DNA of 64,000 bases, from NCBI GenBank assembly GCA_019058515.1, contig JAHPYY010000135.1, forward strand, positions 9,716 to 73,715, read 5' to 3'. Each line of letters begins with the position of its first letter. Positions within the stretch are counted from its first letter, which is position 1. The position numbers were made by a program, and so were the translations under genes. The notes beneath the pieces were generated by a model. The model made no database searches. It was not told the DNA's origin and was given only the letters and a program-made list of their open reading frames with translations. This DNA comes from Promethearchaeota archaeon. GTDB taxonomy: Archaea > Asgardarchaeota > Lokiarchaeia > Sigynarchaeales > SOKP01. Positions 1 to 64,000 of this stretch are shown piece by piece.

Positions 1-101
1 AGTTAAAGCAAAATGTTACTTTTGAAGATTTACTGGGCCTTTTGAAACCGCTGAAACAGGAAAAGCCGAAATATGTAAAAAAAATACGGAGAAAAAAGTA
101 A
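1..101 (+). CDS. C-terminal end of a gene entering from the left edge
   Basis: An open frame enters from the left edge (codons from base 3) and ends at a TAA at 99-101. About 32 residues are visible, with a moderately charged stretch (EDLLGLLKPLKQEKP) and a strongly basic tail (KKIRRKK). The composition is protein-like, but the piece is too short to assign a family. The adjoining gene is on the opposite strand and converges with it. It could be a chance open frame, since only the tail can be seen. Confidence 0.4.
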   Translation, partial: LKQNVTFEDLLGLLKPLKQEKPKYVKKIRRKK

Positions 102-207
102 GATTCTAAATTTACTGTATAGAGTATTAATTTCCTTGATATGGAATACTTTTGAATGAACAAAAAGGCTCTATACTATAAAAAGTTAAAAAAAAGAGGA
201 TTTAGGG

Positions 208-933
208 TTAAGGAGATAATTTATAATTTATCAACAGTAGAACGAAAAATACTAAGACTGGAGGAAGGAATAATATAGTAAAAATCCCTGTTATCTCGTG
301 AATTTTATAAAACAACTCAATCATTATAACTCCTATATTTACTATGAAGGCTCCTGTTAATGCCATAATATAACTTGGTCGATCAAAAAATTTCCATGTA
401 GTAAATGAATATAAAAGCAAACCTCCAATAATGATGATAATCCCCCATATTGGAACTTGACCCGATTCAAAAAGTTCCGGGACTCTAATCGCAGCTTCTA
501 TGATGTAAATAAAGAATGCGCCCGAGCAAACCATCGAAGATATTGTTAACGCTTTCTTATTTTCCAGATCCTCTCTATCATAGTAATACGCGATAATCAT
601 TAAAACTAAGAAAGTTACTGAAGGGATAATTATGTAGGAGCTTATCCATTCGCCCCAAACGGGAAATAATATTGCAAAAAAGGAAATGATGAACAGTTCC
701 CCGATAATAACGACGATCGTACCTATAAATTCTAAATAATAACCATCTACAAGAAAGATTCCCGTAAGATAGGTGACAATGCCTGCTGCGAGGATGTAAA
801 GACCGTATACCCAAGCGTTCTCAGCTGTTAATGGAAACACTATTATTATGTTAATTAAGATTATGATAAAGACCGCAATATTTACAAATCCCGTTATGAA
901 TAGTATTTTTCGTTTGTCTAATTCAATATTCAC
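208..933 (-). CDS. multi-pass membrane protein of unknown function
   Basis: About 241 residues with seven or eight predicted hydrophobic helices separated by short loops. A charged loop (YYYDREDLENKK) lies near the middle. I recognise no family. The start is a GTG at 933 preceded by a GAGGTT-type ribosome binding site. It lies just downstream of the DUF308-like membrane gene on the same strand, about 40 bases away, so the two may be co-transcribed. The size and helix number resemble the two 7TM proteins elsewhere in this window (near 44 kb and 58.5 kb), but I see no convincing residue-level match. Function cannot be inferred. Confidence 0.75.
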   Translation of the reverse strand: MNIELDKRKILFITGFVNIAVFIIILINIIIVFPLTAENAWVYGLYILAAGIVTYLTGIFLVDGYYLEFIGTIVVIIGELFIISFFAILFPVWGEWISSYIIIPSVTFLVLMIIAYYYDREDLENKKALTISSMVCSGAFFIYIIEAAIRVPELFESGQVPIWGIIIIIGGLLLYSFTTWKFFDRPSYIMALTGAFIVNIGVIMIELFYKIHEITGIFTILFLPPVLVFFVLLLINYKLSP

Positions 934-972
934 AATTGATCAACCTCTTATCTACGACTCTGAAAAACTTAA

Positions 973-1536
973 TTATTTGGTTTTGTATTTTTCCTGACCA
1001 GTAAAACCGAGTAAAAACCTTGTAAATCCGCTTAAAAACAAACTAACTGAGAAGAAACTGAAAATTAATGAATCTTCAAGTGGTAAGAGAAACACCAATA
1101 GCATCAAGATAGCGATAACGATTCCAACAATTATTACTAAAATTCTAAACCACGTGTGGTAATTGGCTCCGAATATTCCAGTTAATAACCTTGCGATAGC
1201 GATAACTAATAATGAAATCGAAATAATCAAAACTACTGTTGCTATGGTTAATGATGGCTCAATTAATACAACGAATATCATTATAATGGAGATGATTATC
1301 AATAGTATCCCAGAAATAAACTTTATTATTATCCCCGAATTTTTAAGAGCGTCGTTCGTGAAAGAGTTGATAATTCTACCCATACCCGATAATATTAAAA
1401 CCAAACTAAATAGTAGGGTTAATATAGTTATTGCCGTCGATGTGAAGAAAAAGATGGTTGCCGCAATAATCATAATTAATGTACCATTTAAAATATTTGA
1501 CGCAGAATCTCCTTTAGATCGATATTTTTCACTCAT
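973..1536 (-). CDS. DUF308/HdeD-like small membrane protein
   Basis: Six hydrophobic helices arranged as repeated pairs. The pattern GILLIIISIIMIF...P..TIATVVLIISISLLVIAIARLLTGI is characteristic of the DUF308/HdeD repeat family. In enterobacteria HdeD is an inner-membrane acid-resistance protein; archaeal members have no established role. I chose the ATG at 1536 (sequence MSEKYRS) because a GAGGTGA ribosome binding site lies 8 bases upstream. A GTG 12 bases further upstream falls inside that site and is unlikely to be used. It is probably the first gene of a two-gene membrane-protein transcript with the gene at 208-933. Confidence 0.7.
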   Translation of the reverse strand: MSEKYRSKGDSASNILNGTLIMIIAATIFFFTSTAITILTLLFSLVLILSGMGRIINSFTNDALKNSGIIIKFISGILLIIISIIMIFVVLIEPSLTIATVVLIISISLLVIAIARLLTGIFGANYHTWFRILVIIVGIVIAILMLLVFLLPLEDSLIFSFFSVSLFLSGFTRFLLGFTGQEKYKTK

Positions 1537-1664
1537 AATATAATTCACCTCGTTAAGATTTAAAAGTACTTGAATTAAAGCAATTTTTTGAAAAATATTT
1601 TATATATTTCATTAATGACAATAAGCTAGATTATAATAAAAGAACCTCACTTATATTCTATTAA

Positions 1665-2741
1665 CTATATCCACTTTCTTCTTCTGAAAAATACAAGCAT
1701 TACTATAGCAATTAGAGTCATAACGACAATAAGGAGAGGGTAAGCGATTGGGGATTGATATTCAGGCATGTAGAGGAAGTTCATACCGTAAAATCCTGCT
1801 AAGAACGACAATGGAATAAAAATCGTTGAGATGACGGTGAGAACTTTCATAATTTCGTTCATTCTATTACTTACACTTGAAAGATACATATCCAACATAC
1901 CAAAAATAATATCTCTATAATTTTCCAATAAATCGCTTATACGAAAGATATGATCGTAAAGATCTCTTGTATAAATATTTAAATCGTCTGAAATCAAATT
2001 AGATTCTTCCCTTTGTAATTTATTGATAACTTCCCGTAAGGGCCAAATGGATTTTCTAATTTCGATGCTATTTCTTTTTAACCGATATATAGATTGTAAA
2101 ACATCGGGTTCGGGACTTTTTACAACCTTCTCCTCAATTTGCTCGATTAATTCTGCTATAATCTCAATAATTACAAAATAATTATCAACTACTACGTCAA
2201 TTAGGGTATACATTAAATAATCTGATTTCATCGTGCTGATTCTTGCTTTCTGTGTTTTTATCCTGTCTATAATTGGCGCAAATATGTCGCTTTCTTGTTC
2301 GATAAATGATAACACGTAATTTTCCCCTAAAATGATACTAATTTGTTCAGTTTCCATATTCTCGTTTTGATGATTCCATATCAGCGTTTTTAGTACTATA
2401 AACAGGTAATCTTCGTAATCTTCGAATTTTGGTCTTTGATTGGGATTTAAAATATCCTCTAAAACAAGTGGATGAAGGTTGAATAACTGTCCAATTTTTT
2501 CAATCACATTAGTTTCAAATAAACCTGCAATATTCACCCACCTTATTTTATTTGGATCGATTTTTTTCAAATCATCATTAATATCCTCTATGTCTTTAAT
2601 AGAAAAGCTTTTTGAGTTATAATCGATTGCTTTTACCTTAGTTTTAATTTTTGGTTTTTCTCCAGTATAAACAAGAGTTCCTGGCGGGGCTCCTACTTTC
2701 TTTTTCTTTTTTATTTTTAAAATCTTTTTAGGAATAAACAT
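1665..2741 (-). CDS. corA: CorA-type Mg2+/divalent cation channel
   Basis: A 358-residue member of the CorA metal ion transporter family. It has a long soluble N-terminal funnel domain, then a long helix and two C-terminal transmembrane helices. The signature Gly-Met-Asn (YGMNF, about residues 318-322) follows the first helix, and the last helix ends in the basic RRRKW tail. The first 15 residues are very lysine-rich. CorA forms homopentamers that import Mg2+ (also Co2+/Ni2+) down the membrane potential. The ATG at 2741 follows a 354-base intergenic region shared with the divergent gene at 3096. The length and domain order are normal for the family. Confidence 0.93.
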   Translation of the reverse strand: MFIPKKILKIKKKKKVGAPPGTLVYTGEKPKIKTKVKAIDYNSKSFSIKDIEDINDDLKKIDPNKIRWVNIAGLFETNVIEKIGQLFNLHPLVLEDILNPNQRPKFEDYEDYLFIVLKTLIWNHQNENMETEQISIILGENYVLSFIEQESDIFAPIIDRIKTQKARISTMKSDYLMYTLIDVVVDNYFVIIEIIAELIEQIEEKVVKSPEPDVLQSIYRLKRNSIEIRKSIWPLREVINKLQREESNLISDDLNIYTRDLYDHIFRISDLLENYRDIIFGMLDMYLSSVSNRMNEIMKVLTVISTIFIPLSFLAGFYGMNFLYMPEYQSPIAYPLLIVVMTLIAIVMLVFFRRRKWI

Positions 2742-3095
2742 AAAATTTACCGTCTATTATCGTTATTCTAATAATAAAAAAAATGATGTATTAGTTATTT
2801 CATTATCTGCTAAATTAATTAATGCATCTGAAGAATTACTCCAATACTTAGAAATTGTACCGTTCTTTCCAAGCGTAAGAATATTAATATATTTCTAATA
2901 GAACTTTTAATTCCTCGATTAAAAATTATGAGATTGAGAGGTATTAATAAAAATCTTAATCATTTTATTCATTACTCTTCTATGAAATGTATAATATAAG
3001 CGAATTTTTGATATAATAAGGTTGAAAAGTAAAATCTTTATTATGCACTTCCTTTTGAGAATCTATGGGATATTTGACTTAGATTTTCTAATATT
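2742..3095. other. divergent intergenic region, no gene seen
   Basis: These 354 AT-rich bases separate corA (minus) from the URO-D-like gene (plus). They must hold both promoters; TATA-like stretches such as TTGATATAATAAGG near 3008-3021 are present. I see no open frame with coding character and no strong inverted repeat. Confidence 0.5.
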
Positions 3096-4247
3096 ATGGT
3101 ATTAAAAGAAGACATTCAAGAAGCAAAGGAAAGGTTGAAAGCGTGGTGGGATGGAGAACTGCTTGATCGTCCCTGCATTTCCTATTTTTGTCCTGATTCT
3201 ACAAAAATTTTTCCTGGAATCTATGATTACTGGCGTTTAGCAAAAGATTGGGACGATGTAGAGGGTGCATTCGATAGTCTCGAAAAAATGAGCAAAACCC
3301 TTATTTTTGGAGCTGAAAATATTCCATGGTTTTGGCCTAATTATGGTCCGGGTATAATGGCCGCGTTGTTTGGCGTAGTCCCTAAATTTGAAAAAAACGG
3401 CCAAACGGTTTGGTTTAATAAGCCCATTCCAGTGGACGAAATCGTGAGTTATTTGGAAGGCATAGTGATTAACAACAATAACGAATGGTACGATCGGTTA
3501 ATTAGAATCACGGAATACGCTGCAAAGAGAGCGGGTAAGGAAATTAGCGTGGCGTTAACCGATTTGGGGGGTGTGATGGATATTCTATCCTCGTTCCTAG
3601 GACCCACCAATATTATCGTTACGATGAAAAGAAATCCGGGTATCCTAGATTCTTGTCGTGAAATCATATTAGAAGCTCTATTAAAAGTCTACGACAAGCT
3701 TCAATCGATTATCGAAAAATACGGGGACGGAAGCAATAGTTGGATCCCAATTTGGTGCCCAAAACGGTATTATCCTATACAATCGGATTTTAGCGTAATG
3801 CTTTCACCAAAACTCTTTGAACGATTTGTATTACCCGATATTGTCGCTCAGGCAGAATATATGGATTACGCAGTATACCATATGGATGGACCTGGTCAAT
3901 TAATTCACCTTGATAATTTATTAGCAGAACCTTCTATAACCTGCATACAGTGGGTTCCTGGAGCAGGAGCTGAACCAGCAAGCAGCGAAAAGTGGATGCC
4001 CATCTATGAAAAAATCCAATCAGCAGGAAAGAATCTAATTGTCGATAATCCTTTCGAGAGTTCAAAGATAGTTACCAGATTATATAGAAAACTAGATCCT
4101 AAAAGGATATTTATGGTCCTAATTTATTTCTCAGAAATAGAAATGGAGTACTATCTTCCCGATTTCGTGGGAGGTAGATACGGTGAGGGAGATTATAAGC
4201 AATTTAAGAGAGAATATAGACGACGCCAAAAACAACAACAAAGTTAA
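3096..4247 (+). CDS. uroporphyrinogen decarboxylase (URO-D) family protein, probable corrinoid-type methyltransferase
   Basis: A 383-residue protein of the URO-D superfamily in the branch often annotated as corrinoid/coenzyme M methyltransferase-like rather than haem synthesis. The opening (LKEDIQEAKERLKAWWDGELLDRP) is typical of that uncharacterised branch, and the motif YHMDGPGQLIHLDNLL near residue 265 matches the barrel-strand region with the conserved His/Asp. No haem-pathway genes lie nearby. A GPH-family sugar transporter follows about 115 bases downstream on the same strand, so a link with uptake of a methylated or glycosidic substrate is possible but is inference. The ATG at 3096 has no clear ribosome binding site. 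Confidence 0.75.
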   Translation: MVLKEDIQEAKERLKAWWDGELLDRPCISYFCPDSTKIFPGIYDYWRLAKDWDDVEGAFDSLEKMSKTLIFGAENIPWFWPNYGPGIMAALFGVVPKFEKNGQTVWFNKPIPVDEIVSYLEGIVINNNNEWYDRLIRITEYAAKRAGKEISVALTDLGGVMDILSSFLGPTNIIVTMKRNPGILDSCREIILEALLKVYDKLQSIIEKYGDGSNSWIPIWCPKRYYPIQSDFSVMLSPKLFERFVLPDIVAQAEYMDYAVYHMDGPGQLIHLDNLLAEPSITCIQWVPGAGAEPASSEKWMPIYEKIQSAGKNLIVDNPFESSKIVTRLYRKLDPKRIFMVLIYFSEIEMEYYLPDFVGGRYGEGDYKQFKREYRRRQKQQQS

Positions 4248-4362
4248 GATAATACTCTTATTTATTCTACTTTTACAATTTGGATTTATTTGTTTTTGAA
4301 CCTTTAAATAAATCCTAAACGAGTTCTATATATACACTCTAAAAATTATTAATTTGATAAAA

Positions 4363-5739
4363 ATGGAATCAGATAATATAATTTCGAAGAAAACCACGAT
4401 ATTTTATTCTTTTGCTGGAATAGCAGACGCCATGAGTTATCAAATGTTCACTTTTTACATTTTTAACTTTTACTTCACCGTTGTAGGACTTGAAATATGG
4501 TTAGTCACACTTGGCTACATTATATGGAGCGTTTGGAACGCAATTAACGATCCCCTTTTAGGAGTTTTATCCGATCGCACCTCTTCCAAATGGGGGCGTC
4601 GGAAACCATACATCATCTGTGGATTAATTCCAACCTGTATTATTATTGTGTTGCTGTGGACGCCACCTGGAGGTTCTGATGTGTTAGCATTCATTTACTT
4701 CTTAGTAATCATAAACCTTTTTGACACATTTTACACGATGTACTCTCTTAACCAAACGGCTCTATTTCCAGAAATGTTTCAAAATCTTGAACAGAGAGCA
4801 AAAGCAAATAATTATGTGCAGATTTTTAACATAATTGGACTATTGTTGGCGGCTTTATTACCTTCTTTCTTCATAACGGAATTTTTAGGGCCTGGTGCTG
4901 AATTAGAGTACATAACGGCAGCGATTGTAATGGCAATCCTAGCAGCGGTGTTCGGAACTGTTTTCATAATCTTCGGAATAAAAGAAAGAAAAGAATATTC
5001 TAAAGATCCAGAGAGCGCACCGTCGTTCTTAAGTGCTATAAAGTTTACATTTAAAAATAAAGCTTTTACAACATATATATTAGTGAACCTAGCGCAATGG
5101 TATGTGTTTGGATTATTTCCCATAATGAATCCTTATTTTTTGGGCTACATTGTAGGAATTACGGACGCGTTAATCCAATCACTGTTCTTAGCTATTGTGT
5201 TTATAACCGCAATTGTATTTATGGTGCTGTGGGCTAAAATATTTAACAGAAGAGGTGCTAAAATGGGTCACATCATTGCGGTGTGCTCTTTAATTTTGAC
5301 GCTATTACCTTTCTTGATAGTGTGGGATCTTTTTAGCGCAATTATCGCTTATATACTGGTTGGTATAGGATTTGCAGGAGTTATGTTCGGCAGGGATGTC
5401 ATGATGGCTACAATAATCGATAACGACGAAGTAGAAACAGGTGTGAGGAGAGAAGGTGGGTATTACGGAGTTAACGCGCTAATAATCCGTTTTTCGACGA
5501 TAGCAGTTTCGCTTTCTGTTGCGATGGTCTTTAATACTATAGGATGGATAATTTTCGATCCGACAAGCATTACCGAAGAGACTTTGTTGGGGATACGATT
5601 TTTAATGGGGTTATTTCCTGCCATAGGATTAGCCATAGGCCTATTACTGCTTATAAAGTTCCCCATAACTAGAGAAAAATACGCAGAAATTCGGAATAAA
5701 ATCGATCAAATGCATCAAGATAAAAAAGATAGATTATAA
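4363..5739 (+). CDS. MFS transporter of the GPH (glycoside-pentoside-hexuronide) family
   Basis: A twelve-helix transporter of about 458 residues. The loop after helix 2 contains NDPLLGVLSDRTSSKWGRRKPYI, the GPH/MelB hallmark (NDP...D.(T/S)..(R/K)WG(R/K)(R/C)(R/K)P). Members symport sugars or glycosides with Na+ or H+. I prefer the ATG at 4363 over an in-frame TTG nine bases earlier. The central loop is charged (KERKEYSKDPE) and the C-terminus is lysine-rich, as usual. It sits between the URO-D-like gene and the tautomerase on the same strand. A second, more divergent GPH-like transporter lies at 12352-13755. Confidence 0.88.
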   Translation: MESDNIISKKTTIFYSFAGIADAMSYQMFTFYIFNFYFTVVGLEIWLVTLGYIIWSVWNAINDPLLGVLSDRTSSKWGRRKPYIICGLIPTCIIIVLLWTPPGGSDVLAFIYFLVIINLFDTFYTMYSLNQTALFPEMFQNLEQRAKANNYVQIFNIIGLLLAALLPSFFITEFLGPGAELEYITAAIVMAILAAVFGTVFIIFGIKERKEYSKDPESAPSFLSAIKFTFKNKAFTTYILVNLAQWYVFGLFPIMNPYFLGYIVGITDALIQSLFLAIVFITAIVFMVLWAKIFNRRGAKMGHIIAVCSLILTLLPFLIVWDLFSAIIAYILVGIGFAGVMFGRDVMMATIIDNDEVETGVRREGGYYGVNALIIRFSTIAVSLSVAMVFNTIGWIIFDPTSITEETLLGIRFLMGLFPAIGLAIGLLLLIKFPITREKYAEIRNKIDQMHQDKKDRL

Positions 5740-5801
5740 AAGCAATAAAGTAAAAATTCACTTTTTTCTTATTTACTTTTTATACTTTTACTTTAAAATT
5801 T

Positions 5802-5807
5802 GGAGGT
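5802..5807 (+). promoter_or_regulatory. strong ribosome binding site that points to an ATT start
   Basis: GGAGGT lies one base before an ATG (5809) but seven bases before an ATT (5815). Only the ATT has normal Shine-Dalgarno spacing. It also leaves proline as residue 2, the catalytic residue of tautomerases after Met removal. Confidence 0.6.
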
Positions 5808-5814
5808 AATGCAT

Positions 5815-6018
5815 ATTCCTTTAGCACAAATTTATCTCTGGAAAGGAGTATCGGATGAAGCTTGTGAAAAAGTCATAAAGGGAGTAACTGATGTATTTGT
5901 TAATTTAGGGATCCCCGCTCAAGCAGTTGAGGTCGTAATAAACGAGATTCCTAAGAAACACTGGGGAATTGCAGGAGAACCAGCAACAAAGGCAAGACCT
6001 GATGCACAAAGCCCCTAG
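5815..6018 (+). CDS. 4-oxalocrotonate tautomerase-family protein, probable ATT start
   Basis: A small protein of 67 residues when read from the ATT at 5815. The order PLAQIYLWKG, VTDVFVNLGIP and VVINEIPKKHWGIAG matches 4-oxalocrotonate tautomerase-like proteins, which are about 60-70 residues long and form oligomers. These enzymes use the N-terminal proline exposed by Met removal as catalytic base. A start at ATG 5809 would give Met-His-Ile-Pro and bury the proline; a start at TTG 5800 would overlap the ribosome binding site. The ATT start gives Met-Pro and a seven-base spacer to GGAGGT. The substrate is unknown. It follows the GPH transporter by about 75 bases on the same strand. Confidence 0.75.
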   Translation: MPLAQIYLWKGVSDEACEKVIKGVTDVFVNLGIPAQAVEVVINEIPKKHWGIAGEPATKARPDAQSP

Positions 6019-6132
6019 TAAATCTAAAAATTTCCTTTTTTTTTTAAATTAATACTGACTGAAAGATGTAAAATCAATCAAATCCGTCTAGAAAAGAAGG
6101 AAAAAATTAGCAAAGAGTAGATTAAGAACTAA

Positions 6133-7290
6133 TTAATTTCTTTTTTTGCGAAGTTCTATCTTTTTTTCTCTTTCTTTATATTTTTTTTTCTTTTCAGATA
6201 TCATATCGTATAATTGATCAAGCGTCTCTGGTGGTTCGTAAACATTTTCTTTTTGGACTAAAGTTATTGCCTCTGATGGACAAACATATACGCAATTTCC
6301 GCATCCAATACATCTAATTGTATTAACCTTCGATATACCATCTTCTTGGTAAATGGCTTTTAGTTGGCATCGATCCAGACAAGAACCACATCCAGTACAA
6401 ATATCCTCGTCGATTTCAGCGTAATAATTAGACATTACAAAATCCGCGGGATTAGGTAACCTCGATATGTGGAATAACCCTTCGCAACAACATGTACAAC
6501 AACTGCAGATGAAATCAATCCTTTGTGAATTCCCAGGCTGAAAGATCAAGCCTTCCTCCTCGTTCTTCTTTAGAAGTTCTAATGCTTCCTCTTTACCTAC
6601 TTCTCTTGCCCAACCTCTTTCGATATTCATTTCTGCGGGTAGTCCAATAGTAAGGCAGACATCTCTTCTATCTGTTGCTTTACAAGACTTTCCTAAAATG
6701 TCATTTGCTTGACGACAAACACAATTAGCGACACCAAAAGGCCCATTTGAATTATTAACAAGCGATTTTACATTATCATAATTTATTATTTGATTTTCGT
6801 GTTCTATCTCTAAACCTATAGGAATGACACGAGTTTGCGGAATTGGTACTTTTAATAAATCTTTTGTCCATGCTTCCTTCGTGTACTGTCGGATATCTTT
6901 TACAAATCCCTCTGTTAATTTATCAATTTGGAATTCGAATATACCAATCATAAGAATTGCGTTTCCGTATTTCTTTGATCCACCTTTTAACGAAGACATG
7001 ATCGCACCTTTATCAGCCATGCTCTCTAAATGATTTTCTAATTCTTCTAAAGAATATCCTAATGATTTTATTCGTTCATATATGCTTTCTATCGGTTCTA
7101 AATTGCTCCAAGAAAAGTTTAGTTTACTCGCAATTACTGCTTCTTCAGGAGTAAATAACCTTTTTAAAAGTCTAATTTCCACTCCTGACTCAGTAGGAGG
7201 AAATCCAATTGGTAACTGGTCTAAATGTTCTTGAAGATTTCTATATACATCTGTTTTGGATGCATCTGTTTTGTAGTCCTTTATCGTCAT
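6133..7290 (-). CDS. Fe-S protein with C-terminal 2[4Fe-4S] ferredoxin domain
   Basis: A 385-residue protein. The N-terminal third looks helical (FTPEEAVIASKLNF, SLEELENHLESM), as in a winged-helix-like module. The middle has cysteine-rich segments (CVCRQANDILGKSC...C and CSCCTCCCEGLF). The C-terminus carries two classical ferredoxin motifs, CTGCGSCLDRC and CIGCGNCVYVCP, then a lysine/glutamate-rich tail. It is probably a cytoplasmic electron carrier or redox-sensing protein; similar proteins in archaea and clostridia are uncharacterised. It lies 70 bases downstream of the ribose-1,5-bisphosphate isomerase gene on the same strand and could belong to that transcript, though no functional link is known. 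Confidence 0.7.
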   Translation of the reverse strand: MTIKDYKTDASKTDVYRNLQEHLDQLPIGFPPTESGVEIRLLKRLFTPEEAVIASKLNFSWSNLEPIESIYERIKSLGYSLEELENHLESMADKGAIMSSLKGGSKKYGNAILMIGIFEFQIDKLTEGFVKDIRQYTKEAWTKDLLKVPIPQTRVIPIGLEIEHENQIINYDNVKSLVNNSNGPFGVANCVCRQANDILGKSCKATDRRDVCLTIGLPAEMNIERGWAREVGKEEALELLKKNEEEGLIFQPGNSQRIDFICSCCTCCCEGLFHISRLPNPADFVMSNYYAEIDEDICTGCGSCLDRCQLKAIYQEDGISKVNTIRCIGCGNCVYVCPSEAITLVQKENVYEPPETLDQLYDMISEKKKKYKEREKKIELRKKRN

Positions 7291-7359
7291 TAAATAAGAA
7301 TAAATGTGATAGTTATTTAACTTTTTGAATAAACTTAACTCTGTTGAATACAGAAAAAA

Positions 7360-8307
7360 CTAAAATTCTGATAAATCGGGATATAACTTATTGAAATAGA
7401 AATGAACGTGACTGCTAGCAAATATTCCCGCTTCTGTTATTAAACCGTCAATATATCTTCTGCTCACTGTTTCGAAAGCGGGATTTAGAACTCTAACTCC
7501 TTTTGGGGCATCATTCCATATTTCGGCTGGTTCCCTCATTTCTATTTTTTCTAAGATGCCAAAAGAAGTTTCTGGATTATATTTTAATAGCGGAGAAGCC
7601 ACATAAAAAGGAACATGCTCTTCGTGAGCAACTAAAGCAAGCAACCTGCTTCCAATCTTGTTTAAAACAGTTCCTTCACTTGTTATCGAGTCAGCTCCTA
7701 TAATGATCAAATCTACTTCGAAATGATTAACCGCCCAACGCATCGCGCTGTCCACGATGTGCATAACCTCAATTCCCGCATCCATTAATTCTCGCGCAGT
7801 TTTTCTGCCTTGTAATCTTGGTTGAGTTTCAGTATTAATTACTTTAATGTGATCCTTTCCTTGTCTTTTTGCTTCTAGTATTATACCGGTAACGACAGAC
7901 GAGTGGCAGTGGGTCATAATCACGAAATCATCGTTGTCTTCTAACTCGGGAATCCTTCTCGCGCCGATCTCTGCAATTTTTGCTTTAGAGTCTTTTATCA
8001 GTGCTTTATATTCGTCCTTAAAACTCTCAATTATATCCGGAATTTGGGTAAATTTTATTTGGTCTCTTACTTTCCATATTTTATTTAAGATGTAGTTTAA
8101 ACCATTTCTCATTGCAGGCTCCGTAGGACGCGTATCGATTAGGATTTCTTTAGCTTCGCTTAGTTTGGAAAAAAATTTGCTTATATCCTTGGTAGTTATT
8201 CTTCTCGCATAATCGCTAAGAAATGTAATAGCGTGAGTTGCAACGTTAGTGGCACCTTGAATATCTAACGATTTTATTTTTTTAGTATCTTCAAGTAATT
8301 TTTCCAT
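7360..8307 (-). CDS. ribose-1,5-bisphosphate isomerase (eIF-2B-related)
   Basis: A 315-residue member of the eIF-2B alpha/beta/delta superfamily. In archaea, R15P isomerase converts ribose-1,5-bisphosphate (made from AMP by AMP phosphorylase) to ribulose-1,5-bisphosphate for RuBisCO. Visible family motifs are TRPTEPAMRNGLNYIL near the N-terminus, MTHCHSSVV around the catalytic cysteine, NTETQPRLQGRKTARELMDAG, and IIGADSITSEGTVLNKIGS with the conserved Asp. The ATG at 8307 begins four bases after the RuBisCO stop codon, a tight operon arrangement that supports the assignment. AMP phosphorylase, the first enzyme of the route, is not in the window. Related sequences include methylthioribose-1-phosphate isomerase, but the RuBisCO neighbour favours R15P isomerase. 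Confidence 0.9.
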   Translation of the reverse strand: MEKLLEDTKKIKSLDIQGATNVATHAITFLSDYARRITTKDISKFFSKLSEAKEILIDTRPTEPAMRNGLNYILNKIWKVRDQIKFTQIPDIIESFKDEYKALIKDSKAKIAEIGARRIPELEDNDDFVIMTHCHSSVVTGIILEAKRQGKDHIKVINTETQPRLQGRKTARELMDAGIEVMHIVDSAMRWAVNHFEVDLIIIGADSITSEGTVLNKIGSRLLALVAHEEHVPFYVASPLLKYNPETSFGILEKIEMREPAEIWNDAPKGVRVLNPAFETVSRRYIDGLITEAGIFASSHVHFYFNKLYPDLSEF

Positions 8308-8311
8308 AATT

Positions 8312-9586
8312 TCAACCCCATTTCTCTATCGCTTGTTTTAATTGAACATTAGATTTTGAATAATCTTCTAGACTTATATTTTTGAGGGAAGCTTCAACTG
8401 CTTGTCTAACGGCCGTTGCACCCTCTTTAGTTCCACGAGGATGACCGTGCACTCCTCCACCAAATTGAAAAACCATGTCCGTTCCGAGATACTTTATTAA
8501 ATCTGGTACATGGAGAGGACTCAACCCTCCTGAAGCAACGGGCAAAACCGGTTTAAGACTATACCAGTTTTGATCTAAACTTGTTAAATCGTTTCCTTTA
8601 AATTCGGATTCCGTAATATTTTTGTTAATCTCTATAACCTCGTTTTTTCCTCCTTCCATTTTCCCAACTATTGTACCTGTGTGAAGTTGGTCCATTCCAA
8701 TTAATCGCATCAATTTCGCAAGGGCAAGCATAGTCATTCCATGCTTTTTATTTCTCGTAAACGCGGCGTGCATAGCCCTATGCGCGTGAATGACGATGTT
8801 CTTGTCGTCTAAATAATCTCTAATCTCTTGTAGAGCAGAAAATCCTACGGTTACTATGTCTACCATGATATATTCACCTCCATTGCTAATAACGTGATCT
8901 GCGCGCTTTTTCATTACATTCACTTTAGCTGTTATATTTGGCATGTAGATCTTTTTTTCCCCTGTTTCACTCTCTGCTTTGTCTCTCACTTTGAGAGTTT
9001 CTATTACTCTTTTTTTGAAATTGTTAAACGACATACTAGTTAAATTTTCATCGTCTTTTACGATATCTAATCCTCCAAGCCACGCTTCACCACACACTTT
9101 TGCGTGTTCTACCTCGTTCAATCCGACCTTTGGCTTAACGATCGTTCCGAGTAAAGGTCTGTTATATACTTTAGTTAGTTTTCTAATGCCATCAATTCCG
9201 AATTTAGGACCTTTGTAGGAATTTACGATCGATTTTGGAAAGGAGATGTCTAATAATCTTAAGTTATTTATAGCCTTCATGCCGTAAATATTTCCCGCAA
9301 CTGCGCTGAGAATTTGCGACATGTTATTAGCTTCAAAAAGCTCGTGCGAATAAGCAATCTTCACAATACTATTTATCTCGTCTATATAGAATACTGAAGG
9401 CTTTAATCTATGAGCAATGTCCTCAGACATGGTTACAATATCAGTCCATGTCCCGATCGAGCTCTCTTTTGCGATTTCTTCGCAAGCTGTTTGAATATCA
9501 ACACACTCAGGAGCTTTTTCTATGTAATACATCGCAATTAAATCGTTTTCTCCTGGTTGATAATCTAAATTTATATAATTTATCAT
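8312..9586 (-). CDS. rbcL: ribulose-bisphosphate carboxylase large subunit, archaeal form III
   Basis: About 424 residues, the usual length for form III. Catalytic motifs are in place: TIVKPKVGL (active-site Lys), GGLDIVKDDE (carbamylated Lys and metal-binding Asp/Glu), HAHRAMHAAFTR, and loop 6 GKMEGGK with its catalytic lysine. The C-terminus has VASGGLSPLHVPDL and GGGVHGHPRG. It fixes CO2 onto ribulose-1,5-bisphosphate, yielding two 3-phosphoglycerates, in the archaeal AMP/nucleoside degradation route. I chose the ATG at 9586 (MINYINLDYQP) because an AGGTGA site lies eight bases upstream; an upstream GTG at 9598 overlaps that site. It is the first gene of the RuBisCO-isomerase operon. Confidence 0.95.
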   Translation of the reverse strand: MINYINLDYQPGENDLIAMYYIEKAPECVDIQTACEEIAKESSIGTWTDIVTMSEDIAHRLKPSVFYIDEINSIVKIAYSHELFEANNMSQILSAVAGNIYGMKAINNLRLLDISFPKSIVNSYKGPKFGIDGIRKLTKVYNRPLLGTIVKPKVGLNEVEHAKVCGEAWLGGLDIVKDDENLTSMSFNNFKKRVIETLKVRDKAESETGEKKIYMPNITAKVNVMKKRADHVISNGGEYIMVDIVTVGFSALQEIRDYLDDKNIVIHAHRAMHAAFTRNKKHGMTMLALAKLMRLIGMDQLHTGTIVGKMEGGKNEVIEINKNITESEFKGNDLTSLDQNWYSLKPVLPVASGGLSPLHVPDLIKYLGTDMVFQFGGGVHGHPRGTKEGATAVRQAVEASLKNISLEDYSKSNVQLKQAIEKWG

Positions 9587-9668
9587 ACGATTTTTCACCT
9601 CATAATCTGTAATACAAAGTAGTATTCAATGTTATCTGTTTCATGGCTGATCTTAACTTAAATTTAAT

Positions 9669-9914
9669 ATGCAATCAAAATTGATCACAAGTAATATGCA
9701 AGAGAAGAAATATTTGGATTCTACACTATCAATACCAGAGCGCGTTGACGACTTGCTGTCAAGAATGGATATTAAGGAAAAGGTGGCTCAACTGGGTTCT
9801 GAATACAGCATCAAACTTATCGAATCCCGCAAAGTATCGCGTCGCTTGTTGGAAAAGTACACGAAAAATGATATAGGTCAGATTACTATTTTTAAAATCG
9901 TTATTCTACTCTAA
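9669..9914 (+). pseudogene. truncated N-terminus of a glycoside hydrolase family 3 beta-glucosidase
   Basis: Only 81 codons. The first ~65 residues match the start of GH3 beta-glucosidase/xylosidase proteins: YLDSTLSIPERVDDLLSRM, then KEKVAQLGSE, then a helix ending IGQIT. Full-length GH3 enzymes have more than 700 residues. After IGQIT the reading continues into sequence antisense to the neighbouring MFS gene and stops at once, so the remainder of the enzyme has been lost at a junction near 9885-9895. It can only be a remnant. It sits beside another damaged gene (MFS 9906-11294) in a carbohydrate-related region, suggesting a deletion or rearrangement that removed a sugar-utilisation gene. 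Confidence 0.7.
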
Positions 9915-11294
9915 AACCTCATCGGATGTATCTTCTCCAATAAACTCGTAATCTTTCGAGTTTATGGATCTAAATAGGAGCATGCTTGTAGTTAAGCTAC
10001 CTGCGCACAAGGACATTATGATGAAATATATTAAATAGAAGTTAGGAATAACTCCAGCTAACGAATTAAATACGATTGCAGATAACCAAGTTCCAACAGT
10101 TTGTCCAAGGTTATTAAGTGCAATTAATAGCGCGTAATATGTAGACTTTAAATTAGGATAATAATTCCTAGTTAAGTCTCCTCTTACCGTTTGATTTGAG
10201 ACAGTTAACGCCCCCTGTGCAGCTCCTATTATTATTTGAAGAATTACACCGAAAATAAGAGCAACTATGAACACTCCATTAAAGATAACGAACGGAACAA
10301 CGCATACAAGACTAATCGGGATGTATATGAGAAAAGCTTTTAGAATTGTCCTTTTTCGCTGTTTGTCCGTGTATTTTCCCGTAATCAACGACCCTATCAC
10401 CGTTCCAAGTCCGTAACAAAAGAGAAAAACTGAACTCCATCCCAGCAAATCAACCGCAGAACCACTCGTAATGGATAAAATTGTTTCTGTGACATCAATT
10501 ACCCCCATGGCTATTAATATCACGTAATTTAAGTAAAAAACAATTACATTCGCAATTATTGCTCCTAAAAATACGTAAGCGAACACCTTGTAATTCCTAA
10601 ACTTACTAATAATTGAAATTACATCTTTCGCAATGGCTTTATTAGAGATTTTCTCAAACGGTTCTTCGGCAACGAAGTAAGGCAGCAAACTTGCTATGAC
10701 CATGAGAATCCCCGTCATCATGAATAATAATGGAATTAGGTTTAACGCAAGAAATATTAACCCAAGTAGCATTCCTCCTGCGCCTTGACCCAAAAACATA
10801 AAGGTCCATGTTACACCCTGGACTTTTCCGAGTTCTTCTTTTGGAGTGACATCTAATATGAGACTATCCAAAACCATGTCGCTAAATGCAGTACCAACTT
10901 GCGTAAAAAAGTAGTAAAAAGCGAAGAATATGTATATCGTCTGGTCAAGCGGTAAGTAAAACGCCATCATTAGCCAAAACGCTCCACCCAATCCTCCAAA
11001 ACTGGTAATCCATGGAAGGCGATTTCCGTACTTTTTAGAACCAAATTTATCGCTTAAAGGACCAACAATCGCTTTAATTGCCCAAGGGAGACCACCAATA
11101 GTTGCTACAATCATCCATAGAACGAGATCGAAAGATCCACCGAGAACCTGAGCTAAGTAGGGAGGGAACACGAGTGTTGGTATTCGGGGCGTTGCCTACA
11201 ATAAGCAATTCTTTCCCTGACTATATCCCTCGACAAAGTAATAGAAGGTGAATATCCTAATATTGTGTTTTTGCGAAACTTTTTTATTGTTCAT
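9906..11294 (-). pseudogene. MFS transporter gene interrupted in helix 1 by an in-frame stop
   Basis: The intact part (from GTG 11171) encodes about 421 residues with eleven helices and begins abruptly at PPYLAQVLGGSFD. Reading upstream in the same frame gives a normal N-terminus from an ATG at 11294: MNNKKVSQKHN, then FTFYYFVEGYSQG, which is typical of MFS helix 1. The two parts join perfectly if 30 bases (11184-11213) carrying a TAG at 11196-11198 are removed, giving YSQG-IPTLVFPPYLA. The 30 bases therefore look like an insertion that breaks the gene. A shortened protein from GTG 11171 would lack helix 1. A TATA-like box lies upstream of 11294, shared with the divergent gene at 11375. The substrate is unknown. 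Confidence 0.65.
11184..11213. other. 30-bp insertion carrying a stop codon inside the MFS gene
   Basis: Exactly ten codons interrupt an otherwise continuous MFS reading frame, including TAG on the minus strand at 11196-11198. The segment contains a small inverted repeat (TTGC...GCAA). I see no flanking target duplication. Confidence 0.5.
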
Positions 11295-11374
11295 ATAACA
11301 TTTTTTGCGCTAAATAAATATAAAGATGAATCTCAATAACAATTATTAATTAACTAAAAAAACTAAGAGAAATC

Positions 11375-12199
11375 ATGTCTGAATTAAAATTTGAGCATAT
11401 TAAAATCGAAAAAAAAGAAGAGAATAATTACGCAACCGTTTCGATTAATCGCCCTAATAAGTTAAACGCGCTCTCAGGAGATACATTAAGAGAGATCTCA
11501 GAAGCTCTCAATTCTCTTATCTTAGATAAATCTGCTAGGTGCGTCGTTCTAAGAGGTACGAAAGATTTTACGAAAAAACCTGCATTTTCTGCAGGAGCCG
11601 ATTTATCGTCTCGAGGTTCTCTCGAAATTGATCGAACTAACTTAATGGATCAGAGTCATTTAATGGTTATAAGGCATAATTACTACGATATGATAGAGAA
11701 ATTTCCAAAACCATTAATTGCTGCAGTGGATGGGTACGCCCTTGGTGGAGGATTGGAGTTAGCGTTAGTCTGCGATGTTATAATTGCATCGAAACGCTCA
11801 ACATTCGGATTTCCTGAAATAAATCGTGGAATCGCCCCATTTAATGGGGGAACTCAAAGATTAATAAGAACTCTCGGCAAAATTAGAGTAAAACGTATGA
11901 TCTTTTTTGGAGAACATTACACCGCTGAAGAAATGTATAACTGGGGGTTAATCTCGTATCTTGTCGACAATGATAACTTTGAAGAGTTTCTTCACGAAAA
12001 GGCTGCTTGGATTGGCAACGCACCCACTAAAAGCCTATTTGTTATTAAAAAAGCGATAGATTACGGAACTCAATCGCCATTAAACCTGGGACTTCAATTT
12101 GAAATAATGGGTTACGCCATAAATTCACAATCTAAAGATGTAACAGAAGGAGTCACAGCGTTCTTAGAAAAGAGAAAGCCAAAGTTTACCGGCGATTAG
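11375..12199 (+). CDS. enoyl-CoA hydratase/isomerase (crotonase) family protein
   Basis: A 274-residue crotonase-fold protein. Motifs: NRPNKLNALSGD near the N-terminus; FSAGADLS, part of the first oxyanion-hole loop; AVDGYALGGGLELALVCD, the second oxyanion loop; and FGFPEINRGIAPFNGGTQRL with the Glu expected for hydratases. Members hydrate or isomerise acyl-CoA thioesters, for example in fatty or amino acid degradation. The ATG at 11375 faces the broken MFS gene across a shared promoter region. No acyl-CoA dehydrogenase or thiolase lies adjacent; an acyl-CoA ligase is far away at 41.6-43.3 kb. The precise substrate is undetermined. Confidence 0.9.
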   Translation: MSELKFEHIKIEKKEENNYATVSINRPNKLNALSGDTLREISEALNSLILDKSARCVVLRGTKDFTKKPAFSAGADLSSRGSLEIDRTNLMDQSHLMVIRHNYYDMIEKFPKPLIAAVDGYALGGGLELALVCDVIIASKRSTFGFPEINRGIAPFNGGTQRLIRTLGKIRVKRMIFFGEHYTAEEMYNWGLISYLVDNDNFEEFLHEKAAWIGNAPTKSLFVIKKAIDYGTQSPLNLGLQFEIMGYAINSQSKDVTEGVTAFLEKRKPKFTGD

Positions 12200-12351
12200 A
12201 CTTATTTTTTTTTTTTAACTCAATTTTATTTTTGTAATCATCTTTTGCCGTAAATCAATATAAAGGAAAGCTTATAAAGATTAAAAAAGGAAATTATTCT
12301 AAACTTCATTTTTTTTACAATCTTTATTTTATTTTTAATTGAGGACTGAAA

Positions 12352-13755
12352 ATGAAAGAAAAACTAGGAACAGAAGAAAAATCATTGCAATTAGAAAAAT
12401 TACCACTTTGGAAGATCCTAATATTTATGTTGCCTAGCTGGGCGGGTCTCTATTTCACTTTTGAAGCGCGTTCGTACAGTTTTTATCAAGTAGAAGTTGG
12501 ATTGGGTATTATATTATTGACGATTGGTTATATTGTGTTTACGATCTGGGACGCGGCGAACGATTTCATTTTAAGTTATTTCATTGATCGTCCTAATAGA
12601 CTTTGGCCAAAGTATGGAAAACAGCTTCCTTGGCTGATCATAGGGTTTGTGCTTGCGGGAATATTCGGAATTCTATTGTTTAACCCCCCGGGGAATGATC
12701 AAATAACCCTATTTGTTTGGTACATAGTAATGATTTGTTTATTCGATTCGGGAGTAGCTATTACTCAATCTGCAGTCTATAGTTTATATACACAATATGT
12801 ACCCGATGAGAAAAATCGAATGACCCAATGGGCAATTTGGACTGTCATTAATTTGCCTATTGGAATAATTAACGGTCTTCTTGTTGCAAACTTGATAATC
12901 TACGGGGATGTGGCATCGTATAGCAGGTGGGCGATAACTTACGCAATAATTGGCTGGTTTATATTTGCAGCTGGAGCTTACTTCTTAAGACCGTCGCCTA
13001 TTATTAGGGAATTGGTTGCTAAAGAACAAATGTTGTATGACCAACAAAAATCAAATCTTTTGCGAAATGTGAAAGTCCTTTTCACTTCGAGAAATTACTT
13101 AGTCATGTGGATAAATAATCTAGCAGCTAGCGGTGGTTGGATCATTATCTTTATAATGCTACCGTATTTCGTTAGATTTGTATTTGGTCTACCTGCAACA
13201 GCAGAGGCAACTTTTCGTGTGTTATCGGCTATCGGTTCTTTTTTTGGTGTAGCTATTGGATATATCACTTGTGTTAAGACTCGAAAACTCGAAAAAATAA
13301 CAATAGTCATCTTCACAACGACCATTGTGGTTTTAACGGTGCTATTTTTTGTGCGAGAATTGCTACTTGCGGCCACAATGTTTGGGATACTTGCGGGTTT
13401 AGTGGGCGCGGGTACGGTAAGTTTACAACCATTACGATTCCGGACTTACGACGAAGTAGCACTCAATGGAGGAGAGCGTATGGATGCATTGGCCACAGGC
13501 GTTTGGAGATTCACTGGACAACTTCCTCAGGTTTGGACTGCAGCAGCTATCGCTATTGTACAAGGGCTAACGGGTTTTAACCCAGCTCTTGAAGTTCAAA
13601 CAGAATTAGCAAAAAATGGTATTGCGTTTTTAATCTCCCTTTACCCTATGTTCTATTGGGTACTCACATTGATCATTTTCTGGGTTGGATGGAACCTAAC
13701 GGAAGAGAGGCATAAAGAGATTCGCGTCCAACTTCGAGAGAAGAATTTAATATAA
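12352..13755 (+). CDS. GPH-like MFS transporter next to a GH94-like gene
   Basis: About 467 residues and twelve helices. The helix 2-3 loop (WDAANDFILSYFIDRPNRLWPKYGKQLPW) is a divergent form of the GPH/MelB signature. The start is an ATG with GAGGA upstream. The GH94-like gene begins 76 bases after the stop on the same strand, so the two are probably one operon that imports an oligosaccharide and then cleaves it by phosphorolysis. The substrate is inferred only from this context. The C-terminal tail is charged (ERHKEIRVQLREK). Confidence 0.83.
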   Translation: MKEKLGTEEKSLQLEKLPLWKILIFMLPSWAGLYFTFEARSYSFYQVEVGLGIILLTIGYIVFTIWDAANDFILSYFIDRPNRLWPKYGKQLPWLIIGFVLAGIFGILLFNPPGNDQITLFVWYIVMICLFDSGVAITQSAVYSLYTQYVPDEKNRMTQWAIWTVINLPIGIINGLLVANLIIYGDVASYSRWAITYAIIGWFIFAAGAYFLRPSPIIRELVAKEQMLYDQQKSNLLRNVKVLFTSRNYLVMWINNLAASGGWIIIFIMLPYFVRFVFGLPATAEATFRVLSAIGSFFGVAIGYITCVKTRKLEKITIVIFTTTIVVLTVLFFVRELLLAATMFGILAGLVGAGTVSLQPLRFRTYDEVALNGGERMDALATGVWRFTGQLPQVWTAAAIAIVQGLTGFNPALEVQTELAKNGIAFLISLYPMFYWVLTLIIFWVGWNLTEERHKEIRVQLREKNLI

Positions 13756-13831
13756 ACTACTTTTTTCAAATACAATGAAATCTTGTTTTTTTTTTATTAT
13801 ACTTATATGACCTTATTAGCAGAGGATTACC

Positions 13832-16543
13832 ATGAATGAAAAAGAAAAACCATACGGATCTGCACATTTTGGACAGTGGATTCGAGACGAGTTTGGGTTT
13901 CCTGCGTACGAGTACACTTGCAACCAGTATATTGATGATAAAGCCCGCACCCCAATGAATGAAATGTGGAGGTCGAATAGAGATCACTACTTCTTAGTAG
14001 GAAATGACCGCGTAGTAGGAGTGGCTTCAAATTTCGGATATGTGAAATTACGTCAAGACGAAGGAGGACCAAAATATCTAAATTATTACGAACCAAAACT
14101 AAATCAATATGCTGGAGGGTTTGGCTATTTACGGGACAATTCTTCTGAATTAGGCACGTTTTATTCGGAAGAAAGTAATCATTTTAAACGAATTTTCGGA
14201 ATAGGATATTACTTAAAAGAGGTAGCAAATGAGAGATATAAAGTGAAACAAGAGATTTTTACACCATACGGTGATGATCCAATACTAATTTCAAAAACGA
14301 CAATCAAAAATAAAGGCGCTGTGGAGGCGGAAGTTAGTTGGTTTGAGTATTGGGGATGTTTTAACTTCCAATTTTCGTTTCAAGCAGTAATCGATGCGAT
14401 CAACGCGAAGAAAGCGAAACCTCTAAAAGAATATCGGTTGGAGTTGGGATTTAAATTCAAAAATAAAACCCTAATACTGCCGGATGGAAGAGGTTTATTC
14501 AATATGAAATATGATGTAAAGTCATCCTTAAAAGAGAAGTTGGTGGATTTTGAGTTACGGAGTTCTGGTAAACAAATTAAGAGGGAACATGCTTCATTTG
14601 AAGATAAGGCACCACCTCCAATATTTCTAATCTCTTTAGATGCGCCTGCTGATGGATGCGGTAACAATTCGGAACAGTTTTTTGGATTGGGAGGAGTAAC
14701 CCATCCAGATGGACTGAAACGTAAATTAAGTTTTAACGAGGACCTAATTGATTACCAGACATGCTTAATACTCGAACGCAAGTTGAAATTAAAGCCACTT
14801 AAAGAAAAAACTATATTCTTTGCTTATGGATATATACCTATTGGATTTAATTTAAACCACCTAATCGAGAAATATTCATTAAATCCTGAGATACTCTTCG
14901 AATCATCAATAAAAAATTGGTTTGAAAATCGTATCCATTTTGAACTTAACGATACAAAATGGATCGACAGAGAGATTTTTTGGCATTATTACTACCTTAG
15001 GGGATTACTCTCATACGATTCTTATTTTGAAGAACATATCCTCTCCCAAGGACATGTGTACCAGCATATCGTTGGATTTCAAGGAGCCGCTCGAGATCCA
15101 CTGCAACATGCTCTGCCCTTCATATTTACAAATCCCGATTTCGTAAAACAAATTATTCGCTATACATTAAAAGAAGTGCAAGAAGACGGAAAGATTCCAT
15201 ACGGAATAACTGGAAACGGTATGATCATGCCGTCATTGTGGGATCCAAGTGATTTAGAATTATGGTTATTATGGATAACCAGCGAGTACGTATTGTCTTT
15301 GCGGGATATTAATTTTTTGAATAATGTAATAACGAGATTTCCTGTTCACGGAAGAAAGGTTAAGCAATCGAATATTAAAGAATTGCTGTATTTAGTATAC
15401 GATCACTTTGTAAATTCTACAGGCAAAGGGAGCCATGGTTTAATACGAATTGCTAGTTGCGATTGGAACGACATGGTTATTACAGGACATGTACCTGAAG
15501 AAAAACAAAATGAAGTTAAGAAAGTAGGAGAAAGCTGTTTGAACACTGCTATGGCTATACATGTACTCAATAGGTTTACTGAAATGCTAATATATGTGGG
15601 ATGTACTGAAAAGGTTGCGGAAATACAAGACTTTAGGGAATCTCTAATTAAACCTTTAAGAAAACAATGGAACGGAAGATGGTTTAAGCGCGCATGGCTA
15701 TCTGAGGAACTTGGATGGGTTGGAGATAACGAGCTATGGTTAGAACCACAACCTTGGGCAATAATTAGTGATATTCTGAGTGAAAATCAGAGATCTCAAT
15801 TAGTTAAAAGCATTAACCAACTCATTAGAAATCCTTCACCTATAGGAGCAATCTTATTAAGTAAACCCATCGCGAGTAATGTTGAGTCCATAGGAATGGC
15901 CACAAATGCAGGAATCTGGCCATCTATCAATGGAACTCTAATCTGGGCGCTCTCTCTTGTAGATGGAAATTTAGCTTATGATGAATGGAAAAAAAATACA
16001 CTAGCTTACAAGTCAGATATATATCCAGATATATGGTACGGTATATGGAGTGGTCCTGACACGTGGAATTCTATTCATTCAGATTATCCAGGGCACACTC
16101 TTTTCGATAAATATTACATGACCAGAGACGAGCAAGACCGAAGCGAGGTTTTGTTATCAATGGGGATCAATTGGACTGATTTTCCAGTATTCAATTTACA
16201 TCCACATGCGTGGCCTTTGTACAATATTTTTCACCTCATAGGCACTACCTTTAGTAAAGAAGGCATTGAATTTATCCCAATACTAGAGGACCAGGAATAT
16301 TCTATCTATTCCCCTTTACTAAGCTTCGAGAAAGGGGTAGGCTTTTACAAAGGTTATTATCTTCCCCAAATTAAGGACAATTTCTCTGTAAAGTTAACAC
16401 TTGGAAAAACAACAATTAATTCAATTAAAGAGATAAGAGTGAACGGGATCTCTTCCACCTACGAAGAAATTGGGGAAGCAGTTATTTTTCAAGGAGAAGG
16501 GGGAAACGATAAAGCTTTAACTTGGGAAGTAATCTTCCAATAA
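13832..16543 (+). CDS. GH94-like (GH36-type) glycoside phosphorylase family protein
   Basis: A 903-residue soluble protein. The N-terminal region begins YGSAHFGQWIRDEFGFPAYE and continues as a beta-rich domain; the central and C-terminal part is helical, as in the (alpha/alpha)6 barrel of cellobiose-phosphorylase-type enzymes. The segment ASCDWNDM near residue 544 corresponds to the DWND motif holding the catalytic acid of GH94. WLEPQPWAIISD and GPDTWNSIHSDYPGHT are further barrel loops. GH94 enzymes cleave beta-linked disaccharides with phosphate to give a sugar 1-phosphate. The ATG at 13832 has GAGGA upstream. The sequence is divergent, so the exact disaccharide, or even hydrolysis instead of phosphorolysis, remains open. 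It is the second gene after a GPH-like transporter. Confidence 0.75.
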   Translation: MNEKEKPYGSAHFGQWIRDEFGFPAYEYTCNQYIDDKARTPMNEMWRSNRDHYFLVGNDRVVGVASNFGYVKLRQDEGGPKYLNYYEPKLNQYAGGFGYLRDNSSELGTFYSEESNHFKRIFGIGYYLKEVANERYKVKQEIFTPYGDDPILISKTTIKNKGAVEAEVSWFEYWGCFNFQFSFQAVIDAINAKKAKPLKEYRLELGFKFKNKTLILPDGRGLFNMKYDVKSSLKEKLVDFELRSSGKQIKREHASFEDKAPPPIFLISLDAPADGCGNNSEQFFGLGGVTHPDGLKRKLSFNEDLIDYQTCLILERKLKLKPLKEKTIFFAYGYIPIGFNLNHLIEKYSLNPEILFESSIKNWFENRIHFELNDTKWIDREIFWHYYYLRGLLSYDSYFEEHILSQGHVYQHIVGFQGAARDPLQHALPFIFTNPDFVKQIIRYTLKEVQEDGKIPYGITGNGMIMPSLWDPSDLELWLLWITSEYVLSLRDINFLNNVITRFPVHGRKVKQSNIKELLYLVYDHFVNSTGKGSHGLIRIASCDWNDMVITGHVPEEKQNEVKKVGESCLNTAMAIHVLNRFTEMLIYVGCTEKVAEIQDFRESLIKPLRKQWNGRWFKRAWLSEELGWVGDNELWLEPQPWAIISDILSENQRSQLVKSINQLIRNPSPIGAILLSKPIASNVESIGMATNAGIWPSINGTLIWALSLVDGNLAYDEWKKNTLAYKSDIYPDIWYGIWSGPDTWNSIHSDYPGHTLFDKYYMTRDEQDRSEVLLSMGINWTDFPVFNLHPHAWPLYNIFHLIGTTFSKEGIEFIPILEDQEYSIYSPLLSFEKGVGFYKGYYLPQIKDNFSVKLTLGKTTINSIKEIRVNGISSTYEEIGEAVIFQGEGGNDKALTWEVIFQ

Positions 16544-16853
16544 TAGAAGATCATTTTGATACGATTAGCATAACTACCTTTTTAACCATTTATATGAGGA
16601 AAAACCTCGCTTCTAATTAAAATGATGAGATATTTTCTACCTTGCATCTCTCTGCTCTTTTCTTCTTGTGTAAACTCACTAATTGCGTTTGAAACTCGGA
16701 ACATTCAAGTGAATTTATGGAGTATAATAATATGAAAATCAGACCAATTAATGTAAATATCTGTGGAAATAAAAAGACAAGCTTACGATATTCCTAATCG
16801 CTAAAATATAAGTATAGCATTCAATTCTATAATACTATAGCAGAGACCCTAAT
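16544..16853. other. intergenic region between convergent genes, no gene seen
   Basis: 310 AT-rich bases between the stop of the GH94-like gene and the stop of the Fe-S gene on the other strand. Only very short open frames without protein-like character are present. Transcripts from both sides must end here; no clear hairpin was found. Confidence 0.4.
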
Positions 16854-17549
16854 CTAATCAGAGTCCTCGAAATAGCCCTCTAAGTTGGTTTTATTGCCTT
16901 TTCCACCAACTGGACACGCTTCGATGCATTTGTTACACCATATGGCTGAAAACTTAGACAAATGATTTAAATTCGCAAGATTGTAGGTTAGGCAAGATTC
17001 GCGGTTATATTTCCCTCCTTCTAACGCATCCACGGGACAAACCTCAACGCACAACTCACAATCCTTGCAATATTCGCTTTTTCTAATAGGTATACCAGTA
17101 CTCAGTGGAGCTTCGGATACTAGAGCCCTTAATCTCACCTGCGGTCCAAATTTTTCAGTTAGAAGCAAGTTATTCTTTCCAATAGGCCCAATTCCAGCGA
17201 GAGCTGCTGCTTCTTTTAAATACAATCCTGGTTTGTACGGAATAACTCTAGATTTATAACTTTGCTCCAAAAGAAATTCTTTTATTTTATAGCATCGTGC
17301 TTCGAGAATTGAATCTAGATAATGAAAACTTTTTCCAGATATTTGATCTTCGCTCCAAGCATCTAAAATTAAGTCGTATACATGAATACCAAGGATTATT
17401 ACGCATTTAGCAGTAGGAAAGTAAAATTCTGGGGTATTTTCCTTCTTGTAATTCGTAAAATGTTGAACACCAGCAAAACCAATTATATCTATTCCAATTT
17501 TATGAGAGAATTTAATCAATTCTTGGGTTAAGTTTTCGTTTCCAGTCAT
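16854..17549 (-). CDS. QueG-like double [4Fe-4S] protein (paralogue 1)
   Basis: 231 residues related to the C-terminal part of epoxyqueuosine reductase/reductive-dehalogenase-like proteins. The N-terminus has IGIDIIGFAGVQHF; the middle has EAAALAGIGPIGKNNLLLT (the cofactor-side region conserved in QueG relatives); then two cluster motifs, CKDCELCVEVCPVDAL and CNKCIEACPVGG. QueG itself is about 350 residues and uses cobalamin; this shorter form is usually annotated as a 4Fe-4S double-cluster protein of unknown function. Two paralogues follow within 4 kb, and a methyltransferase gene starts 95 bases away on the other strand. A real role in queuosine synthesis is not established. Confidence 0.8.
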   Translation of the reverse strand: MTGNENLTQELIKFSHKIGIDIIGFAGVQHFTNYKKENTPEFYFPTAKCVIILGIHVYDLILDAWSEDQISGKSFHYLDSILEARCYKIKEFLLEQSYKSRVIPYKPGLYLKEAAALAGIGPIGKNNLLLTEKFGPQVRLRALVSEAPLSTGIPIRKSEYCKDCELCVEVCPVDALEGGKYNRESCLTYNLANLNHLSKFSAIWCNKCIEACPVGGKGNKTNLEGYFEDSD

Positions 17550-17644
17550 TGTAATTAAAGTTTAATAGAAAATAATATCAAATATTAAATATTCGGATAT
17601 GCACTAATTTAAGAACTGTTATAGTATCTACCAAAAAGAATTGC

Positions 17645-18334
17645 TTGAGCTCTATAAATAATTTGGCTAATAATTATAAGAAGACTTACAAGTGGATATA
17701 CGACTCGTTTATTTCCCTTACGTACGACTTTGGATTAAAAATTGGTTTGACACCAATAGGGGAAAGAATACTTAGGGAAAGTGTTTACTATGAGTTAATA
17801 CCATTAGTGAAAAGAAACGACAAAATATTGGATTTAGGATGTGGAACGGGTACATTAACCATTATGCTTTCAAAGCTTCTTTATCCTGATTGCCAACTGT
17901 TTGGAGTAGACTTATCTAAAGGTCAAATTCGAAAAGCAAAGCAAAAAGATGTCCAGTCAAAGATTCATTTTGAAGCAGCGGATGCAAAATCTCTAAAATT
18001 TGGTGACTCTTGTTTTGATATCGTCATAATTTCAGCTGCATTGCACGAAATGGATAAGCAAGAACGGTTAGATGTCTTAAAGGAAATACATCGGGTGCTC
18101 AAGGATGATGGGTATCTACTTATTTTTGAACACCACGAACCAAATTCAACAGGTCGTCGTATCGTATATAATTTTTACTTAGGTTTTTGGGAGAAATTAC
18201 TTTCTCATTCTTTTGAAATTCAGCGTTCTTTGCTTAAAGAATTAATCAAAAGCGATTTTGTCATTTTAACTCAAAAACCTATAAAAAAAATGGGTGGTTT
18301 TTTTCAAACTATCCTTTGCAAAAAAGATTACTAA
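17645..18334 (+). CDS. class I SAM-dependent methyltransferase
   Basis: 229 residues with a Rossmann methyltransferase core: motif I ILDLGCGTGTLTIML, the acidic residue in FGVDLSKGQI, then AADAKSLKFGDSCFDIVIIS and the post-III helix region ALHEMDKQERLDVLKEIHRVLKDDG. This resembles UbiE/menaquinone-type methyltransferases. The N-terminal helical part (KKTYKWIYDSFISLTYDFG) is typical of small-molecule methyltransferases. The start is a TTG at 17645 with no clear ribosome binding site. It lies between two QueG-like Fe-S genes on the opposite strand; a functional link is possible but unproven. Confidence 0.87.
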   Translation: MSSINNLANNYKKTYKWIYDSFISLTYDFGLKIGLTPIGERILRESVYYELIPLVKRNDKILDLGCGTGTLTIMLSKLLYPDCQLFGVDLSKGQIRKAKQKDVQSKIHFEAADAKSLKFGDSCFDIVIISAALHEMDKQERLDVLKEIHRVLKDDGYLLIFEHHEPNSTGRRIVYNFYLGFWEKLLSHSFEIQRSLLKELIKSDFVILTQKPIKKMGGFFQTILCKKDY

Positions 18335-18356
18335 AACTTAATCTTTCAACCAAAAA

Positions 18357-19046
18357 TTATACTTTTTTTACTCCCAAAGCAACTGGGCATATCTTACGAC
18401 ACAAAAAACATTTTATTCTCCATTCTCCCCCATGTTCAGGTATCCCGAAAGCGTAATCCCAGCATTTTTGTTGGTCAATTGAAATTCCATCTAAAGCTTG
18501 AACGGGGCAAGATTTTAGGCATAAGGAGCAGTTAGAAACACATCCTTCATATTCTGCAATCGAATCCTCGTCTAACTTCGCAGAGGTAAGCACCGCGCTT
18601 AACCACACCATATTACCAAATTCATCGTTAATTAACAATGTGTTTTTTCCCATTTTGCCAAGTCCAGCTAAAACTGCGGCGTGCTTAAGAGAGATAATCC
18701 CTTTACTTTTATTTTCGCTCGGATCCCAATTCGTTGGACCAATTGCGTTGATAGGTACTGCCAAATACTCTTCGGATTCTATTTGGTAAGACAATTGTAT
18801 CGCAATTGTATCCATTTTTCTTGTTAATTCGTTTCTAATATCAGTATAGGGTATAGTTGATTTTGCTTTGAGCGTACTTTTCAAAAATCTACACGCAAGA
18901 ACAATAACAGATTGACACTCTTCTAATACATCACAAGGATGATATCCTTTTGGAGCCTCATGAAAGCGGTTTACAGAAGCTATACCGCAGAGATCGGCAC
19001 CTAGCTTAAAAGCCATATTTTTTATCTTAATAGATGTTAAACTCAT
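18357..19046 (-). CDS. QueG-like double [4Fe-4S] protein (paralogue 2)
   Basis: A second QueG-related Fe-S protein. It shares with paralogue 1 the opening KLGADLCGIASVNRF, the central KHAAVLAGLGKMGKNTLLIN, and two cluster motifs (CVSNCSLCLKSCPVQAL and CFLCRKICPV). I prefer the ATG at 19046 (MSLTSIK) because this makes the N-terminus the same length as in paralogue 1 and a GTGA-type ribosome binding site lies upstream. In-frame ATGs at 19091 and 19139 would place a TATA-like box inside the gene. It is divergently arranged with the Bat-type regulator gene at 19197, which could control it. Confidence 0.78.
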   Translation of the reverse strand: MSLTSIKIKNMAFKLGADLCGIASVNRFHEAPKGYHPCDVLEECQSVIVLACRFLKSTLKAKSTIPYTDIRNELTRKMDTIAIQLSYQIESEEYLAVPINAIGPTNWDPSENKSKGIISLKHAAVLAGLGKMGKNTLLINDEFGNMVWLSAVLTSAKLDEDSIAEYEGCVSNCSLCLKSCPVQALDGISIDQQKCWDYAFGIPEHGGEWRIKCFLCRKICPVALGVKKV

Positions 19047-19196
19047 AGACTTCTTCACATCAATAGTTAATCTAGTGTTATTCTCTAACATGATTATTTT
19101 TTTAAAATTGAAATTATATTTTAAATTATGACCCTCCATATGGATGGTATTGATTTATTAAGTAAACTTGATTAAACTCAATTAGGAGGATTAGCT

Positions 19197-19886
19197 ATGC
19201 TGAGTTATTTAACATTGTCCATTGATCATATGTGTGCTTATTCACAATTTTCCAAATTATTTCCCGACATAGAAATTAATATATGGTGTAAAGATGCCTA
19301 CGATATTATTATTATAAAAAGAGGGATAGATACATTTTCTGTACTCAAAGATTATATTGAGAAAGAGATTGGAAGTATTAGTCATTTTTACATAATAGAT
19401 TCCGTTGCTCATCTAATATTAAAACAATGTTATTGCGTCACCACGCCTTTAGCCCCTATTTATAAAAGTTACCATAGTATCGAGATTCCTCCAACCACTT
19501 ATAGAAATGGTAAGGAACTCGTACAGTTAATAATTACAACAGATGAAATTGATCCATTAACAGACGACTTAAGATCTGCAGACGATAATATTGATTTAAG
19601 CATTGTTAGTGTTAACCACTTAAAAAAATCAAATTTAGAATTTCCATATTATATCTCGCTGAATGAGCTTATAAAAGGGTTAACTAAAAAACAATTTGAA
19701 TCGTTGATTTCGGCGTTTCAAAACGGTTATTACAAAATACCTCGAGAAAAAAATATAGAAGATTTGGCAAAACCTTTAGAGATAGGTAGAAAAACTTTTG
19801 AAGAACACTTAAGAAAAGCAGAAAACAAAATAATGAAAAACATAATACCGGCATTACTATTTGCTCAGGAAGAACCTAAGTCTTAA
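19197..19886 (+). CDS. Bat-type HTH transcriptional regulator
   Basis: A 229-residue protein. The last ~55 residues (LTKKQFESLISAFQNGYYKIP...DLAKPLEIGRKTFEEHLRKAENKIM) match the archaeal Bat/HTH_10 DNA-binding domain, a LuxR-like helix-turn-helix. The N-terminal ~150 residues form a likely alpha/beta sensor domain with several cysteines (ILKQCYCVTTP) that I cannot assign. Such proteins are archaeal one-component regulators. The ATG follows AGGAGGA with eight-base spacing, a strong site. Its location among three QueG-like Fe-S genes and divergent from one of them makes it a candidate regulator of that cluster. Confidence 0.82.
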   Translation: MLSYLTLSIDHMCAYSQFSKLFPDIEINIWCKDAYDIIIIKRGIDTFSVLKDYIEKEIGSISHFYIIDSVAHLILKQCYCVTTPLAPIYKSYHSIEIPPTTYRNGKELVQLIITTDEIDPLTDDLRSADDNIDLSIVSVNHLKKSNLEFPYYISLNELIKGLTKKQFESLISAFQNGYYKIPREKNIEDLAKPLEIGRKTFEEHLRKAENKIMKNIIPALLFAQEEPKS

Positions 19887-20015
19887 AACTTAAGTTCATA
19901 ATCGCAGGTGAATTTCACATATTTCATCCATTTTCTTATGTTAAATGGGATTTCAGCAAAGCCAGTTAAAATAATAAGTAAGATTAAGATTTAAAATGCA
20001 ATTGGGTGATTAAAC

Positions 20016-20942
20016 ATAGATAAACAAAATAAATTGGTTAGCAAACTTTTTGAGAGTTTGAAAAGGAAGAAATATAAGGGAATGATTGTCAATGCTTCGC
20101 ATATATCTCAAATTCGAGATGATATACAAAAGCAATGCCAGAGTAACGCTATGTATCCAAAATTATATGAAGAATATCAAAATTATTTTAACTTCAAAGT
20201 TGAAGCAGATTTTGAACCGATTAATTCGGTGATCGTAATAGCTGTTCCTCAGCCTCAGTACGAGGTGAAATTTCATTGGAATGGACGAGTAGTGCCCTTA
20301 ATCATACCTCCCACTTATTTATATGGAGTGCAAGTAACTAGCGAGTTAACAGAACTTCTAAAGAGTATATTAGAACCCGCTGGTTTTCACGCTGCTTACG
20401 CTCGTCTTCCAGTAAAAACTTTAGCCGTAAGAACTGCTTTAGCTCAATATGGTAGGAATAATATAACATATGTACCAGGGATGGGAAGTTTTCACCGCCT
20501 TTCAGCGTTTTATTCGGATTTACAAATAGAAAAAGACGAGTGGTACGATCTCAACTCAATGGAATTATGTAAGGAATGCTCTGCTTGCAGAAAAAATTGT
20601 CCAACTGGTGCAATTCCGAGCGATAGATTTCTACTACGAGTTGAAAAGTGCCTTACTTACCATAACGAACAACCTAAAGAAATTTCTTTTCCCGACTGGA
20701 TTGATCCTTCTTGGCATAATTGCTTTATTGGGTGTATGAGATGCCAACATGTATGTCCCATGAACAACAAAGTAAAAGATTGGGTAGAACCATTAGTAGA
20801 ATTCAGCGAAAGCGAAACACGAGAATTATTAGATGTACCCGATATTGAGTCTTTATCAAAAAGTCTAAAGGAAAAATTAGAAAGTACAGAATTAATTGAG
20901 TATTTTGAACTAATTCCTCGAAACCTTAGTTCATTCTTTTAA
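20016..20942 (+). CDS. QueG-like double [4Fe-4S] protein (paralogue 3), probable ATA start
   Basis: The largest of the three Fe-S paralogues, about 308 residues. It has the QueG-like region AVRTALAQYGRNNITYVPGMG, then CKECSACRKNCPTGAI and CFIGCMRCQHVCPMN cluster motifs, with a ~60-residue C-terminal extension. An ATA at 20016 is preceded by GGTGAT with five-base spacing, and an in-frame stop lies just upstream at 20007. The first conventional candidate, TTG at 20034, has no ribosome binding site at proper distance. Read from the ATA, the protein begins MDKQNKLVSKLFESL. The relation to reductive dehalogenases and QueG suggests a redox or cobalamin-linked function, which is inference. Confidence 0.78.
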   Translation: MDKQNKLVSKLFESLKRKKYKGMIVNASHISQIRDDIQKQCQSNAMYPKLYEEYQNYFNFKVEADFEPINSVIVIAVPQPQYEVKFHWNGRVVPLIIPPTYLYGVQVTSELTELLKSILEPAGFHAAYARLPVKTLAVRTALAQYGRNNITYVPGMGSFHRLSAFYSDLQIEKDEWYDLNSMELCKECSACRKNCPTGAIPSDRFLLRVEKCLTYHNEQPKEISFPDWIDPSWHNCFIGCMRCQHVCPMNNKVKDWVEPLVEFSESETRELLDVPDIESLSKSLKEKLESTELIEYFELIPRNLSSFF

Positions 20943-20968
20943 GTCAAGTACATATTGGGATAAAAATT

Positions 20969-21928
20969 TTATTTTGTTAATTCTTTAAATTCCTTAGTAG
21001 ATCTTAGAATTTCAGGAATATCTTCTTCCTCTAATAATTCTGAGGCATATTCCTTATCAATTGAAACGGCTTTGTTTAGCATTTCTACCGATTTTGCCAC
21101 ATCTTCAATTTTTGCATATAATATCGCAAGCGCAATCCAAGTTTCGAGAAAGTCAGGTTCTATATCTTTAGCTTTCTCGTATGCGTCAATTGCTTCAGGG
21201 TAATTATTAGCCTCTTCCAACACGATACCTAAATTATACCACGCGTGGAAAAATAATGGATCGGAATTCGTAGCTTTTCGGTAAGAATCAACTTCTTTTT
21301 CACTTTCGCCCGTTCTGCCGTAAGCAATTCCAAGATTATACAAAGTTAAACTGTGTGTTGGATCCAACTTTAAAGCGTTTTGATAAGCTTTAATCTCGTC
21401 GTCGTGATTCCCGAGATATCCAAGAATCATACCGTAATTTGTCCACGCTTCAACATCTTTTGGATTCAATTCGAGGGTTTTTTTGTAAGCCCCAATTGAC
21501 TTTTCGAAGTCTTCGAGTTTACTATACGCTACTGCGAGATTAAACCATATTTCGGCGTCGTTAGGTTTGATTTTTGAAGCTTTTTGATATGAGTTGAGTT
21601 CTCCTTTGTAATCCATTTTCTTTCCCAAAACATAACCGAGATTTACCCAAATGTCGGCATTCTTGGGATCTATCTGCAATACTTTTTTGTATGTGTTAAT
21701 TTCATCGTTTAATTTGCCCATATGCCCATATACTAGAGCAAGGTTAATCCACGTTTCAAGGTCGTTAGGATTTATCTCCAAAACCTTCTTAAACGCGTCG
21801 ATAGCACCTTTGAAATCCCCTCTTTGCCCTAAATTAATCCCCTGGACGAATAATCTCTTTAGTTCTCCCTTTTTCTTTGGTTCCAATATTCTGCTCCTTA
21901 ATGATGGTGACTTATAAAATCTTTCCAA
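20969..21928 (-). CDS. TPR-repeat protein
   Basis: 319 residues made almost entirely of 34-residue tetratricopeptide repeats. At least seven are recognisable from position ~30 onward, each with the W-x-N-L/Y-G/A pattern (TWINLALVYGHMG, IWVNLGYVLGKK, IWFNLAVAYSKL, AWTNYGMILGYLG, LYNLGIAYGRTG, AWYNLGIVLEEA, TWIALAILYAKI). TPR arrays are protein-binding scaffolds in the cytoplasm. A short lysine-rich N-terminus precedes the repeats. The start appears to be a TTG at 21928, without a strong ribosome binding site. It is convergent with the QueG-like gene at 20016-20942, separated by 26 bases. The binding partner is unknown. Confidence 0.88.
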   Translation of the reverse strand: MERFYKSPSLRSRILEPKKKGELKRLFVQGINLGQRGDFKGAIDAFKKVLEINPNDLETWINLALVYGHMGKLNDEINTYKKVLQIDPKNADIWVNLGYVLGKKMDYKGELNSYQKASKIKPNDAEIWFNLAVAYSKLEDFEKSIGAYKKTLELNPKDVEAWTNYGMILGYLGNHDDEIKAYQNALKLDPTHSLTLYNLGIAYGRTGESEKEVDSYRKATNSDPLFFHAWYNLGIVLEEANNYPEAIDAYEKAKDIEPDFLETWIALAILYAKIEDVAKSVEMLNKAVSIDKEYASELLEEEDIPEILRSTKEFKELTK

Positions 21929-22046
21929 AAGCTATATCTTTCATTTTGTAATTCTTGAAGCATAAATAACTTTATCATACTTTATAAAGTTCTTTAATCT
22001 AAACAATGTCAAGTAATTTTTCCTAGATTTGATGAAAAAGTATTAG
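21929..22046. other. start of an 837-bp stretch (to 22765) without an intact gene
   Basis: Between the TPR gene and the PH/DUF1648 gene no full-length gene is visible. The stretch holds decayed hydrophobic frames (listed separately at 22047-22216 and 22313-22612) and AT-rich flanks with promoter-like sequence before 22766. Confidence 0.45.
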
Positions 22047-22216
22047 TTCTTCCTTGTATTATTGATCGTTGGAGTAATTGATGCTTTTATCATAATTATA
22101 CTAGTAATTCTGACATTTATCGATCACATGGGAATTGGATTGTGATTTTTAAACAATTTTCAGTGGATGCAGTGGTTTTAATAGCAGTTCTTTTGATACT
22201 CTGGATGCTTCTCTAA
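22047..22216 (+). pseudogene. remnant of a small membrane protein, frameshifted
   Basis: After a stop at 22044-22046, one frame encodes a hydrophobic helix (FFLVLLIVGVIDAFIIII) and ends at TGA 22143-22145. The next frame, entered at GTG 22142, continues with KQFSVDAVVLIAVLLILWMLL and stops at 22214. Joined by a one-base shift, they would give a two-helix protein. There is no initiator for the first part. Composition alone supports the call; the family is not recognised. Confidence 0.3.
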
Positions 22217-22312
22217 GTAACCCATCCATCTGTGGGCTAGTCTGGGATAATTGAAGGTGCTTCTTAGTGGAAAATCTCATCTAGCGATGAAAAAGACACT
22301 TTAAAAACCCGG

Positions 22313-22612
22313 ATGAATCAAGAAGATAAGAAAGAACATCGAAAAAACCGATTGAATAGAAACGGTGGAGGAGGAGGTTTTCGTTTCATGATGATTCTTG
22401 CCTTCCTAATTATTATATTTATAAAATGTTATTGGTGGACACACTTTGAAAATTTACCTTTTAGTTATTTCATCATAACTTAACTTGCTGGCATAATATG
22501 GATTGCAATCGTTGTAGTAATAGTTGGAACAATCTTATTAATACTATTTCTACTCGGAATATTAGAATTAGAACTAGATAAAAGTAAGAGCCCCTCGATC
22601 TGGACAATATAA
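22313..22612 (+). pseudogene. small two-helix membrane protein with an internal TAA
   Basis: An ATG at 22313 opens a 56-codon frame: a charged start (MNQEDKKEHRKNRLNRN), a glycine run, a hydrophobic helix (MMILAFLIIIFI) and a stop at 22481-22483. The same frame then continues for 42 codons with a second strong helix (IIWIAIVVVIVGTILLIL) and a charged tail, ending at TAA 22610-22612. This looks like a ~100-residue two-helix protein split by one stop. Alternatively only the first 56 residues are made. I recognise no family. The neighbouring remnant at 22047-22216 has the same two-helix character and may be a decayed duplicate. Confidence 0.4.
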
Positions 22613-22765
22613 TACATTAAAAAAATTAAGCTGTTTTATAGTTTTTATATTCAATATTTTTAATAATTACTCATTTTCTTTCAAGTTGAAGTAGTTCCTC
22701 TTTAATAGTCTAACTATTTAATTTCAATTAGAACATATCAAATTAAAAATAAGATCTGAATTTGA

Positions 22766-23716
22766 ATGATTTCGTCAGAATATAAAATATATAATCCTGC
22801 AAAATCAAATGGTGGTAAGTTTCTAATTGCTATAATTGTGGGAATAACTATATTATTAATTATCTTATTAATTTTTAACTATCCAAACATTCAGAGTATT
22901 TCTTTTTTAATACTCATGTTAGGAATTTTTATAGCGATAATAGCAATCTTCGCATATTTAATCTACGCTTATTACGAAATGGAATATCTCTTATCAAAGG
23001 AATTTCTTTTAATCAAGTGGGGATTAAAAACTACGAAAATTCCTATCAATAACATCAAAAGAATAATTAGGCCTGAAACTAAGAATTATGAAGGTATTAG
23101 AGTAGGAGGCGTAGGAATACCTGGATACTTACTGGGAAAGTTCAAATATTTGATCGAAGGTAGTTTTGAAACCGTTTCTTTATATGTCACTAAATTGGAT
23201 CATCTCTTGTTCATTGAAACAAATGGGGGGAATAAGAAATTCTATGGAATCTCTCCAAGCGAGGAGGAGGAGTTTCTAAGTGCTTTTAATAGTTTGAATA
23301 AAAAAAAATCGCTACAAGAAACAATGGATCAAATACCATTTAAATCATCAAAAAGTTCGACTAAAGACATAAAATTTGCTCTCTCTTTATTTATTGTTTC
23401 AATTGTTCTTTCATTCATAGGTTTAATATATTTCTTATTAGCATACTTTCAATTACCAATAACAATTCCACTTCACTTTAATTATAATTTAGTTCCAGAC
23501 AGGTTCGGAAATAAAATTGATTTGATCGGTGTGTTTGTATTTTTCGTTATTTTCGGTATTGGATTCAGTTCGTTACTCTATTACTATATCCACAAAAGGA
23601 CTCATTTAGATCAAACAAAATATGGTTATAGCATTATGATATTACCCATCGTAATCGTTCTATTATTTTTGATCATATCCTTCATTATGTTAAATGCAAT
23701 TATGGCTTATACTTAA
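22766..23716 (+). CDS. membrane protein with PH-like domain and DUF1648 region
   Basis: A 316-residue protein. Two N-terminal helices (residues ~18-75) are followed by a soluble beta-rich segment (LLSKEFLLIKWGLKTTKIPINNIKRI...) typical of bacterial PH-like domains. After a basic linker there are further helices; the segment LPITIPLHFNYNLVPDRFGNK matches the DUF1648 motif, in which a conserved His follows a proline. Two more helices end the protein. Proteins of this type are common in Firmicutes and archaea, but their function is unknown. It acts in the cytoplasmic membrane. The ATG at 22766 has no clear ribosome binding site. Confidence 0.68.
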   Translation: MISSEYKIYNPAKSNGGKFLIAIIVGITILLIILLIFNYPNIQSISFLILMLGIFIAIIAIFAYLIYAYYEMEYLLSKEFLLIKWGLKTTKIPINNIKRIIRPETKNYEGIRVGGVGIPGYLLGKFKYLIEGSFETVSLYVTKLDHLLFIETNGGNKKFYGISPSEEEEFLSAFNSLNKKKSLQETMDQIPFKSSKSSTKDIKFALSLFIVSIVLSFIGLIYFLLAYFQLPITIPLHFNYNLVPDRFGNKIDLIGVFVFFVIFGIGFSSLLYYYIHKRTHLDQTKYGYSIMILPIVIVLLFLIISFIMLNAIMAYT

Positions 23717-23961
23717 CCATATATTATTCAAACTAAACCAAGAAATCGATTAGTTTAGACTACTTGTCAAATTTGTCTAGAAAGGTTAAAAAAATCTTGA
23801 ATAAATTTAATTGTACCTAAATTTATCCCAATATATTGGATCTTTTACCTCTTCAGATATTAAATGTGTCTTCAAGTATTTATACAAATGCATAATTATA
23901 ACTTTATAATCAAGAAATCAATTACTAATCTAACATTCAAATATAATTTGGAATTAACGAG

Positions 23962-24987
23962 ATGTCGCAAGAAACAAGAAATATAGTTATTTACGGGGTT
24001 GGTGCTATCGGAGGTGCTCTTGCAGGTTGGCTTGCACCTCATTACGAGAATCTATATCTATTAACAAGAGGGGATACTTATCGTGCGTTAAAGTCTACGG
24101 GATTAATTCTATATGAACAAAAGAATGATAATCCTCCTCCCGTAAAAGTTAATGTTATTAAAGATTTGAACGAATTATCAGATGTTAGCATTGTAATTAT
24201 TACCGTTAAAAACTACAATCTCGAGGAAGTGTGTGAAGATATTCGTTCTAAGCTGGGCGATACACCTATAATAGTGGCATTACAGAACGGTGTAGCAAAT
24301 CAACAAATCATTCCAAAATATTTCTCAAAAGTTATTTACGGTGTTATAATGTTAAGTGCGTGGAGAGACGCACCAGGATTGTTTGGATACGGCATTAAAG
24401 GTTATTTAATGCTAGGGACTCTTGACAACTTATTAAAAGAAGAATTAAAGAATGTGAAGAGTATTTTAAAGCTGGCTATAAGGATACGAATTACTGATAA
24501 TTATCAAGCAGCCATTCACAATAAAATAGTTTTTAACCTTGTAAATTCTATTTTCACTCTAGTAAACACTAAACACTTAACTGATAAGTCAAGAGAACAT
24601 TTGAGTCTGATCCTTTTAAATTGCTTTAACGAAGCAATTGAAATCGTGAAAACAGCAGGCATAGAAGAACACAGTCTTCCTGGGTTTTTCCCATGGGATA
24701 AAATTATTTCGCTAATGAACGAATCAATAGAAACCATAACCAAATCATTTACAAATATGATTAATTCTGAAAGGGCTAATAGCATGAAGCAAGATGTAGT
24801 GTGGAGGAGCAAAACTCAAACGGAGATTGAAGATTTGAATGGGTATTTGGTTAAATTAGCTGAAAAGAATGGCGTGGATGCTCCTTTTAACAGTAGATTA
24901 TACGATTTATGCAAAAAACGATTCAATGAACTGCCATTCGTCGCTATGGACGCCAGCGAAGTGTGGAAGATTCTTAAAAATAAGTAA
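23962..24987 (+). CDS. ketopantoate reductase (PanE/ApbA) family oxidoreductase
   Basis: 341 residues. The N-terminal Rossmann motif GVGAIGGALAGWLAP binds NADP, followed by LYLLTRGDTYRALKSTGL and the mid-domain VIITVKNYNLEEV and ALQNGVANQQ, where Lys and Asn match the family catalytic and substrate residues. The C-terminal helical domain has the NKIVFNLVNSIFTL segment. PanE reduces 2-dehydropantoate to pantoate for coenzyme A synthesis, but many relatives have other 2-oxoacid substrates, and no pantothenate genes lie nearby. The length is slightly above the ~300-residue norm. The ATG at 23962 is used. It converges with the histidine phosphatase gene 18 bases downstream. Confidence 0.82.
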   Translation: MSQETRNIVIYGVGAIGGALAGWLAPHYENLYLLTRGDTYRALKSTGLILYEQKNDNPPPVKVNVIKDLNELSDVSIVIITVKNYNLEEVCEDIRSKLGDTPIIVALQNGVANQQIIPKYFSKVIYGVIMLSAWRDAPGLFGYGIKGYLMLGTLDNLLKEELKNVKSILKLAIRIRITDNYQAAIHNKIVFNLVNSIFTLVNTKHLTDKSREHLSLILLNCFNEAIEIVKTAGIEEHSLPGFFPWDKIISLMNESIETITKSFTNMINSERANSMKQDVVWRSKTQTEIEDLNGYLVKLAEKNGVDAPFNSRLYDLCKKRFNELPFVAMDASEVWKILKNK

Positions 24988-25004
24988 AACTCTATAGAGA
25001 ATAA

Positions 25005-25718
25005 TTATTTCTCATTCCACCAAAATGGTATTTCAATGGATTTGAATTTGTCGTAGTCTAACAGTAATATTTCTTTAGAGTTCAAAGTAAAAGCAAATCC
25101 TCCTAAAAAAGAAGGCCAATAACCTGTGCTTAATAACCCGAACCATCCTAATCTGAAGGTTAGTACGACTAAATCGTGGGTAACATAAATATCAATATTG
25201 TTGTCTGGGGCTGAAGCAAGATTTCCCCAAATTTTTTTAGCTGCATTCTTACAGAACTCGCTAAAATGTGTTGTAACGCTCGGAGGGTAGAGCCCTGATA
25301 CCCATCGATACAGGAATCTTGCGTATGGATATTTAGTCATCTCGTTGAAAAAATAATCTGGCTCCATTCCAATGTTCCACAACTCGTCCATTGAGCCACG
25401 AATTGTACCTTTTTCGGATACTTGACTGTATCCTGTCAAAATATCTTCAGCAGTTTCTTTACAACGTTCTACAACGCTGTAATGCAATCGAATCGACTTG
25501 TCAGAAGGAAGTAACGAACCAAATTTCTTCGCCGTTTCGTGTCCCTTCTCAGTGAGTCTTAATTTAGATATATCATATATGTTATCGATTGAATCTCTGT
25601 GTGAATGCCTCAAGATATAGACTATTTTTGAATTATGGGGAAATTCACTTAATCCCTTAAGAATATTCTTAGCTTGTGATGTCCATTTTTCCGTTTCCCA
25701 AATTTTGTCACCATCCAT
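25005..25718 (-). CDS. histidine phosphatase (phosphoglycerate mutase-like) family protein
   Basis: 237 residues of the histidine phosphatase superfamily. The catalytic motif ILRHSHRD is a variant of RHG, followed by RLTEKGHETAKKFG and SVVERCKETAEDIL, where the second arginine and glutamate bind phosphate. The C-terminal YVTHDLVVLTFRLGWFG supplies the second active-site histidine. Members dephosphorylate small molecules or proteins or act as mutases. The Gly-to-Ser change in the RHG motif is seen in some phosphatases but makes prediction of substrate unsafe. The ATG at 25718 is clear. The neighbouring genes give no pathway context. Confidence 0.82.
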   Translation of the reverse strand: MDGDKIWETEKWTSQAKNILKGLSEFPHNSKIVYILRHSHRDSIDNIYDISKLRLTEKGHETAKKFGSLLPSDKSIRLHYSVVERCKETAEDILTGYSQVSEKGTIRGSMDELWNIGMEPDYFFNEMTKYPYARFLYRWVSGLYPPSVTTHFSEFCKNAAKKIWGNLASAPDNNIDIYVTHDLVVLTFRLGWFGLLSTGYWPSFLGGFAFTLNSKEILLLDYDKFKSIEIPFWWNEK

Positions 25719-25959
25719 ATAATTAAATACCCTCTACTTTCATCTTATCTGCTTAATCTTTCGAAAAATTGCTAAGATTCGAAATTTATAGTAAGATTCT
25801 GATAGTATAGAACTATCATCGGATAATATTAATTTTTTTTACAAATATTGACAATAAAGTGAAATCCAGTTATTTTCCATAATTTCTAAGCACCTCTTGA
25901 TTTTAAAAAATAAACTAAGCCTTTTTCAGAAATCATGGTTATTACTATATTATAAAATC

Positions 25960-26304
25960 ATGAATATTACCGATACCGCTACTGAAATAATAAAAACAGA
26001 GCTCAAAAACTACTCAGAAAACGGAAACAAAGATGAACTTGCGATAGTACTTTATCAATACACGGTACGCTCTTGATCGGGGTCGTTCTGCCAAGATATT
26101 GTTCAATTGGTCCCAAAAAAAGAATTAGTGGGACACGAAGGATTTGAAAAGTGGATGGATATTAACAAGGACGAGTTAAGTATTGAGGTGTATATTGACA
26201 AGAGGCTTATCAACCAATATGGACCTCACGAACGCGTTACGCTTGATGGAAGAATGTCGAAGTTTCTAAAATGGCGGAAAAACACTCTGTTCATTCAATA
26301 TTAA
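25960..26304 (+). CDS. IscA/HesB-like selenoprotein with in-frame UGA (Sec39)
   Basis: An ATG at 25960 opens a frame of 114 codons interrupted by one TGA at 26074-26076 and closed by TAA at 26302. Both sides of the TGA are protein-like and fit one small domain. The N-terminus MNITDTATEIIKTELK resembles the first helix of IscA/HesB proteins; next comes TVRS-U-SGSFC, where a cysteine is expected; then QLVPKKELVG, VYIDKRLINQ and FLKWRKN. The 3' UTR carries a hairpin with the AUGA/GA core of a eukaryote-like SECIS (26306-26358). Lokiarchaeota are reported to encode selenoproteins with such elements, so UGA most likely encodes selenocysteine. A conventional reading would start at TTG 26107 and lose the conserved N-terminal half. 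HesB/IscA proteins take part in Fe-S cluster handling; this role is inferred. Confidence 0.72.
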
Positions 26305-26305
26305 A

Positions 26306-26358
26306 GAAAAATAAATATGACCCAATCCTAAAAAAATGGTAGAGGATTGGCGATTTTC
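26306..26358 (+). ncRNA. eukaryote-like SECIS element in the selenoprotein 3' UTR
   Basis: It starts just after the TAA (26302-26304). Order: possible lower helix GAAAA (26306-26310) with TTTTC (26354-26358); AUGA at 26317-26320; an 8-bp perfect stem CCAATCCT (26322-26329) with AGGATTGG (26343-26350); a 13-base A-rich apical loop (26330-26342) holding the expected unpaired As; and CGAT (26351-26354) supplying the GA opposite AUGA. A C-C mismatch separates the GA/AG core from the stem. This reproduces the eukaryotic SECIS plan: AUGA, A-rich loop, GA. Confidence 0.65.
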
Positions 26359-26453
26359 GGTTGCCACCGTTTTACCCATTTTTTATTTAATTTATATATC
26401 CTTTTCTTAATTATCTACATTATCTTAGTGTTAGCCTAAAATTTGGATTAATC

Positions 26454-27002
26454 ATGAAAGTCACTCCAATATTCATAGAAGGAAAAACCGTCAATCTCTC
26501 TCCTGTCGATGCAGAACACTTAGACCTTTACATAAAATGGGAGAACAGCGAAGAAATAAGAAAATTTGCAAGAAATGTACACCCTCTTACATTAGAGGAA
26601 TGTAAGCAAAGATATTTTGAAGAGAAACAGGATTACCCAGATAGAATTATCTTTGAAATATGGTATAAACCAGAGAATAAACCTATTGGTAAGGCAGAAT
26701 TTCATCGTATTAGGTGGATCGATAGAAAAGGCGAAATTGGTCTCGTCATCGGAGAAAAAGAGTATTGGGGAAGAAATTTAGCAACCGAAGCGGCAACATT
26801 ATTAATTAAATATGGGTTTGAAGAATTAAACTTCCACAAGATCACCGCCATGATTTTCAGTCCAAATATAGGATCCTGGCGTTGTGCTGAGAAATTGGGA
26901 TTGCATAAGGAAGCCACTTTAATTAAAAATGGGTATGTAGATGGTGAATATAGAGACGATTATATTTACTGCATCTTTAAAAACGAATGGTTCTCAAGAT
27001 AA
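26454..27002 (+). CDS. GNAT acetyltransferase (RimJ/RimL type)
   Basis: 182 residues of the GNAT fold, RimJ/RimL-like. The N-terminus GKTVNLSPVDAEHLDLYIKW is the usual first strand and helix; the acetyl-CoA loop region reads VIGEKEYWGRNLATEAATLL; and the C-terminal part has NFHKITAMIFSPNIGSWRCAEKLGLHKEAT, the conserved asparagine/glycine region. Such enzymes acetylate protein N-termini or small molecules; the substrate cannot be told. The ATG at 26454 sits about 95 bases after the SECIS element of the upstream gene. The length is normal. Confidence 0.9.
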   Translation: MKVTPIFIEGKTVNLSPVDAEHLDLYIKWENSEEIRKFARNVHPLTLEECKQRYFEEKQDYPDRIIFEIWYKPENKPIGKAEFHRIRWIDRKGEIGLVIGEKEYWGRNLATEAATLLIKYGFEELNFHKITAMIFSPNIGSWRCAEKLGLHKEATLIKNGYVDGEYRDDYIYCIFKNEWFSR

Positions 27003-27122
27003 ATCCTATAAAATCATCGAATAATCTTTAAAGCTTTATTTATTACAGAGTTTAATTATAGATTATGAGTTTTAAATTTTATAATAGCGGATATTTCAAC
27101 TAGCATTGTGGTGTTAATTTAA

Positions 27123-28646
27123 TTGAAAGTAATCATAATTGGTTCTGGAATTTCAGGCTTAACTGCTGGTGCGTATTTCGCCCGTGAAGGACATCAAGTT
27201 ATAATATACGAGCAATTCTCCAAAATAGGTGGGGTTACTGCCACAATCCAACAGGATGGGTTCTCTTGGGATATAGGACCATTGCTTCTCGAGGGGTTTG
27301 CTCCCCACGAAAAACTTGCAAAATTGCTAATGGAGTTAGGTATTTATAACGATGTTGAATACATTAGAGAAGATCGCGGTCAATCTTTTCCTGATTTTCA
27401 GATATGGCGTCCAGAGAAGTACCAAGGGTATTATTGGCGAAGAGAGTATTTTAAACGGCTTTTTCCCGGGGACGCTGATGGAATTGACGCGTATTACAAG
27501 TTTTATGACCAGATGATGGCGTTGTCGTATGTAGGGAATCAACTTCCCTTCGTATCGGGATTTAAGGCCTTCACGATAAAGTTACGCTTATTTTTCAAGT
27601 TTCTTAGGTTGAAGAAATATCAAACTTGGAGCGCAAAACAAATTACGGATTACTTCTTTAATAACGAAATGTTAAAGGCAGTGTTTTTAGGAATTCTTGC
27701 CGATATGGTTGTTAAACCCAGTGAGTTTTTTGGGTTAGGCCTCCCTCTTTTTAATGTTGAAACTGTGTTCGATAAAAGAATACCCATCAACTTTGCTGGA
27801 GGAAAATTTCCTACATATCATTACATCAAAAACGGGTGTGGAGAATTAGTTAAAGCTTTAGCTAATTTAATAGAAAAACACGGAGGAAAGATTCATACAA
27901 AAACTAAGGTAACTAAAATTGCAATTGAAGGAAACCAGGCTAAAGGTATACAACTTGAAGACGGATCTATTGAGTACTCGGATGTTGTTATAGCTAGTGG
28001 GGGGATGTTTAACACATTTTATAATATGGTAGGAAAGGATCATTTAACCAAAGAGTATTTGGATAAAATTGAAAATAATACTTTGATGGATTCCGTGTTC
28101 ATGGTTCACTTAGGAATTGATTTCGATCCTTCTCAGTTCCAAAGAGCAGCTTTGTGTTACTATTATCTTAACTACGATATTGAGGGTGCTATTAATGTAA
28201 TTAGAAGTGGAGTGTACCACGAAGGAAAAGACGGATTTTTAATTTATATCCCTTCCATGCATTCACCCGAGATGGCGCCTAAGGGAAAATATGCGGTTAC
28301 TATTTACACTGTTGCGCCCCACAAACTAAAAAACGGAACTTGGAACGAGAAACAGAACGACTTCGCCGATAAATTGATAATGGAAGCAGAAAAAATCATT
28401 CCTGGGTTGTATGAAGGTTCAGAAGTTAAAATCATTATGACCCCTGACGACTTCAAAAAACGTCTTAATGTGTTAAGACACACTTTCGGAGGGACTGCAC
28501 CCGCAATGGGAGAAGAAAATCCCTCTCACCAAACTCCAGTAGACCGATTATGGTACATAGGAGCGTATAGCGAGTCTGGAGGCGGCGTTATGGGAGCCGC
28601 TATGGGAGCGAGAGATGTCGCAAGAAGAATTTTGCAAGGAACTTAA
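27123..28646 (+). CDS. FAD-dependent phytoene desaturase (CrtI)-family oxidoreductase
   Basis: 507 residues. The N-terminal dinucleotide-binding motif IIGSGISGLTAGAYFAREGHQVIIYEQ is followed by KIGGVTATIQQDGFSWDIGP, typical of CrtI/carotenoid isomerase-like proteins. The mid region GCGELVKALANLIEKHGGKI and the C-terminal GAYSESGGGVMGAAMGARDVA (FAD-binding) complete the signature. Archaeal members can reduce geranylgeranyl chains or desaturate isoprenoids; the substrate here is not clear, and no phytoene synthase lies nearby. The start is a TTG at 27123 with GGTG upstream and an in-frame stop directly before it. Confidence 0.85.
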   Translation: MKVIIIGSGISGLTAGAYFAREGHQVIIYEQFSKIGGVTATIQQDGFSWDIGPLLLEGFAPHEKLAKLLMELGIYNDVEYIREDRGQSFPDFQIWRPEKYQGYYWRREYFKRLFPGDADGIDAYYKFYDQMMALSYVGNQLPFVSGFKAFTIKLRLFFKFLRLKKYQTWSAKQITDYFFNNEMLKAVFLGILADMVVKPSEFFGLGLPLFNVETVFDKRIPINFAGGKFPTYHYIKNGCGELVKALANLIEKHGGKIHTKTKVTKIAIEGNQAKGIQLEDGSIEYSDVVIASGGMFNTFYNMVGKDHLTKEYLDKIENNTLMDSVFMVHLGIDFDPSQFQRAALCYYYLNYDIEGAINVIRSGVYHEGKDGFLIYIPSMHSPEMAPKGKYAVTIYTVAPHKLKNGTWNEKQNDFADKLIMEAEKIIPGLYEGSEVKIIMTPDDFKKRLNVLRHTFGGTAPAMGEENPSHQTPVDRLWYIGAYSESGGGVMGAAMGARDVARRILQGT

Positions 28647-28773
28647 CACTCTATTAAAAAACACTCTCTTTTTCAACGGATCGTCTGAAATTATAATATT
28701 TTATTACTTACCCACAATAACTTTATTATTAAAATAAGTTATCATTGTGTAAAATGAGTATGAGGTGAAAGAG

Positions 28774-30444
28774 ATAACTGAAAATAATGTTAACCTAAAA
28801 AAAAGAAGCGACGAAATTTTTGAAGTAATCAAAAACACTGCATACTACTACGCAACTTTAGGAATGATAAGTGGTACGGGTCTCGAAGAAAAAGAAATCA
28901 GAAACAAACCCTACGTGGCAGTAGTAAACACTTGGAACGAAATTAATCCTGGACACTCACACTTGCAACATCTCGCCCAAGCGGTAAAATTAGGTATAGC
29001 AGAAACCGGAGGAATTCCCTTTGAATTCAACACGATCGCCCCATGTGACGGATGGGCTCAGGCAAGCGTCGGAATGCGCTATATTCTCCCTCAAAGGGAT
29101 ATTATCGCAGATAGCATTGAGACCATGATCGAAGCTCATCGAATTGATGCAATGGTCACGCTTTCAAGTTGTGACAAAATAAATCCAGGAGTACTAATGG
29201 CAGCAGCTAGATTGGATATTCCTACGATCTGCGTTCCAGGGGGTCCTAATTTGTTTGAAATTGCTTTTACTCCGGATTATAAAGGTGTGGATGTTAATTG
29301 TTATGATGATGTGAAAATGAAAACGAAATGCATTTCATGTGCTACCTATGGGGCGTGTGAATTTATGGGTACTGCTAATACCACTCAATGCCTTATGGAA
29401 GTGTTTGGAATGACCTTACCCAATGCTGCCACAACTCCTGCGTTTACTCGTATGAAATATGTTATTGCGAAAAACTCTGGAAGGCAAATTATGACCTTGT
29501 TGAAGCAAGGTATAACTGCGTCTAAGGTAATGACGAAAGAATCTCTGGAAAATGTACTAGTCGCAGATGCGGCTTTAGGAGGTTCCACGAACGCTACATT
29601 GCACATTCCAGCAATAGCACATGAGATGGGGATTGACTTAGATATCGAAGTGTTTAACGAACACGCTAAAAAAGTACCAATGATAGTGAACACTTCTCCG
29701 TCTGGTGATTACGGCGTCGTAGATCTATATACAGCTGGGGGAATTCCTGCTGTGCTTAATCGCATACAAAATCACCTAAACCTTGACTGTTTAACTGTTT
29801 CTGGAAAAATACTTGGTCGAGTCATTAAAAGAGCGAATGTGTTAAACGATAGAGTTATAAAACCCTTAAGCGATCCTGTATACCCTGAGGGAGGAACTGC
29901 CGTTTTAAAAGGGAATCTAGCTCCAGAAGGTGCAATAGTTAAGCAATCAGCAGTAAAGAGGAGAGAGTTATTAACCTTTACCGGAACCGCAAAATGCTTC
30001 GATTCTGAAATGGACGCTTTGAAAGCACTATCCACTCACTATATAAAGGACGGAGATATGATTATTGTTAGGTATGAAGGACCTAAAGGAGGTCCTGGGA
30101 TGCCTGAATTGGTTGCACTAACCTCTAATTTAATGATACGTAAAGACATGGTTAATTACGTACTAATAACCGACGGTCGCTTCTCCGGAGCGTCTCAAGG
30201 TCCTTGTATTGGACATGTTTCTCCAGAAGCTTACATCGGGGGCCCAATCGCGATTATTCAAGATGGTGATACCGTAAATGTAGACATACCCAATAGGAGA
30301 CTCGATTTTAATGTTTCCGATGAAGAAATTGGATCACGCTTATCTAAATGGACGCCTGTGGAAAGGGATATAACGAGTAAAGCGCTTCTAAAGTATCGCA
30401 AGTTAGTAACTTCAGCGGTAAAAGGAGCAATCTTACAATACTAA
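28774..30444 (+). CDS. ilvD: dihydroxy-acid dehydratase
   Basis: About 556 residues, of normal length. IlvD converts 2,3-dihydroxy-3-methylbutanoate (or -pentanoate) into the 2-oxoacids for valine, leucine and isoleucine. It is an Fe-S enzyme: the conserved region TLSSCDKINPGVLMAAARLDIPTI carries one ligand cysteine, and SCATYGACEFMGTANT supplies another. C-terminal DGRFSGASQGPCIGHVSPEA is the family motif. The usual choice would be GTG at 28765, but this GTG lies inside the AGGTGA ribosome binding site. The next in-frame codon at normal distance is ATA 28774 (five-base spacing), so I place the start there. It complements the leuACD genes 20 kb away. No leader ORF is visible here. Confidence 0.93.
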   Translation: MTENNVNLKKRSDEIFEVIKNTAYYYATLGMISGTGLEEKEIRNKPYVAVVNTWNEINPGHSHLQHLAQAVKLGIAETGGIPFEFNTIAPCDGWAQASVGMRYILPQRDIIADSIETMIEAHRIDAMVTLSSCDKINPGVLMAAARLDIPTICVPGGPNLFEIAFTPDYKGVDVNCYDDVKMKTKCISCATYGACEFMGTANTTQCLMEVFGMTLPNAATTPAFTRMKYVIAKNSGRQIMTLLKQGITASKVMTKESLENVLVADAALGGSTNATLHIPAIAHEMGIDLDIEVFNEHAKKVPMIVNTSPSGDYGVVDLYTAGGIPAVLNRIQNHLNLDCLTVSGKILGRVIKRANVLNDRVIKPLSDPVYPEGGTAVLKGNLAPEGAIVKQSAVKRRELLTFTGTAKCFDSEMDALKALSTHYIKDGDMIIVRYEGPKGGPGMPELVALTSNLMIRKDMVNYVLITDGRFSGASQGPCIGHVSPEAYIGGPIAIIQDGDTVNVDIPNRRLDFNVSDEEIGSRLSKWTPVERDITSKALLKYRKLVTSAVKGAILQY

Positions 30445-30563
30445 GTCGATCAACCACTTTTAGATACATAAATTGATAGAATAAAAATAAATAGCCCAAA
30501 TATTTAAAACAAGAAAGCTCCTAATTACTACTTAGCGAGACCAATAAGTATTAGGTGAGCTAA

Positions 30564-30893
30564 ATCGAAGAAGACGAACAGTGGAAAACTAAGCGAGAAA
30601 GATTATTTGATTATTTAGATCGAATCGAAGGAGAAATACAATTAGAAACCATAAAACTTGACTTAGAGTACGCAGATCTAAAGTCACTTCTGTCAGATTT
30701 CAATATGATTTTAAGAAGTTTGAAAAAGAATCGAAAAAAAGTTATGGTAAAACCCCCTATATGCCTAAGTTGTGGGTATCAGTTTAAACTTAAAAGCGGG
30801 AGCTTAAAAGTTCCCTCAAAATGTCCAAAGTGTCATGGAGAGAGGATAGAATGGCCGTCAATTAAAATTCAATGTAAAAAATCCTTTTTATGA
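30564..30893 (+). CDS. HTH/Zn-ribbon predicted transcriptional regulator (COG3357-like), ATC start
   Basis: A 109-residue protein with a helical N-terminal half (EIQLETIKLDLEYADLKSLLSDFNMIL) suiting a small winged helix. It is followed by a Zn ribbon CLSCGYQFKLK...PSKCPKCHGERIEWP. This arrangement matches the archaeal family described as an HTH domain fused to a Zn ribbon. The only in-frame ATG (30705) would delete the whole HTH half. The frame is open back to a TAA at 30561, and an ATC at 30564 sits five bases behind AGGTGA; no ATG, GTG or TTG lies between. I therefore propose an AUC start. It precedes the large orphan gene at 31141. Confidence 0.72.
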   Translation: MEEDEQWKTKRERLFDYLDRIEGEIQLETIKLDLEYADLKSLLSDFNMILRSLKKNRKKVMVKPPICLSCGYQFKLKSGSLKVPSKCPKCHGERIEWPSIKIQCKKSFL

Positions 30894-31140
30894 ATAGGAA
30901 TTTCATGGATTAATTATCCTTTACACCACATTTTTATGTTCTCTCTATAAAATATAAACAGCCTTAACAATATTTACCATATTAATATCTCGTTTATATC
31001 CCTTTAATCTATCTTTAGTAATTTTTCACTTAATTAAGAAATATTATATAGAAAAACATCAATATTAATATTTTACAAACAATTAAAATTCAATTACAAT
31101 CTAATTTAAATCCAAAAACAGAGTAATAAGGTGTATATAA

Positions 31141-32952
31141 ATAGATCGGGAAGAAAATCACTTAGTTGATAAGGAGATTGCATTTGAGCATGCTATTACA
31201 AGTTTATTAATACATATGCATACAGATCTTAAGATGTGGGAAGGTTCTAGAGTTGTATGGGATGATCAAAGTCCTTTAACGATTTATGATATTAACGGTC
31301 AACCCCTATTTTATGAGTTTATGATAAACAGAAAAGGTAAAGAAATTGGGAAGATAAAGACTGCTGCTAGTAAAGTGTTAGGAACATCTGTTTTATCTAT
31401 AGAAATTTTTCCTGCATATTCAGATAAGGAATTTTTCACTAAGAATTGGTGGATTAATCAAAAAATTCCTTTGGATATTATTCAAAAAATTCAATCAATC
31501 ATCGAGAAAGAGTATCCTGGAACTGAGATCAAATCGATGAACCGCCAGATTTGTTACGATTATCCGAATATAGGTTTACTCGTTACTCTTATTGACCCAA
31601 GAACCAAGTTGATAAAAGATAAAATAATAATTGATGGCTCAACATTAGAAAGAATACCAATAGATAATCCTATTATTTGGTCTATTTACGATACGATAAA
31701 ATCTAGAGATAGACAAGATAAGATTGTTAAATGGGAGCTATATAATAAATTAGTACAATCGTTAAAACAAACATGTAAAAATGATGGGTTAGAATTTAAG
31801 AATCAAGGGACTTCCGATGGAAAATATATGCAGATAGTCGAGGACAAATTAAATATTAAAAATTTTCTTAGAACTAAATCGCTTAATATTGACTATGATT
31901 GGGTAATTCCTCCTCATGAGGGGAAAGCGGGTTCTTCTATAAGTTTAGGAAGTATTAGTGATTATACTATACCTACTTCATTATATATAATTTTTAGATA
32001 TCATAGAATAATCCCGCCAAACCCAAATATCATTGATAGTTTATGTGGTGCTAATACTCAGTATTCTGTTAATGAAATTGAGGAAAATTGGCCTCTTATT
32101 AGGGGACAAATTGACAGAACCCCTACATTTGAGGAAATAGTGTTAGAAATTGATAATGAGAGACCTGTATTGAAAGCATTAGGTATTTTAAATAAAAATT
32201 ATATAACCCAACCTGGTAGCGTGGTCTACGGTTATGCAGAGTATGACTTTAAAGGAATAATTAAAGACATTGATATAAAAACACTAAGTGCTTCAAGAAG
32301 TGTAAGGATCCTTGATCCTAAATTAAGAAGGAATCAAGGCTGGTTACAACCCTATGAGAGGTGGGAATCTTGGGATTTGTATACCTTAATACGAGGAAAA
32401 CCTGTTGTAAATGTCTATATTACTAAACCAGATTTAGAACCGAAAATTACTCTTGCTAGATTAAAATCTATGAATAAACCTAATGATATCAGAAAATACT
32501 TAATAGAAAATAGAAGTCATTTACTTCGACAAATAGGGACGACAAGAATAAGAAAAACTAGCTACACCGGTAATGAAACAGTAAGACAAATAAACTTCCT
32601 CTTTAAATTCATTTTTAGATATCTGGATTATGAAGAAATATTTCGTTATTTAAAAAGTATAGACCTTGGGGTTTATTTTGACGATGAACTAAAGACATCC
32701 TTTGAAATTGGGTTCTTTAATGACATTTGCAATCTTATTTTGAATTATCACGATACTGATATTGCCAAAAAATACTTGGAACACCATATCTTCTGGTTAT
32801 TTCCGCATCTTTTGGAGATCAAAGAAAGAGATGAAGAAATCCGTAGCGTATTATTGACAATAAAAGATAGGTGGTTGCCTTTGTGCAGAGATTTAGATGA
32901 AGATGATTTTAAGGCATTGAAAAGAATATTTCCCTCCATCTATATTTCTTAA
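31141..32952 (+). CDS. large protein of unknown function, probable ATA start
   Basis: About 603 residues if read from the ATA at 31141, which follows AAGGTG by seven bases and directly follows an in-frame stop; the first in-frame ATG is 75 bases later (31216). The added 25 residues (beginning DREENHLVDKEIAFEH) look like real protein. The rest is a soluble protein rich in Ile, Lys and Asp with no transmembrane helix or motif that I recognise. Segments include KMWEGSRVVWDDQSP, PDLEPKITLARLKS and a helical C-terminal third resembling an armadillo/HEAT-type arrangement (RYLDYEEIFRYLKS). The local base composition is more AT-rich than in neighbouring genes, which could indicate transfer. Function is unknown. 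Confidence 0.7.
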   Translation: MDREENHLVDKEIAFEHAITSLLIHMHTDLKMWEGSRVVWDDQSPLTIYDINGQPLFYEFMINRKGKEIGKIKTAASKVLGTSVLSIEIFPAYSDKEFFTKNWWINQKIPLDIIQKIQSIIEKEYPGTEIKSMNRQICYDYPNIGLLVTLIDPRTKLIKDKIIIDGSTLERIPIDNPIIWSIYDTIKSRDRQDKIVKWELYNKLVQSLKQTCKNDGLEFKNQGTSDGKYMQIVEDKLNIKNFLRTKSLNIDYDWVIPPHEGKAGSSISLGSISDYTIPTSLYIIFRYHRIIPPNPNIIDSLCGANTQYSVNEIEENWPLIRGQIDRTPTFEEIVLEIDNERPVLKALGILNKNYITQPGSVVYGYAEYDFKGIIKDIDIKTLSASRSVRILDPKLRRNQGWLQPYERWESWDLYTLIRGKPVVNVYITKPDLEPKITLARLKSMNKPNDIRKYLIENRSHLLRQIGTTRIRKTSYTGNETVRQINFLFKFIFRYLDYEEIFRYLKSIDLGVYFDDELKTSFEIGFFNDICNLILNYHDTDIAKKYLEHHIFWLFPHLLEIKERDEEIRSVLLTIKDRWLPLCRDLDEDDFKALKRIFPSIYIS

Positions 32953-33007
32953 TATATTTCTCAATATATCCTTCAGATTTAATAGTGTAAACTGATTACT
33001 ATATTTG

Positions 33008-33847
33008 ATGTCCGAAAATGATAATTATTCCGCTACAGCGGAAGATATAATGACCCCTTATGTTATTAAACTTGGTTTAGATGGTAAATTTAAGGATGTA
33101 GTCGAACTAATGAGCGAAAAGAAAATTTCTGCAGTGTTTATAGAGGACGCTCCTAATAAGCAATATTTTATCATTACTAAAACGGATGTAATAGATTTTT
33201 TGAAGAATGGTGCAATATCAAACCAGAATTTGCCAGATATCTCTGTTCGGGAATTTATGGTTGGACCAATAGAAACTATAGATTACGAGACATCCATAGA
33301 TAATGTTATACGCTATATGACCGAACATAACTATAAAAGAGTACTAATCTCTAAAGGAGGTGAAGCAGCGGGTGTAGTGTCTACTCGGGACATTATGAAG
33401 TGGAATAATACGTATTTTAAGCCAGCAAAACCCCAAATTCTTTTATTTATGGACAATATAAATAGTACTTTCGTTGCAAAAGAAATTTTCGAGGAGAATA
33501 TAGATGATGAAGTTAAAGACGAGTTAATTGATTTGTATGGGGGTGCTTTAACCTCTATTTCTGCAATTACTGATGAAATCATAAATAAATCGGGTGAAAT
33601 GCGTCAATTGTTAAAAGATAAGCGGTCAATTCTTTTCGAGCCTTACCAGGGTATAACTGGTGTGTTAGTTAGTGATTACAACTCGATAGAATTGAGACAG
33701 AAATTAAAACAAGCTACCAAGAAGTTTTATGAACAATATAAAAATATTATTGAGAATAGCCATGCTCAACATAAAGGCCTCAATGTAAGCTTAGATATCG
33801 ATCCAGCAATCCCAATATTTAAAAAAAGTGAAACTAAGAAGAAATAA
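33008..33847 (+). CDS. CBS-domain pair protein
   Basis: 279 residues. Two tandem CBS motifs occupy the first ~130 residues: TAEDIMTPYVIKLGLDGKFKDVVELMSEKKISAVFIED and VREFMVGPIETIDYETSIDNVIRYMTEHNYKRVLIS, the latter ending GVVSTRDIMKW. CBS pairs bind adenosine nucleotides or related ligands and regulate an attached or partner domain. The remaining 140 residues are alpha/beta with no family I can name. I use the ATG at 33008, directly preceded by TTG. The gene starts 55 bases after the orphan gene. Its target is unknown. Confidence 0.85.
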   Translation: MSENDNYSATAEDIMTPYVIKLGLDGKFKDVVELMSEKKISAVFIEDAPNKQYFIITKTDVIDFLKNGAISNQNLPDISVREFMVGPIETIDYETSIDNVIRYMTEHNYKRVLISKGGEAAGVVSTRDIMKWNNTYFKPAKPQILLFMDNINSTFVAKEIFEENIDDEVKDELIDLYGGALTSISAITDEIINKSGEMRQLLKDKRSILFEPYQGITGVLVSDYNSIELRQKLKQATKKFYEQYKNIIENSHAQHKGLNVSLDIDPAIPIFKKSETKKK

Positions 33848-33981
33848 GTTAGTTTTATCGACTTTTTAAGTTAAGTTTTAATATTTTGGTATCCTCATTT
33901 AATTGATGGGCATTATTTGAACTCAAGTGCTCGTCTGTGTATTTAGGTTTAAAAAAATGGTTTTAAAAAGAGGTGCCTAGG

Positions 33982-34230
33982 ATGAAAGGTACAGTAAAGT
34001 GGTTTGATAGCCGAAAAGGTTATGGTTTTATTACCCGAGATGATGGTGAAGGTGAAGTCTTCATTCATTTTTCCGCCATCCAAGGAGAAGATAACGAATT
34101 CAAAACTGTCTACGAAGGAGACAAGGTTGAATTTGAAGTAACGGAAGGCCAAAAAGGCTTACAAGCAAGTAATGTAACGGTAACTGAAAGAGCTCCAAGG
34201 AAACCTTTCAGACCTAGAAGAAGATTTTAA
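33982..34230 (+). CDS. cold-shock domain protein (CspA-like)
   Basis: 82 residues. The cold-shock fold is complete: [17 protein letters not shown] contains RNP1 (KGYGFI), VFIHFSAI contains RNP2, and a basic tail ([10 protein letters not shown]) follows the fifth strand. These proteins bind single-stranded RNA/DNA and act as RNA chaperones. They are common in bacteria and patchy in archaea. The start is ATG 33982 with AGGTG six bases upstream; a GTG nine bases earlier lies inside that site. Monocistronic by appearance, with possible T-rich termination signals around 34310-34350. Confidence 0.92.
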
Positions 34231-34543
34231 TCGAAATAAAAAATCGGTTAATAACTGTAATATAATAAGGAATTATCAGAAAAAATAGAAATACGTGCCA
34301 AAAAAGCTTGGAGTTTTTATTAGTTTTCCGATCGTTCCAAACTTTTTTTTATTATTTGAGCGTTTAAATGAATTTAAAGATCTATGTCGCATTCGCCACC
34401 TCGAAAATCGATTTATAAACAAGAACTTTTAGGTTATAAGCGATAGAAGTCGCAATTAATGGACTCCATTTTATTTATAGTGCCATTTTTACTTTCTGTA
34501 CTTAGAAATACTTAATTAAAATTAAAGAGGTAAAATACAAAAA
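34231..34543. other. intergenic region with possible terminator, no gene
   Basis: 313 bases between the cold-shock gene and a membrane Zn-ribbon gene. A weak inverted repeat TTGGA...TCCAA followed by a run of eight Ts (about 34309-34349) may end the cold-shock transcript. An AT-rich promoter stretch precedes 34544. No open frame has coding character. Confidence 0.4.
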
Positions 34544-34930
34544 ATGGATTTTGTAAGTTTTCGGCTCATTTGGATGATTCCCGTTGCTATATTATTTGTG
34601 CTCTTGATGATTTTGATCGGGATATCGATTCTTGTTTGGGTGTACAAAGACGCCAAAAAGAGGGATATGGAGGCTGGGATTTGGTTAATCATCGTTTTGA
34701 TGTTTCACCTTCTTGGAATAATTATATACTTAATCGTACGCAGTCCTCTTCCTGAAAAAACGCCAGTAGCAGCATACAACCAGAACCAAGGATACAACTA
34801 TGTTCAAGAACAGTCTCCGCAATATTATAGGGAAATACCAAAGCAACAAGTCCTTAGAGCTTGTCCTGTTTGTAATACCCAATTGGACCGAAACGCAATT
34901 TTCTGTCCAAGTTGCGGAAATCGGCTATAA
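34544..34930 (+). CDS. two-helix membrane protein with C-terminal zinc ribbon
   Basis: 128 residues. Two transmembrane helices (residues ~8-35 and ~45-66) with a short charged loop (VYKDAKKRDMEAG) resemble phospholipase-D-nuclease N-terminal-like small membrane modules. A proline- and glutamine-rich linker follows, then a zinc ribbon CPVCNTQLDRNAIFCPSCGNRL. Such membrane-anchored zinc ribbons are frequent in archaea and of unknown function. The start is an ATG with AGAGGT upstream. A similar architecture (helices, linker, zinc ribbon) is found in the protein at 56313-56828. Confidence 0.75.
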   Translation: MDFVSFRLIWMIPVAILFVLLMILIGISILVWVYKDAKKRDMEAGIWLIIVLMFHLLGIIIYLIVRSPLPEKTPVAAYNQNQGYNYVQEQSPQYYREIPKQQVLRACPVCNTQLDRNAIFCPSCGNRL

Positions 34931-35094
34931 AACTAGTTCTTTTTTTTTCATATCTTTTTCTAATATATTATTTGAATATAATCAAGGATTAAATTGATCT
35001 CGATTAATATGTTAACTTGTTGAATTATCAAATCAATTTATCAAAATATTACTAAATTAAAGTAAAAATCTAGTATTTATCATCTTAGACTTTA

Positions 35095-35145
35095 ATTATG
35101 ACAACTCATAATAAATTTTAAAGATAAATAAAATAGTGTAATAGA
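35095..35145 (+). repeat. promoter-region repeat, copy A (upstream of GDPD gene)
   Basis: An AT-rich segment containing CATAATAAATTTTAAAGATAA that is nearly repeated around 36005-36045. It lies just before the GDPD start codon and probably contains its promoter. Confidence 0.5.
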
Positions 35146-35150
35146 GTTCA

Positions 35151-35882
35151 ATGAATTCCGAAGAAAGTGAGCATTTCATTACCATTGTCGCTCATAGAGG
35201 TGCGAGTAAATTAGCACCGGAAAATACACTAAAATCCTTTAAAAAAGCAATAGAATTTAAAGCGGATTATATCGAATTTGATGTGCGTAAGACTAAAGAT
35301 GGACATCTCTTAATTATGCACGATCCTAATACGTTTAGAACTACCAAGCATTTTGGATGGGTTAAACGAATGACGCTTGAAAAATTGAAAAAGTTATCAT
35401 GTAATGGAACTGAAAAAATTCCTACATTAAAAGAAGTGATTGAACTTACCAAGGGAAAAATAAAACTATTGTGCGAAATAAAGGTTAGAGGAATTACACA
35501 GCAACTAATCGAAATTTTAAAAGAAAGTGATGCTCTTGATTCCGCTATTGTAATTTCTTTCAAACACGATCAAATATTTAAAATTCGGGAATCGGAACAT
35601 AATTTAAAATCGGGGTTAATTGAACCAGCTGGTGTGGGATGGGTTTTTGCGTATTTTTTCGGCAAAAGAATGGTCAAAAAGGCACTTAAGAACGATATTC
35701 CCTTCTTGATTATCCGCCATGAATATTTAAGTAAGAAATTAGTGAAATTTGCTCATGAAAATAAGTTGAAAGTTTTCACTTGGACAGTTGATTCCAAGAA
35801 AAAAATTAGGAAAGTTAGAAGTTTAGGCATTGATGGAATTCTTACCAACGATATTTTAACAGCTAATTCTTTGTTGAGATAG
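35151..35882 (+). CDS. glycerophosphodiester phosphodiesterase
   Basis: 243 residues with the complete GDPD motif set. VAHRGASKLAPENTLKSF carries the first catalytic His, Arg and Glu; EFDVRKTKDGHLLIMHDP carries the Glu, Asp and second His. Later barrel elements are LLCEIKVRG, VISFKHDQI and VFTWTVDSKKKIRKVRSLGIDGILTN. The enzyme releases glycerol 3-phosphate (or, with archaeal lipids, glycerol 1-phosphate derivatives) from glycerophosphodiesters. There is no signal peptide, so it is cytoplasmic. The ATG has an AT-rich promoter-like upstream region (repeat copy A). A strong hairpin follows the stop. Confidence 0.92.
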   Translation: MNSEESEHFITIVAHRGASKLAPENTLKSFKKAIEFKADYIEFDVRKTKDGHLLIMHDPNTFRTTKHFGWVKRMTLEKLKKLSCNGTEKIPTLKEVIELTKGKIKLLCEIKVRGITQQLIEILKESDALDSAIVISFKHDQIFKIRESEHNLKSGLIEPAGVGWVFAYFFGKRMVKKALKNDIPFLIIRHEYLSKKLVKFAHENKLKVFTWTVDSKKKIRKVRSLGIDGILTNDILTANSLLR

Positions 35883-35928
35883 GTACTTTAGATTTATGTT
35901 AAAAAAATAGACCATTCAAAATTGCGAA

Positions 35929-35950
35929 AAAAATTCCCTTCGGAATTTTT
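35929..35950 (+). terminator. hairpin after the GDPD gene
   Basis: A nine-base perfect inverted repeat AAAAATTCC/GGAATTTTT with a CTTC loop ends in a T run, about 45 bases after the GDPD stop. Archaeal terminators need mainly the U tract; this element could also be an RNA stability structure. Confidence 0.5.
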
Positions 35951-36004
35951 GGAAACCATTTTTGAAATACGCCTTTTTATATTATTTAATACCTAAGATT
36001 ATAG

Positions 36005-36045
36005 TTATAACAACGCATAATAAATTTAAAGATAAATAAGATACA
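36005..36045 (+). repeat. promoter-region repeat, copy B (upstream of hydrolase remnant)
   Basis: Contains CATAATAAATTTAAAGATAA and matches the GDPD promoter region (copy A, 35095-35145) apart from a few changes. It lies 20-60 bases before a broken hydrolase fragment, suggesting a duplicated or recombined promoter. Confidence 0.5.
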
Positions 36046-36062
36046 AATGAGTCTCTTCACAT

Positions 36063-36170
36063 GAAAAAGAAATCAAATGGTACGAAGATTCAGGTCGTTT
36101 TCTTCCTTTAGACAACGACAAAAAGCAGTTATTTATCGATCTCACCGAATTTTTCCAAAAACACATATAA
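36063..36170 (+). pseudogene. C-terminal remnant of an alpha/beta hydrolase
   Basis: Thirty-five codons ending at TAA 36168-36170 read EKEIKWYEDSGRFLPLDN...LFIDLTEFFQKHI. The pattern W-Y-E-x-S-G-x-F-L-P-L then D...F...FL is the C-terminal end of dienelactone-hydrolase/esterase-like alpha/beta hydrolases, where the residue after SG is normally the catalytic histidine; here it is Arg. There is no start codon, and an in-frame TGA lies 15 bases upstream. The rest of the gene is missing. A short MSLFT-stop frame begins nearby behind repeat copy B. Confidence 0.5.
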
Positions 36171-36574
36171 TTTTATCTAATTTCAAGAGATTCTGAATAC
36201 TTTTTTTCCTTAGATATTTATTATTATATTAGTCAACTACTCATTCACATTAAAGTTCCAATAAAAATGTATTTAACTCGCTAATGACTTGCAGACTAAG
36301 GGATTTACGAATTAAGGGATTTAGACATGATGCATATATCTTAAAACTTTTCTATTAATTTAAATTCGTTATAATTCAGTGTTTTCAACGAATCCCAGTA
36401 AAAAAAAACCATCGTCCTTTTTTTGAAATCTAGTAAAATCCTACATGAAATTCCATTTTTTAAAGATCAAGCGAGTTTGCGGATTTAATTCGTCTAAATC
36501 GATGGAAATTGTTGATTTCCCTTGAAAATACAAATAGAATCGGTGAACACTCTTTAACTTATAAAATCTGGTTT
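36171..36574. other. intergenic region, no gene seen
   Basis: 404 AT-rich bases between the hydrolase remnant and the end of the SET gene. The only notable feature is a short direct repeat AAGGGATTTA near 36298-36325. No coding frame is convincing. Confidence 0.35.
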
Positions 36575-37057
36575 TTACCAGCAAGTAGGGTCAAAATATT
36601 CCCTTTCTTTCTCAATCCACGAGCACAATGTATATTTCGAATAATCTTCCGTGATTTCCTCCCCAATATCGATGTCCCTCAAGGCAACGGAAGAGAAACC
36701 ATTCTCATCCTCAGACGCACCAGAATTAGCGCTAAAGGAATGATTAACATATCGGGAATTGTCCATACATAATATCAAGGCGTCGAGATTTCTCTCGTAA
36801 TAAGAATACGATAATATACCATCTAATAATTTTTTCGTTAATTCAGATTTATATGATGCGTATATCGTTTCAAATTGGTTTTTTGATATAATTACGACGT
36901 CTTGAGGTCGTGCGTGCCACCACACCGTTCCTTTAGGGATTTTTTGCTTAGCAAATAATCCAAAACCGTGAATTTTACTTTTCCGAACTTCCGCATATTC
37001 CTCGATGGGATTTGAACTTTTATAGTTATAGGGAATATCAGCATTAATCATAATCAA
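36575..37057 (-). CDS. SET-domain protein (putative protein lysine methyltransferase)
   Basis: 160 residues forming one SET domain. EVRKSKIHGFGLFAKQKIPKGT is the SET-N strand region; RYVNHSFSANSG matches the NHS/C SAM-binding motif; and IGEEITEDYSKY matches the GEELT.DY motif with the catalytic tyrosine. No post-SET zinc cluster is present; the protein stops at YFDPTCW with one cysteine. Protein lysine methyltransferases of this fold modify histones in eukaryotes; in archaea and bacteria the targets are mostly unknown. In an Asgard archaeon it could act on chromatin proteins or translation factors, which is speculation. The start is an ATG. Confidence 0.85.
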   Translation of the reverse strand: MIMINADIPYNYKSSNPIEEYAEVRKSKIHGFGLFAKQKIPKGTVWWHARPQDVVIISKNQFETIYASYKSELTKKLLDGILSYSYYERNLDALILCMDNSRYVNHSFSANSGASEDENGFSSVALRDIDIGEEITEDYSKYTLCSWIEKEREYFDPTCW

Positions 37058-37136
37058 AAGTTGAATTTTATGGTTTATAGAGTGTATTATAATAAAATGT
37101 TAAGTAGATTGAGTAAAAAAAACGAGTAAATTAAAA

Positions 37137-38057
37137 TTAAACAGTTATTCCGAGATGTTCCAATAAAGGTTGAAGGAATTTTTCGTCAAATTCTTTAATC
37201 TGTAAGGTATCGTAGAGGTACAATCGTAAGAACTCTTTAATTTCGTAGTTAATTTTGTTAATATCGATGAAATCATAATCTGGTTCAACTTTAATGTCAT
37301 CTAATTTCAAGGGTTTTAGCTGTTTTCCCACTAAATAATACATGAATTGAAGAAATCCTTTTTCGACCTCTTCCTCCTCTGTTCCATTGAGCGTATAGAC
37401 TTCATGACTTATTTTGTCTCCTAGGTCGCGAATTAACAACAAAGATTGCTCTATTTCCGGAGGAAACATACATTCTTTGATCTTCTGGTCCATTTCCTTG
37501 TTATTTGCTCCTTCAATTTGGTGATCGCAGTAATCCTTTAAGATCGCTTGAAAATGCACTAAAAACTTAAAAGAATCAATAGATTTGTCGTTTCTCCATT
37601 GTTGATAAGGATTCCCGAATCTCGTAAAATTTACCTCATCTAAAGCATTTTTTATTTGGTTTTTTATCCCTCCGACTTTATCTAAGAAATAATCCAAGTA
37701 GTCCATATATGTTTTTGGACGCTTTTCAAAGGAGTATTTGTAGGTATCTCCAAACTCGTCAAAAACTCCCCTTTTAAGCAAGTGTAACGATTGGTCGGCT
37801 ATTTCCTTCTTACCTATTTCTCCAATAAATTTCATTATATACCCACAATCTGGGCAGTATGTGACCCATGCTCCTTTGATATCAGCGTAAGGTCTCAAAA
37901 TTAATTGGTGGTTCTTACCTTTCACTTTTATTTGCTCGCCCTCTGATTTAACAGCGTCAAAACTAGTTTTCTCGAACAAGAACGCTTCTGGTATGAATTT
38001 AGTACTACATACGGGGCAAGTTAATTTCTCCTTTAATGGAAGGCTGTTTTGCATCAT
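37137..38057 (-). CDS. zinc-ribbon protein of unknown function (DUF2225-like N-terminus)
   Basis: 306 residues. The N-terminus has LTCPVCSTKFIPEAF and, about 55 residues later, VTYCPDCGYIMKF, together a likely four-cysteine zinc site of the kind seen in DUF2225 proteins. The remaining ~230 residues are mostly helical (KTYMDYLDYFLDKVGGIKNQIK, IEQSLLLIRDLGDKISHEV, IKEFLRLYLYDTLQI), with no enzyme motif. It is a soluble cytoplasmic protein. It is transcribed toward the SET gene with an 80-base gap and may share its transcript. Function is not known. Confidence 0.7.
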   Translation of the reverse strand: MMQNSLPLKEKLTCPVCSTKFIPEAFLFEKTSFDAVKSEGEQIKVKGKNHQLILRPYADIKGAWVTYCPDCGYIMKFIGEIGKKEIADQSLHLLKRGVFDEFGDTYKYSFEKRPKTYMDYLDYFLDKVGGIKNQIKNALDEVNFTRFGNPYQQWRNDKSIDSFKFLVHFQAILKDYCDHQIEGANNKEMDQKIKECMFPPEIEQSLLLIRDLGDKISHEVYTLNGTEEEEVEKGFLQFMYYLVGKQLKPLKLDDIKVEPDYDFIDINKINYEIKEFLRLYLYDTLQIKEFDEKFLQPLLEHLGITV

Positions 38058-38557
38058 ATTAATTCAAAATTGCATTTCAATTAATTGGTTTGAACGTCAA
38101 CTTTAATTTAAGAAATCTTTCTTAATAAGTTTATTAAAATGTTAATAATCTGTTGCATTGTTTTACCAAGTAAGATTCAAAACAATGAATATTAAACCAA
38201 TAATTTAAATGAGAACAATCGTAATTTTGGAAAACCTATAATATTACTTAATGAATTTTAAAAAGCTGATTAGAAGAACGCTGGAAAGGAGATTTACGAG
38301 AACTTGAATATCTCAAATTATCCAATAATGTTAAAATACTTTAAGGACGAGGGCGAAATTCCCAAAAAAGCCGTTCAACCGTCTAATATAGGTTAAAAAA
38401 AAAAGATGATGTCGATTTGCCAGTTAATAATTCTTAACCTGCTTTTTTGTAATTCTTGAATACTAATATTCCATAAAAAAATCAAATAAATTTTATAGAA
38501 ACGTATTTTACTAATTTGTTATAACCAAATGTTATTTAGCTAATTATGGTGTGATAT
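38058..38557. other. 500-bp intergenic region with one possible small frame
   Basis: Divergent region between the zinc-ribbon gene and the histidine kinase. One short plus-strand frame (TTG 38304 to TAA 38394, 30 residues) includes NYPIMLKYFKDEGEIPKKAVQP and has AAGGAG upstream, but an ATT (38292) rather than the TTG is at normal spacing. It could be a tiny gene or a remnant. Otherwise AT-rich with no recognisable motif. Confidence 0.3.
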
Positions 38558-41500
38558 TTGACTGAAAGTGTTCGCTTGATAGATCCAACCTTTGAGCAAA
38601 TTTTTGATCAATTCCCTAATCCCCTGATATTAATCCATCAAGATGGTAAAATTATATATATTAATCCAAAAACCTCAGATGTGTTTGGATATGCCAATGC
38701 TGAATTTATTGGGAAAAAATTGTATGAACTAAAGTTTTTTCCACAAGAATCCTTGACCATAATATTTCGCTCGTTTAAAGAATTAATAAAAACTAAATTA
38801 CCAAAGGAGGTAGAAATTTCTATAACTAAAAAGGACGGGTCATTAGTTTGGGAAAATTTCGTTATATCTATACTTAAAATTGAGAATAAAGAACTTATAC
38901 AAGTTCATGCAACCGACATATCAGATAAAAAGCGTAAAGAACAGGAACTAAATGAGGTAGAAAAGAAATACTTCCACTTATTCAACAACCTACCTTTTGC
39001 GGTTTGGATATTAGATTTAAAGGGGAAGGTTTTAGACTGCAATTCGTACACAGATAAACTCTTTCCACTCTTTAAATGTAGGGAACTCATAGGGAAAAAT
39101 CTTTTGGATTTGAGCGACATATACACCAAGATTAAACACCAAATTAAAACCTCTCCTAACATTTCTCCCGAAGATTTTAAAAAGTTAATTAGAGCGCGTG
39201 TCGTTAAACTTCTATCTGGACAGAAAATTACACCTTTAGAATTGCATTTTAAAAATAAAGATGGTAGTAAAACTTGGTTAAAATTTCATAGTTCATTAAT
39301 TAATATAGAAAATCAAAAGTTAATCCAGGTTACAATCGAAGATATATCTGAAAGTCACGAGATGCGCGATAAGATAAAAAAATCGCAAGAAAATTACAGT
39401 TTCATCTCGGAAAATGCTAACGATATGATTGCGATTATAAATAAAAAAGTTCAGTTAGAATTTGTAAGTGAAGGTCCATTAAAAAGAATACTTGGCTATG
39501 ATGTTGAAGATATGGTAAACAAGCGATTAGCCAGATTTATACACCCTAATGATGTTACTGCTACTTACCGCGCGTTCTTTGAAGGTGTGAAAAAAGGAGA
39601 AAATGCTATAGAGATTCGATTCAAAAATAAACAAAATAAATATGTCTGGCTTGAAATTAAGGGAAAATGGTACGAAGAAAGAGGTGTAATAATTTCTCGG
39701 GATATCACTGAACGAAAAAAATTCGAAGAAGCTTTAATTAAATCAGAAATGAGACAAAAGCTAATTTTAGAGAATTTAAACGACATGATTTACATTATAG
39801 ATGAAAAACTGAACGCCGAATACATTAACGAATCAGTTTTTATTAACCAACTTGGATATTCATTCGAGGATGTAACAAAGCTTAATCCATTGCACGCTGT
39901 CCATCCAGATGATTACCAAAAAGCAATTAAAGCTATAAGAAACGGAATCAAAAGAGGTTCTGGAAGCGTTGATTTAAGACTACGAGGTAAGAAGGGGAAT
40001 TATATGATATATCATCTTACTGGTAAGTTTTTCATCGATATTGACGGTTTACAAAAAGTTTTAATTATTTCTAATGATATAACTGCTCAAAAAGAATTCG
40101 AAAGGAAACTTATCGAATCTGAAGAAAGATACAGATTGATCACTGAAAATTCAAGTGATTTGATCAGGATTTTCGACAATAAATTTAAGATAAAATACAT
40201 AAATAAAGCTCATTTTGAGATATTGAGATACACAAATGATGAATTAATTGGAACTACAGCGAGGAAAATAACGCATCCCGATGAGAAAGAAGCCGTTAAT
40301 AATTTTGTAAAAACTCTTCTTAAAGAAGGTGAAGCTAGAAGGATTGGGAGGATTCGACATAAAAATGGAAATTGGAAATGGTTTGACATCTGGACTAAGT
40401 TAATACCAGATTCAAAGAATATCTTTAGGGGATTAGTTATTTCTAGGGATATTACCCAAAGACGAGAGTTAGAACTAAAATTGAAAAAATCTGAGGAGAT
40501 GTATAGATTAATTGCAGAAGGTGCTTCAGATTTAATTCATGTAACCGATATAAATTATGAAATTGAGTATATCAACAAAGAAGCCCACCAAAAAGTACTT
40601 GGATACACATTAAAAGATTTGGAGAAGGGTCGTCGTGGGTTCTTTATTCATCCAGACGAGGTTAAAGATGTCCTTGAAATGAATAAAAAAGTAGTAAAAA
40701 CTGGAGAAGGATCGAGAGAGGGACGGTACAAACACAAAAATGGAGCGTGGTTATGGTTTGAGATTCAAGCTACGAAAATTGTAGACGAGAAAGGAAAAAT
40801 TAATATTTTAGTACTATCTCGCGATATATCAAGACGCAAGATGATAGACGATTTGATTAAAGAGGAAAATAAAAAATTAAAGCAACTGGATGATCTTAGA
40901 AAGGAATTTGTAAACCGTGCGTCTCACGAGTTAAAGACTCCATTAACTTCTATATCCGGGGCAATTCAGTTGATTCCAAAAATATCTGGTCAACCTTTTA
41001 ACACTCAAACTCTGGAATTATTAGATATAGCCGCTTCTGGATGCGAGCGCTTAAAAACGCTTATTTACAATATTTTAGACATATCAAGATTGGATAATTT
41101 TGCTTTCGAATTAAAACGCAAACCGGAAAATATCGTCAGTATCATTATAGAATGTGTAAAAGAGATGAAATATCTTATAAACGAAAAAGGAATCGTAATG
41201 AGTGTAAATACCCCCAAAGAAGTACTGATAACGCTTGATAAATCTAGGATTGAACAAGTAATAATCAATTTGCTATCCAACGCAGTAAAAAACACCCAAG
41301 TTGATGGAGAAATTAAAATTAAACTTGTTAAATGGAATCAATACATTGAATTTTCTATCCAAGATACTGGAATTGGGATAACGAAATCGGAAATGATCAA
41401 ATTATTTAAAAGGTTCGGCAAAGTCGAGAGAATCCTACGAGAGGACGACATAGATTTAGAAGGCTCTGGGTTAGGATTGTACATCTCTAAAGAAATTGTA

Positions 41501-41593
41501 GAACATCACGGTGGAAAGATATGGGTGGAATCAAAAGGACGAAACAAGGGAGCGACATTCTATTTTAGAATACCCTTTGACATAGATTACTAG
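38558..41593 (+). CDS. soluble sensor histidine kinase with six PAS domains
   Basis: 1011 residues with no transmembrane helix. Six PAS domains follow one another at roughly 8-125, 131-265, 275-393, 395-515, 517-640 and 645-765, most ending in an S/N-D-I-T/S motif (ATDISDKK, IEDISESH, SRDITERK, SNDITAQK, SRDITQRR, SRDISRRK). The kinase core follows: the HisKA box FVNRASHELKTPLT with His790, the N box IEQVIINLLSNAVKNT, then DTGIGI and GSGLGLYISKEIVEHHGG. It should autophosphorylate on His790 in response to cytoplasmic cues such as redox, ligand or light and pass phosphate to a response regulator, none of which lies nearby. The start is TTG 38558 behind GGTG, with an in-frame stop just upstream. 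Confidence 0.93.
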   Translation: MTESVRLIDPTFEQIFDQFPNPLILIHQDGKIIYINPKTSDVFGYANAEFIGKKLYELKFFPQESLTIIFRSFKELIKTKLPKEVEISITKKDGSLVWENFVISILKIENKELIQVHATDISDKKRKEQELNEVEKKYFHLFNNLPFAVWILDLKGKVLDCNSYTDKLFPLFKCRELIGKNLLDLSDIYTKIKHQIKTSPNISPEDFKKLIRARVVKLLSGQKITPLELHFKNKDGSKTWLKFHSSLINIENQKLIQVTIEDISESHEMRDKIKKSQENYSFISENANDMIAIINKKVQLEFVSEGPLKRILGYDVEDMVNKRLARFIHPNDVTATYRAFFEGVKKGENAIEIRFKNKQNKYVWLEIKGKWYEERGVIISRDITERKKFEEALIKSEMRQKLILENLNDMIYIIDEKLNAEYINESVFINQLGYSFEDVTKLNPLHAVHPDDYQKAIKAIRNGIKRGSGSVDLRLRGKKGNYMIYHLTGKFFIDIDGLQKVLIISNDITAQKEFERKLIESEERYRLITENSSDLIRIFDNKFKIKYINKAHFEILRYTNDELIGTTARKITHPDEKEAVNNFVKTLLKEGEARRIGRIRHKNGNWKWFDIWTKLIPDSKNIFRGLVISRDITQRRELELKLKKSEEMYRLIAEGASDLIHVTDINYEIEYINKEAHQKVLGYTLKDLEKGRRGFFIHPDEVKDVLEMNKKVVKTGEGSREGRYKHKNGAWLWFEIQATKIVDEKGKINILVLSRDISRRKMIDDLIKEENKKLKQLDDLRKEFVNRASHELKTPLTSISGAIQLIPKISGQPFNTQTLELLDIAASGCERLKTLIYNILDISRLDNFAFELKRKPENIVSIIIECVKEMKYLINEKGIVMSVNTPKEVLITLDKSRIEQVIINLLSNAVKNTQVDGEIKIKLVKWNQYIEFSIQDTGIGITKSEMIKLFKRFGKVERILREDDIDLEGSGLGLYISKEIVEHHGGKIWVESKGRNKGATFYFRIPFDIDY

Positions 41594-41652
41594 ACCGAGA
41601 AGATAACTACTATGAATTATAGTTGATCTACGAAAATAATAGTGTAAAATTT

Positions 41653-43287
41653 CTATTTTAATCCTGACTTCTGTTTTTCGCGATCAACTAATTCCCTTCT
41701 TAAGATTTTTCCTGAACCAGATTTAGGAATATCATCGATAAATTCGACTTCTCGTATTTTTTTATAGGCAGATATTCGTTCTGCCACCCAATTCATTATT
41801 TCTTGTTTGCTTACTTTTCCTTTAGACTCGGGTTTTAATGTTATAAACGCTTTTGGGACTTGTCCGATATCTAATTCCGTTGAAGGTCTTCCAATTACCG
41901 CGGCGTCGTGAACATGGGGATTTTTATACAGAAGGTCTTCGAGTTCTGCGGGAGCAATGCTCCATCCTTTATATTTTATCATTTCTTTGATTCTATCTAA
42001 GAGATGTTCGTATTCTTCGTCATCAATGTAGGCCATATCACCTGTCCTTAGCCATTGTTCTCCTGTATTAGGATCCGTCCAGAACGCTTCTGCTGTTGCG
42101 TTTGGTTTTTTCCAATATCCCTTCATAACTTGAGGGCCCTTAACAACTAATTCTCCAATACTTCCTCGTTCAGGCAACTCCTTTCCAGTTTCTAAGTCAA
42201 CAATTTTGTGAAAGGTATCAGGAATTAGCGTTCCTTGGGATTCCATTTTACGACGATACATGGGATTCACCGCTACAACTGGCGAAGCTTCCGTTAATCC
42301 CCAGCCGTGCTGAACGGTAACATTGTCTGCTTTACATTTTTCTTTTGCCAACTTATTAACCCTCTCGAGTAATTCTAGAGGGATTGGCGCAGCACCGTTA
42401 TTAAAGATCTTAAGATTAGACCAATCGTACCCACTTATGTTAGACTGTTCAAGGTGGCGTACAACTGCGAGAAATATCGGAGGAACACACAAACTATAGG
42501 TAGCTTGGTGCTTTTCGATTAGTTCGCAAAACTCTTTTACCTCGAACCTTGGAATGACTACTTGAGCAGCGCCTAGCCAAACCGCTTGATTCATTAGGAC
42601 ATTGAGGCCGTAAATGTGATATAAAGGAAGCACCGTCATTGCAACATCTAATTCGCTTAGTTCGAATAATTGAGATACTTGGATTACATTTGAGATTAAA
42701 TTATAATGCGTCAACATGGTTCCCTTTGGTAAACCGGTAGTTCCACTAGTGTACACTAAAGTAGCGAGATCCTCCTTAATATCGAATTCATATTCGGGAG
42801 GACTTGCGTTAGTGGAGGTGATTAATTCTGAAAAATCAATCGTACCTTCAGGGAGATTTCCGTTAGATTCTAAGATTATGATGTTTTTTAGCTTTGTCTT
42901 TTCTTTTACTTTTGTGACGTTTGAGTATAGGGGATTATGCACAATAATAGTTTCCGCTTCTGAATCGTTGGCTTCGTACTCCACTTCTGTCTCCTTGAAT
43001 TGGGGATTCATAGGCACCAAAATAGCTCCAGCCTTTTCTAATCCGTAAAACGCAATTTCCCATTCAATTGAGTTTGGGCTATACAAAGCCACCCTATCCC
43101 CTTTTTTTATCCCAAGATTCTTTAACGCCGTAGCAAATTGGTCTACTTGTTCTTGAAATTGTTTGAAACTTAATTTTTTAGGATAAAGAAACGCCAGTCG
43201 TTCGGGAAATCTGTTAGCAGTCTCTTCTAAAATTTTGTGTATTGGGATTTCAGGGTAATACATATGCCCTCTTTTAAATTTAGCCAT
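41653..43287 (-). CDS. long-chain fatty acid--CoA ligase-like AMP-forming enzyme
   Basis: 544 residues of the ANL superfamily. Core motifs: A3 TLVYTSGTTGLPKGTMLTH, A5 HGWGLTEASPVV, A7 LRTGDMAYID, A8 LLDRIKEMIKYKGW, and A10 PKSGSGKILRREL with the catalytic lysine. Enzymes of this type activate a carboxylic acid with ATP to an acyl-adenylate and then transfer it to CoA. The length and the N-terminal RFPERLAFLYP segment fit fatty-acyl-CoA synthetases, but the acid substrate cannot be read from sequence. The ATG at 43287 has AGGTGA seven bases upstream, a clean example of this genome's main ribosome binding site. Confidence 0.92.
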   Translation of the reverse strand: MAKFKRGHMYYPEIPIHKILEETANRFPERLAFLYPKKLSFKQFQEQVDQFATALKNLGIKKGDRVALYSPNSIEWEIAFYGLEKAGAILVPMNPQFKETEVEYEANDSEAETIIVHNPLYSNVTKVKEKTKLKNIIILESNGNLPEGTIDFSELITSTNASPPEYEFDIKEDLATLVYTSGTTGLPKGTMLTHYNLISNVIQVSQLFELSELDVAMTVLPLYHIYGLNVLMNQAVWLGAAQVVIPRFEVKEFCELIEKHQATYSLCVPPIFLAVVRHLEQSNISGYDWSNLKIFNNGAAPIPLELLERVNKLAKEKCKADNVTVQHGWGLTEASPVVAVNPMYRRKMESQGTLIPDTFHKIVDLETGKELPERGSIGELVVKGPQVMKGYWKKPNATAEAFWTDPNTGEQWLRTGDMAYIDDEEYEHLLDRIKEMIKYKGWSIAPAELEDLLYKNPHVHDAAVIGRPSTELDIGQVPKAFITLKPESKGKVSKQEIMNWVAERISAYKKIREVEFIDDIPKSGSGKILRRELVDREKQKSGLK

Positions 43288-43645
43288 TTTAGATTCACCT
43301 TTTAAGTAATTAGCTTTCTAAGATATAATCATATAATAGTTTTAACTCTAATCAATATAAATCTAATACTTCCAATTTCTGTAGCTTTGATCTTTCTTTA
43401 TGTTAGGATGTAATATTTACAAAATTACATCTTTTTTATTACTTTAAAAAAACTAAACATTAGTTTTTAAGTTAACGTTTTATTCATTGAAGATAATGTC
43501 ATTAATTCCTTTAATCCTAATTTATTCTCCAATGACTTTTACGGATGTTATTGAATCAAAGACACTTCAGCTGCTAATCATAAATATTATGGTTAAAATT
43601 TCTGTACTTTAAACAAAATTAAAAAAAAAGGAGTTAATTGAAATT
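43288..43645. other. intergenic region, no convincing gene
   Basis: 358 bases. The promoter of the acyl-CoA ligase must lie at the left end. A 38-codon plus-strand frame from ATG 43496 has low-complexity hydrophobic composition and no ribosome binding site; I regard it as chance. Confidence 0.4.
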
Positions 43646-44419
43646 TTAAGATTTGACAAATATTTGTTCGATTCTTGGAGGCAACAAAAATCCAAAATAT
43701 CCCATTACCATGGAAAATGTCAAGATAACTTTAACAATAATAGAAACTTCGAGACCTGGGACAAAGATCTCAAAAAGACCTCCTCCAGTTACTCCAATTA
43801 CGTAAACTAGTAGGAATCTAGATTTTATTCTTAGCCGTTTATCGTCAGCCTTAAAGGTACCTTTCACAAACCATGATATCACAATAGTAAAGGTGGAAAG
43901 ATTGATCATGAGGAATAGAAAACTGTAAAGTGTATAGTCAACTTGTATTGGAGCTTCTCCTAACTCTCCTAAAATCACTGGTACTCCTAAGAGTGTATAA
44001 TCAGTAAATATAATTGTAATGTATATAATTTCAAGTATAGCAAAGAATATTCCGATTACCACCATAAGGATCGCACGCTTTTTACCCTCTATGTTTGCTA
44101 ACTCAGTTACACCCAAAAGCCAGATGAAATTTAAGATAAATAGAAATCCTCCATGTACTAGAAAGTATAGTTGCCATGGTGGTATGACATTAAAGATCAG
44201 TACTACAATAAAATTAAAGACCACACCGCCCCACGCTTCCACGCCAACAAAAAATATTGCTCCAATGTAAATGATTGTAGAATTTTTCGTCTTTATGCCC
44301 TGATAAAGCATAGAAAAGCCTAAAAACAAGTTAATGCCTACGAATATAGTTGTAATTATTCCAATTAGCATTAACTGTGGAACAATAAATAGTATTTCTA
44401 AAGGTGTTTGAAAGATCAT
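43646..44419 (-). CDS. seven-helix membrane protein (paralogue of 58251-58961)
   Basis: About 257 residues with seven hydrophobic helices and a short cytoplasmic tail (FGFLLPPRIEQIFVKS). The ATG at 44419 is preceded by GAGGAG; a TTG at 44464 has no such site. The protein shares organisation and some residues with the gene near 58.5 kb: both have an IIFTD/IYFIFTD segment followed by LLG or FLG, and both end YFGF(L/F)LP. I recognise no characterised family. The topology resembles small 7TM receptors or channels, but this is only a shape argument. Single gene, with AT-rich regions on both sides. Confidence 0.72.
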   Translation of the reverse strand: MIFQTPLEILFIVPQLMLIGIITTIFVGINLFLGFSMLYQGIKTKNSTIIYIGAIFFVGVEAWGGVVFNFIVVLIFNVIPPWQLYFLVHGGFLFILNFIWLLGVTELANIEGKKRAILMVVIGIFFAILEIIYITIIFTDYTLLGVPVILGELGEAPIQVDYTLYSFLFLMINLSTFTIVISWFVKGTFKADDKRLRIKSRFLLVYVIGVTGGGLFEIFVPGLEVSIIVKVILTFSMVMGYFGFLLPPRIEQIFVKS

Positions 44420-44740
44420 ATGATATATATTCTCCTCAGAATTATTTTGTAATAAAATATACAAATAAAAGTTACTACAAAGTGATATTTAAAGTTTCTA
44501 TATTTAAAAATTTGTATGTATTATTAACAAAAATGTAAGACTTAAATATTCCTACCAAATAGAAAATCCAAGCAATTGCATTACTATTGATTGACTAAGA
44601 ACAACCACAAGTAGAATCTTAATTGTTTTTCTCGCGTATGAATGGATGCATGTAATTACATGGAGTAAAAAGCTATCAAAATTACAAAAATTAGAAAAAA
44701 AAAATATTTAGAATTAAATCCCTAAGCGAAGTAAATCAAT

Positions 44741-45784
44741 CTATATTTGATATCTTTGATCAATTACATTCTGCGTCTGCATCCTCAGTGGAACAGGATT
44801 GTTTTCTTTGTATCCACCCCGTTTTGAGACAAAATAAAACTGGATGGGCACCTCTTCGTGAATAAGAGTTATTCCTCTAGTTTTATTGTCCTCAGAACTG
44901 AATTCTACTACTTCACCAAGTCCAATACCGTCTCTCACTGAGAAATTTAACTTAACCTCCTTGAGTATTAGATTTAATTTCTCGAGATAATTTTCCGGTT
45001 GAATAGGTACTTTTTCCTTTTGAAACCTTAACGCTTCAATTGCAAACGCATTTAAAATGTCTTCTCTCATATCGGTCCACACATTAGATTTTGCGTATAT
45101 TTCCATTCCTGTGAATTCTCCGTTAATGAATACTGCAATTCCACATTGATTAGGCAAATTTTTGAAGAAGTTAGTGTAATTCTCAGTTTTTCCTCCGATG
45201 GTTTTCGTCATTTCCACATAACTGTGAGTAGGGGCAATGTGTAACGCGTAATTCATTTCGCTTCGATGAGCTTGAATCTCTTGCCACACCGCGTTTTGTC
45301 CATGCGAAGAAATCGCTTCGTAGGCGACATTTGGATGTAATCGCACGGTCGATGACCTAAATTTCTTTCCTGCTTTATAATTCCATCGAGATTGTTCTAC
45401 ACATTTGGCTGGGACAGAATACCTATTGATGGGTGCGGTGTTTGTTGGGTTAGTCCCCATAACTTTCTTACCAGAGGGTATTAATATAGGCTCCCAAATT
45501 GTACGATCTTGTTTTCCACCTTTTACCGTAACTCCAAAAGGTATTAAAACGCTCTGTTGTCCGCTGTTTATAACTTCCAATTGACTTACTGAATCAGTTT
45601 CAAGAATTTCTACGGAATTTAATTGTTCTTCTTGATTAATCGTAATAAACTCTAAATCAATATTGTTTGAGATTGTAATAGGAATAACGGTCATATTTTC
45701 ATGAAATTGTGGAGATTGAAATGTGAAGGTTTTTGATGGATTTTTGAACAAACTTTCAGTTATTTGAATGCTCTTTCCTTTCAT
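44741..45784 (-). CDS. ARPP-1/DUF6569-like protein
   Basis: About 347 residues. Segments QLEVINSGQQSVLIPFGVTVKGGKQDRTIWEPILIPSGKK, YSVPAKCVEQSRWNYKAGKKFRSS and NQCGIAVFINGEFTGMEIY match the ARPP-1/DUF6569 family, in which a conserved V-x-C-V-E-x-x-R-W stretch is typical. These proteins have been predicted to be involved in stress or conflict-type systems; their biochemistry is unknown. I use ATG 45784 with an AGTGA site upstream. The gene overlaps the end of the winged-helix gene at 45756-46214 by 29 bases, so the two are translationally coupled and probably work together. Confidence 0.72.
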   Translation of the reverse strand: MKGKSIQITESLFKNPSKTFTFQSPQFHENMTVIPITISNNIDLEFITINQEEQLNSVEILETDSVSQLEVINSGQQSVLIPFGVTVKGGKQDRTIWEPILIPSGKKVMGTNPTNTAPINRYSVPAKCVEQSRWNYKAGKKFRSSTVRLHPNVAYEAISSHGQNAVWQEIQAHRSEMNYALHIAPTHSYVEMTKTIGGKTENYTNFFKNLPNQCGIAVFINGEFTGMEIYAKSNVWTDMREDILNAFAIEALRFQKEKVPIQPENYLEKLNLILKEVKLNFSVRDGIGLGEVVEFSSEDNKTRGITLIHEEVPIQFYFVSKRGGYKENNPVPLRMQTQNVIDQRYQI

Positions 45785-46214
45785 TTTGTTCACTCTTATT
45801 TTTCATTTTCTTTTTTTTTTCTGGTTCAGACGACTCATAAAGTGGTTCAATAAATTTATTTACAATATGCTCTCCGTTTTTAGTAAGCTCAACGCCATAC
45901 GAAACTTTTAATTTTCCCCTCTCATTTATTCCGTTTATTCTCGTACCTTTCTTTTTTGGGATTTCCTCCTCATTTACCTCTTCAGTATGAGTTTGGATTA
46001 ATCCTTCTTTCTTTAACGCTTGTATATGGTAATTAATATTCTGTTTCTGTAATCCTATATTCTCTGCTAAATCTATCGTGCGTTGAGGCTGTTGAGACAA
46101 TTCTTTAAGAATATCCGCTCGAACTGGGCTTCTAAACACAAGTCCAACCTTTTTAAAAATCGGCTTTTTCTTATCCTTTTTTTTAGATTCTTCTTTATCT
46201 TCCAAATTAATCAC
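45756..46214 (-). CDS. ArsR-type winged-helix regulator
   Basis: 152 residues. A lysine-rich N-terminus precedes a winged helix: FRSPVRADILKELSQQPQRTIDLAENIGLQKQNINYHIQALKKEGLI, with the recognition helix QKQNINYHIQALKKEG. The wing region is unusually charged (TEEVNEEEIPKKKG), and the C-terminus is Lys/Glu-rich. It likely controls its own operon with the ARPP-1-like gene that overlaps its end. The start codon is probably GTG 46214 or TTG 46205. The C-terminal ~25 residues are encoded by the overlap region. Confidence 0.82.
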   Translation of the reverse strand: MINLEDKEESKKKDKKKPIFKKVGLVFRSPVRADILKELSQQPQRTIDLAENIGLQKQNINYHIQALKKEGLIQTHTEEVNEEEIPKKKGTRINGINERGKLKVSYGVELTKNGEHIVNKFIEPLYESSEPEKKKKMKNKSEQNERKEHSNN

Positions 46215-46339
46215 TTTAAAAGTCGTAAAAACTTTTTTATAGTAAAAACTTTTTTTACTGTAACAAAAATAGTGACTCTAATATTTAAATATTTGCTCCA
46301 AAAAAATGAGGATAAAAGAGGAGTAAGAAGGCAAAAATG

Positions 46340-46582
46340 TTATTCAATGCCTGCTTCTTGAGCAAAACTAATTAAAACAGAACGATCTTTAAAATTTTTC
46401 TTACTAAATGGCTTTTTTAGATATTTCTGAGAGAAAGCATTGATTACTTTATTGACTGAGAACCAATTATCCTCAACTTTTTGTCCAGACAATTTTAAGG
46501 CTTCGTTATAATATTGGATTGCGTCTTTATGTTTAAGAAGTAAGTCACTTAAAATACCTAATAATTCCCTTTTTAATTTTCT
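46340..46582 (-). pseudogene. C-terminal remnant of a TPR protein
   Basis: An 80-codon frame without any start codon, ending at TAA 46342-46340. It reads LLLKHKDAIQYYNEALKLSGQK, a TPR-like helix pair, then NWFSVNKVINAFSQKYLKKPFSK and QEAGIE. The upstream limit is a TGA at 46583-46585, and the frame overlaps the last codons of the MFS gene. The pattern suggests a TPR gene whose 5' part was lost when the MFS gene became its neighbour. It does not match the 34-residue TPR protein at 20969-21928 closely. Confidence 0.45.
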
Positions 46583-47829
46583 TCAATAGGCTTTACATTT
46601 CTGGACAGAAAAACCATAATAACTACTAAAACTAAGCTGAAAGAAGCTAAAAACATGAATAATATGAAAATGTCTACTTCTATTACAAAACCCGCAACAA
46701 TAGGAGTAATTGCAAACCCAGTCCCAATCATTATCTCGTTAATTGTTGCATATTTCGTGGAATTTTTAGCAGTACCATAATCAATCATTATTTTCATTGA
46801 TGTACCTTGAATTAATCCTAAACCAAGTCCTGCTATTACGAAAATTACACCAATAAAAAAGACAATTTTTCCAACCAAAACTACCAAGATTGCAATAATT
46901 GCAATTTCTATGAGACTTACAAACACGACAAACTTTTTAATATGGACTTTAAAATAATTGATTAAAATTATACCAGTTAATTGAGTAACTTGAATGCCAA
47001 ATTGGAGGAGATAGGCGTAATAGGAGGGATTATCCGTACTTTTGAGAAAGACGGGAAAACTAAACACGAAGAGAGATTGAGAGATTGCTAAGTAAGTTAT
47101 CCCTATCCACGAAAACAATATTGGAAATATAATCATGTGAGTATTGTTCCCGTTCGCATTTGCCTTTTCAACTTTACTCTCCGAGAACAACTGAGTTTTA
47201 CTCTTCGTTTCTTCAGGTTTGTCTGAAGTTATGAATAAACTAATTGGTAATAAGCTTAAAGAAACGATCAGTGATAAGACCATGCCCATATAATCGTCCC
47301 AAGCAAACGCCCAAAGAAACCCAACCAATATCCCGGTCAAAAAACCTGCATTCCATGACATATTGAAGTTTTTGAAGTTCGTCTTTGACTTTTCTTCTGA
47401 GCTAACGTTTTGCCACGAACTTAGAATATTTAAGATATTGGGCCAAAATAGGCCTAGAAATAAACCGCTTAATATGCGAATTATAATTAAAACCACAGGT
47501 TCAAATATTATCATTTGCAGACTCATCAAAATCGGAGCCGCAATTGATGATATAACGATTGCTCTTTTATTACCTATTTTTGACGCAGCTAATTGACCAA
47601 AAAGTGGTCCAACGATGTATGCAAGAGCTCCAGCAGATGAGATTACACCCAGAACGCTTTCCGTAATATTCATTTCGAAGTACAAAAAGTTTTGGAAAGC
47701 GCGCTCAAAAATTGCGACAAAAAGTAGGCGTATAAAGGCTACAGCATAAATAGGCCAGGTTCTATAATTTGCTAAGAGAGTCATTTCCTCCTCGAGAGAT
47801 TCTATGGGTAAGTTGCGGGAGGCTTGCAT
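46573..47829 (-). CDS. MFS transporter
   Basis: About 418 residues and twelve helices in two halves. The loop FGQLAASKIGNKRAIVISSI after helix 2 is the MFS motif A variant, with a central charged loop (SDKPEETKSKTQLFSESKVEK) between the halves. The substrate is unknown; the general form resembles drug/multidrug or small-metabolite exporters. I prefer ATG 47829 (MQASRN). A TTG at 47871 would lie within about 25 bases of the TATA-like box inside the inverted repeat at 47877-47906, where the transcript should begin. The downstream end abuts a TPR remnant. Confidence 0.8.
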   Translation of the reverse strand: MQASRNLPIESLEEEMTLLANYRTWPIYAVAFIRLLFVAIFERAFQNFLYFEMNITESVLGVISSAGALAYIVGPLFGQLAASKIGNKRAIVISSIAAPILMSLQMIIFEPVVLIIIRILSGLFLGLFWPNILNILSSWQNVSSEEKSKTNFKNFNMSWNAGFLTGILVGFLWAFAWDDYMGMVLSLIVSLSLLPISLFITSDKPEETKSKTQLFSESKVEKANANGNNTHMIIFPILFSWIGITYLAISQSLFVFSFPVFLKSTDNPSYYAYLLQFGIQVTQLTGIILINYFKVHIKKFVVFVSLIEIAIIAILVVLVGKIVFFIGVIFVIAGLGLGLIQGTSMKIMIDYGTAKNSTKYATINEIMIGTGFAITPIVAGFVIEVDIFILFMFLASFSLVLVVIMVFLSRNVKPIEEN

Positions 47830-47876
47830 ATTATGACTCTCTTTTGTGCAGTAAAAAGCAATTAACCTCAAAAATT

Positions 47877-47906
47877 TTCTGGTATCGGAAGTTATAAATA
47901 CCAGAA
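47877..47906 (-). promoter_or_regulatory. inverted repeat flanking a TATA box (likely repressor operator)
   Basis: Two perfect nine-base arms TTCTGGTAT (47877-47885) and ATACCAGAA (47898-47906) are separated by 12 bases. The spacer and right arm contain a TTATAAATA stretch, a TATA box on the minus strand at the proper distance from the MFS start. A dimeric regulator bound here would block TBP. Confidence 0.6.
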
Positions 47907-48122
47907 ATCGCTAATATATTAGACTATCTCAAATTAGACATATAGGAATATTGGGAAAAATGATTTCAACGGCTTTTTTAGAAATTGTTCGGTAGGGGGT
48001 AATATCCTACTTCAGGGATTCATATTTCCTAATGAAGATATGTCAATTGTTATGATTTGTGATTAATTTCTCTCGTCCTGAAGATAGAGAGTCCCAACTT
48101 AATTTGAGTTTTATTCTTTTTT

Positions 48123-48890
48123 TTAGAAATTATAATGAGTGTTGCACACTTTAAAACCCAGCTTTTTATAGAGATGTAGCGCTGGAGGGTTGTCAACTCT
48201 GACCATGATAAAACACTTATTGTGTTCTTTAAAAATGTGTTTTAAAGCTGATGATATTAAGGAACTTGCCAAACCTTTATTCTTATAATCGGAATCCGTG
48301 GCTACGATTGTAATGTATCCGATCTTGTCATATATCCATATTCCCGTGACGCAAACCAATTTATTTCGCCTTGAAATTCCAAACCAAACTGTATTCTCGT
48401 CAAACGTGAGTTTATCTGGTTGGTTGTCTCCCCAAAAAACTGGGTCTGCGTTTTTCATCAAAACGCTGATGTTTTGTCGATGATCTTCCGTCAAAATGTT
48501 AAAAGAATGCGATTCAAAGTAATTTTGTTCACCGCGCTTAACCCTCATCCGGTAAAGAGTTGTAGCGAGCTCATATTCTGGATAACGATCTTTAATTAAA
48601 CTCTTATGTTCTTCGAACCCTGTAACCGATTTAGGCTCAAATTCGTTAAGAATCGTGACATGTTTCAGCAAAAACTCAACCCCCTCTAAACTCCCCCTAA
48701 CTTGAATTCGTTCTTCGTTCCATATTAATAACATAGCACATACAGTATTATTATCGACGGCAATGAATATTTTTGTTTTTTCAGGGTATTGGGCATAATC
48801 TAAGCGAAAAAAGAAGTATTCTTCATAATTATCTTTTACATCCTCATAAAATATTACATCGTTGGATCTTGAAACCGTTAAAATTTCCAT
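48123..48890 (-). CDS. GNAT acetyltransferase
   Basis: 255 residues. The C-terminal half has the GNAT core: VWFGISRRNKLVCVTGIWIYDKIGYITIVATDSDYKNKGLASSLISSALKHIF, with the acetyl-CoA loop KNKGLASSL, then MVRVDNPPALHLYKKLGFKV. The N-terminal half is a second alpha/beta unit that may be a degenerate GNAT domain, as in FR47-like proteins. The ATG at 48890 is used. The substrate is unknown. It is convergent with nothing close; a 390-base region with gene remnants lies upstream. Confidence 0.85.
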   Translation of the reverse strand: MEILTVSRSNDVIFYEDVKDNYEEYFFFRLDYAQYPEKTKIFIAVDNNTVCAMLLIWNEERIQVRGSLEGVEFLLKHVTILNEFEPKSVTGFEEHKSLIKDRYPEYELATTLYRMRVKRGEQNYFESHSFNILTEDHRQNISVLMKNADPVFWGDNQPDKLTFDENTVWFGISRRNKLVCVTGIWIYDKIGYITIVATDSDYKNKGLASSLISSALKHIFKEHNKCFIMVRVDNPPALHLYKKLGFKVCNTHYNF

Positions 48891-48985
48891 AATTAGTATT
48901 AATTTATATTGAGTGTGATTCTAAAAGTTGATGAATCCTCTTAAAATTACACACTCAAGTTGTTTTTATTGGAATTCATATTTAA

Positions 48986-49138
48986 ATAATTGTATTATTA
49001 CCATCGTGGATTATTTTACTCATTATTTTAGTTTTCATTTTACTTTTTTCGAAGTACGAAATTAACATAAATTTAGGTGTAGCGACCTTCATTTTTGCCT
49101 TACTTGCCCAAATTGACCCATTTAGGTTTCTCAGTTAG
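48986..49138 (+). pseudogene. hydrophobic remnant, possibly the start of a DUF401-like transporter
   Basis: A 50-codon frame lacking ATG/GTG/TTG start and ending TAG 49136: VLLPSWIILLIILVFILLFS, then INLGVATFIFALLAQIDPF. The pattern (helix, short basic turn, N-x-G-V-A helix) is that of the first helices of DUF401-type integral membrane proteins. Only this part exists; the following bases contain further stops. It may be a decayed gene or a chance hydrophobic frame in AT-rich DNA. Confidence 0.25.
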
Positions 49139-49282
49139 TGTCTCAACATAAGGGATATTCCTCATCGTAATTGAGAAAAAGCTTGCAGAAGAGAGTTTTC
49201 CACTTGATCTATCAAAATCTTTAAATAAAAATGAAGCCTATTTATGAATAACTCATAGTTATGAAACTAAAGGGAGGTGCGA

Positions 49283-49615
49283 ATGAAGCGAATAGTAAAG
49301 CTTAGTATTAAATGGTTTTTTTTTAACGTAATTGTAATTTTCGGCGTTCTTTTTATGTCCTTTCTCATTTTTCGGCTTATGCCCGGAGATCCAGTAATAA
49401 ATCAATTGCCCCCGAATTTCACACCAGAGGAATATATTGAGAAACGTAATGAACTTGGCTTAGATAAACCGTTCTTTTTGCAATACTTTTACTTTTTAGG
49501 GAATCTGTTTTTTGGGAATTTATTATTATCATTAGTAATTCTATTCGGATTAAGTTTGGCAATCGCGTTAGCGACTGCGTTCATAGAGAACAAGTTTCGA
49601 AAGCCGAAAGAGTAG
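49283..49615 (+). pseudogene. truncated ABC transporter permease (OppB/DppB type)
   Basis: 110 residues. The N-terminal two thirds match the first part of dipeptide/oligopeptide permeases: a signal-anchor helix, FRLMPGDPVINQLPPNFTPEEYIEKR, then ELGLDKPFFLQYFYFLGNLFFGN. In intact proteins (~310-340 residues) this is followed by several helices with the EAA loop; here it jumps directly to one helix and a charged end (IENKFRKPKE). The central ~200 residues are missing. The start codon has an excellent GGAGGT site, so a small protein may still be made. No other Opp/Dpp genes are nearby. Remnant or small derivative protein. Confidence 0.6.
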
Positions 49616-49769
49616 TCGATAAAAAAATAAAGGTCAAGAATCTATCTTAGATAACGGTTAAAAAATGGTTGCTTTTTCCGAAATTTTCTTTTTTTTTAGA
49701 AATGATTAATTTTTTTTCTTGATTAAAACAAAAAAGACGGAGAAATTAAGCATTCATCGATGTACGGTA

Positions 49770-50264
49770 TTATTTTTCAATTTCAATTTTGGCAAAATTT
49801 ACTAACCCTCCAAATTCAATTATTCTTTGCAGAAAAGAAGGAAAATGTGTAAAGGAAAAAGATTGGCTTGAAGTTAAATTCATTACAATCCCTTTATCGA
49901 AATCAGCCTTTAGCATATCCCCTGTATTAAAAACGCTTACTTCGTAGAATTGAAGAATCGGAAGTCCAATATTAATTGCGTTTCTGAAAAATATTCTGGC
50001 AAAGCTGGGAGCAATAATTAACTCTATACCAGAGGCTTTCAAGGCGATTGGCGCTTGCTCTCTACTCGATCCACAGCCAAAATTAGATCCAGCTACTAAG
50101 ATGGTTGCTTGAAGCTGAGCTTTCAGTTTTAAAAAATTAGGATCCAAATCTTCCATACAATATTTTGCTAAGTATTGAGGTTCTGAACTAGTCAAATATC
50201 GAGCAGGAATGATTAAGTCCGTATTAATATCTTTTTGAGCGTATTTAATTACTGTACCTTTCAT
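49770..50264 (-). CDS. leuD: 3-isopropylmalate dehydratase small subunit
   Basis: 164 residues. The swivelling aconitase domain is complete: [47 protein letters not shown] with the substrate-loop serine and arginine, and [20 protein letters not shown]. It partners with LeuC to isomerise 2- to 3-isopropylmalate. I chose ATG 50264, with AAGGTTG about eight bases upstream, over TTG 50273 and ATG 50270, which lie too close to that site. Archaeal small subunits of this size can also serve homoaconitase or methylmalate pathways, but the leuA-leuC context favours leucine synthesis. It is the last gene of the leuA-leuC-leuD operon. Confidence 0.9.
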
Positions 50265-50297
50265 ATTCATCAACCTTCTAAATTATTATTTAATGTG

Positions 50298-51572
50298 TTA
50301 TAAATTCTCGGGAGAGGTAATGTAACCTTTTAAAGCAGAAGCTGCAGCAACAGCAGGATTTGATAAGTAAACTTCGCTTTCCATGTGTCCCATCCTTCCT
50401 ACGAAATTTCTATTCGTAGTTGAAATCGCTTTTTCTCCCGGTGCTAACACTCCCATATGCCCTCCTAAACAGGGACCACAGGTAGGTGTAGAGACTATAG
50501 CTCCCGCACTAAGGAAGATTTCTATCAATCCTTTTTTAATGGCATTTAACTGAATGCGTGGCGTACCTGGTATTACGATGCATCTCACTTCTGGATGAAT
50601 TTTGCGATTGTTCATTATCTTTGCGGCTATTCTTAAATCTTCCAACCGTCCATTAGTACACGAACCAATTACTGCTTGATTGATTGGAACTCTTAAGGAA
50701 TCTATTTCCGATATCGGCTTAACATTACTTGGTGAATGAGGAAGTGCTACTTGAGGTTCAATTTGCGAACATTCGAACTCAAAAATCCCATTGTATGTCG
50801 CATCGGAATCATTTTCATACGATTTATAGTTAGAAATTCCGACTGTCTCAAGGTATTTTTGAGTGACTTTATCGGGAGCAATGAAACCTGTCTTCGCTCC
50901 TGCTTCGATCGCCATATTACACATAGTAAAACGGTTTGCCATCGATAATGAGCCAATGACTTCACCTGTAAATTCCATAACCTTGTAGGTTGCTCCGTCA
51001 ACTCCGATTTGACCAATAGTATATAATATCAAATCTTTACCAGAAACCCACTTGTGTAGGCGACCTGAATAATTGAATTTCATTGTTTTTGGAACTCGAA
51101 GCCAACACTTGCCTAATGCCATTGCTACCCCTAAGTCAGTTGAACCAACACCAGTTGAAAACGCTCCTAATGCTCCGTATGTGCATGTGTGTGAATCTGC
51201 TCCAATGAGTATTTCACCAGGAGCTATTAGTCCTTGCTCGGGAATTAGACAGTGTTCGATCCCAACTCTTCCAACCTCGTAATAATGGGATATCTTGTAC
51301 TTTTTCGCAAACTCCCTTAAAAATTTGCATTGATTTGCGGAAGCGACATCTTTATTCGGAGTAAAATGGTCTGGAATTAATATGACTTTATCAGGATCGA
51401 ACACTTTGCCCTCCGTTCCTTCTACGACTTTCTCGAAGACTTCAATAGCCTTTGGAGCGGTTATATCGTTAGCTAAACATTTATCGATATTGACTAATAC
51501 AAAATCTCCGGCTGATACTTCTCTTCCTTCGCAATGATCTCTTAATATCTTCTCTGTAATTGTAGCACTCAT
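50298..51572 (-). CDS. leuC: 3-isopropylmalate dehydratase large subunit
   Basis: About 424 residues with the aconitase catalytic core. The [4Fe-4S] cluster ligands lie in GADSHTCTYGALGAFSTG and STPTCGPCLGGHMGVLAPGE. Other motifs are NQAVIGSCTNGRLEDLRIAA and STTNRNFVGRMGHMESEVYL. It forms the isopropylmalate isomerase with LeuD. The start is ATG 51572 (MSATITEKIL); a GTG at 51584 overlaps the leuA stop. The operon order leuA-leuC-leuD with 11-35 base gaps is conventional. leuB (3-isopropylmalate dehydrogenase) is not in this window. Confidence 0.93.
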   Translation of the reverse strand: MSATITEKILRDHCEGREVSAGDFVLVNIDKCLANDITAPKAIEVFEKVVEGTEGKVFDPDKVILIPDHFTPNKDVASANQCKFLREFAKKYKISHYYEVGRVGIEHCLIPEQGLIAPGEILIGADSHTCTYGALGAFSTGVGSTDLGVAMALGKCWLRVPKTMKFNYSGRLHKWVSGKDLILYTIGQIGVDGATYKVMEFTGEVIGSLSMANRFTMCNMAIEAGAKTGFIAPDKVTQKYLETVGISNYKSYENDSDATYNGIFEFECSQIEPQVALPHSPSNVKPISEIDSLRVPINQAVIGSCTNGRLEDLRIAAKIMNNRKIHPEVRCIVIPGTPRIQLNAIKKGLIEIFLSAGAIVSTPTCGPCLGGHMGVLAPGEKAISTTNRNFVGRMGHMESEVYLSNPAVAAASALKGYITSPENL

Positions 51573-51583
51573 AAAACTAACCA

Positions 51584-53209
51584 CTACTCAATTAGGAAAG
51601 CCGATTTTTTCTTTACAATAAGATTTAATCCTTTTATTAAAGATAATACTGAACTCATAACAATGTCTTCGTGAATCGCACTGGCTTTAACCACGGTATT
51701 ACTGTCAAGGTCCATGATTTCTATGGTTACATGCCCTAATGCTTCAGTTCCCCCAGTTATTGCGTCTAGTTGGAAATTTAGTAATTTTATTTTGCTCATT
51801 GGCTTAAAACAGTTAACGATTGCTTTACATGAAGCGTCCACTGGCCCTACTCCCGTTGCGGATGCTAGTTTTTCAATGACATTTCCGTTATTTTTGATTT
51901 TTAATCGCACTGTCGATGTTGGAGTGACAGTCCCCGTTAATATTGTTAACTCTTCCAGCATGACATGTTGTTCTTCTTGTGGTAATTCCCCTAGTGTATC
52001 TTTTAAGATGGCTAAGAAATCTTCCTCCGAGACTTCGTGCCCCTTATCGCCAAATCGCTTAACATGGTTCATGATTTTTGCGAATTGTTCGTCGTTAGGG
52101 GAAACCCCTAAGTCATTTATTTTCGCTCTTAAAGCGTGGGCTCCTGTGTGCTTCCCTAATTTTATGGATTGTCTTATTATCGCCCCTACATCATCAGTAC
52201 GACGAATTCCTATTAGCTCAGGAGTAATAGGTTCGTATGTGCGAGCGTGTTTAATCATTGCATGAGCGTGAATCCCAGATTCGTGTGCAAAGGCGTTTTG
52301 TCCAATAAGAGGGGTTAGCCTTCCGATTTTAATTTTCCCTCCACAGAAACTCTCAACCAACTTCGCCATAGGAAATATTCTCTTTGTATTAATATTCATT
52401 GGAATTTGATACAACGCATAAAGAGACATAGCAGTTTCCTCAAATGATGCGTTTCCAGCTCGTTCTCCTAAACCTAATATAGTAGTTTGGGCTTCTGAAG
52501 CGCCATTTTCAAAACCTGCAATTGTGTTTGCCACTGACAAACCAAAATCGTTATGACAATGAACTGCGATGCGAATATTTTTTGGAATTGCATTGTATAC
52601 CTTTTTTACTATAAAACCAAATGCGTTTGGAGTAATTGTGCCAACTGTATCAGGAATATTTATTCTGGTGGCTCCGCATTCAATTGCCTTCTGATTTGCT
52701 TGAATTAAAAAGTCCATGTCGGAACGAGTGGCATCTTCTGCTGAAAATAGCACGGTTTCGTAGTGTTCCTTCGCATACGACACGTATTTCTCTATTTGGT
52801 TTATAACTTGCTCTCTGGTCATTTGGAGCTTGTTTTTCATATGCAAATCCGATGTGGCAATAAAAACATGTATACTGTCCATATCCGCTTCAATTACCCT
52901 GTCTATATCTGGCTTAGCCATTCTTGCTAACCCCATAACTTCGAGGTCTAATCCTAATTTAGAAATGTCTCTGCACGACTCAAAATCTCCTTGGGAGGTT
53001 ATTGGAAAACCTCCTTCAATAATATCTATGCCAAGTTCGTCCAATGCTCTCGCAATAGACAACTTCTCTTCGCGAGTAAAACTAATTCCGGGCGTTTGTT
53101 CCCCATCCCGCAAGGTGGTGTCAAAAAAGTAGGCTCTTTTTGGAAGATTCAAGGTTCCACTTAACTTTTGCATCATTTCCGATACATTAATATCGTTTTT
53201 GTCGTTCAT
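51584..53209 (-). CDS. leuA: 2-isopropylmalate synthase (LeuA family)
   Basis: 541 residues. The HMGL-like barrel has FFDTTLRDGEQTPGISFT with the metal-binding Asp, then HCHNDFGLSVANTIAGFENGASEAQTTILGLGERAGNASFEE with the histidine ligands. The C-terminal ~130 residues are the LeuA dimer allosteric domain (TSTVRLKIKNNG...TGVGPVDA...LDAITGGTEALGHVTIEIM), where leucine feedback normally acts. It condenses acetyl-CoA with 2-oxoisovalerate. In archaea close relatives act as citramalate or homocitrate synthases, but the leuC-leuD partners favour LeuA. A leucine-rich leader ORF and a hairpin with U-tract precede it (53265-53416). Confidence 0.9.
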   Translation of the reverse strand: MNDKNDINVSEMMQKLSGTLNLPKRAYFFDTTLRDGEQTPGISFTREEKLSIARALDELGIDIIEGGFPITSQGDFESCRDISKLGLDLEVMGLARMAKPDIDRVIEADMDSIHVFIATSDLHMKNKLQMTREQVINQIEKYVSYAKEHYETVLFSAEDATRSDMDFLIQANQKAIECGATRINIPDTVGTITPNAFGFIVKKVYNAIPKNIRIAVHCHNDFGLSVANTIAGFENGASEAQTTILGLGERAGNASFEETAMSLYALYQIPMNINTKRIFPMAKLVESFCGGKIKIGRLTPLIGQNAFAHESGIHAHAMIKHARTYEPITPELIGIRRTDDVGAIIRQSIKLGKHTGAHALRAKINDLGVSPNDEQFAKIMNHVKRFGDKGHEVSEEDFLAILKDTLGELPQEEQHVMLEELTILTGTVTPTSTVRLKIKNNGNVIEKLASATGVGPVDASCKAIVNCFKPMSKIKLLNFQLDAITGGTEALGHVTIEIMDLDSNTVVKASAIHEDIVMSSVLSLIKGLNLIVKKKSAFLIE

Positions 53210-53264
53210 TTTATTTCTCTCTCAAATTTTTGTCTGGTTTGAGCTTCCTAACGTTAATAAGAAG

Positions 53265-53303
53265 AAAAAATACACACTTCCTATCCTATTGCCGGAGGAA
53301 GCG
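53265..53303 (-). terminator. hairpin plus U-tract between leader ORF and leuA (candidate attenuator)
   Basis: On the minus strand CGCTTCCT (53303-53296) pairs with AGGAAGTG (53282-53275), eight pairs with one G-U, loop 13 bases, followed by TGTA and a T-rich run (53270-53261). It starts two bases after the leader stop codon. The same 5' arm can pair perfectly with AGGAAGC at 53249-53243, giving an alternative structure. Confidence 0.5.
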
Positions 53304-53305
53304 CT

Positions 53306-53416
53306 CTATAATAACAATAATAAAGGTGATAAGTCTTTTAACAAAGATTCTAATAGAAATCGTCCACTCGCAATTAATAAGTTCTCTATGTCTTGAGTGG
53401 TAATTAAGGTTTTCAT
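53306..53416 (-). CDS. leucine-rich leader peptide upstream of leuA
   Basis: A 36-codon frame from ATG 53416 to TAG 53308-53306. It contains 13 leucines, including five consecutive leucine codons (TTA TTA TTG TTA TTA) directly before the stop, reading SPLLLLL-stop. A hairpin with a U-tract follows at once, then leuA begins about 95 bases later. This is the layout of bacterial leucine-operon leader peptides that sense charged tRNA-Leu by ribosome stalling. Translational start support is modest (weak GGA upstream). The N-terminal part (TTQDIENLLIASG) resembles ordinary protein, so it could instead be a small gene or remnant; the leucine run may partly reflect AT-rich composition. Confidence 0.5.
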   Translation of the reverse strand: MKTLITTQDIENLLIASGRFLLESLLKDLSPLLLLL

Positions 53417-53615
53417 TTTATTTTCCATTTAGAATCTAAGTGTTAGTTAAATGAACCATTCCTAACATTAAAGTTTTAGCAATTTTGTGCTTCATTAAAA
53501 TATGCAATTTTTAGATAGGTAATAGTAAATCCATTTTATTTCAATCCAAAGTCTTTTAAATGATTGTACAAATAGATTGATGAACATTCAATGAATTAAA
53601 TTGCTGGAGAGCTTA

Positions 53616-55364
53616 GTGTCTCAGAAGAAAAAATCTAAAATTTGGGACTGGAATTATCGCAAAGCAATCGTTATTTACATAATTATATCTCTATCGTCAA
53701 TCATCACTGATTTAATAATAAACCTAGTAATATTTGCTGAATTAAGAATTTGGGTTAGCTTTTGGATTACCTACATAGGTCTTTTTTTTGTAGCGCATTA
53801 CTTTATAGAAGGAATTAATGCTCTCTTTAAACAATTTCATATAACAAGCAAATTTAGGAACTTATTAGTACCTTGGATTCTATGGTTCATAATTTTTATT
53901 TATATTGTGATACTTGGTTTAACAGGTCTCATTGATACCAATTCTGCCATCTCTATACACATCACCATTTTCTCGATCATAGCTTTAACCGTCATGTCAA
54001 TAAATGCAATAATTAGAATAGTATTAGTTGCTTTACACAGAAGGAAAATAACAATCTTTCCAATAAATAGAATCGAATACGCTGCTATGACACTTTTGAA
54101 TAAAGCTAAAAATAATGAATTAGGATTCTCCGAACTGAAAAACCAAATAATTGGTGCCTTTAACATATTTATAGATAATGTGTATTTTGACGATGACACA
54201 GCAAAAGCCTCCATTTATCATTTATGCGGACTTCGTCTAGCCGATATTAAGAACTCAACTGTCTATTTAAATGAGAAGGGTAAGAAAGAAGTATTCATCT
54301 GGGAAGACATTTTAAAATACCAAGTAAAAAAGCTAAATAAAGTACTTACCAGCAGAAGCGTATTAGCAAGATCATTCTTAGCATTGTTTTTTCTAAGTTT
54401 GCTTAAAATTTTTATTGGAATGACGAGTTCAGATTCGTTGATGGCGGAAGGGTTTGAGAATTTTCTTGATTGTGTAGCAGTGGCTTTAATCGCGATAGGT
54501 ATTAAGTTTAATAAGGAAAAATTGATAAATGTCATTTTAATATGTTTAATGGGTTTTACTAGTATTTCGATCCTAATTGGATCCATTCAGTTGCTTTTCA
54601 ATCCTGAACCAATATTAAATTCTATTATTCTAATCATAATTTCTCTCACTTCTATTTTTTTAAATGTCTATTTGAGAGCATTAAAAAATTTTGTTGGAAA
54701 AAAGAATAGAAACTCTTCGTTAGTAGCTAGTGCAATTGATAGTCGAGTTAATATATTTATTTCTATAGGGATTATAATCGGAGCTTTATTTTCAGATATG
54801 GGTACATCGCTCAACTTACCAATTTTCTATTATTTAGATCCAATTATTGCGATTTGTATTTGTTTCCTTATATTTAAGGAGGTAATTAACATCTTTATGG
54901 AGTTTATAACAGGAAAAGAGGAAGAAATAGAATTTGAAAGCTTTCAAATGGCGTACGAGAAGACTTTCGAAGAATACATAGCTAAATGGATATTAACTTT
55001 TCTTAATGACGATTCGAAGAAACCTTATACTGCAGAACATTTAAATCTCTATTTTCAAGAATCTATAAAAAAAGGCGAGAGAATTTACACTGAATTTGCT
55101 CACTTTGGACTTTATCTCTTTCAGGAAAAAGGAATTGACATGGTTATTAATAAACTTATCGATTCTGAGTTATTAACTCTATCAAATGGAACTATTACGA
55201 GTTTATCTAAGAAAGGATTATACTTACATGAAAATTTTTATTCGAAACCGTTATTAGAAGATGTTAAAGATCCTTTTGATTTTTTCTTTGAACACCAGTA
55301 CGATATTTCAAGCATGCAAAAGAGGAAAAATAGAGTATTGGAACAATTTGAAATGAGAGAATAA
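53616..55364 (+). CDS. CDF-like membrane protein fused to two winged-helix-like domains
   Basis: About 582 residues. Order: five N-terminal helices (to ~150), a soluble segment 160-240 resembling a winged helix (YAAMTLLNKAKNNELGFSELKN...YLNEKGKKEVF), then six helices with cation diffusion facilitator character (ARSFLALFFLSLLKIFIGMTSSDSLMAEGFENFLD; ASAIDSRVNIFISIG; YYLDPIIAICICFLIFKE). A C-terminal ~110-residue domain again looks like a winged helix (ELLTLSNGTITSLSKKGLYLHENF). In CDF transporters the two metal sites usually read x-H/D-x3-D; here they are EGFENFLD and DSRVN, so ligands are altered. GTG 53616 follows GGAGA by five bases. It is possibly a metal-responsive membrane regulator or a transporter with cytoplasmic sensor domains; function unknown. 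Confidence 0.65.
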   Translation: MSQKKKSKIWDWNYRKAIVIYIIISLSSIITDLIINLVIFAELRIWVSFWITYIGLFFVAHYFIEGINALFKQFHITSKFRNLLVPWILWFIIFIYIVILGLTGLIDTNSAISIHITIFSIIALTVMSINAIIRIVLVALHRRKITIFPINRIEYAAMTLLNKAKNNELGFSELKNQIIGAFNIFIDNVYFDDDTAKASIYHLCGLRLADIKNSTVYLNEKGKKEVFIWEDILKYQVKKLNKVLTSRSVLARSFLALFFLSLLKIFIGMTSSDSLMAEGFENFLDCVAVALIAIGIKFNKEKLINVILICLMGFTSISILIGSIQLLFNPEPILNSIILIIISLTSIFLNVYLRALKNFVGKKNRNSSLVASAIDSRVNIFISIGIIIGALFSDMGTSLNLPIFYYLDPIIAICICFLIFKEVINIFMEFITGKEEEIEFESFQMAYEKTFEEYIAKWILTFLNDDSKKPYTAEHLNLYFQESIKKGERIYTEFAHFGLYLFQEKGIDMVINKLIDSELLTLSNGTITSLSKKGLYLHENFYSKPLLEDVKDPFDFFFEHQYDISSMQKRKNRVLEQFEMRE

Positions 55365-55494
55365 TGTCATTGAACTCAAAGCAATTTCCACCTTATTGTC
55401 TTGATTCCAATCAACATTGAAATATATTCTTAGTTCTTCTAAAGCTAAAATTGAAGTTTTAATAACATCGCATCTTAAAACTAGAGGAAACTGA

Positions 55495-56172
55495 TTAAGC
55501 GCTATGATTTTTCCTTGCGATAATTAAATATTCTACAGTATTTCTAAACTTCAAAACTTGAAAACCATCCTTACGCATCCAATCCATTATTTCAAGTGGG
55601 TTTAACCAATGTGGTGTAGATCTAAAGTACCTTTTGGTATTTTTTCTGCCAAATTGTATCGATCGCATTACATAGTTAAGTTTTATTTTCCATTTCGGAT
55701 AATTACCGTTACGATCTCTTAAAATGAAAACCCCATTACCATCCAATATCCTGGATATTTCTGAGATCGCTTTTTTAGGATCTTTAAAATCGTGTAGACT
55801 GTTTAAGCAAGTGACTGCTTTCACGCTTTCGCTTTCAACGGGAATTTCTTCCGCAGACCCTTCTTTGAATTTGATGTTTGAATAACTCTTCTTCTCAGTT
55901 TCACGACGCGCGATGTTTAACATCTCGGACGACGGATCAACCCCTAAAATGTCGATATCTGGTACTTTCTTAAGGATTTCCATGATTAGCACGCCGGGTC
56001 CGCAAGCTAAATCGAGAAGAGTTATATCTTCACCGTCAAACTCCTCTTTTACTACCTTTTGTATTACCTTCGCAAATGGAAGATACCGGCTTTTAATTTG
56101 CTTTTGCATTGATTCATAAAAAAAGCTGGCTTTTTTGTCCCATTGATGATCGTGGTGATGATTTTCACTCAT
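55495..56172 (-). CDS. SAM-dependent methyltransferase (UbiE-like) with His-rich N-terminus
   Basis: About 225 residues. The N-terminus MSENHHHDHQWDKKASFFYE contains five histidines within eight positions, perhaps metal-binding. Rossmann motif I LLDLACGPGVLIMEIL and the acidic residue in ILGVDPSSEMLNIARRE are followed by GSAEEIPVESESVKAVTCLNSLHDFKDPKKAISEISRIL. It is typical of small-molecule methyltransferases. I use ATG 56172 because the upstream 14 residues are probably not translated. No neighbouring pathway genes indicate the substrate. It is convergent with the CDF-like gene. Confidence 0.85.
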   Translation of the reverse strand: MSENHHHDHQWDKKASFFYESMQKQIKSRYLPFAKVIQKVVKEEFDGEDITLLDLACGPGVLIMEILKKVPDIDILGVDPSSEMLNIARRETEKKSYSNIKFKEGSAEEIPVESESVKAVTCLNSLHDFKDPKKAISEISRILDGNGVFILRDRNGNYPKWKIKLNYVMRSIQFGRKNTKRYFRSTPHWLNPLEIMDWMRKDGFQVLKFRNTVEYLIIARKNHSA

Positions 56173-56312
56173 AAGAGAGCTCGTTAGTATGAATTTGTTT
56201 AAGTTCATCAACATAACAATTGTTAATAAGATTCACTTAATAATTTAAAAGATAAAATTAGACAAATAGAATCGAAAATAAATTAAAATAAAAAAGAAAT
56301 AAAAAAAATAAA

Positions 56313-56828
56313 TTAACCTTCAACTTCCATTGAGGCTAACTTAAGTCCCTTGCCGCAGTGAACACAAAACGCCATACCTTTGGTGTTGATTTGATGGATC
56401 ATAGCTTCAGAGAAAGGACTGCCACATTCAGTGCAGTACATTGCGCCAGAATACACATATTGGACCGCGTGTTCTTCAGAAGCATGAGTTATCGAAGGTT
56501 CGGGGGCTTTTTGTACAATAACTGGGACAGGTTGAGCGGCGCCTTCTTTAGCCTTTACAGGCTTCTCCTTACCAGAAATTGCGTAATACAACGCTTCGAA
56601 GATCTTGTAGATTCCAAGCAATATGTACTTAATGAGCAAATAAATGCCTTTTAGAATGTAATAAACTAAATAACACACAGCGTATATTATATAAAATACT
56701 AAGATCAACGCTAACGCAATAGCGGCAAATATTCCGACAACTACCATGACCTGCCCTAACAAGGGAAGGGATGAATACCAATTGGCAAACAATTGCCAAC
56801 CGTTAATAACATCAGTCCAGTTTACCAT
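56313..56828 (-). CDS. membrane protein with C-terminal zinc ribbon
   Basis: 171 residues. Three hydrophobic helices lie in the first ~90 residues, including an amphipathic Tyr/Ile-rich region (YYILKGIYLLIKYILLGIY). A linker rich in Pro/Ala/Glu follows, then a zinc ribbon YCTECGSPFSEAMIHQ...FCVHCGKGL at the C-terminus. The start is ATG 56828 with GAGTGA eight bases upstream. Function is unknown. Comparable to the protein at 34544-34930 (helices, linker, zinc ribbon), though not close in sequence. Confidence 0.75.
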   Translation of the reverse strand: MVNWTDVINGWQLFANWYSSLPLLGQVMVVVGIFAAIALALILVFYIIYAVCYLVYYILKGIYLLIKYILLGIYKIFEALYYAISGKEKPVKAKEGAAQPVPVIVQKAPEPSITHASEEHAVQYVYSGAMYCTECGSPFSEAMIHQINTKGMAFCVHCGKGLKLASMEVEG

Positions 56829-57206
56829 ACTTTTCTTCACTCTATAATTGTAAATTTTTTTTACTTAATTATATAGCGTAAAGGGTCGATATTAAACAAA
56901 TTGGAGACCGATCTTTAAATAGGAGTCCAGTTTTTGAGGGTTAATAGTATGATTTAGAGAATTTCATAGTTAGGAAAAAAGAGAAAAGAAAGAGCCGCTA
57001 AAATCGTATATAATGTTTTAAGTCTTAGTCTTTAAACTCAATGCGAGTTTGAGGGCGAAATCCAATTGAATACGATTTTGTTAGAATCCTTCTTAGATGT
57101 TATGTATTTGGTTATAAATTAAGTCTATTAAATTACGTACGTATGTGTATATTGTATGTTGCGATAACACGAACTAATATAGATAGATCGATCTAGACAA
57201 ATCTAT
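56829..57206. other. intergenic region with two inverted repeats
   Basis: About 380 bases without a convincing gene. AAACTC/GAGTTT with a five-base loop lies at 57034-57050. A nine-base inverted repeat TAGATAGAT/ATCTATCTA lies at 57180-57188 and 57201-57209, overlapping the end of a small frame on the minus strand. The promoter of the membrane zinc-ribbon gene is at the left end. Confidence 0.4.
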
Positions 57207-57332
57207 CTAGCTCGGAAAAGTCGACCGCAATATACAGTCTTCCAGATAATCGTCAGATGCTTTTATCAATGTTTTCATTTTTTCCACTTCAGAGAAAAAA
57301 TAAAACACATCGTCCTCGTTTATTTCATCCAA
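57207..57332 (-). CDS. possible small protein of 41 residues
   Basis: A frame from TTG 57332 to TAG 57209-57207, closed upstream by a TAG directly before an ATT. It reads DEINEDDVFYFFSEVEKMKTLI then KASDDYLEDCILRSTFPS: charged, amphipathic and protein-like. No strong ribosome binding site is visible, and it ends inside an inverted repeat. It could be a small gene downstream of 57403-57747 or a remnant. No family recognised. Confidence 0.35.
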   Translation of the reverse strand: MDEINEDDVFYFFSEVEKMKTLIKASDDYLEDCILRSTFPS

Positions 57333-57402
57333 TTTAATCTACTCAAAATGTTGTTTTTAAAATATTAGTCTAAGATTATTTAAATAATAATGCAGATACA
57401 TT

Positions 57403-57747
57403 CTAAAATCGCTTCGTCCAGAGCTTCATAATCCCTGCTAAATTATCGTAATTTTGGTTTATCTGAATGCTGTTAACGGCGTAAGAATGACGAACTTTCA
57501 AATTCTTATCTAATTGCAACTCTAATCCGTGGCAGGGATTTCCGTGAAGATGAATATGAGATAATAAACATTTCCCCTCATCGGACTTGAATTTCTCAAA
57601 AATAATCTTAGGAATAGAGATTGTGAATCTATCTCCGCAAATCGGGCATTTACACAATCCTGAAACTTCAATTGATTCATAAGCCATTTTATTAAGTTCA
57701 ATTGGGGTGATAAACTGAGCAATATCTGAATAATTTTGTATAACCAT
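57403..57747 (-). CDS. small cysteine/histidine-rich protein of unknown function
   Basis: 114 residues. CKCPICGDRFTISIPK contains a CxC/CxxC zinc-type knuckle, and about 30 residues later CLLSHIHLHGNPCHGLELQLD has more Cys and His, so one zinc site is likely. The N-terminal ~25 residues are amphipathic. No enzymatic motif is seen. The ATG at 57747 is used. The region upstream holds the promoter. Function is unknown; small zinc-ribbon proteins of this kind are abundant in archaea. Confidence 0.6.
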   Translation of the reverse strand: MVIQNYSDIAQFITPIELNKMAYESIEVSGLCKCPICGDRFTISIPKIIFEKFKSDEGKCLLSHIHLHGNPCHGLELQLDKNLKVRHSYAVNSIQINQNYDNLAGIMKLWTKRF

Positions 57748-58250
57748 CTTATTAATTTTAAATTCATCGTTAATATGGTGATAGTAACATTGCCTTTTTA
57801 TATTTAAATAAAAATTAGTATGAATTTGTGTTTTTTTCCAGTCAATCTTTAACTCAATATTTATCTAAGTGACATTTATTTACGAATCTCGTGGATAAAT
57901 TTCCTAAACTCTTATGACCTTTTTTGGTAAAGCTTTTCCAATTTTGGTTATGCTTATTTGTTATTAGATTCTCATCATAATACAAGTTTAATTTATAAAG
58001 AAAAGTAAATCTGTCAAACATTTTATTTTTTGAAAAATATTCTTTTCAAAAACAAGATTTTTAGAAAAAAAGAATATTTATAAATAAGAAAATCAAATTT
58101 GTTCAATAGTAAGTAATTTATCAAAAAGCGAATGAATTATGGAAACAAAAGCGAAATATGCTCCCGGACTCATCTCCTCTAGATTTACTTTATCCAAATA
58201 TAATTACCAAACATATAATGATTTTAATAACAGGAGAGTGAATTATAGAA
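57748..58250. other. 503-bp intergenic region with promoter elements
   Basis: Divergent region between the small zinc protein and the 7TM gene. It contains a 12-base inverted repeat next to a TATA box (58035-58085) and a 42-codon frame from ATG 58139 that overlaps the 7TM start out of frame; this frame is the first ATG of the predicted transcript and could act as an upstream ORF, but its composition is not protein-like. Otherwise AT-rich. Confidence 0.4.
58035..58085 (+). promoter_or_regulatory. 12-base inverted repeat adjoining a TATA box
   Basis: Perfect arms AAATATTCTTTT (58035-58046) and AAAAGAATATTT (58068-58079), spacer 21 bases, with TTTATAAAT directly overlapping the right arm (58077-58085). 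A likely operator for a dimeric regulator controlling transcription that would begin near 58105-58110, ahead of the 7TM gene. Confidence 0.55.
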
Positions 58251-58961
58251 ATGGATTTGCGGATTGAACAGATTCTACAAGGTACTTTATCGTTATTATT
58301 CATTGTTATATCCTTTATTTTTGCTATAAAAATGCTTTTAAAGTATAGAAAGCTTCAAATAAAAGGACTATTTTACGCAGCTATTGCGTGGATTTTATTA
58401 GTTGGTCCTTGGTTTAATAGTGGGTTTAATTTTTTATGGGTTTTAATTACTGGGGATTCAATTTCACCCGAATTATATTTTCTTATTGCTTTTATTTGGC
58501 CACCAATTGCCTTGTTGTTTTGGATGGCACTTTTCACTTCTCTGGTATGTCCAAACAAGCAAAAACCGATTCTCCTTCTTTTCATAGTCCATGCTATAGT
58601 GTACGAAATATTCTTGATTTACTTTATTTTTACTGATCTTCCTTTTTTAGGTACAAGAATAAGTTTATTTGATATTGGTCTTAATCTGCCATTTTTACTA
58701 TATATTTTAGCATTACTGATTATTGGTCTCGTAACGGGGATTATTTTCGGATGGAAATCAATGACTTCACGCCAACTTGGATTAAGATATAAAGGATATT
58801 ATATAATATTGGCTTGGGTTTCTTTTTTCATTGGAGCGCTTCTAGACGCTGGTCTACTTCCTTTGATTGATATTACACTCATTTTAGTGAGAATACTACT
58901 AATTTCAAGTTCTATCGAGTTTTATTTTGGCTTTTTTCTACCAAAATGGGAAAAAGTATAA
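58251..58961 (+). CDS. seven-helix membrane protein (paralogue of 43646-44419)
   Basis: 236 residues with seven hydrophobic helices. Notable features are IYFIFTDLPFLGTRISLFDIG near the middle and the short C-terminal tail YFGFFLPKWEKV, both with counterparts in the 44-kb protein. The ATG at 58251 has AGGAGA upstream (13 bases to the ATG; an in-frame ATA at 58245 would be seven bases away). The promoter has a TATA box overlapped by an inverted repeat (58035-58085). I cannot assign a characterised family. Possibly a lineage-specific 7TM membrane protein family, with sensory role only as a guess. Confidence 0.72.
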   Translation: MDLRIEQILQGTLSLLFIVISFIFAIKMLLKYRKLQIKGLFYAAIAWILLVGPWFNSGFNFLWVLITGDSISPELYFLIAFIWPPIALLFWMALFTSLVCPNKQKPILLLFIVHAIVYEIFLIYFIFTDLPFLGTRISLFDIGLNLPFLLYILALLIIGLVTGIIFGWKSMTSRQLGLRYKGYYIILAWVSFFIGALLDAGLLPLIDITLILVRILLISSSIEFYFGFFLPKWEKV

Positions 58962-59171
58962 AATAAGTTGATATCTCATTGAATAAATCCCCACGATAAT
59001 CGTTGTTCTTAGATCTAACTTTTTCTATAGTGATTAAATGGGATCCTCACTTATATATGAAAATTCGTAATAATAAATTTAATATGTTGACTTTTGAGTT
59101 AATTTTTGGGTGAAAATAAAATTCAGTGAAACAACCTTAAAAAGTAATCTACACAATTTTTTAGTAAAGGT

Positions 59172-59741
59172 CTATTTCTGGAGTAGTTTTGCGACTTTTA
59201 GAATATTAAGTCCAAGAATTTCTGCTTGTCTTAACCGATTCTCTTGAATTAAAATATCACCTGGTTCGTCAGCTGTAGCTGTTACTCCATTTAATTCACC
59301 AGGAACACATATTATTCCACACGAAAGCATCCATGTATAAATGGCATTAATTGTGATTGTTTGACCTCCACATGTTCCACGACCAACTGCGATGGCTCCA
59401 CCTACTTTCCTTTCTAACGGTCTATCAAGTTTTTGTGCATAATGTCTATCAAGTACAGAGAGTAATTGGGAACTCACATTTCGAGAATAAACAGGACTTG
59501 AGATTATGATGGCATCACACCATCGAAACGCTTCATAAATACTTTGCATATCATCATTAATAATACAAGTACCAGTCTCTCTACATGACTCGTATGCATT
59601 GCAAGGTTTTATTGTTAATTTACTTAAAAGAAAAATTTTAACATCCCATCCATTATTTTCAAAAGGTTTAAGAGCATACCTTAAGAGGATTTCACTATTC
59701 CCTTTGTTCCTAGGAGTTCCTGATATACCCATAACATTCAT
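59172..59741 (-). CDS. flavodoxin-like NAD(P)H/FMN oxidoreductase (iron-sulfur flavoprotein relative)
   Basis: 189 residues. The N-terminal GISGTPRNKGNSEILL is the FMN phosphate loop of NADPH-dependent FMN reductases, and AIIISSPVYSRNVSSQL is the ring-binding loop. The segment PCNAYESCRETGTCI is where archaeal iron-sulfur flavoproteins place their cysteine cluster; here one of the usual four cysteines is replaced by Tyr, so a 4Fe-4S cluster is doubtful. The enzyme probably transfers electrons between NAD(P)H or ferredoxin and an acceptor. The ATG at 59741 is used. The intergenic region to 59892 is shared with the divergent E1-like gene. Confidence 0.85.
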   Translation of the reverse strand: MNVMGISGTPRNKGNSEILLRYALKPFENNGWDVKIFLLSKLTIKPCNAYESCRETGTCIINDDMQSIYEAFRWCDAIIISSPVYSRNVSSQLLSVLDRHYAQKLDRPLERKVGGAIAVGRGTCGGQTITINAIYTWMLSCGIICVPGELNGVTATADEPGDILIQENRLRQAEILGLNILKVAKLLQK

Positions 59742-59891
59742 TTTTTCTAACCTTAATATTAATTTTATTAATAGACTATTTTACAAATATAAGAAATTAT
59801 TATGATTGATTTTTTTTAATAAATTCTATTCACTAACATTTCTATCCACCCTGATTTTTTCCTTTAAATAAGTACATCTTTTATTTAATAC

Positions 59892-60779
59892 ATGACTAAC
59901 GAATTTGTTTCACCTGTTTCTCAATCAACACACAATATTTTGAATCCCAAGTGGTCCGATACCTATAAAGAATTAACAAATCGAAACATTGGTTATATTA
60001 CTTTTCAAGAACAAGAACGCTTGAGAACAGTAAAAATTGCCGTGTTAGGAGTAGGAGGATTGGGTGGACCTCTAGCCGAACAACTCGTTAGAATGGGATG
60101 CGAAAACATCGTGATATGCGACCATGATTCCTTTAATCTCTCAAATTTGAATAGACAACTCTGCTATTCTTCAGATGTGGGAAAACTAAAAGTAGATGTA
60201 GTAAAAGAGCGATTAATCAATGTTAACTCTAGTTTAAAAATGGAGAAATTCTACGAAGTTTCTGAAAATAACATAGATCTTATATTAAACAATGTAGAGG
60301 CTGTGGCTCTAACTTTAGATGATCCACTTGCATCAATTATCATAGCTAGGGCATGTCGAAAACTTAGTATTCCGTTGTTAGAATCTTGGGCGATCCCTTT
60401 CTTGATGTCCTGGTGGTTTACAAAAGAAAGCATCTCGTATGAGCAATGTTATGGTTTATCAACTGAGGACATGACGATAAAAGAAATTCAAAAGGATCCA
60501 AATTCTAGGAGTTCTGCTCTTGAAGCACTTTTGCCAAAAATATTTGCATTTCCAAATATCTCTGAGCGATTCGACAGAGAGCCAGGTACATTTAAAGCCA
60601 TGATGGAGGGAAAGATCCCACTAAGATGCATGGCTCCTATGGTGAGGTTAACTGCTTCGTTTTTGGCGTTTGAGATGGTGTTTTCTGGTATTATAAATGT
60701 TAAAGCAAAAGTACTCGCTCCCGAAGTAAAGGCGTTCGATTACTTCGCGATGGAACTCTTGAACTTGTCCTTAATTTAA
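59892..60779 (+). CDS. ThiF/MoeB/E1-like ubiquitin-activating-type protein
   Basis: 295 residues with the E1 adenylation core. VLGVGGLGGPLAEQLVRMG binds ATP, VICDHDSFNLSNLNRQL contains the conserved Asp and Asn-Arg, followed by GKLKVDVVKERLINVN. This fold adenylates the C-terminus of ubiquitin-like sulfur carriers (ThiS, MoaD, Urm1/SAMP). The typical CxxC zinc pair is not evident, and no catalytic cysteine can be fixed, so it may be a non-canonical E1-like enzyme. No sulfur-carrier gene lies adjacent. The ATG at 59892 has a TATA-like stretch ~30 bases upstream, suggesting a near-leaderless transcript. Confidence 0.85.
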   Translation: MTNEFVSPVSQSTHNILNPKWSDTYKELTNRNIGYITFQEQERLRTVKIAVLGVGGLGGPLAEQLVRMGCENIVICDHDSFNLSNLNRQLCYSSDVGKLKVDVVKERLINVNSSLKMEKFYEVSENNIDLILNNVEAVALTLDDPLASIIIARACRKLSIPLLESWAIPFLMSWWFTKESISYEQCYGLSTEDMTIKEIQKDPNSRSSALEALLPKIFAFPNISERFDREPGTFKAMMEGKIPLRCMAPMVRLTASFLAFEMVFSGIINVKAKVLAPEVKAFDYFAMELLNLSLI

Positions 60780-60856
60780 TTGTACTAGTTGTTTCTACTA
60801 TTCTTTTGATTAAGATAAAAAATTTATCTAATAAGAAACAATACCTAGTATATTAT

Positions 60857-62134
60857 ATGTCGAAATCACGTAAATTAACGCTCATCACGGTAATCGTATT
60901 TTTTCTTTTATTATTAAATTGTTGTTTGCCTTTTAGCACCTTTGACAATCAATCTAACAAAATAGTTAAGTCGAGCGAGTCGCGCGATTATTGGCCGACT
61001 CAAGAGTGGTTAACCGCAACTCCGGAGTCAAAAGGCATGGACTCCACCAAACTTGACCACATGCTTAAGGTGATCGAATTACAAGCCTACAAATTGGAGT
61101 CGATTTTGATCGTCCGCAATGGGTACATTGTTTTTGAAGAATATCCTACTGAAGAGTACGATTATGCCAGAAAACATCAATTGTTATCTGTGACGAAAAG
61201 CTTTACTTCGACGCTAATCGGTATCGCTCTAGCCAAGGGTTACATCAAAAGTGTAGACGAGAAAATGATAGATTTCTTCCCCGAGCGTGTTATTGCAAAT
61301 TTGGATGCGCGAAAGAGAGCCATCACTTTAGAACACTTATTGACAATGAGCGTAGGAATAGAGTGGAACGAGTTAGAATATCATTATTTGGACAACAGAA
61401 ATACTCTAAAGCAAATGTGGATGAGCGGGGACCCAGTCCAATACTTCTTAGATCAACCCATGGATCACGAACCTGGTGAGCTATTTGAGTACAATTCAGG
61501 AGCGTCAATAATGCTCGGAGCTATCTTTGAGCGCGCAACAGGTAAATCGGTGAATGATTTCGCAAAGGAATATCTATTTGATTTAATTGGTATCTATGAC
61601 TATGGTTGGGAATTAATCTACGACGGTGGCGGCTTATATCACACAGAAAAGGGACTTTGGCTTACTCCAAGAAACATGGCGCGATTAGGGTATTTATTTT
61701 TGAACAACGGAACTTGGGACGGTCAAGAGGTTGTGTCTAAAGAGTGGATTTTTGAAGCGACCAAGACGCGTTTTTACCAAGATTTGGACCACGGATACGG
61801 TTACCAATGGTGGACATTGCCCAACGAACACATCTATTACGCAAGTGGAAGTTACGAGCAGAATATTTATGTTTGTCCAGACGAAGATTTAGTTGTCATC
61901 TTTACGGGAGAGATTGATGCAGACCATTTGCCTTCGGAACGGTTACTATTGAGCCACATCCTCCCCGCGACTACAATATCAGAGGAAGTCTCTATTGATA
62001 ACAACGATACAGATACGGAACACCCTGGCGAGGACGGAAAGTATATTGTAATGATAATGATTATTACTTTTTCAGTCTCCTTGCTTTCAATATTTGCGGT
62101 TATCGCTTTTTACAAGGCTTATAGCGAGAACTAA
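60857..62134 (+). CDS. membrane-anchored serine beta-lactamase-like hydrolase
   Basis: About 425 residues. A signal-anchor helix lies at the N-terminus (LTLITVIVFFLLLLNCC). The class C/beta-lactamase fold follows with the SxxK motif SVTKSFTSTLIGIALAKG, the YxN motif in EYNSGASIMLGAIFERATG, and the later HGYGYQWWTLP...YYASGSYEQNIYVCPDEDL region. A second helix (IVMIMIITFSVSLLSIFAVIAF) near the end anchors the C-terminus. Such proteins act outside the membrane on esters, peptides or amides; resistance to beta-lactams is not implied. I prefer ATG 60857 to TTG 60806. It overlaps the convergent gene by four bases. Confidence 0.85.
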   Translation: MSKSRKLTLITVIVFFLLLLNCCLPFSTFDNQSNKIVKSSESRDYWPTQEWLTATPESKGMDSTKLDHMLKVIELQAYKLESILIVRNGYIVFEEYPTEEYDYARKHQLLSVTKSFTSTLIGIALAKGYIKSVDEKMIDFFPERVIANLDARKRAITLEHLLTMSVGIEWNELEYHYLDNRNTLKQMWMSGDPVQYFLDQPMDHEPGELFEYNSGASIMLGAIFERATGKSVNDFAKEYLFDLIGIYDYGWELIYDGGGLYHTEKGLWLTPRNMARLGYLFLNNGTWDGQEVVSKEWIFEATKTRFYQDLDHGYGYQWWTLPNEHIYYASGSYEQNIYVCPDEDLVVIFTGEIDADHLPSERLLLSHILPATTISEEVSIDNNDTDTEHPGEDGKYIVMIMIITFSVSLLSIFAVIAFYKAYSEN

Positions 62135-63348
62135 AACAGCGCGTCGTACAACTCGTTCCCCGAACCATACAACCGCAGATTCGAAACTTCTTGCTCAAAC
62201 CAATTGCAAATTAAATGATCTTCGAACTGGTCTCTTCTCTGGTCGTAGCACCAGCACGGTACATATCCACGGGGCGTGAACCCAAATTCTAAAAGTAGCT
62301 GTTGTTCTTTTGGATCGTAAGCAGATGTGAAAATTTCGCAGTATCTCACTCGCAAAGAATTCATAATTTCTCTTAGCTTGTTTAACAACGCGTAAAATTG
62401 CTCAAGTGTGTTATAAGTAAAAGAGATCCTCTCTATATTGCTTAAATGACGAGTATACAAGGCTTTTAATCGGCTTTCAGTCCCCTTGATACTGATTTTA
62501 ACCTCCTCGTAACCAAATCCAACTCTCTTTCTCTTAACTCTGACTTTTTGCTTAAAAATTTCGATAAAATCTGGGTCTAAATTGAGATCGGGACTTTCCA
62601 CGCGGAAGTTTCCTAAACCATATAAATTGTCAGCGTAAAAATAGCAGCCTAACGCTTCAGGTATCAAATTAGGGCGCATATCCTTTCGATAGGAAGAGAA
62701 CGCTCGTTCCGAATACACTGCACCGAAGACATCTGACTCGAGCTCCCCAAAAAACACATCCTTATTGGGTAGAATACCAAGCGTTTTTATTCCGCACACC
62801 GCAGTCATGTACTGAGAAGCAGTGTGAGCACCTCTATTTTCGCAGTACCACACTTTGATATCTATAAATGTAGACCACATCCAGGTGTAACTCCCAATAA
62901 TCGTTTTCACGACGTCTAATTTTGAGTGGTAAGGCTTCATTAACATAAAACCCCCCATGTACCCCTTTTTATGTTTGAAATCTAACGCGCAGTGAAAACA
63001 CCCAACAAATTCCTCCGGGGATATTTCAAACAGAATGAAATGGTGGCGCGGATCTTTTATCATCGATCGTAAAGCATCCTCGTCTTCCATCTCGCGATAA
63101 GGATAGGTGCCATCGTAGACTTCTTTACAGATGTTAGAAAGAACTTTCGCATGTTCGGGTTTTGCAAGCTTCAAGACTGGGGTAAATCTGTCGTTTTTTT
63201 GGCCTTTCAAATTGAAGTTTAACCTTATACCCTTTTCAATATTATTACTAATAACTCCTTGAAACACATCGAGAAATTGCTCGATCGTATCGGGAAATAA
63301 TAGTTCACGAGGGATCTCGTAGATGGGTAAAAGCTCTTGAGTGATCAT
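62131..63348 (-). CDS. GNAT-like acetyltransferase with two-part architecture
   Basis: About 405 residues. A GNAT-like core occupies the first half: VLKLAKPEHAKVLSNICKEVY, then HHFILFEISPEEFVGCFHCALDFKHKKGYMGGFMLMKPYHSK, where a P-loop-like glycine pair and the beta-strand pattern fit acetyl-CoA binding. A second alpha/beta half is seen at ISFTYNTLEQFYALLNKL...GFTPRGYVPCW. Similar double proteins in archaea are uncharacterised. I use ATG 63348 (MITQELLPIYE), since the upstream TTG 63396 has no support. The gene appears richer in GC than its neighbours. Substrate unknown. Confidence 0.65.
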   Translation of the reverse strand: MITQELLPIYEIPRELLFPDTIEQFLDVFQGVISNNIEKGIRLNFNLKGQKNDRFTPVLKLAKPEHAKVLSNICKEVYDGTYPYREMEDEDALRSMIKDPRHHFILFEISPEEFVGCFHCALDFKHKKGYMGGFMLMKPYHSKLDVVKTIIGSYTWMWSTFIDIKVWYCENRGAHTASQYMTAVCGIKTLGILPNKDVFFGELESDVFGAVYSERAFSSYRKDMRPNLIPEALGCYFYADNLYGLGNFRVESPDLNLDPDFIEIFKQKVRVKRKRVGFGYEEVKISIKGTESRLKALYTRHLSNIERISFTYNTLEQFYALLNKLREIMNSLRVRYCEIFTSAYDPKEQQLLLEFGFTPRGYVPCWCYDQRRDQFEDHLICNWFEQEVSNLRLYGSGNELYDALF

Positions 63349-63622
63349 TGTTTGGTCATGACAATAGAACGCAATAAATACTCTTATATAGTTCAATTAC
63401 TCAAGACTATTTAAAGAAAAATTAACGATTGGATGCAAAATCCAGTGATTTAAACACCAGTTTAAAATATAAATTATTCTAAATCTTATGATATTATCAG
63501 ATTTTAATCAATTTTCTGAGAGCAATTGACTATCAAACTAAAAAATAATTTGTTAAAAGTAAATATTTAAAGGAAGCCAGATCTTCTATTTAATTAACGC
63601 CAATTAACTAAAAAGAAGATCG

Positions 63623-64000
63623 ATGACCCCCATAAGAATAGAGCAAACCACTCTTATTAAATTTTTTCCTATTTCGCGTGAACTAAACGCACCGCATCGC
63701 ATCCCCGATCAAAATCGCACGCAAACGAATTAACAATATACGCTAATTTTTGAGCCTAAAAATAGCATAAAGATTAAAGAAACGCACTGTTACAGGTGTA
63801 ATTCGCGATTAGTAAAGAACAGTTGGAACCACAGGTTTCTATTCCTAGAGTTTAGACGAGGGAAAAGGAGATTCCGCGCAATGCGTAAACGGTGTCCAAA
63901 CTGCTGAGAAATTCCCATCGATTTGTCTCGCTACGCTCCTAAATACGGATTTTATCACGAACGGTTCAAGAGAATGGCAAGACAACATTATATGGAGGGA
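63623..64000 (+). pseudogene. decayed transposase-like ORF with zinc ribbon, running off the right edge
   Basis: One frame from ATG 63623 is interrupted by TAA at 63731-63733 and TGA at 63905-63907, then continues open to the window end. The middle part has a zinc-ribbon pattern: HCYRCNSRLVKNSW, a basic strand (FRRGKRRFRAMRKRCPNC), then, after the TGA, EIPIDLSRYAPKYGFYHERF and MARQHY. This is the layout of ISL3-like or similar transposases, where a glycine usually follows CPNC; a GGA-to-TGA change explains the stop. Selenocysteine is unlikely because a second stop (TAA) lies upstream. The local base composition is richer in GC than the preceding AT-rich spacer. The rest of the element lies outside the window. 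Confidence 0.4.

Follow-up and report, generated by a model that had tools for sequence, protein, structure and literature searches.

We found that a 114-residue protein encoded in the window (the whole 64-kb stretch of DNA that we analyzed) is very probably a selenoprotein with an IscA fold, carrying selenocysteine (Sec) at an in-frame UGA codon; this estimate does not extend to the protein's function. We also lean, with modest confidence, toward a broader proposal: that the Asgard SECIS is a three-way junction, not a single eukaryote-like hairpin; that recognition requires its second hairpin, whose loop mostly contains GC and which perhaps takes the place of SBP2 binding in eukaryotes; and that the IscA-fold family is one of several selenoprotein families missed by Asgard surveys, with the same element behind unnamed UGA frames of three other kinds. 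The features of the gene and its 3' element are collected in Table 1.

Table 1. Coding and RNA features of the predicted selenoprotein gene (positions in the window).
Feature	Position	Strand	Basis
Coding frame, IscA-fold selenoprotein, 114 residues (UGA = predicted Sec)	25960..26304	+	ATG 25960, TAA 26302-26304
In-frame UGA, predicted Sec39, opposite Cys35 of E. coli IscA	26074..26076	+	family codon column and alignment
Cys44 codon (U-x4-C)	26089..26091	+	Cys in 30/50 family rows
65-aa TTG fragment, sole piece of the frame in the ordinary ORF list	26107..26304	+	ORF list
Helix 1 (lower stem), 5' strand; starts in the gene's last codon	26300..26311	+	pairing analysis
Kink-turn hairpin, eSECIS-like element	26317..26353	+	layout scan, covariation, covariance model 61.3 bits (own sequence is 1 of the 44 building the model)
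AUGA core	26317-26320	+	12 nt past TAA
Perfect 8-bp stem	26322-26329/26343-26350	+	sequence
A-rich apical loop, 13 nt	26330-26342	+	sequence
GA opposite AUGA	26352-26353	+	sequence
Accessory hairpin CGGU-UGCC-ACCG, set between the core and the lower stem	26358..26369	+	pairing analysis
Helix 1 (lower stem), 3' strand	26380..26391	+	pairs with 26300-26311 at 11 positions, G.A mismatch at one

Translation bears out the frame described in the first-pass annotation: 114 codons continue through one TGA, which lies in the setting ...TVRS-U-SGSFC.... That annotation had also held that standard gene calling would yield only a fragment starting at TTG 26107, and this is the sole piece present in the ORF list. 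The protein goes unnamed in Pfam and NCBIfam, the one Pfam match (E 0.14) being at chance level. Its relatives come from a six-frame search, reading through stops, of 227 genomes of the same phylum. The single protein as query reached 39 genomes at E<=0.1, and profile A1 reached 56 at E<=0.01. Of 55 profile matches from other genomes at E<=1e-4, 52 contain one TGA (1 of the 52 also ran past its TAA), and the remaining three are free of stops and encode Cys where residue 39 aligns. Duplicate removal left 57 genes, including the one described here, and UGA-bearing members occur in 46 of the 227 genomes searched. We aligned 50 rows and checked the DNA of 49 codon by codon (the fiftieth, P0002, was available as protein only). 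The homologues proved to have Cys or predicted Sec at residue 39, a comparison that the first-pass annotation had suggested: the column holds TGA in 46 of the 49 rows and TGT (Cys) in three, and no row has a second TGA. On either side of the UGA, dN was below dS in 15 of 16 close pairs, which are non-independent, share sequences and give small counts. Comparison across the family thus shows that UGA 26074 is a conserved sense codon that is exchanged with Cys.

A search of 5.8 billion proteins with the 114-residue protein returned one, a plasmid search was empty, and exact-peptide scans of genome contigs and viral contigs found none. The 21 database proteins gathered in total comprise 14 with Cys (KQ[AV]C[AS]GSY), five with Trp and two 68-aa pieces from beyond the UGA; these last two deposited proteins, P0021 and P0022, resemble the post-UGA pieces of these selenoproteins (compare L064 and L066). 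The Trp proteins bear on a pseudogene reading, in which a plain Trp or Cys gene has acquired its UGA by nonsense mutation or through a sequencing error. The closest database homologue, P0002, prints Trp at residue 39, and TGG to TGA is a single step. However, this Trp also fits a code-4 call of UGA. The ENA contigs behind all five Trp proteins (P0002, P0012, P0015, P0016 and P0018) are short, at 563-875 nt; by eye, P0016 and the UGA-bearing L075 are identical but for the start and one further residue, as code-4 calling would print. Because of the short contigs and this near-identity, the five proteins are most simply read as UGA translated with code 4, as judged from the protein sequences. Together with the recurrence of TGA in the 52 matches from other genomes and the purifying selection that flanks the UGA on both sides in relatives, this makes a pseudogene or error very unlikely. 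Lineage-wide reassignment of UGA to an amino acid (Trp) would fit the rarity of TGA as a stop in the window, where it closes 2 of 45 long frames. We consider it exceedingly unlikely, since TGA does close those two frames, it is Cys that takes the place of the UGA in genomes, and the sole match in the window to our SECIS covariance model, R1 (described below), lies behind this one gene.

The Sec reading of the UGA calls for a SECIS. The first-pass annotation had placed a hairpin of the eukaryotic SECIS plan immediately after the TAA and ended it at 26358. We recovered its AUGA, perfect 8-bp stem, A-rich loop and opposing GA, with a C.C mismatch between the AUGA and the stem, but the hairpin begins only after a 12-nt gap and the element runs to about 26391. 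The plan is correct for core, stem and apical loop and incomplete as a picture of the element, which has a further conserved hairpin plus a lower stem. In an eSECIS-layout scan this hairpin scores 26, and none of 500 mononucleotide shuffles reached at least 20 (maximum 16.5). Among 223 control 3' ends behind ordinary frames, drawn from the window, L001 and other fetched loci and partly redundant, one scored at least 18 and none at least 20. Scores of at least 18 were found for 38 of the 52 UGA family members; the 14 below 18 include bulged stems and four altered cores (AUGU in L010 and L011, AUAA in L026, and ACGA in one L003 gene). The same scan detected no SECIS hairpin at the 3' end of L073 and no comparable element behind the three Cys genes of the family (best score 12). 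Compensatory changes across relatives, which the annotation had named as a check, are present: double changes occur at all eight stem pairs among 44 sequences. As a separate observation, two or three family genes lie in close proximity at L003, L004 and L005, and at L005 the outer two carry UGA and a SECIS, the central one Cys without a comparable SECIS.

The hairpin fits the type I model of Asgard eSECIS-like elements given in the available text of PMC11227280 (GA_[G/A]A core, upper stem of 7-15 bp, apical loop of 8-20 nt). It shares with that type the AUGA_GA core, an upper stem of 8 bp, an apical loop of 13 nt that opens with A's, and the short distance to the stop codon, and differs in having an extra conserved hairpin between the core and the lower stem. 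Eukaryotic SECIS elements have the AUGA/GA kink-turn and apical A's in common with it (available text of PMC11227280), but not the extra 3' hairpin. Rfam gave no SECIS family at 26317-26353 even at E<=10, and none at gathering score in the window.

We weighed whether the UGA is instead a true stop, with re-initiation at TTG 26107, and the 3' hairpin a terminator or other mRNA element. The unconstrained minimum-energy fold lacks the SECIS stem (-23.3 kcal/mol, vs -17.0 kcal/mol with the stem enforced) and forms another hairpin, a longer one with a U-rich tract behind it; the stem is present in the minimum-energy fold of 45 of 56 elements, the one here not among them. However, the profile alignment crosses the UGA, the AUGA/GA core, A-rich apex and stem covariation agree with Asgard eSECIS, and the same covariance model retrieves the 3' ends of known selenoprotein genes. 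Termination at the UGA is thus highly improbable.

The model in question, R1, was built from 44 family elements and searched over the 227 genomes. It matched in 53 genomes, 49 of which have SepSecS, and had no match among genomes G001-G072, where only G001 and G002 have SepSecS. Outside the family list R1 found 27 places, of which we fetched 20: six lie behind VhuD-type frames, one behind HdrA, one behind a Prx-like and one behind a DsbA-like frame, two behind further family relatives and eight behind unnamed UGA frames, and one (L112) has no clear gene. The names VhuD, HdrA2, AhpC-TSA and DSBA are profile matches of one representative each, and the other frames were judged by eye. Since R1 finds known selenoprotein genes, the element modeled from the IscA-fold family alone is their SECIS too. 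By this comparison, the 3' UTR of the gene described here carries the SECIS type of known Asgard selenoprotein genes.

We next consider the parts of the element beyond the kink-turn hairpin. Straight after the GA core, nearly all elements have a hairpin of 3-8 bp with varying arm sequences (CGGU/ACCG, AGGGG/CCCCU, CCAGG/CCUGG, ACAGUU/GACUGU). Across 56 non-redundant elements, its arms score 12.4 with their own partners vs 7.6 with swapped ones (sd 0.47), and the lower stem, which encloses both hairpins, scores 16.0 vs 12.5 (sd 0.36); in each case none of 2000 permutations was as good. The 5' strand of the lower stem is the end of the coding frame in many members. GC occurs in the accessory-hairpin loop of 45 of the 56 elements, and the accessory hairpin forms in the minimum-energy fold of 51 of the 56, the element here being without it. 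Single accessory hairpins are weak (p<0.05 in 19 of 52), and in only 11 of 56 rows does no foreign 3' arm outscore the gene's own. The pairing is convincing only for the whole set of elements, not singly. R1 includes the accessory hairpin, and its matches therefore do not support it independently. The VhuD elements, which were reached by protein search, do (30 loci, 27 with a match, 25 scoring at least 14): all 16 non-redundant cases have it; none of 500 shuffles was as good, and swapped arms were as good in 14 of 2000 permutations, only a modest margin. The 3' ends of SelD genes, where five of 24 loci were usable and the type-I scan performs poorly (z 2.0, 81 of 2000 permutations as good), bear little on the accessory hairpin and speak strongly in neither direction.

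The available text of Huang et al. 2024 (PMC11227280) describes a core, upper stem, apical loop and lower stem and leaves the accessory hairpin unmentioned. A 2022 review, in its available text, gives the Lokiarchaeota SECIS one apical loop (PMC9499178), a statement with which the second hairpin conflicts. Measured against these two sources the second conserved hairpin may be new, and a literature search for a three-way junction in Asgard SECIS elements returned nothing. No SBP2 homologue has been found in Archaea according to the available text of PMC9723677 and PMC9499178, and the latter calls SECIS reading in Archaea without SBP2 an open question. A Lokiarchaeal vhuU SECIS is reported as non-functional in M. 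maripaludis (available text of PMC11881835), so the required factor awaits discovery. The second hairpin, conserved in the family elements and the VhuD set, offers a concrete, testable candidate binding site.

In our proposal, the SECIS would comprise a kink-turn hairpin, an accessory hairpin and a lower stem joined in a three-way junction. From established knowledge, Sec-tRNA(Sec) would be made by the PSTK/SepSecS route, and the archaeal Sec elongation factor would bring it to the ribosome at a UGA when a SECIS is present. Searching for tRNA-Sec with RF01852 was unspecific (14 of 14 control genomes match at the E-value limit, five over the cut-off), so we took SepSecS (TIGR03531) as the marker of Sec machinery. 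Of the 227 genomes 133 have SepSecS; of the 14 controls, Methanocaldococcus jannaschii alone does. SepSecS occurs in 41 of 46 family genomes vs 92 of 181 others (Fisher p 1.3e-6), and SepSecS or a UGA-containing SelD in 45 of the 46. UGA-containing SelD matches over the cut-off were found in G075, G085, G091 and G151; G073 (1.7 Mb) has neither SepSecS nor UGA-SelD over the cut-off among the matches listed. Judged by a single gene, IlvD, the window is Lokiarchaeal in character: its IlvD shares 73-76% identity with that of five genomes, among them a named Lokiarchaeota MAG, and all five have SepSecS. The first-pass annotation had named three grounds for refutation (homologues with neither Cys nor Sec, missing Sec machinery, no compensatory changes), and none was borne out in the relatives covered here.

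The likeness to the IscA/HesB family stated in the first-pass annotation stands for the fold and for the alignment of Sec with Cys35, and fails for sequence profiles. The predicted fold matches IscA, SufA, other Fe-S biosynthesis/HesB-type proteins and a YneR model (8 entries listed). Foldseek alone against the PDB gave no significant match (best E 1.0), and IscA is absent among the matches listed from PDB sequence searches. Sec39 aligns with Cys35 of E. coli IscA, in agreement with the annotation's placement of Sec at a cluster-type cysteine; hhalign concurs, but at 10.8% probability. The protein is 16% identical to the A-type Fe-S carriers IscA/SufA of E. coli (PF01521, TIGR00049), with no profile match over the cut-off, and the best relative scanned against PF01521 (L068) reaches 22.0 vs 26.3 bits. 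The first cluster ligand of PF01521, at the Cys35 position, is kept as Cys or Sec. The C-terminal Cys pair, which we take to be Cys99/Cys101 in IscA, is absent in the 114-residue protein and L016 and partly kept in L068, L029 and L030. The model is thus of an IscA/SufA fold with Sec at the Cys35 site and the C-terminal Cys pair missing, and the protein is probably not a standard Fe-S scaffold.

As to function, which we infer, the likeliest role is tentative: an IscA-like carrier may use the selenolate as its ligand for metal or sulfur. Alternatively, Sec39 and Cys44 could cycle in a selenol redox enzyme, as the presence of Cys44 in 30 of 50 rows and the view that many selenoproteins are redox enzymes (available text of PMC13188914) would suggest. 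We regard this as rather unlikely, because the other 20 rows are without Cys44, and Cys44 is predicted to lie five residues on along the next strand, not in a CxxU-type turn. Joint metal handling with a divergently transcribed P-type cation ATPase is improbable as well. One ATPase cluster, identified as E1-E2 ATPase from one scanned representative, lies head-to-head with the family gene in 23 of 52 other loci (L055:2-1387 - among them), divergent in 23 of 23 and within one family branch. But no such gene lies beside the gene described here, the cluster is absent in 29 of the 52 loci within the stretch covered, and the arrangement may be mere synteny of one branch. In the U-C-G branch, the family gene adjoins a PP-loop ATPase gene (L071:3-875 +, L074, L075 and L077) that is LarE-like by eye.

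Two known families resemble the IscA-like carrier proposed here. The HesB-like selenoprotein TIGR01911 of bacteria and methanogens is likewise small, related to IscA and Sec-bearing; mutagenesis and 75Se labelling revealed it in M. maripaludis, its function being described as unclear (available text of PMC11097638). None of 27 members of the family described here match it at E<=1, and its motif is UxGP (available text of PMC13188914) vs USGSFC here. The CC/Se motif family NF041239 (Moorella) is matched by six of the 27 at E<=1 (best 7.1e-8); the best relative reaches 32.4 bits vs the curated cut-off of 40, and the 114-residue protein has no match. The 2024 survey (PMC11227280) lists seven Asgard selenoprotein families, the word HesB being absent from its main text, and a 2026 review gives, in its available text, eleven archaeal families with HesB-like as TIGR01911. 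The open-licence literature, in the main text available, yielded no description of an IscA-fold Asgard selenoprotein family, which recent surveys appear to have missed. The Asgard selenoproteome, which bridges archaeal and eukaryotic Sec coding, would thereby gain a branch present in the 46 genomes, and R1 provides a route to further missed selenoproteins.

Several R1 places deserve separate mention. L112 (G116:C66:81257-81323) is a strong match (56.7 bits) with no clear gene in front and is perhaps a relic. L114:2384-2854 + and L117 share a DAGCUU motif with two consecutive UGA, and the UGA that terminates them apparently overlaps the element's AUGA; L114 has no Pfam or NCBIfam match. L121, L127:1827-2756 + and L128 encode proteins of about 310 aa with UGA in a common setting (AGITU / GIAU / GCSUGY) and an R1 element downstream, with no family match for L127. 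L115:2362-2508 +, L118 and L126 encode what by eye are small single-pass membrane proteins (about 50-85 aa) with the motifs GGGGUC, GGGUC or NNTGGUGC, followed by an R1 element, a layout that we take to resemble eukaryotic SELENOK/SELENOS. A search for L115 in 83 genomes gave close matches in G098 (UGA reached) and in G094 and G095 (ending before the UGA), the weaker ones being doubtful. Elsewhere in the window (7360-9598 -), a RuBisCO-like protein adjoins a ribose-1,5-bisphosphate-isomerase-like protein, as judged by eye from the ORF list.
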